Of a stretch of DNA of 18,714 nt, positions 1-18,714 are shown piece by piece. This stretch comes from a bacterium. Its GTDB lineage: Bacteria > CG2-30-53-67 > CG2-30-70-394. The notes beneath the pieces are model-generated. The model ran no database searches. It saw only the letters and a program-made list of their open reading frames with translations, and was not told where the DNA came from. The translations under genes and the position numbers were made by a program. The stretch spans positions 1-18,714 of the forward strand of contig JAJRSX010000082.1 in assembly GCA_024278555.1 (NCBI GenBank). Reading direction: 5' to 3'. Every line of letters starts with the position of its first letter. Position 1 is the stretch's first letter.

Positions 1-33
1 CACTCCGATCGTCTGCGTGGTAGCCTGCTTCAT
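1..33 (-). CDS. Partial CDS, 5' end only (first 11 codons), function unknown
   Basis: A minus-strand ATG sits at 33-31 and opens MKQATTQTIGV before the window ends. The start is credible because the bases just upstream on that strand read AAAGGAG (plus-strand 41-47), seven bases from the ATG, which is a near-ideal Shine-Dalgarno site. The gene points the same way as the cytochrome/porin cluster and lies 546 bases beyond its last member. It could be a further member of the cluster or the start of a separate unit. Eleven residues are too few for any functional call. Confidence 0.6.
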   Translation of the reverse strand, partial: MKQATTQTIGV

Positions 34-53
34 GGTCGCTCTCCTTTGCTTGT

Positions 54-96
54 GGGCTCCGAGCCCGTGGTTAGCATTGAGCCAGGTTAGAACCTG
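54..96. promoter_or_regulatory. Hairpin and operator-like palindrome upstream of the partial gene
   Basis: Two inverted repeats lie just upstream of the minus-strand partial gene. One is GGGCTC-C-GAGCCC (54-66). The other is a 14-base palindrome, CAGGTT-AG-AACCTG (83-96). The second has the size and symmetry of a dimeric repressor site. The first would lie in the leader and could fold in RNA. No convincing -35/-10 pair could be placed around them, so a regulatory role is inferred from position and symmetry only. Confidence 0.3.
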
Positions 97-351
97 AGCT
101 CGCGAGGAGAGCGGCCTCCTCATCCCATCTCTGTGGTGAAAAATCCCTTCCGGAAGCATTCCACCTCCCAGCCGAGGCGTGGAGCGACGCCGTACTTGGC
201 CTGCGTCGCTATTTCCGCTGATCCACAGAGTCGCAGAGGGGCGGGAGTCGGAGAGGGGGTGATGGTGTCATCGGTGGCCAATCTGGCGACTGTGTGGGGC
301 CGGAAGGCGGGGACAAATCCACGAAGGACACGAAGGGGAAGAGAGGCCTCC

Positions 352-382
352 GTAGGTTGTGCCAAGCGCAACACGGCGCACC
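352..382 (+). repeat. GTAG-headed REP-like element, single copy
   Basis: The element starts GTAGG, continues TGTGCCAAGCGCA and ends CGGCGCACC. It differs at only three of 31 positions from the element at 12970-13000. The ends (GTTGTGCC and GGCGCACC) are imperfectly complementary, giving a small stem-loop. The two related direct repeats at 316-338 and 396-420 bracket it. The GTAG head followed by an imperfect palindrome is the hallmark of REP sequences linked to RAYT (TnpA-REP) transposases. No such transposase is in the window. Confidence 0.6.
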
Positions 383-446
383 GGCGTCGCCACGGAATCC
401 ACGGAACGACACGAAAAGGGCGCGCCGTGGCATCCGGCGGGAGAGG

Positions 447-472
447 GTAGGAGCGGGCCGTGCCCGCGATCC
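447..472 (+). repeat. GTAG-headed REP-like palindrome (GTAGGAGCGGGC type)
   Basis: GTAG is followed by GAGCGGGC, CGT and GCCCGCGAT. The stem GCGGGC/GCCCGC is perfect, with a three-base loop. It closely resembles the well-known pseudomonad REP consensus beginning GTAGGAGCGGGC. It belongs to a different sequence family from the repeat at 352-382 but shares the GTAG head. Confidence 0.5.
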
Positions 473-501
473 GGCACCTGCGCCGCCGGCCGGGCCGCTG
501 A

Positions 502-520
502 GGCGTAGCAGCGCTACGCC
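502..520. repeat. Perfect hairpin downstream of the 13-heme cytochrome gene
   Basis: GGCGTAGC, a three-base loop, then GCTACGCC: an 8-bp perfect stem starting 60 bases past the cytochrome stop codon. No T-tract follows on the minus strand, so it is not a canonical intrinsic terminator. It could stabilise the 3' end of the mRNA or simply be another extragenic palindrome. Confidence 0.4.
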
Positions 521-579
521 GCAGGCGGAACGGCCGAGGACGCGGCGGAAAGATGGCGTGCAGGCGCCGCCGTCACCCG

Positions 580-1707
580 TTACTTGTGGCAGGTGCGGCA
601 GACCGGCTGCCGGTTTGGATTGAACTTCGACCGGAAGCCCGGCGGATGCGGGTTGATCCCGGCGCCGCCCACGGAGGCGTGGCAGGTGGTGCACACCGGC
701 GCCTTGGAGTCGTGGCAGGCCGCGCAGGCGACGATGTTGCGGCGGATGATCGACCGGTTCTCCGGGTGGCTGGCGATGCCGTGGCCCGAGGTGCCGATGG
801 CGGCCCCGAAGGGGTGGTTGTTGACCCCAAAGGGGTTGGCGCCGCCGGCGATGTAGCGCACCCCGGCGCGCTCGTGGCAGTCGGTGCAGGTGTTCACCCG
901 GTGGCAGCTCAAACACGGCTGCGGGTCGCGGCGCACGTCCTCCGGGTGGCGGGTGACGTAGTCACCCCGGTGGACCCGCTCGCGGCCCACCTCGGCGGGC
1001 CACTTCACCGACGCCTTCACCTGGTTGTAGACCCCCGAGTGGCAATCACTGCAAAACCGCTCCATGTGGCACTGGGCGCAGGCGGAGCCGTTGTCCTGCT
1101 GCGCCTGGAGCTTGTGGTTGTGGAGCCAGTCCCCCTGGTGGCGGAAGCGGGCGAGCTTCGGCTGGAAGCGCGGATCGGAGAGGTCGGCGTGGCACTGGCG
1201 ACACTGGAGGGCGTCGTACTGGGCCTGGTGGCACTGCATGCAGCTCTCCATGGTCGGCGTCTTGCCGTCGCCCGGCGCGGTGGAGGTGAGCATCGCCTCG
1301 TGGCAGACGGAGCAGTCGCTATCCACCCGCGCCACGTGGTTCTTGTGGGAGAAGTTCAGGCGGATCTCGCGCGGCGTGAGGCGCGGGATCGCCTGGGTCG
1401 CCGCCGCCTCCTGCAGCTTCGCCGGGGTGGCGTGGCAGGTGGTGCAGTCCGCCTCACCTACCTGGCCGTCCTCGTGGCACTGGCGGCACACCTCGAAGGT
1501 GGGGAGGTGGCGCTGCTCCACCTCGGTGGTGGCGCCGATGTCGGCGTGGCACTTGGCGCACGCCACCTCCATCTCCTTGGCGTGGAGCTGGTGGCTGAAG
1601 GTGAAGTGGGCCGCCGGCTTCTTGTGCAGGAGGTGGGCGCAGGCGGCCGCACCGACGATGGCGACGGCGACGAGGGCGAGACGGAGGGGGGTGCGTAGAG
1701 TTGTCAT
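580..1707 (-). CDS. Exported 13-heme c-type cytochrome, probable periplasmic partner of a porin-cytochrome conduit
   Basis: A 375-residue protein with 13 CXXCH haem sites, their first cysteines at 50, 74, 88, 132, 156, 169, 210, 219, 265, 274, 328, 339 and 370. The N-terminus (MTTLRTPLRLALVAVAIVG) is a secretion signal ending AAAC/ACA, so either a Sec signal or a weak lipobox is possible. The FSH...H...CXXCH spacing near residues 38-53 and 119-136 looks like cytochrome c3/c7-type modules. The likely role is to pass electrons across the periplasm into the adjacent outer-membrane porin. The start is ATG at 1707; an in-frame GTG at 1713 is possible, and no strong ribosome site is seen. It lies 64 bases after the porin gene, so it is probably cotranscribed. 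Haem count and export are seen; partner and direction are inferred. Confidence 0.9.
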   Translation of the reverse strand: MTTLRTPLRLALVAVAIVGAAACAHLLHKKPAAHFTFSHQLHAKEMEVACAKCHADIGATTEVEQRHLPTFEVCRQCHEDGQVGEADCTTCHATPAKLQEAAATQAIPRLTPREIRLNFSHKNHVARVDSDCSVCHEAMLTSTAPGDGKTPTMESCMQCHQAQYDALQCRQCHADLSDPRFQPKLARFRHQGDWLHNHKLQAQQDNGSACAQCHMERFCSDCHSGVYNQVKASVKWPAEVGRERVHRGDYVTRHPEDVRRDPQPCLSCHRVNTCTDCHERAGVRYIAGGANPFGVNNHPFGAAIGTSGHGIASHPENRSIIRRNIVACAACHDSKAPVCTTCHASVGGAGINPHPPGFRSKFNPNRQPVCRTCHK

Positions 1708-1771
1708 GGCCACACTCGGACGTGTTGGGGGTGCTACTCGAAGTAACGGCTCAGGCGCATCGGGGAACGAC

Positions 1772-3091
1772 TCACAGGAACTTGTAGACCAGCTTGAGGG
1801 TCCCGTTCAGCGACTCGCGGGAGGAGAGGCTCTCGTCCTCCACGGTGGCCGGGAGGCGCTGGCCGGTCGCGGCGGTGGAGAAATCGCGGTAATCGGCGCG
1901 GGTGCCGTAGTCGAGGGACACGCTCACCTCCCACTGCTCGCCGAGCTCGGCGCCCACGGTGGCCACCGTGTCGTGGCTGTAGTGGCGCTGGCTGGCCGGG
2001 AAGACGGGCTCGTCGAAGTTGTAGAGGGTGAAGTCGACCGCGTAGTAGAGGCGGGCGAGGTCGAAGCGGTTGGTCACCCGCGCCACCTCCTGGTTCACCC
2101 GGCCAAAGAGGTGGGTGACCTCGGAGAGCTCCTCGTGCTCGTAGCGCGCCCCCACCTCGTTGTCCATCCGCTCCCCCCAGCGGTAGCGTGCCTCGCCGCC
2201 GAAGGTCCACTCGTCGTCGCCCTCGCTGTAGTCGTACTGGCGGGCGTCGACGGCGAGGCGGACGTGGCGGCCGAGGTCGTAGTCGGCGCGGAAGCCGAGC
2301 TCCCGCTGCTCGCCGGTGGTGAAGATCTCGCTGCCGAAGATCGAGGTGTGCGACAGGAGCAGGCTCGGGAGGATGCGGCTGGCGTCGGCAGAGAGCAGCA
2401 GCCGCTCCGTGGTGGCCCAGGTGAGGAGCACCTGGCTGTCGTAGACCTCCTCGGAGATCCAGTCCCAGAAGGCGTGGCCGCTGGCGGTGACGCCGCCGCC
2501 CAACGCTCCCCAGCCGTCGATGCCGACGCGGGTGAAGGCGGTATGGTCGTTGTCGTGGGCCTCCATCGCCGAGAGGCCGAGCTCGAAGCGGCGCTGGCGC
2601 CAGAAGAGGCGGCCGCCCCCCTCCATGTCGCCGCTGTTGCCGCCGGAGTCGGAATCGACCTGCTGGCCCCCGAACAGCGAGACGCCGACGCCGTGGCCGG
2701 CGAGCCAGTCGACGGAGACGCCGTCGAGGTACTCGGTGGCGACCCCCTCGCGGACGAAGTGGCGGCCGGCGCGCAGGTCCACTCCGGTAGCGCGGTCGCG
2801 CCACTGGAGGTAGGCGTAGGTGAGGGTCCCGTCGAGGTCTTGGCCGAAGGTGCGCTCCCTGAGGTCGAGCTTGGCGAAGCCGTCGACATGGAGCGACAGG
2901 GGCGCGACCCCGAGGTCGCCCACGTCCAGGGCGAGAAACTCGTAGAGGGGCAACTGGTCCATATCGCCGTTGGCGTCGAACCGTTGCTGGCTGTAGGCGA
3001 GGGTGGTGAGTCGGCCGGACAGCTCCGCCGCGTGGGCCGGCAGGGCCACGCAGGCGGCCACGAGGGCCAGGGCGAGTAGACGCAGAGGCAT
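1772..3091 (-). CDS. Outer-membrane beta-barrel porin of a porin-cytochrome complex
   Basis: A 439-residue protein starting MPLRLLALALVAACVALPAH, a clear signal peptide with cleavage near A-H-A at residue 21. The mature part alternates short polar/aromatic beta-strand-like segments with acidic loops, has no cysteine pairs or haem sites, and ends in KLVYKFL, a beta-barrel-like C-terminus. Its position between two multihaem cytochrome genes points to the insulating porin sheath of an outer-membrane electron conduit (MtrB, OmbB or ExtB role). Its sequence is not recognisably close to MtrB. The ATG at 3091 has GGAGGAGG four bases upstream. The next gene starts 64 bases downstream. Barrel fold and partner are inferred from composition and context. 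Confidence 0.8.
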   Translation of the reverse strand: MPLRLLALALVAACVALPAHAAELSGRLTTLAYSQQRFDANGDMDQLPLYEFLALDVGDLGVAPLSLHVDGFAKLDLRERTFGQDLDGTLTYAYLQWRDRATGVDLRAGRHFVREGVATEYLDGVSVDWLAGHGVGVSLFGGQQVDSDSGGNSGDMEGGGRLFWRQRRFELGLSAMEAHDNDHTAFTRVGIDGWGALGGGVTASGHAFWDWISEEVYDSQVLLTWATTERLLLSADASRILPSLLLSHTSIFGSEIFTTGEQRELGFRADYDLGRHVRLAVDARQYDYSEGDDEWTFGGEARYRWGERMDNEVGARYEHEELSEVTHLFGRVNQEVARVTNRFDLARLYYAVDFTLYNFDEPVFPASQRHYSHDTVATVGAELGEQWEVSVSLDYGTRADYRDFSTAATGQRLPATVEDESLSSRESLNGTLKLVYKFL

Positions 3092-3211
3092 GGATCCTCC
3101 TCCCGATGGGTGGTGCCGTCCGGGGGCGGGCGGCGGTGCTCCTCCAAAACGGTGGCGGCCTCCCACCACCGGGCGGCAGTGAAGCGCAACGGATGGGGCG
3201 GGTCAACATCG

Positions 3212-3237
3212 CTTTTTTTCGCTGGGGCGAAAAAAAG
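3212..3237. repeat. Second, AT-rich hairpin overlapping the terminator T-tract
   Basis: CTTTTTTTCGC (3212-3222), a four-base loop, then GCGAAAAAAAG (3227-3237): an 11-bp perfect inverted repeat. Its right arm is the same A/T run that serves as the U-tract of the terminator at 3229-3268. The two structures therefore cannot form fully at the same time in RNA, which would allow competition between them. Confidence 0.6.
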
Positions 3238-3268
3238 AAAAAGGGGGCGGGCCGATCGGCCCGCCCCC
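3229..3268 (-). terminator. Intrinsic terminator between the surface cytochrome and porin genes
   Basis: Reading the minus strand after the surface cytochrome stop codon, a perfect 26-base GC palindrome (3268-3243, half-site GGGGGCGGGCCGA) is followed directly by TTTTTCTTTTTTT (3242-3230). This is the form of a strong Rho-independent terminator. It sits 35 bases past the stop of the 8-heme gene and about 140 bases before the porin start. It could end transcription there or let only part of it read through to the porin and 13-heme cytochrome. Confidence 0.8.
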
Positions 3269-3305
3269 GAAGGCCCCGCCGGAGCGGGGGAGAGGGTTAG
3301 TTCGG

Positions 3306-5543
3306 TTACTCGGCTGCCGGTTCCGTCAGCGTCGCGTGGCAGACCCCGCACTTGTTCGTCCAGCCGGCGGGCGTCACCTCGGTCTTGCTGCCCTTCGCGG
3401 TGAGCATCGCCTCGATGGCGGACTTCGGCATCACGTCGAAGGTGTGGGAGCGGATGTCCCCCTCACGGAAGCCGTTCGTCTGGGTCTCATTCCACCGTGC
3501 CGTCTTCGCGGTCTTCGGCATGTGGCAGGTGATGCAGCGGCCCATCTTCGACCCTTCGGGGTCATAGTCGGACTTCGCCATGAGGCCGCCGGTGTCGGTG
3601 GCTGCCACCTCCGTGCCGATGTGGCCCATGACCGCGGTGCCGATCACCGCGTCGGCGGCGCCGCCGTCCTTCAGGGTATCGACCATGGCACGGGTGATCG
3701 TGCCAAAGCCGCCCTTGGTCACCTTGCTCCCGTTGTGGCACTCGAGACAGAGGGCGTTGTTGTCGGCGTTGTAGGTGATCTGGTGCTCCAGGCCGGTGCC
3801 GCCGTGGGCGTCGTGGCAGTCGATGCAGGTGACCATCTGCACGTCGTTCTTGAACATCGTGCCGCGCACCTCATCGTAGTACTGCTGGTGGTGGCCCTTC
3901 GAGTGGTTGAGGGCGGCACCGCGCTGGGCATCGTGCCACACGTGACCGTCATTGTCGGCATCGGCGTAGCTGATCGCCTCCCAGTACTCGGTCTGCTGGC
4001 CGAAGTCGGGGGCGGCCTGCGAGGTGCCGTACATCTGCGCCGGGGACATGCCGGCGCGGAAGATGTTGATGGAGCTGTCCGTGGTCAGGTCGCCCTTTGA
4101 GGCGAAGCCGGCGTGGGCGCCACTGCCGTCGAGGATGCTACCGCCGTGGCCGCGCTGGTGGCAGGCGCCGCAGACCATGTTCAACCGTCCCGGAGTGAGG
4201 AGGTCGGGCTGGACGATCGCCTTGCCGGCGCCGCCCGCGGCCACGTGCTCCGAGCCGGGGCCGTGGCACCGCTCACAGCCGATGTTGCCGGCGTAGACGT
4301 CCGGGTCGATCTGGTCGATGTACTGGGTGATGAAGTGGCCGGCGGTGTCCTTGGTGATCGCCACGCCGCCGTGGCAGCCGCCGCAGTCAACACCGAAGGA
4401 CTCGGTGGGGGCACCCATCGGGGTGCCGGTGGTGGCGTCCGTGGACTCGGGCGCGAAGACGTTGTCGCCGTCTGCGGTGGGCGGGATCCACTTGCCGGAG
4501 AACTCGCCGTTCTCGCCGAAGGCGGCGGGGAAGGCGTCGGACATGTTCGACTCGTTCCACTGGAACGGCGCCGGGTAGTAGTAGGCGTCGCCGCCCGCCG
4601 CCACATGGCTTGTCCCCGGCCCGCCATCGGGGCCGACGAGAAGCATGAACCGCTGCTTGTAGAGCCCCTCACCGCCGTAGGTGAAGGCGACGTAGTAGGT
4701 GGCGGAGAGGAAGCCGTCACAGGTGTCGTTGTCCGCCATCTGCATGGAGTAGCCGTTCGTGGCATCCCAGCCGAGCTGGGCGTAGTGGGTGTGCCCCTTC
4801 GCCCCGAAGCTGATGCATTCGCCGTTGGTAAAGGCGTCGAGCCCCTTGTTGGCGACGTCCGGGAAGCCGGTGAGCTCCTGGAGGCTGTTCGTCTTCCCCG
4901 GGACGCGGAAGCCGAGGAAGTGGAGGGTGTGCTTGAGGCCCGTCTTGTCGGAGGCGAGCGTGCCGTCGTGGCAGTTAAGGCAGGTGGCCGAACCGACGAA
5001 GGTGGCGGCTGCGGAGGGGTTGGCGGAGATCTCGATGTCACCCTCGGAGGCGACCGCCGAGGTGGTGACGACCTGGCCGCTGGTCACGGTGAGCGCCTCA
5101 CGGCTCGGGGTCGACGGGAGGTGGCCCGTGTCGGTGGCCGCGGGGATCACCACCGCGTAGTAGGTGCCGTCCGCCACCGCACCCTCGGGGATGGAGTAGG
5201 TGCCGTCGGCGGCGGTGGTGACCACGTAGCCGGTGGCGCCGGCCTTGGTGGAGGTACCGGAGCTATCGGCGTTGGCGATCACCGCGTTGGCCACATCCTC
5301 CATCGGCTGGACGGAGTTCGCTGCCTCCACGTCCGCCGCCGAGACGAGGACCACGGAGGCGGCGGCGACCGGATCACCGCCGGTGTCGGTCACCGTGCCG
5401 CTGGACAGCACGGCGGGGGTTCCGCCCCCACCGCCCCCGCCACCGCCATCAAACCAGTTGGCGCAGCCGGTGAGGGTGCCGGCTACCAGGAGAGTCCCGG
5501 CGGCCATGGCGCCGAGGCGCCACCATGCGTTGTGCATCTTCAT
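3306..5543 (-). CDS. Surface lipoprotein multihaem cytochrome c (8 haem sites) with an N-terminal carboxypeptidase-regulatory-like domain
   Basis: A 745-residue protein. Residues 1-27 are a lipoprotein signal with lipobox L-T-G-C (Cys27), followed by a nine-glycine linker. Residues about 46-165 resemble a carboxypeptidase-regulatory beta-sandwich (GTVTDTGGDPVAAASV). Eight CXXCH sites start at C188, C387, C423, C458, C573, C599, C670 and C732; CERCHGPGSEH and CIDCHDAHG recall the cytochrome c554-like superfamily. About 195 residues between haems 1 and 2 have no haem site. The likely role is the cell-surface terminal of the electron conduit. The chosen ATG at 5543 gives the signal peptide and has GGAGG seven bases upstream; the reading frame extends to 5714, but that adds a non-signal stretch. 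Haem count and lipobox are seen; surface exposure is inferred. Confidence 0.9.
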   Translation of the reverse strand: MKMHNAWWRLGAMAAGTLLVAGTLTGCANWFDGGGGGGGGGTPAVLSSGTVTDTGGDPVAAASVVLVSAADVEAANSVQPMEDVANAVIANADSSGTSTKAGATGYVVTTAADGTYSIPEGAVADGTYYAVVIPAATDTGHLPSTPSREALTVTSGQVVTTSAVASEGDIEISANPSAAATFVGSATCLNCHDGTLASDKTGLKHTLHFLGFRVPGKTNSLQELTGFPDVANKGLDAFTNGECISFGAKGHTHYAQLGWDATNGYSMQMADNDTCDGFLSATYYVAFTYGGEGLYKQRFMLLVGPDGGPGTSHVAAGGDAYYYPAPFQWNESNMSDAFPAAFGENGEFSGKWIPPTADGDNVFAPESTDATTGTPMGAPTESFGVDCGGCHGGVAITKDTAGHFITQYIDQIDPDVYAGNIGCERCHGPGSEHVAAGGAGKAIVQPDLLTPGRLNMVCGACHQRGHGGSILDGSGAHAGFASKGDLTTDSSINIFRAGMSPAQMYGTSQAAPDFGQQTEYWEAISYADADNDGHVWHDAQRGAALNHSKGHHQQYYDEVRGTMFKNDVQMVTCIDCHDAHGGTGLEHQITYNADNNALCLECHNGSKVTKGGFGTITRAMVDTLKDGGAADAVIGTAVMGHIGTEVAATDTGGLMAKSDYDPEGSKMGRCITCHMPKTAKTARWNETQTNGFREGDIRSHTFDVMPKSAIEAMLTAKGSKTEVTPAGWTNKCGVCHATLTEPAAE

Positions 5544-5649
5544 GCTCCATCCTCCGTGAGAGGGGTTGGGAATGTGGGGTCGGGGATCGACCCCGAGGGC
5601 AGGAGGGCGGCCGCTTCGGTCGTCCCGGGGTAGGCTTTGGTATGCGCAG

Positions 5650-5671
5650 TGCACCGCCTCTCTTCGGTGCA
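5650..5671. promoter_or_regulatory. Hairpin in the presumed leader of the cytochrome operon
   Basis: TGCACCG (5650-5656) and CGGTGCA (5665-5671) form a 7-bp perfect stem with an eight-base loop, about 107 bases upstream of the surface cytochrome ATG. A nearby GTATGC (from 5640) could pair instead with GCATAC of the right arm, giving an alternative fold. No known riboswitch consensus was recognised. If the promoter lies upstream, this would be in the 5' leader. Confidence 0.3.
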
Positions 5672-5699
5672 TACGGCAACAACATAACACCTTTATTAG

Positions 5700-6040
5700 G
5701 CGACTGTGTTGCATATGATTCGTGCGTGGCAGGCCATGCGCGGTGGTTTTCGGAATCGGACAGCCACCACGATCGGATACCTACATACGCCTCTATCGGG
5801 GTCGCTTCAAGTCCCCGAAAAAACGACCTTCAACTCGCGGCTTGACGCGAGGGCGACAGGTAACCGGTAAAAAAAGTTATTAAGAATATTGCGTAATACG
5901 ACTACTCCCCGAAGTATCGCGGGTAACCGTAATTAAGCGCACAAAGTCTTTTATCTGGCTCATCCGTGTGTCCCCGGTTGCAGTGAGGACACCGCGCCCG
6001 CGGTCGATGGGTGGCGCGCCCTCACCGCCCGCGACGGCCC
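5700..6040. promoter_or_regulatory. AT-richer intergenic region upstream of the cytochrome operon, with spaced direct repeats
   Basis: No gene is seen in the 497 bases between the surface cytochrome start and the hemN stop. The stretch around 5860-5955 is much richer in A/T than the flanking genes. It carries GGTAACCG twice (5859-5866 and 5922-5929), 63 bases apart, each followed by a TTAAG a few bases on. A 6-bp hairpin CTCGCG/CGCGAG lies at 5834-5851. This is the natural place for the operon promoter and activator sites, but no confident -35/-10 or -24/-12 pair could be assigned on the minus strand. Confidence 0.4.
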
Positions 6041-7429
6041 TCACACGGTGCGCGAATACATCGGCTTGGCGCCGTCGGCCTGCTCGCCGAGGTAGGCGTC
6101 AAAGGGCATCGCCAGGTTGCGGATGAAGACGCGGCCGAGCTCGGTGACCCGGAGGCTCGTGTCGTCGATCTCGATGAGGGCGTCGTCGGCCGGCTCCTTG
6201 AGCTGCTCCAGGGCGTCGGCGAAGTAGGCGTCGAACTCGATCCCAAAGTCCGCCTCCACCGTGGGCTTGTCCACCACCAGGTTGACCAGCAGATCGGAGA
6301 TCACCCGCTTTCGCAGCTTGTCGTCGTCGGTGAGCAGGATGCCGCGCATGGTGGGCCACTCTCCCGCCTCCACCGTGCGGGTGTAGGCGGAGAGCTTGCG
6401 GGTGTTCTGGGCGTAGCAGTCGCCCACCTCGGAGATGGAGGAGACGCCGATGCCGTAGAGGTCGGTGTTCGCCTTGGTGGTGTAGCCCATGAAGTTGCGG
6501 TGCAGGGTGTGGTCCTCCTGCGCCAGGGAGAGCTCGTCGTCCGGCTTGGCGAAGTGGTCCATGCCGATGTAGCGGTAGCCCGCCTCGGTGAACTGCTCGA
6601 TGGTGTTGGTGAGGATGGTCACCTTGGCGTCGCCGCCGGGGATGTCGGCCTCGTCGAAGCGCCGTTGGAAGGGGCGCATCCACGGCACGTGGGCGTAGTT
6701 AAAGAGGGCGATGCGCGCCGGATCCAGGGAGATGATCTTCTCCACCGTCGGGATGAAGGACTCCGGGGTCTGCTTGGGCAGGCCGTAGATGAGGTCGACG
6801 TTGAGCTCGTTGAAGCCGCGCGCCCGACACTGCTCCATGAAGTCGCGGGTCATCTCGTAGGGCTGGATGCGGTTTACCGTCTTCTGGACCTCGTGGTCGA
6901 AGTCCTGGATCCCCATGGAGACACGGGTGAAGCCGTTGGCCTTGAGGACATCGAGGTGGTCGGTGGAGGTGATCCGGGGATCGACCTCCATGGAGACCTC
7001 GGCGTCGGCGGCGAAGTTGAACCGCTCGCGGAAGCCGGAGAGCAGCCGGTCAAGCTGGTCCGGGCGCATGAAGGTGGGGGAGCCGCCGCCGATGTGCCAC
7101 TGGACCACCTCCCGGCCTGCGGCCATCAGCGCCTGGTACCACTCCGCCTCGCGGAAGAGGTGGGCGGCGTACGGGTCGGCGTGGTCGGTGTCGCCGCTGA
7201 TGATGATGTTGCAGCCGCAGTAGTAGCACATCGATTCACAGAAGGGGATGTGGGTGTAGAGCGCCAGGGGCGGCGGATCGGCCTCGGCGTTGGTGCGCTC
7301 GATCTCGGCGCGGAGCTCGGGGGCGGCGAACGCCTCGGTCCACTGGGGCGCGGTCGGGTAGCTCGTATAACGCGGTCCGGCCTGGTCGTAGCGGACGAGC
7401 ATCTCATGGGGGACAAAGAGGCGGCTCAC
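6041..7429 (-). CDS. hemN: Oxygen-independent coproporphyrinogen III dehydrogenase (radical SAM)
   Basis: HemN converts coproporphyrinogen III to protoporphyrinogen IX anaerobically in the cytoplasm, using S-adenosylmethionine and a 4Fe-4S cluster. The 462-residue product matches the usual size. It has GPRYTSYPTAP near residues 18-28 and the HemN cluster motif C64-x3-C68-x2-C71-x-C73 after H-IPF. It also has GGGSPTF at 114-120, where GGGTPT is commoner, and the family pattern NVDLIYGLPKQT in mid-protein. The start is taken as GTG at 7429, which has AGGAG six bases upstream; an ATG at 7402 would remove nine residues. It reads in the same direction as the cytochrome operon, which begins 497 bases downstream. 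Supplying haem for the 21 haem sites there is a plausible, inferred link. Confidence 0.97.
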   Translation of the reverse strand: MSRLFVPHEMLVRYDQAGPRYTSYPTAPQWTEAFAAPELRAEIERTNAEADPPPLALYTHIPFCESMCYYCGCNIIISGDTDHADPYAAHLFREAEWYQALMAAGREVVQWHIGGGSPTFMRPDQLDRLLSGFRERFNFAADAEVSMEVDPRITSTDHLDVLKANGFTRVSMGIQDFDHEVQKTVNRIQPYEMTRDFMEQCRARGFNELNVDLIYGLPKQTPESFIPTVEKIISLDPARIALFNYAHVPWMRPFQRRFDEADIPGGDAKVTILTNTIEQFTEAGYRYIGMDHFAKPDDELSLAQEDHTLHRNFMGYTTKANTDLYGIGVSSISEVGDCYAQNTRKLSAYTRTVEAGEWPTMRGILLTDDDKLRKRVISDLLVNLVVDKPTVEADFGIEFDAYFADALEQLKEPADDALIEIDDTSLRVTELGRVFIRNLAMPFDAYLGEQADGAKPMYSRTV

Positions 7430-7528
7430 GTGGGGCTCCTGAGAAGGAAATATAGACGAGGGGCGATCGTACCACGGTCGGCAGACTGCGCCCGTGTCGT
7501 GAGTCAGCCTTGTCGGGCAGCGCCGCGG

Positions 7529-7615
7529 TGGTGCCGAAGGGGGGACTCGAACCCCCACGGGAAACATCCCACTGCCCCCTCAAGACAGCGTGTCTACCAG
7601 TTCCACCACTTCGGC
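7529..7615 (-). tRNA. tRNA-Leu (anticodon GAG), CCA encoded
   Basis: The minus strand starts GCCGAAG at 7615 and ends CTTCGGC-A-CCA at 7529, pairing as a 7-bp acceptor. The D-arm region reads GTGG...GGTAGACAC. The anticodon stem CTGTC/GGCAG encloses loop TTGAGGG, giving anticodon GAG (plus-strand 7579-7581). A long variable arm of the leucine type follows, then a T-arm with GGGGG-TTCGAGT-CCCCC. The discriminator is A and the 3' CCA is in the genome. It lies about 100 bases upstream of hemN on the same strand. Confidence 0.96.
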
Positions 7616-7646
7616 ACGAAGCCCGACGGCTCGCGGAGGGAGGGGG

Positions 7647-7675
7647 AGGGTAGGAACCACCCCGCGAGGGGTCAA
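7647..7675 (-). promoter_or_regulatory. Probable sigma-70 promoter of tRNA-Leu
   Basis: On the minus strand, TTGACC (7675-7670) and TACCCT (7652-7647) are separated by exactly 17 bases. The -35 matches five of six consensus bases and the -10 three of six. The predicted start leaves a leader of roughly 25 bases before the mature tRNA. The spacer holds a CCCC-GCGA-GGGG inverted repeat. A GC-rich stretch near the start point would fit stringent control of tRNA, but that is inference. Confidence 0.5.
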
Positions 7676-7686
7676 GGGGCGCATGG

Positions 7687-7715
7687 CTGACACCCGCGGC
7701 CGCAGCGGGTAAAAG
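7687..7715 (+). promoter_or_regulatory. Possible promoter directly before the solute-binding protein gene
   Basis: CTGACA (7687-7692) and TAAAAG (7710-7715) lie 17 bases apart on the plus strand. They match five and four of six consensus bases. The transcription start would then fall at or next to the ATG at 7723, giving a leaderless mRNA. Alternatively, AAAGGGA (7712-7718) is simply the ribosome site and the real promoter is elsewhere. The element is divergent from the tRNA promoter and 12 bases from it. Confidence 0.35.
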
Positions 7716-7722
7716 GGACGCC

Positions 7723-9780
7723 ATGTGGACGCGGCGGCTGATGCTCTTCTTGCCCCTGGTGGTGGTGGCGGTGCTGTTTCAGTCATACCTGTGGGTGCCC
7801 ACCTATGCGCGGCAGACGGTGGGCAACCCGGAGCGGTTGGTGCGCTACATCGACGCGGGGATCGGCGACGCGGCGATCCTCAATCAGGTCCTCAACGCCG
7901 ACTCGGCGAGCGCCAACATCGTGTCGCGTTGCTTCGACGGGCTGCTCGATTACGACGAGGAGCTGCACTTGCGTGGGCGGCTGGCCACCGACTGGTCGAT
8001 CACCGAGCGGGCCGCCTTCCCTCTCGCCGACGGCGTGGACGGGGAGGCGGTGGCGCGGCGGGTGCAGCGGGTGCTCGGCGACACCGTGGCCGGGGTGGAG
8101 GTGGAGGCGGCGCGTGCGGCAGAGGTGCCGATCACTCTGGAGGCGGATGGGCCGGAGGTGGCGATCTCGGTGCGCCGGCCCCGCTACCTCCATCTGCGGT
8201 TGAAGAGGGTGGTGCCGGACCTCTTCGACCGTCTGGCGCCCCTGCTCGCCGCCGCCCGCTTGGGGGCGTCGGCGCGCGTCGGGCGGGTGGCGGCGCCGGG
8301 GGTGGACGGCCGAGCCCTCACCCCCCACCTCGACGAGCTGCTGCCGCTCGCGGTGGAGCGGCCGGTGATCGACTTTCGGTTGCGTGAGGGCGTCCGCTTC
8401 CACGATGGCCACCCCTTCACCGCCGAGGATGTCCTGTTCACCTGGCGGGCGATCATGGACCCGCGGAATGTGTCGCCGCGCGCCTCGGATTTCGAGCCGA
8501 TCGAGACGATCGAGGTGGTGAACCCGTACGAGGTGCGGGTGGTCTACAAGCGGCTCTTCTCGCCGGCGATCACCGCCTGGACCATCGGCATCCTCCCGGA
8601 GCACCTCCTGAACCGCCAGGCCCTGGAGCGGGAGGCGGTCGCCAAGGGGCTCACCGGCGAGCCCCTCGCCCACTTCGGGATGCGCGATTCGAGCTTCAAC
8701 CGCCATCCCATCGGCACCGGCCCCTTCCGCTTTGTCTCGTGGTCGTCGGATGAGGAGATCGTCCTCGCCCGCTTCGACGGCTACTGGGAGGGGCCGCCCG
8801 AGTATCGCGACTACGTCTACCGGGTCCTGCCGGACCTCTTCATCCAGGAGCTGGAGTTCCGCGCCGGCACCATCGACACCTACGGCGCCGAGCCGCACCA
8901 GGTGGCGCGCTACAAGAGGGACCCGAAGTATCAGCCCTTCTCGCGCCTCGGGAGCGGCTACTCCTACATCGGCTACAACCTGCGCCAGCCGATGTTCCAG
9001 GACGTGCGGGTGCGCCGTGCCCTGGGGATGGCGGTCGATGTGGAGCAGATCATCCGCTACCTCCTCTACGGCGAGGGGGAGCGGGTGACCGGCCCGTACC
9101 CGCGCACCACCCCGTGGTACGACCCCACGGTGAAGCCGCTGCCGTTTGATCCGGCGGCGGCGGGGCGGTTGCTGGACGAGGCGGGGTGGCATCTCGGTCC
9201 CGACGGTATCCGCGTCAAGGACGGCCAACGCCTCGCCTTCACCCTGATCACCAACCACGGCAACGCCCAGCGCAAGGCGATCGGCACTATCGTGCAAGAT
9301 CAGTGGCGCAAGATCGGCGTCGACTGCTCCTTCCAGCTCTTCGAGTGGGCGGTCTTTTTGAAGGACTTCATCAACCCGGGCCGCTTCGACGCCTGCATCC
9401 TCGGTTGGTCCATGGGGCCCGACTTCGACCTCTTCCAGCTCTGGCACTCCTCCCAGACCCACCCGCAGCAGCTCAACTTCGTCGGCTACGCCAACCGGTC
9501 GGCGGATCGGCTCATCGAGCGGCTCCGGCGGACCTACGACGAGCCCACCCGGATCCGCCTCGCCCGCCGCCTGCACCGGACCATCGCCGCCGACGCCCCC
9601 TACACCTTCCTCTACGCGCCGCGCGGCACCACGGTGCTCGACAAGCGCATCGTGGTGGTCAAACACAACCCCGACGGGAGCGAGCGGTACGAGCGGATCC
9701 GGCCGACGAAGTCCGGGGAGATCGGCTTCTACTTCAACCGCTGGCGGAAGCTGGCGGAGGCGCCGGTGTTTACAGAGTAG
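7723..9780 (+). CDS. Family 5 extracellular solute-binding protein (oligopeptide-type), with an extra internal domain
   Basis: A 685-residue protein with an N-terminal hydrophobic segment (residues about 6-26, LMLFLPLVVVAVLFQSYLWV) that may be an uncleaved anchor or a signal peptide. The core matches the SBP_bac_5 family: FDGLLDYDEELHLRGRLATDW (71-91), FRLREGVRFHDGHPFTAEDV (218-237), then the later RRALGMAVDVEQI and GWSMGPDFD regions. It should capture peptides or similar ligands outside the membrane for an ABC importer. Between LATDW and FRLREGV there are about 125 residues where family members usually have only a short link, so an inserted domain is likely. No permease or ATPase gene is adjacent. 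The ATG at 7723 has AAAGGGA upstream. Confidence 0.87.
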   Translation: MWTRRLMLFLPLVVVAVLFQSYLWVPTYARQTVGNPERLVRYIDAGIGDAAILNQVLNADSASANIVSRCFDGLLDYDEELHLRGRLATDWSITERAAFPLADGVDGEAVARRVQRVLGDTVAGVEVEAARAAEVPITLEADGPEVAISVRRPRYLHLRLKRVVPDLFDRLAPLLAAARLGASARVGRVAAPGVDGRALTPHLDELLPLAVERPVIDFRLREGVRFHDGHPFTAEDVLFTWRAIMDPRNVSPRASDFEPIETIEVVNPYEVRVVYKRLFSPAITAWTIGILPEHLLNRQALEREAVAKGLTGEPLAHFGMRDSSFNRHPIGTGPFRFVSWSSDEEIVLARFDGYWEGPPEYRDYVYRVLPDLFIQELEFRAGTIDTYGAEPHQVARYKRDPKYQPFSRLGSGYSYIGYNLRQPMFQDVRVRRALGMAVDVEQIIRYLLYGEGERVTGPYPRTTPWYDPTVKPLPFDPAAAGRLLDEAGWHLGPDGIRVKDGQRLAFTLITNHGNAQRKAIGTIVQDQWRKIGVDCSFQLFEWAVFLKDFINPGRFDACILGWSMGPDFDLFQLWHSSQTHPQQLNFVGYANRSADRLIERLRRTYDEPTRIRLARRLHRTIAADAPYTFLYAPRGTTVLDKRIVVVKHNPDGSERYERIRPTKSGEIGFYFNRWRKLAEAPVFTE

Positions 9781-9931
9781 GGAGCAGGGAAGTAGGGATA
9801 TAGGGAGGTAGGGGAGGAGAGCCTTCGGGCTGACAAAGATGCCGATAGAAGCCACCCACGAAACCAATCGATGGCCGCGACAACGGCCCTCCACCCCCCT
9901 CTCCCCACATCCCTATCTCCCGACTCCCTGA
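9778..9931. repeat. Inverted pair of G-tract arms between the solute-binding protein gene and crcB
   Basis: The left arm (9778-9823) begins with the TAG stop codon and has GGG tracts at roughly heptad spacing: GGGAGCAGGGAAGTAGGG and onward. The right arm (about 9885-9931) is its imperfect reverse complement, about 35 of 46 positions matching by eye. It runs up to the crcB ATG. The 61-base centre has no gene. Each arm fits a G-quadruplex pattern on one strand. As RNA the arms could form a long stem. No Shine-Dalgarno site is visible before crcB because the right arm occupies that position. Confidence 0.6.
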
Positions 9932-10309
9932 ATGAAGACCCTCCTCCTTGTGGGCGCCGGCGGCTTCTTCGGCGCGGCGGCGCGCTACCTGGTGGCGACC
10001 GCCGCCCACGCCGTGCTCGGCGCCCGCTTCCCGTACGGGACCCTGGTGGTGAACGTGGCCGGGTCGCTGTTGCTCGGCCTCTTCCTCGCCGTCGGCGACG
10101 GCCATCTGGGGCTGATCCCGCCGGCCACCCGGGCGGTGGTGGCGGTGGGCTTCTTCGGCGCCTTCACCACCTTCTCCACCTTCTCCTACGAGTCGTTCCA
10201 GTTGCTGGCCACCGGCAGCTGGTGGCTCGGGGCGGGGAACATCGTCGCCAACCTCTGCCTCTGCCTCTCCGCCACCGCCGCCGGCATCGCGGTGGGGCGG
10301 CTGTGGTAG
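9932..10309 (+). CDS. crcB: Fluoride ion channel CrcB/Fluc
   Basis: A 125-residue inner-membrane protein with four hydrophobic segments, the usual size of a single Fluc subunit, which acts as an antiparallel dimer exporting fluoride. Family motifs are all present: GAGGFFGAAARY (8-19), GTLVVNVAGSLLLG (36-49, with the conserved Asn41) and GFFGAFTTFSTFSYE (73-87, the phenylalanine-rich filter with conserved threonines). A single gene rather than a tandem pair implies a homodimer. No clear ribosome site precedes the ATG. A fluoride riboswitch was looked for in the 151 bases upstream and not recognised. Confidence 0.97.
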   Translation: MKTLLLVGAGGFFGAAARYLVATAAHAVLGARFPYGTLVVNVAGSLLLGLFLAVGDGHLGLIPPATRAVVAVGFFGAFTTFSTFSYESFQLLATGSWWLGAGNIVANLCLCLSATAAGIAVGRLW

Positions 10310-10470
10310 GCGCGCGTTGCGCGCCGGGGGTGGGGGATGGGGTGAGGGATGGGGGGATGACGTCCCTGCGGGCCGGACGGATTGACGCAGGAGGCCGCCC
10401 GGAAGGGGGGTCGCCGGCCGCAGGCCGGCACCACCCCCTCATCCCCCACCCCCCACCCCCCACCCCCGCC
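10309..10470. repeat. Second inverted pair of G-tract arms, after crcB, with inner hairpins
   Basis: Just after the crcB stop comes a perfect hairpin GGCGCGC-GTT-GCGCGCC (10309-10325). A left arm of G-tracts follows (10326-10360: GGGGGTGGGGGATGGGG and onward). A C-rich right arm (about 10432-10470) is its imperfect reverse complement. Between them lies GCCGGCC-GCA-GGCCGGC (10413-10429), another perfect hairpin. No gene is visible in the 314 bases between crcB and the next start. The layout repeats that seen before crcB, though the sequence is not identical. Confidence 0.6.
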
Positions 10471-10552
10471 AGTCCAGCGAGCATGACCGACTAAGGCTGC
10501 ATCCTGTGCACCCCTGTTCGCTCTTATGTCTCCGATGTGGCTTGTTTGGGCG

Positions 10553-10577
10553 GCTACGGAGCACTAAGGTAACTTCT
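10553..10577 (+). promoter_or_regulatory. Weak candidate promoter region before the PII-like gene
   Basis: The stretch 10497-10600 is less GC-rich than its surroundings and holds no gene. A TTGTTT followed about 17 bases later by TAAGGT (both near 10548-10577) is a poor but correctly spaced sigma-70-like pair. It would give a leader of some 40 bases before the GTG at 10624. The call rests on spacing and base composition only. Confidence 0.25.
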
Positions 10578-10623
10578 TTGATCTGGTTCTGTCGCTCGCC
10601 CAGCCCCATCCGGAGGATTGGCC

Positions 10624-10917
10624 GTGGAATTGAAGCTGTTGGCGGTGATGACCGCGGATATCTACGAGGAGGAGGTGCGCGACGCCTTCCGCGAGGGGGT
10701 CGGCGGCTACCTGGAGATGCCCCACCTCTTCGGGGAGATGGGCAGCCACCGCCGCCTCGGGACCGCGAATGATCCGGGGGAGGCGCGCCTCTTTTTCAAC
10801 ATCAACCAGCGTGAGAACCTGCAGCCGGTGATCGATCGGCTCGAACGGTTTGCCGCGCGCTGCGGTGAGGAGCCCTGTCTGAAGATGATGGTCCTCTCCG
10901 TAGATGAGATCTTCTGA
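10624..10917 (+). CDS. Small PII-like (ferredoxin-fold) protein, function unknown
   Basis: A 97-residue cytoplasmic protein. The opening MELKLLAVMTADIYEEEVRDAF and the closing CLKMMVLSVDEIF look like the first strand-helix and last strand of the PII/GlnB-like ferredoxin fold. A glycine- and charge-rich middle (EMGSHRRLGTANDPGEA, about 38-54) sits where PII proteins have the T-loop. It lacks the canonical PII signatures and is shorter than GlnB (about 112). GTG at 10624 is chosen because GGAGG (10612-10616) lies seven bases upstream; a TTG at 10618 would be too close. Its stop overlaps the next gene's start by 14 bases, so it may sense or regulate for that transporter. The fold call is tentative; the gene itself is well supported. 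Confidence 0.7.
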   Translation: MELKLLAVMTADIYEEEVRDAFREGVGGYLEMPHLFGEMGSHRRLGTANDPGEARLFFNINQRENLQPVIDRLERFAARCGEEPCLKMMVLSVDEIF

Positions 10918-12178
10918 GACGCAAGGGCTTACGCGAGCCCGAGAGGGGGGGGGTGCGCGGGGGGGAGGGCGTCGGGCGATCGCCGCCTGGGTCCTCTACG
11001 ACTTCGCCAACTCGATCTACCCGGCGGTGATCACCGTCGCGGTCTTCGGCGTCTACTTCACCCGGGTGGTGGTGGGCAACGACGACGGCCGCGGCGACCT
11101 GTGGTGGGGGCGGGTCCTCTCCCTCTCCATGCTCGTCGTCGCCCTCACCTCGCCGGCGATGGGGGCGATCGCCGACCGCGGCGGCCTGCGCAAGGCGTTC
11201 CTCGCCGCCTACACCGGCCTGTGCGTCGGCGCGGTGGCCCTCTTCGCCACCATCCGCGCCGGCGAGCTCGCCTGGCCCTTCCTCCTGGCGGTGGTGGCGA
11301 ACATCGGCTTCGAGGGGGCGCTGGTTTTTTATAACGCCTACCTGCCGGAGCTCGCCCCGCCCGGCCGTCAGGGGCGCCTCTCCGGCCTCGGCTTCGGCAT
11401 CGGCTACCTCGGCTCGATCGTCGGCCTGCTGTCGGTGCTGCCCCTGGTCCACGCCCACGCCTACGCCTGGACCTGGTGGACGGTCGCCCTCTTCTACGGC
11501 CTCGGCGCCCTGCCGTGCCTCGTTTGGCTGCCGGCGCCGGCGTCGCCGGCGCCGGTGGCGCCGGGGGTGGCGGCGGTGGAGGGGTTCAGGCGGGTCGGCT
11601 CGTTGGTGCGCGAGGTGTGGGCGATGCCCGACCTGCGCCGCTTCCTCATCGCCTACTTCCTCTACATCGACGGGGTGACCACCGCCATCTACTTCACCGG
11701 CATCTTCGCCGCCACCACCCTCGGCTTCGGCGACGCGGAGCTGATCCGCCTCTTCGTGGCGGTGCAGCTCTCCGCCCTCGCCGGCGCCCTGCTCCTGGCC
11801 CGCCCCACCGACCGGTGGGGGCCAAAGGCGGTGGTCTCCGCCACCCTGGTCCTGTGGACGGCGATCGACGTGGCGGTCTTCTTCGTGGAGGGGAAGACCA
11901 CCTTCTTCGTGGTGATCTGCGTTGCGGGCACCGGCCTCGGGGCGATCCAGGCGGCGAGCCGCGCCTTTGTCTCCCGCCTCACCCCGAAGGGGAAGGAGGG
12001 CGAGGTCTTCGGCTTCTACGCCCTGTGCGGCAAGTCGTCGGCGATCCTCGGGCCGCTGCTCCTGGGCACCGTCTCCCACGCCCTCGGCGGCAACCAGCGG
12101 GTGGCGCTGCTGTCCCTCGCCCTCTTCTTCATCGCCGGCTTTCTCCTCCTCCAGCGGGTGGGCGGGGAGGGGGGGTAG
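10904..12178 (+). CDS. UMF1-family major facilitator transporter (Atg22-like)
   Basis: A 424-residue integral inner-membrane protein with about twelve hydrophobic segments. The opening AIAAWVLYDFANSIYPAVI (residues about 26-44) and the FYNAYLPEL and GFGIGYLGSIVGL patterns are typical of the UMF1/Atg22-like MFS branch. The substrate is not known for most members. A loop between halves contains a PAPASPAPVAPG stretch. The ATG at 10904 lies inside the end of the PII-like gene, with no separate ribosome site, so translational coupling is likely. No alternative in-frame start exists before the first membrane segment. Codons about 14-21 contain runs of nine and seven G, giving a Gly/Arg-rich N-terminus that is a possible slippage site. 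Confidence 0.88.
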   Translation: MRSSETQGLTRAREGGGARGGGRRAIAAWVLYDFANSIYPAVITVAVFGVYFTRVVVGNDDGRGDLWWGRVLSLSMLVVALTSPAMGAIADRGGLRKAFLAAYTGLCVGAVALFATIRAGELAWPFLLAVVANIGFEGALVFYNAYLPELAPPGRQGRLSGLGFGIGYLGSIVGLLSVLPLVHAHAYAWTWWTVALFYGLGALPCLVWLPAPASPAPVAPGVAAVEGFRRVGSLVREVWAMPDLRRFLIAYFLYIDGVTTAIYFTGIFAATTLGFGDAELIRLFVAVQLSALAGALLLARPTDRWGPKAVVSATLVLWTAIDVAVFFVEGKTTFFVVICVAGTGLGAIQAASRAFVSRLTPKGKEGEVFGFYALCGKSSAILGPLLLGTVSHALGGNQRVALLSLALFFIAGFLLLQRVGGEGG

Positions 12179-12204
12179 GGGTCGAATCCATACCTCTCCT
12201 CCCC
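12164..12204. repeat. Short inverted pair of G/C-rich arms at the transporter stop codon
   Basis: The arm 12164-12180 (GGGGAGGGGGGGTAGGG) contains the TAG stop codon. The arm 12188-12204 is its reverse complement at 14 of 17 positions, with a seven-base loop. It is shorter than the two G-tract pairs flanking crcB but has the same arrangement. It could act as a 3' stem; no T-run follows. Confidence 0.45.
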
Positions 12205-12356
12205 TTGTCCCCCATTGCCGCATCCTCTAATCAACAACCGGCTCCTAATCGCAAGAGGCGGCGGAGGTTGGATCAGGATGATCGGAGGGGATCTGTTTGG
12301 ACGCGCTGGCAGGACGTCTGCGTAATGTCGGAAGTCGCCCAGCACTGAGATACCGA

Positions 12357-12914
12357 ATGGTCCGTACACTCCTCCTTCTGTTCGCCGTGTGGGTCGCTGC
12401 CGTGGGCGGCGCGCCCGACGCCGTGGCGGCCTTCAACGCGGCGCCGGTCCACCTGAGCGGTGTCCCGACCCTGGTCTACGGCAACCGGGTGGAGATCTCC
12501 GGCGAGACCCAGAAGACCTGCGTAATCCTCATCGCTATCCAGGGAGAGGACGGCGCGGCCGAGGAGGCGTACCTCGCCATCCCGAAGCAGGCGGCGAGCG
12601 AGATCGCCCGCTTCATCTGCAAGCAGAGCTACCCGGAGCGGAAGCTGGAGGACGCCGAGGTCCGCTGTGCCCTCGCCATCCAGCGCCTCTCGCCCGAAGA
12701 CGTAAAAGAGATGATCGCGCCGCTGCGCTACCAGGGGAACATGCAGTTCTATTTGAAGAGCCTGAAGTTCGGCCTCGCCCGTCTGGTACGGCTGATCACC
12801 CACAACGCGGAGGAGGATGTCACCCTCTTCTGTCGCCGCAACAGCCAGGGGGTCAACATGCTCGTCGGCTTCGAGATCGGCGGCCACACCTACGATTTGA
12901 CGGTGAACAACTAG
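12357..12914 (+). CDS. Small exported protein of unknown function
   Basis: A 185-residue product from ATG 12357 begins MVRTLLLLFAVWVAAVGG and has likely signal-peptidase cleavage after A-V-A near residue 24. The mature part has four cysteines (55, 88, 104, 159), enough for two disulfides, and no transmembrane segment or haem site. I do not recognise the family. A TTG at 12297 in the same frame has a good GGAGGGG site six bases upstream and would add 20 residues before the hydrophobic core. The ATG has a poor ribosome site but gives a more ordinary signal peptide, so the start is uncertain. Its neighbours give no functional clue. Confidence 0.75.
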   Translation: MVRTLLLLFAVWVAAVGGAPDAVAAFNAAPVHLSGVPTLVYGNRVEISGETQKTCVILIAIQGEDGAAEEAYLAIPKQAASEIARFICKQSYPERKLEDAEVRCALAIQRLSPEDVKEMIAPLRYQGNMQFYLKSLKFGLARLVRLITHNAEEDVTLFCRRNSQGVNMLVGFEIGGHTYDLTVNN

Positions 12915-12915
12915 C

Positions 12916-13000
12916 GGTGCGCCGCGCTGCGCTTGGCAGCACCCTACGGGTGGCGGGGAGTGTGACGGTGTAGGGTGTGCCAAGCGCAGCGCGGCGCACC
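12916..13000. repeat. REPIN-like inverted pair of GTAG elements
   Basis: The right copy (12970-13000) starts GTAGGGTGTGCCAAGCGCAG and ends GCGGCGCACC. The left copy (12916-12947) is its reverse complement with a single extra base pair region (GCT versus GT). The 22-base outer arms GGTGCGCCGCGCTGCGCTTGG... are perfectly complementary. The spacer is 22 bases. The left copy starts two bases after the TAG stop of the upstream gene. A third, single copy lies at 352-382. Two inverted GTAG-headed REPs round a short spacer is the REPIN arrangement mobilised in trans by RAYT transposases. Confidence 0.7.
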
Positions 13001-13095
13001 GAACCTCTACGCAGACCCCCATCTCCTGCTGCCTATCCCGAAGGAGCCGAACCCCCACGTATGGGGGGCGCGGGACCGCCCGCCTTGGTATTTCG

Positions 13096-13124
13096 TTGCG
13101 TACGGTCCAAGAAAGGCGTACATT
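13096..13124 (+). promoter_or_regulatory. Candidate promoter of the AAA+/DUF4143 gene
   Basis: TTGCGT (13096-13101) and TACATT (13119-13124) are 17 bases apart. The -10 matches four of six consensus bases. The start would fall about 13131-13132, only two or three bases before the ATG at 13134. The mRNA would then be leaderless or nearly so, which agrees with the absence of a properly spaced ribosome site. The local dip in GC content supports a promoter here. Confidence 0.4.
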
Positions 13125-13133
13125 CATGGAGTG

Positions 13134-14294
13134 ATGTACACGCGCTCACTCCAGCCGGCTCCCTCCAAGAGCTGGTTTCTGTTCGGACCTCGGCAGACCG
13201 GGAAGAGCACCCTGGTGCGCTCCCTTCTGGGGCCGGACGACCTCTATATCGACCTCCTGCCTCAGCGGAGCTTTCTCAACTACGCGAAGAGTCCCGGGCG
13301 GCTCCGGGAGGAGGTCGAGGCGCACCGCAGACGGCACGGTGACTTCACCTGCGTGATCGACGAGGTCCAGAGGATCCCCACCCTCCTGGACGAGGTGCAC
13401 GCGCTCATCGAGTCCACCGGGCTCACCTTCATCCTCACCGGATCCAGCGCGCGCAAGCTGCGCCGGGGTGGCTCGAACCTGCTGGCCGGGCGCGCCTACA
13501 CCTACCGCCTCTTCCCCCTGACCTTCACCGAGCTGGGCGACGCCTTCGACCTCGACCGCGCCCTGCGTGCCGGATGCCTACCGCCGGTGTGGACGGGCGA
13601 CGAGCCCGACTGGCGGGAGTTCCTCCGCGCCTATTCCGAGACCTACCTGCGGGAGGAGGTGGCCGCCGAGGGGCTGGTGCGCAACATCGGCCCGTTCAGC
13701 CAGTTTCTCGACATCGCCGCAGCCAATGACGGCGAGATCGTCAACTTCACCAACGTCGCGCGGGAGTGCGGGGTCTCGGTGAAGACCGCGCAGCAGTACT
13801 ACCAGATCCTCGAAGACACCTTTCTCGCCACCCGCGTACCGGCGTGGCGCAAGAGCGCGCGCAAGCGGCTGGTCTCCCATCCCCGCTACTACATTTTCGA
13901 CCCAGGCGTGACCAACGCCCTTACCCACACCCTCGGCGCCGACCTGGATCCGAAGACGCGGGAGCGCCGCTTCGAGCAGCTCGTCATCAATCAGATCGCC
14001 GCGGCCATCCACTACCGGCGCCTCGACTACCAGCTCCACTACTGGCGCACCCACCACGGCGCCGAGGTGGACCTGCTCATCGGTCGCGGCAGCGAGGTTC
14101 TGTGTGCCGTGGAGATCAAGTCCTCCCGCAACATCGTCAAGGAGGGGCTGGACGGGATCACGAGCTTCCGCGCCGACCACCCGCGGACCCCGATCTTTGT
14201 CCTCGGCGACCGCCGGAACCGCCGCCTCCTCGCAGAACAGATCACCGTCCTGAGCTGGGACGACTTCATCCGCGAGGAGCTGGCGTCGCTGTGA
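13134..14294 (+). CDS. AAA+ ATPase with DUF4143-type C-terminal domain
   Basis: A 386-residue cytoplasmic protein. It has a Walker A motif GPRQTGKST (18-26), Walker B TCVIDEVQR (72-80), and the sensor-like LTGSSARKLRRGGSNLLAGR (101-120) typical of AAA_14. A winged-helix-like part follows (about 180-240), then a C-terminal region with YWRTHHGAEVDLLI (303-316) and VEIKSS (326-331). The D313 and E327-x-K329 pattern is that of a PD-(D/E)XK-like fold. Cellular roles of this widespread family are not established; nucleic-acid handling or defence-type accessory roles are only guesses. It stands alone, preceded by a REPIN-like repeat and convergent with metG 31 bases away, which suits an accessory gene between housekeeping units. 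All motifs look intact. Confidence 0.95.
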   Translation: MYTRSLQPAPSKSWFLFGPRQTGKSTLVRSLLGPDDLYIDLLPQRSFLNYAKSPGRLREEVEAHRRRHGDFTCVIDEVQRIPTLLDEVHALIESTGLTFILTGSSARKLRRGGSNLLAGRAYTYRLFPLTFTELGDAFDLDRALRAGCLPPVWTGDEPDWREFLRAYSETYLREEVAAEGLVRNIGPFSQFLDIAAANDGEIVNFTNVARECGVSVKTAQQYYQILEDTFLATRVPAWRKSARKRLVSHPRYYIFDPGVTNALTHTLGADLDPKTRERRFEQLVINQIAAAIHYRRLDYQLHYWRTHHGAEVDLLIGRGSEVLCAVEIKSSRNIVKEGLDGITSFRADHPRTPIFVLGDRRNRRLLAEQITVLSWDDFIREELASL

Positions 14295-14325
14295 CCGGTG
14301 GCGACGCCGGCAACCGGCGACCGGG

Positions 14326-16254
14326 TTACCGGATCCGGCTCCCCGGCGGCGGGCCGTCGGGGACGGCGATCAGGGTGAGGTGGTCGGGGCCGTCGCCGGT
14401 GGCCAGGACCATCCCCTCGGAGCGTACCCCGAAGAGCTTCGCCGGCTTCAGGTTGGCGACCACCGCCACCCGCCGACCGACCACCGCCTCGGCCCCGTAG
14501 CTCTGGCCGATGCCGGCAACGATGGTACGTGGCGCCTCCTCGCCCACGTCGACGGTGAGCGCCAGCAGCTTGTCGGAGCCGGGGATCGCCTCGGCCTCGC
14601 GCACCACGCCGACGCGCAGGGCCACCCGGGCGAAGTCGTCGATGTTGATCCGGCCGTCCGCCGTGGACTTCGGCACCGTCTCCCGGCTGTTGCTCGTCTC
14701 CTCCACCTTTTTCTTCTTCTCTTCTTGGGCCTTCGCCCCCTTGGAGCCCGCCGCCCTCTCCACCTCGATGCGCGGGAAGAGCGGTGCCGCCTCGCCGAGG
14801 GGGGTGCCGGCGGGGGGGCCGCCCCACGCCGGCGTGGCCGGCTCCGGGCTGCCGAGCTGGGTGAGGAGCTCGCGCCCCTTCACCGGCATCACCGGGCTCA
14901 CCATGAGGGCGACCAGCCGCAGCCCCTCCAGCAGGTTGCGCAGGACCCCGCGCAGGCGCGGCCGCGCCGCCTCCTCCTTGGCCAGGGCCCACGGCTCGCT
15001 CTCCACCACGTACTGGTTGAGGCGGCCGATGAGCCGCCACACCGACTTGAGCGCCTCGTGGAAGGCGAGGCGGGCCATCGCCTCGCGCCACTGCCCGATC
15101 GCCGCCGCCGCCTCGTCCGCCAGGGGGGGCGCGGCGGCGTCCGCCTCGGGCCACCTCCCCTCTTCGTAGCGGCGCACCATGGTGAGCACCCGGCTGGCGA
15201 GGTTGCCGAGGTCGTTGGCGAGATCGGCGTTGATCCGCCGCACCAGGGCGGCCTCGGAGAAGTCGGCGTCCAGCCCGAAGGTCGCCTCGCGCAGGAGGAA
15301 GTAGCGGAAGGGGTCGGCGCCGTAGGCGTCGATGATCGCGTTCGGGTCGACCACGTTGCCTACCGACTTGCTCATCTTCGCCCCGTCGATGGTCCACCAG
15401 CCGTGGGAGAAGATCTGCTCCGGCAGGGGGAGCCCGGCGGCGAGGAGGAAGCAGGGCCAGTAGACCGCGTGGAAGCGGAGGATGTCCTTGCCGATGACGT
15501 GCACCCTCGCCGGCCACTGGCGGGCGAAGCGGGCCGCGTCGTCCGGGTAGCCGGCGCCGGTGAGGTAGTTGATCAGGGCGTCGAACCAGACGTAGACCAC
15601 GTGCTGCGGGTTGTCCGGGACCGGGACCCCCCACGAAAACGTGGTGCGGGAGATGGAGAGGTCCCTAAGGCCGCCCTCCACGAAGCGGAGGATCTCGTTG
15701 CGCCGGACCTCCGGCTCGATGAAGTCGGGGTGGCTGCGGATGTGGTCCAACAACCGCTCCTGGTAGGCGGACATGCGGAAGAAGTAGCTCTCCTCCGCCA
15801 GCTTGGTCACCTCCCGGTGGCAGTCGGGGCAGTGGCCGTCATCGTCGAGCTGGAGCTCGGTCCAGTACGACTCGCACGGGGTGCAGTACCAGTCCTCGTA
15901 GCTGCCGAGGTAGATGTCGCCCTTGGCCTCCAGCTCGCGGAAGAGGTGCTGCACCGCCTTGGCGTGGCGTGGCTCGGTGGTGCGGATGAAGTCGTCCGGG
16001 GCGATCTCCAGCCGCTCCCACACCCCCTGGAACCGCTTCACCACCCGGTCGGCGAGGGCGATCGGCTCGATCCCCTCCGCCTTGGCGGAGGTCTCCACCT
16101 TCTGGCCGTGCTCGTCGGTGCCGGTGAGGAGGAAGGTCTCCTCCCCCAGCAGGCGGTAGAAGCGGGCGAGGGTATCGGCGGCCACCGAGGTGTAGGCGTG
16201 GCCGATGTGGGGGACGTCGTTGACGTAGTAGATCGGGGTGGTGATATAGCGCAT
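14326..16254 (-). CDS. metG: Methionyl-tRNA synthetase with C-terminal tRNA-binding domain
   Basis: A 642-residue cytoplasmic enzyme charging tRNA-Met and initiator tRNA. It is a class I synthetase with HIGH at 16-19 (VPHIGHAYTS), KMSKS at 293-297, and a single zinc-type knuckle C124-x2-C127 with C142-x2-C145. The anticodon-binding helical domain follows (about 340-465). A charged linker rich in E and K (about 500-530) leads to an EMAPII/Trbp111-type OB fold (about 537-642, INIDDFARVALRVG...GMVLA), which aids dimerisation and tRNA binding. The ATG at 16254 has GGAG five bases upstream; upstream in-frame codons are not synthetase sequence. It is the last gene of the holB-ricT-metG run, 88 bases after ricT. 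Confidence 0.98.
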   Translation of the reverse strand: MRYITTPIYYVNDVPHIGHAYTSVAADTLARFYRLLGEETFLLTGTDEHGQKVETSAKAEGIEPIALADRVVKRFQGVWERLEIAPDDFIRTTEPRHAKAVQHLFRELEAKGDIYLGSYEDWYCTPCESYWTELQLDDDGHCPDCHREVTKLAEESYFFRMSAYQERLLDHIRSHPDFIEPEVRRNEILRFVEGGLRDLSISRTTFSWGVPVPDNPQHVVYVWFDALINYLTGAGYPDDAARFARQWPARVHVIGKDILRFHAVYWPCFLLAAGLPLPEQIFSHGWWTIDGAKMSKSVGNVVDPNAIIDAYGADPFRYFLLREATFGLDADFSEAALVRRINADLANDLGNLASRVLTMVRRYEEGRWPEADAAAPPLADEAAAAIGQWREAMARLAFHEALKSVWRLIGRLNQYVVESEPWALAKEEAARPRLRGVLRNLLEGLRLVALMVSPVMPVKGRELLTQLGSPEPATPAWGGPPAGTPLGEAAPLFPRIEVERAAGSKGAKAQEEKKKKVEETSNSRETVPKSTADGRINIDDFARVALRVGVVREAEAIPGSDKLLALTVDVGEEAPRTIVAGIGQSYGAEAVVGRRVAVVANLKPAKLFGVRSEGMVLATGDGPDHLTLIAVPDGPPPGSRIR

Positions 16255-16342
16255 GGGGGCTCCGGGACGAGCCGACAAGGATCCGCCACCGTCCGGCCGG
16301 CGGCAAGCGGCGGATGGCCTTCCGCCTTCAGCGATCAGCAGA

Positions 16343-17395
16343 TCACGACTGGCCGCCGCCACCCTGGCCGCCGCGCCCGCGCCCGCGCCCGCGGCCGCGC
16401 CGCCGGCGGCGCCGCTTGCGCTTCGGGGCGGCTGCCCCCTCCTGCTCGGGGCGCCCCTTCGTGGGGGTCGCCGCCGCCTGCCTTTCCGGTTTGGGCTTGG
16501 ATTTGGCTTTGGGCTTGGGTCGCGGCCTCGCCTTGGCCTTTGGCTGCGCCTCTTCGGAGGGGACCACGGGGGGGGCCGGTGGTCGGTCGCTGTGGATCGG
16601 CTCGGGTGCGCCCGGGCGCAGGGCGTCGGTCGGGATGGTGACCCGCTCGCCGTCGCTGCGTGCCACCAGGGTGATGCGGCGGACATACTGGTGGGTGAGC
16701 ACCTTGCTCTTCATCCCGTCCACGGTCACCTCGGCGCCGCGGCGCGGCAGCCCCTTGTGAAACGCCTCGTAGCCCTCTTGCTCGTAGCGCAGACAGCACT
16801 TCAGCTTGCCGCAGCAGCCGGAGAGCTTGGTCGGGTTGAGGGAGATCCCCTGCATCTTGGCCATCCGCACGGAGACCGGTTGAAACTGGTGGATGTAGCC
16901 GCTGCAGCAGAGCCGGCGACCGCACGGCCCGAGGCCGTCGAGGAGCTGCGGCGCCTCGCGCTGGGTCACCTGGCGCATCTCCACCCGGATGCGGAACTGG
17001 TAGGCGAGCTCGCGCACCAGGTCGCGAAAATCGACCCGCCGTTCGGCGGAGAAGAAGAAGGTTGCCTGTTTGGCGTCAAAGCGGTGGTGGACGGAGAGCA
17101 GGCGCATCGCCATCCCGCGTTCGCTGATCCGCCGCTTGGTGTAGAGGAACGCCTTGGCGTCGAGGATCTTCAGCTCGGCGATGCTCGCCTCGTCCTCCGC
17201 GGTCATCCGGCGCACCACCCGAGCGCTCGGCCGCTCGCCGCTCACCGGCCGCGGTACGGTGACGACCCTGCCCGCCACCAGGCCGTGCTCCGCCTGCGCC
17301 ACCACCCGGTCGTGGAGAGCGAGGTCGAGGTCACCGCAGGCGCACTCCACCTGGAGCGGCCGGTTGTCCAGACTGATGGTGGTGACGCGCGCCAT
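16343..17395 (-). CDS. ricT: PSP1-domain protein (RicT/YaaT family) with a basic RGG-type tail
   Basis: A 350-residue protein. The PSP1 region (about 40-260) contains the family's cysteine cluster: GPCGRRLCCSGY (C158, C163, C164) and LSGCCGKLKCCLRYE (C194, C195, C200, C201). In Bacillus, RicT acts with RicA and RicF in an Fe-S-bearing complex that influences RNase Y-dependent mRNA processing; no ricA or ricF is seen here. Residues about 265-350 form a low-complexity tail of Lys/Pro/Ala repeats ending in an arginine run and RGRGRGRGRGG, which suggests RNA contact. The ATG at 17395 follows the holB stop by two bases, with GGGGAGAGG upstream. The holB-ricT pairing is conserved in many bacteria. 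The function in this organism is inferred. Confidence 0.94.
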   Translation of the reverse strand: MARVTTISLDNRPLQVECACGDLDLALHDRVVAQAEHGLVAGRVVTVPRPVSGERPSARVVRRMTAEDEASIAELKILDAKAFLYTKRRISERGMAMRLLSVHHRFDAKQATFFFSAERRVDFRDLVRELAYQFRIRVEMRQVTQREAPQLLDGLGPCGRRLCCSGYIHQFQPVSVRMAKMQGISLNPTKLSGCCGKLKCCLRYEQEGYEAFHKGLPRRGAEVTVDGMKSKVLTHQYVRRITLVARSDGERVTIPTDALRPGAPEPIHSDRPPAPPVVPSEEAQPKAKARPRPKPKAKSKPKPERQAAATPTKGRPEQEGAAAPKRKRRRRRRGRGRGRGRGGQGGGGQS

Positions 17396-17397
17396 GC

Positions 17398-18450
17398 TCA
17401 ACGACCTCTCCCCGCGGCGACGTGGGGGGGAGGGCCATGGTAGCCGCCCCCCCGGGCGACCGCGAGGTCCCTCTGGAGGGTGAGGAGGAGCTCGCCGACC
17501 ACCAGCTTCGCCTGGCCATTGGCGTTGAGCCGGCGGTGGGCGGTGAGGAGGTGGTCGGCGGCCTCCTCGAAGAATGTGGCCGGCGGCCGGTCGGCGGCGG
17601 GGAGGTGGCGGGTGATCTCCGGGAAGCAGAGGGCCTCCTCCGGTAGTCCGGTGGCCAGGAGCATGCCGTCGCGGAGCCAGAGGCCGAGGGCGGCGAGCCA
17701 CCCGGTGAGGGCGGCGTCGCGCCCCTTCACCGCCTGGTCGATCCAGGCGATGACCGCCCCCGGGTCGCCGTTGACGAGGAGCCGCCACACCTCGCTACAC
17801 ACCTTCCACTCCGCGGCCAGCCGCTCCGGCTCCAGGCGCGCCGCCTCGCCGATCTGCGCCGCGGCCACCCGCGCATGCAGCCGCGCCTCCCCCTCCGTCC
17901 GGCCATCGCCCCCGCCGCCCGCTGGCGGCGCCGCCTCGTCCGGCAGGGGGAGGCGGACCTCCTGGCAGCGGCTCACGATGGTAGGGAGGAGGGCGGTTGG
18001 GTTGCGCACCGTGAGGATGAGGACGGCGCCGCCCGGCGGCTCCTCCAGGGTCTTGAGCAGGGCGTTCGCCGCGGCCGGTTTCAGCTCGTCGACCTTGGCG
18101 AGGAGGACCACCTGGCGGCTGCCGGCGGTGGGGCGTATGGCGAGGTGGGCGATCATCCGGCGGATCACGTCGATCGGGCCGTCCCTGCCCGACTTCCGCT
18201 TCGCCTCCGCCGGGGCGAAGCGGGCGAGGTCCGGGTGGTTGTGGTCCGCCACCTGGCGGCAGGCGAGGCAGCGGCCGCACGGCGGTTCAGCGTCGGTGCA
18301 CAGGATCGCGTTGGCGAGCCAGGCGGCGGCGGCCTCCAGCCCGCTGCCCGCCGACCCTGCCAGGAGGTAGGCGGGGGCCCAGTTGCGGCTCGCAACGATC
18401 GCCTCCAGACGGCGGCGCGCCCGCGGGTGGATGGGGAGGTCGGAGGTCAT
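17398..18450 (-). CDS. holB: DNA polymerase III delta prime subunit (clamp loader)
   Basis: A 350-residue protein of the DnaX/HolB AAA+ family, part of the clamp loader that places the beta sliding clamp on DNA. It has a degenerate P-loop AGSAGSGLEAAA (31-42) in which the lysine is lost, as expected for a non-hydrolysing delta prime. A zinc knuckle C51-x6-C58-x2-C61-x2-C64 follows, then NALLKTLEEPP (129-139) and IVSRCQEVRL (158-167, the SRC motif). An Ala/Gly-rich insert is seen after residue 170. ATG at 18450 is preferred, but neither it nor an ATG nine codons upstream (18477) has a visible ribosome site, so the start is uncertain. It heads the holB-ricT-metG operon. Confidence 0.94.
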   Translation of the reverse strand: MTSDLPIHPRARRRLEAIVASRNWAPAYLLAGSAGSGLEAAAAWLANAILCTDAEPPCGRCLACRQVADHNHPDLARFAPAEAKRKSGRDGPIDVIRRMIAHLAIRPTAGSRQVVLLAKVDELKPAAANALLKTLEEPPGGAVLILTVRNPTALLPTIVSRCQEVRLPLPDEAAPPAGGGGDGRTEGEARLHARVAAAQIGEAARLEPERLAAEWKVCSEVWRLLVNGDPGAVIAWIDQAVKGRDAALTGWLAALGLWLRDGMLLATGLPEEALCFPEITRHLPAADRPPATFFEEAADHLLTAHRRLNANGQAKLVVGELLLTLQRDLAVARGGGYHGPPPHVAAGRGR

Positions 18451-18530
18451 GGAGAGGGCGGTGGGTGGTGGATGCACACGGATGGGATGGCCACCCGTGC
18501 GGGCCGCCGATCATGACGAGGATGGGTAGC

Positions 18531-18714
18531 CTGAACAATCACCGCTGATGGTTCATGGCCGCGAACCGCTCTCAGAGGATCAGCGGAAACAAGATCGGGT
18601 TACCAGACCGTAGGGTCGGCTTCAGCCGACCGACGCCGTCATCGCAAGAAATGCCGATTGCCCCTAGCTCATGACCGACGATGGGCAATCGGAAAGAGGG
18701 CAAGATGTCAGGGG
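18531..18714. repeat. Gene-free right end with three palindromic structures
   Basis: No ORF of note lies between holB and the window edge. CCGCTGAT (about 18543-18550) is repeated inverted as ATCAGCGG (about 18580-18587), enclosing a nested GGTTC/GAACC. The right part resembles the CCGCTGATCC fragment at about 213. Next is a GTAG-headed perfect palindrome, GGTCGGCT-TC-AGCCGACC (18610-18631). Last is a 10-bp perfect stem CCGATTGCCC/GGGCAATCGG (18654-18663 and 18683-18692) with a 19-base loop. The last could be a terminator of, or operator for, something outside the window. Confidence 0.5.

What the first reader, a model, noticed from the sequence alone, without database searches (positions are those of the whole stretch)
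580..5543. Porin-cytochrome conduit with a 13-heme exported and an 8-heme surface cytochrome
The sequence shows three minus-strand genes: a lipoprotein cytochrome with 8 CXXCH sites, a signal-peptide-bearing beta-barrel candidate, and an exported cytochrome with 13 CXXCH sites. Known conduits (MtrCAB, OmbB-OmaB-OmcB, ExtABCD) have the same logic but different haem counts and domain make-up. The gene order here (surface cytochrome, porin, inner cytochrome) and the N-terminal carboxypeptidase-regulatory-like domain suggest a distinct conduit type. I infer extracellular electron transfer; the direction of flow is unknown.
Basis: partly seen in the sequence, partly recalled or inferred. Interest (0 to 1): 0.65.

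Follow-up and report, generated by a model that had tools for sequence, protein, structure and literature searches.

The report
Porin-cytochrome electron conduit of known type
Three neighbouring genes in an uncultured groundwater-type bacterium encode a barrel-shaped outer-membrane channel, a 13-haem protein wire and an 8-haem surface protein that together very probably pass electrons across the outer membrane; this is a member of the already known porin-cytochrome (Pcc) family, not a new type of conduit.

Summary
In detail: 580-1713 (-) encodes an exported 13-CXXCH cytochrome, 1772-3091 (-) a signal-peptide beta-barrel, 3306-5543 (-) an 8-CXXCH lipoprotein. The order is conserved in the one other genome of the genus held (G001, Nitrospirae bacterium CG2_30_70_394, phylum Ca. 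Omubiota). The conduit reading is well supported; the 'distinct conduit type' reading is not. Porin and 13-haem genes form a conserved adjacent pair across many phyla: 56 of 140 genomes of one Myxococcota-containing group have a 13-haem homologue, and all 20 loci inspected have the porin directly upstream. The pair is homologous to porin/5-haem and porin/8-haem pairs with the gene architecture of ExtBCD and OmbB-OmaB-OmcB; the 5-, 8- and 13-haem inner cytochromes share one pentahaem core with an HRGD(W/Y)xxxH-type motif. Shi et al. 2014 already described Pcc inner cytochromes of 5-14 haems, and surface-porin-inner order is common in the relatives. Added here: a modular 5+5+3 haem reading, likely lipidation of the 13-haem protein, a terminator between surface and porin genes, and a surface cytochrome of restricted distribution. 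The genome has dsrAB and a DsrL-like protein, so sulfur oxidation coupled to extracellular electron transfer is plausible but untested. Direction of flow is unresolved.

The parts
3306..5543 (-). P0003: 745-aa 8-haem (CXXCH at residues 188, 387, 423, 458, 573, 599, 670, 732) lipoprotein cytochrome, candidate surface subunit
   Evidence: lipobox LTGC at Cys27; Pfam MtrC/MtrF domain II/IV above cut-off (33.2 vs 30 bits)
5004..5411 (-). N-terminal beta-rich domain of P0003 (residues ~45-180), CarboxypepD_reg-like at best
   Evidence: E 0.023, below cut-off; same region of the G001 orthologue E 2e-4, also below cut-off
3243..3268 (-). intrinsic terminator (11 G-C pairs, then TTTTTCTTTTTTT) between the P0003 and P0002 genes; a hairpin plus T-run stands at the same place in G001
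   Evidence: G001 sequence; coordinates
3201..3206 (-). TTGACC box downstream of the terminator, followed 17-18 nt later by TTCACT in both G000 and G001; possible own promoter of the porin-cytochrome unit (inference)
   Evidence: the sigma-70 scan did not score it
1772..3091 (-). P0002: 439-aa porin-like outer-membrane beta-barrel with signal peptide (about 20 strands in the model; 18-stranded barrels are the best matches)
   Evidence: family alignment A4; tree
580..1713 (-). P0001: 377-aa 13-haem inner cytochrome (start GTG 1713 or ATG 1707), possibly lipid-anchored at Cys25
1228..1560 (-). N-terminal five haems of P0001 (residues 52-162; spacing 24-14-44-24)
874..1203 (-). core five haems of P0001 (residues 171-280; spacing 41-9-46-9, with HRGDYVTRH), shared with 5-haem and 8-haem relatives
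586..726 (-). C-terminal three haems of P0001 (residues 330-376; spacing 11-31)

Best explanation
This is a porin-cytochrome (Pcc) outer-membrane electron conduit. P0002 forms an outer-membrane barrel (shown as a model only); the 13-haem P0001, probably tethered by an N-terminal lipid, threads or docks in it as a haem wire (inferred from family and architecture); P0003, an 8-haem lipoprotein, sits on the outer face and exchanges electrons with something outside the cell (inferred). The 13 haems read as 5 + 5 + 3: a core pentahaem shared with 5-haem and 8-haem relatives, a C-terminal trihaem shared with the 8-haem ones, and an extra N-terminal pentahaem that would lengthen the wire into the periplasm. 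Porin and inner cytochrome are the conserved core; the surface gene upstream ends in its own terminator and is the exchangeable part. Electron direction is not determined.
For: Barrel: model with about 20 antiparallel strands, pLDDT 70-85 in the middle; the PDB matches with E up to 0.001 (47) are barrels, led by AlgE and including MOMP, sucrose porin and OccK. Adjacency in samples drawn by one gene only: 20 of 20 loci drawn by the cytochrome have the porin directly upstream; 19 of 20 drawn by the porin have an inner cytochrome directly downstream, the other ends at a contig end. Co-evolution: porin and cytochrome distances correlate at r = 0.75, 0 of 999 permutations as high. Homology beyond haem motifs: HRGD(W/Y)xxxH (HRSDFxxxH in OmaB-like rows) inside the core of most 5-, 8- and 13-haem rows. 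Known-architecture relatives: L157 tandem porin/8-haem/surface sets as in ombB-omaB-omcB and ombC-omaC-omcC, L158 11(+1 atypical)-haem/porin/5-haem/9-haem as in extABCD (PMC6148476, PMC4245776). In the porin tree the window lies with other 13-haem pairs beside the 5-haem ExtB-like clade (SH-aLRT 94). Enough histidines for bis-His ligation: 17 beyond the CXXCH ones for 13 haems.
Against: No experiment. Barrel model mean pLDDT is only 54 (3 sequences). The P0003 model failed (pLDDT 30), so surface position rests on the lipobox, the MtrC-like domain and analogy. A terminator separates P0003 from the other two, so P0003 might not be a stoichiometric subunit. The lipobox of P0001 (AAAC) is weak.
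Confidence: 0.86

Rival explanations
1. A two-component conduit (P0001-P0002, 13 haems, able to span the membrane alone as proposed for Anaeromyxobacter and Kuenenia) with P0003 a separately regulated extracellular cytochrome or reductase that merely lies next door.
For: Intrinsic terminator between P0003 and P0002 in both species; porin-13-haem pair with no further haem gene nearby in L160 and in L115; a P0003-like protein in G002 is the C-terminal half of a 1665-aa 16-haem protein with no porin nearby.
Against: P0003-P0002-P0001 order is kept in G001, and a surface-type cytochrome precedes the pair in about half of the Myxococcota loci.
Confidence: 0.25
2. A member of the MtrCAB family (MtrA/DmsE decahaem, MtrB/PioB barrel, MtrC decahaem).
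For: Same division of labour; Pfam MtrC/MtrF domain II/IV just over cut-off in P0003.
Against: No MtrA/DmsE match for P0001 and no MtrB/PioB match for P0002 in Pfam or NCBIfam, no PDB sequence match to MtrA or MtrB, barrel matched to 18-stranded ones rather than MtrB, 13 rather than 10 haems, P0003 21.7 bits against a cut-off of 209 for OmcA/MtrC.
Confidence: 0.02
3. A respiratory enzyme system for nitrite, sulfite or another oxyanion rather than a wire.
For: P0003 has weak partial similarity to NrfH/NrfB and GSU2203/DmsE-type cytochromes; P0001 has partial c7/QrcA similarity.
Against: All such matches are far below family cut-offs and cover short haem segments; no CXXCK active-site motif in either protein; no molybdenum enzyme or reductase gene among the window neighbours that were scanned.
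Confidence: 0.05

Closest known systems
Pcc gene clusters with large inner cytochromes: Anaeromyxobacter spp., Ca. Kuenenia (12-14 haems, 338-344 aa), Ignavibacterium album IALB_1838 (14 haems, 400 aa) (Shi et al. 2014, PMC4245776)
   Same: Porin of 18-22 strands next to an inner cytochrome of 12-14 haems; 13-haem homologues with porin abound in the group searched from a Myxococcota genome
   Different: The window also has an 8-haem lipoprotein in front; Anaeromyxobacter and Kuenenia clusters are two-gene; sequence identity to those named proteins not measured
ExtABCD of Geobacter sulfurreducens (PMC6148476)
   Same: Porin plus inner cytochrome with the same pentahaem core as the 5-haem ExtC-like proteins of extABCD-architecture loci; ExtB is reported with 18 strands, like the best barrel matches here
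   Different: No separate 12-haem ExtA; inner cytochrome has 13 instead of 5 haems; different surface cytochrome; different gene order
OmbB-OmaB-OmcB / OmbC-OmaC-OmcC of Geobacter (PMC4245776)
   Same: Three-part conduit; 8-haem OmaB-like inner cytochromes align with the C-terminal eight haems of P0001 (spacing 32-9-46-9-45-10-32)
   Different: 13 vs 8 haems; 8-haem vs 12-haem surface cytochrome; a separate clade in the porin tree
MtrCAB of Shewanella (PMC7198977, from the abstract listed)
   Same: Works alike: barrel, inner wire, surface cytochrome
   Different: No detectable sequence relation of barrel or wire, smaller barrel, different haem counts

Membership tests
Pcc (porin-cytochrome) conduit | Porin-like outer-membrane barrel of about 18-22 strands with signal peptide | tested here: met
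   best matches 18-stranded barrels; model confidence moderate
Pcc (porin-cytochrome) conduit | Adjacent gene for an exported inner cytochrome with 5-14 haems | tested here: met
   13 haems, 58 bp downstream of the porin; pair conserved across phyla
Pcc (porin-cytochrome) conduit | Outer-membrane lipoprotein cytochrome in most clusters | tested here: met
   P0003 lipobox LTGC, 8 haems; surface position itself not testable
Pcc (porin-cytochrome) conduit | Sequence homology of porin and inner cytochrome to OmbB/OmaB or ExtB/ExtC | tested here: inconclusive
Pcc (porin-cytochrome) conduit | Electron transfer across a lipid bilayer by the complex | not testable with these tools
   needs purified complex in proteoliposomes
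MtrCAB | MtrA/DmsE-type decahaem inner cytochrome | tested here: not met
   no TIGR03508 match for P0001, no MtrA hit in PDB, 13 haems
MtrCAB | MtrB/PioB barrel | tested here: not met
   no Pfam or NCBIfam match, no PDB sequence match, fold matches are other barrels
MtrCAB | OmcA/MtrC decahaem surface cytochrome | tested here: not met
   TIGR03507 21.7 bits vs cut-off 209.3; 8 haems; only a domain-level Pfam PF22113 match
ExtABCD | 12-haem periplasmic ExtA + porin + 5-haem + 12-haem cytochromes | tested here: not met
   no ExtA-like gene, 13-haem inner and single 8-haem surface cytochrome; the contig ends at 1, but no further haem gene follows in G001
Nitrite/sulfite reductase systems | family match above cut-off or catalytic haem motif (CXXCK) | tested here: not met
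   NrfH, NrfB, NrfA, DsrJ matches all below cut-off; no CXXCK

The most novel reading that the evidence does not exclude
The inner cytochromes of Pcc conduits that were reported as unrelated (ExtC-type 5-haem, OmaB-type 8-haem, 13-haem) are one family built by adding haem modules to a common pentahaem core. In Ca. Omubiota the 13-haem, lipid-anchored form makes one continuous wire through the barrel and deep into the periplasm, replacing a separate periplasmic cytochrome such as ExtA and draining electrons from a reverse-Dsr sulfur oxidation pathway to extracellular acceptors.
Probability: 0.3. Interest if true: 0.5.

Novelty: new member of a known kind. Interest (0 to 1): 0.28.

Why it matters
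It adds an uncultured phylum (CG2-30-70-394, Ca. Omubiota) to the probable extracellular electron exchangers with a Pcc conduit, and shows that the 13-haem form of the Pcc inner cytochrome is common in the Myxococcota-containing group sampled. The shared pentahaem core gives one profile with which 5-, 8- and 13-haem conduits can be found together, instead of by separate models for OmbB, ExtB/ExtE and ExtI. Together with dsrAB and a DsrL-like protein in the same genome it makes sulfur oxidation coupled to extracellular acceptors a concrete hypothesis for the phylum.

Tried and rejected
AlphaFold of P0003 with two rows failed (pLDDT 30); not used. Structure prediction was limited to loci its rules allow, so the barrel had only three rows. 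tblastn of P0001 and P0002 in plasmids: nothing. MtrCAB membership rejected by profile searches. Nitrite/sulfite reductase reading rejected (below cut-offs, no CXXCK). A fourth conduit gene downstream cannot be excluded in the window (contig ends at 1; a start MKQATTQTIGV with a good Shine-Dalgarno lies at 33-1), but in G001 no further haem gene follows the 13-haem gene to the contig end. 'Single operon' not accepted because of the terminator.
Full report
What is there. The window is the whole of contig C51 of a 3.06-Mb genome. The three genes are at the stated places on the minus strand, far beyond chance in haem motifs. The whole genome is haem-rich: the CXXCH DNA pattern is found 420 times against 124 for the reversed control.

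The barrel. P0002 has no family match, but its model is a run of about 20 antiparallel strands and every PDB match with E up to 0.001 is a beta-barrel; the top ones are AlgE and Campylobacter MOMP, 18-stranded barrels (strand number from general knowledge). MtrB is not among them. ExtB is reported with 18 strands and Pcc porins with 18-22 (PMC6148476; PMC4245776). The model's mean confidence is 54, so strand count is approximate.

The wire. P0001 has 13 haems with spacing 24-14-44-24-13-41-9-46-9-54-11-31. The same spacing recurs, within a few residues, in most of the 13-haem relatives. The 5-haem relatives have 32/39-9-45-12, that is the middle five haems; the 8-haem ones have 32-9-46-9-45-10-32, the middle five plus the last three. 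Between haems 8 and 9 of the window protein lies HRGDYVTRH; HRGD(W/Y/F)xxxH or a close variant is found at this place in 5-haem and most 13-haem rows, and HRSDFxxxH in OmaB-like 8-haem rows, so the relation does not rest on CXXCH alone. The modular reading N5+core5+C3 follows. It bears on the statement in PMC6148476 that no component of the Ext and Omc complexes shares homology, with the caveat that the genomes here are unnamed. In 22 of 26 13-haem rows a cysteine closes the hydrophobic N-terminal stretch (two or three of these may be accidental), which suggests lipidation; the window's own lipobox (AAAC) is weak.

The pair is the unit. P0001's profile finds a match in 56 of 140 genomes drawn from the phylum of G098, the genome holding the Myxococcota locus L002; all 20 loci inspected have a porin gene directly upstream, often overlapping. 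The porin profile finds 31 of 247 genomes of the phylum of G099, a Thermodesulfobacteriota genome; 19 of 20 loci have an inner cytochrome downstream, with 5, 8, 10-11 or 13 haems. L157 shows two tandem porin/8-haem/surface sets and L158 an 11(+1 atypical)-haem/porin/5-haem/9-haem set, the architectures of the Geobacter omcBC region and extABCD (PMC6148476). Porin and cytochrome trees agree on the main groups and their distances correlate at r = 0.75 (0 of 999 permutations as high). That correlation does not remove shared species history. The window's porin falls with other 13-haem pairs next to the ExtB-like clade (SH-aLRT 94, quick method, long branches).

The surface subunit. P0003 is a lipoprotein (LTGC) with one haem after an N-terminal beta-rich domain, a further segment with two non-haem cysteines (243, 275), and seven more haems. 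Only the C-terminal part reaches a curated Pfam cut-off for MtrC/MtrF domain II/IV (33.2 vs 30 bits). The carboxypeptidase-regulatory-like call is below cut-off in P0003 and in the G001 orthologue. Among 98 genomes it was found only in G000, G001 and, as the C-terminal half of a 16-haem protein, in G002; one more relative lies about 7 kb from a porin/13-haem pair in L118. So P0003 is the replaceable part, as PMC6148476 reports for Geobacter surface lipoproteins. In many Myxococcota relatives a larger cytochrome of 16-34 haems stands at this place instead, in the same gene order as the window; the order is thus not distinctive.

Transcription. A strong intrinsic terminator (11 G-C pairs and a T-run) lies between P0003 and P0002, and G001 has a hairpin with a T-run at the same place. 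Both species have TTGACC-N17/18-TTCACT just downstream, a possible promoter for the porin-cytochrome pair. This is inference; the scan did not score it.

Direction and physiology. The genome has dsrA (two copies, 517-518 bits), dsrB and, between them, a pyridine-nucleotide oxidoreductase in the position and size of DsrL, in line with the report that this phylum has DsrL-1 and lacks dsrD, suggesting oxidative sulfur metabolism (PMC10591310). It also has a cbb3-type oxidase and a 9-haem protein with an NrfH/NapC-like part. One MAG of the phylum was listed as carrying iron-reduction genes (PMC12501874), and sulfur oxidation with extracellular Fe(III) is predicted for 37 phyla and shown in Desulfurivibrio (PMC12545173). 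Export of sulfur-derived electrons is the likelier direction, perhaps 60:40 as a judgement; uptake is not excluded.

Novelty. Pcc with large inner cytochromes is known since 2014. I rate this a new member of a known kind, with modest added value in the modular haem reading, the terminator and the restricted surface cytochrome.

Noticed in passing
L051:6394-8703 (G005) and L053:8230-10512 (G007), same class as the window: A porin of ~765 aa: P0002-like barrel, proline/alanine-rich linker, ~100-aa unassigned domain, then a 4-haem class III cytochrome (PF02085 E 3e-13); a barrel carrying its own periplasmic cytochrome, followed by a 5-haem ExtC-like gene. Shi 2014 reports one porin-like cytochrome (GM18_3465).
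   Followed up: partly
L050:8910-13904 (G002:C22): A 1665-aa protein with 16 CXXCH whose C-terminal half is 64% identical to P0003; no porin gene found beside it.
   Followed up: partly
L175 (G000:C162) 8626-9876 and 13439-14680: Two dsrA genes (both ~517 bits to TIGR02064) about 5 kb apart, flanking dsrB and a DsrL-like oxidoreductase gene.
   Followed up: partly
window 310-430: CACGAAGGACACGAAGG-type repeat in the non-coding stretch downstream of the conduit.
   Followed up: no
window 6041-7567 (-): hemN-type (oxygen-independent coproporphyrinogen oxidase) gene next to the cytochrome cluster, with tRNA-Leu(GAG) at 7529-7615; the longest ORF start overlaps the tRNA, so the true start is further in.
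   Followed up: no
L057 (G001:C180) 4613-10242: A second, distant P0002-like porin in G001 next to frames with 29 and 20 CXXCH; no counterpart was reported in G000.
   Followed up: no
L058 (G001:C22) 1-1212 (-): The G001 orthologue of P0003 carries a MopE-type metal-binding motif (PF11617, E 2.8e-9) near its N terminus that was not found in the window protein.
   Followed up: no
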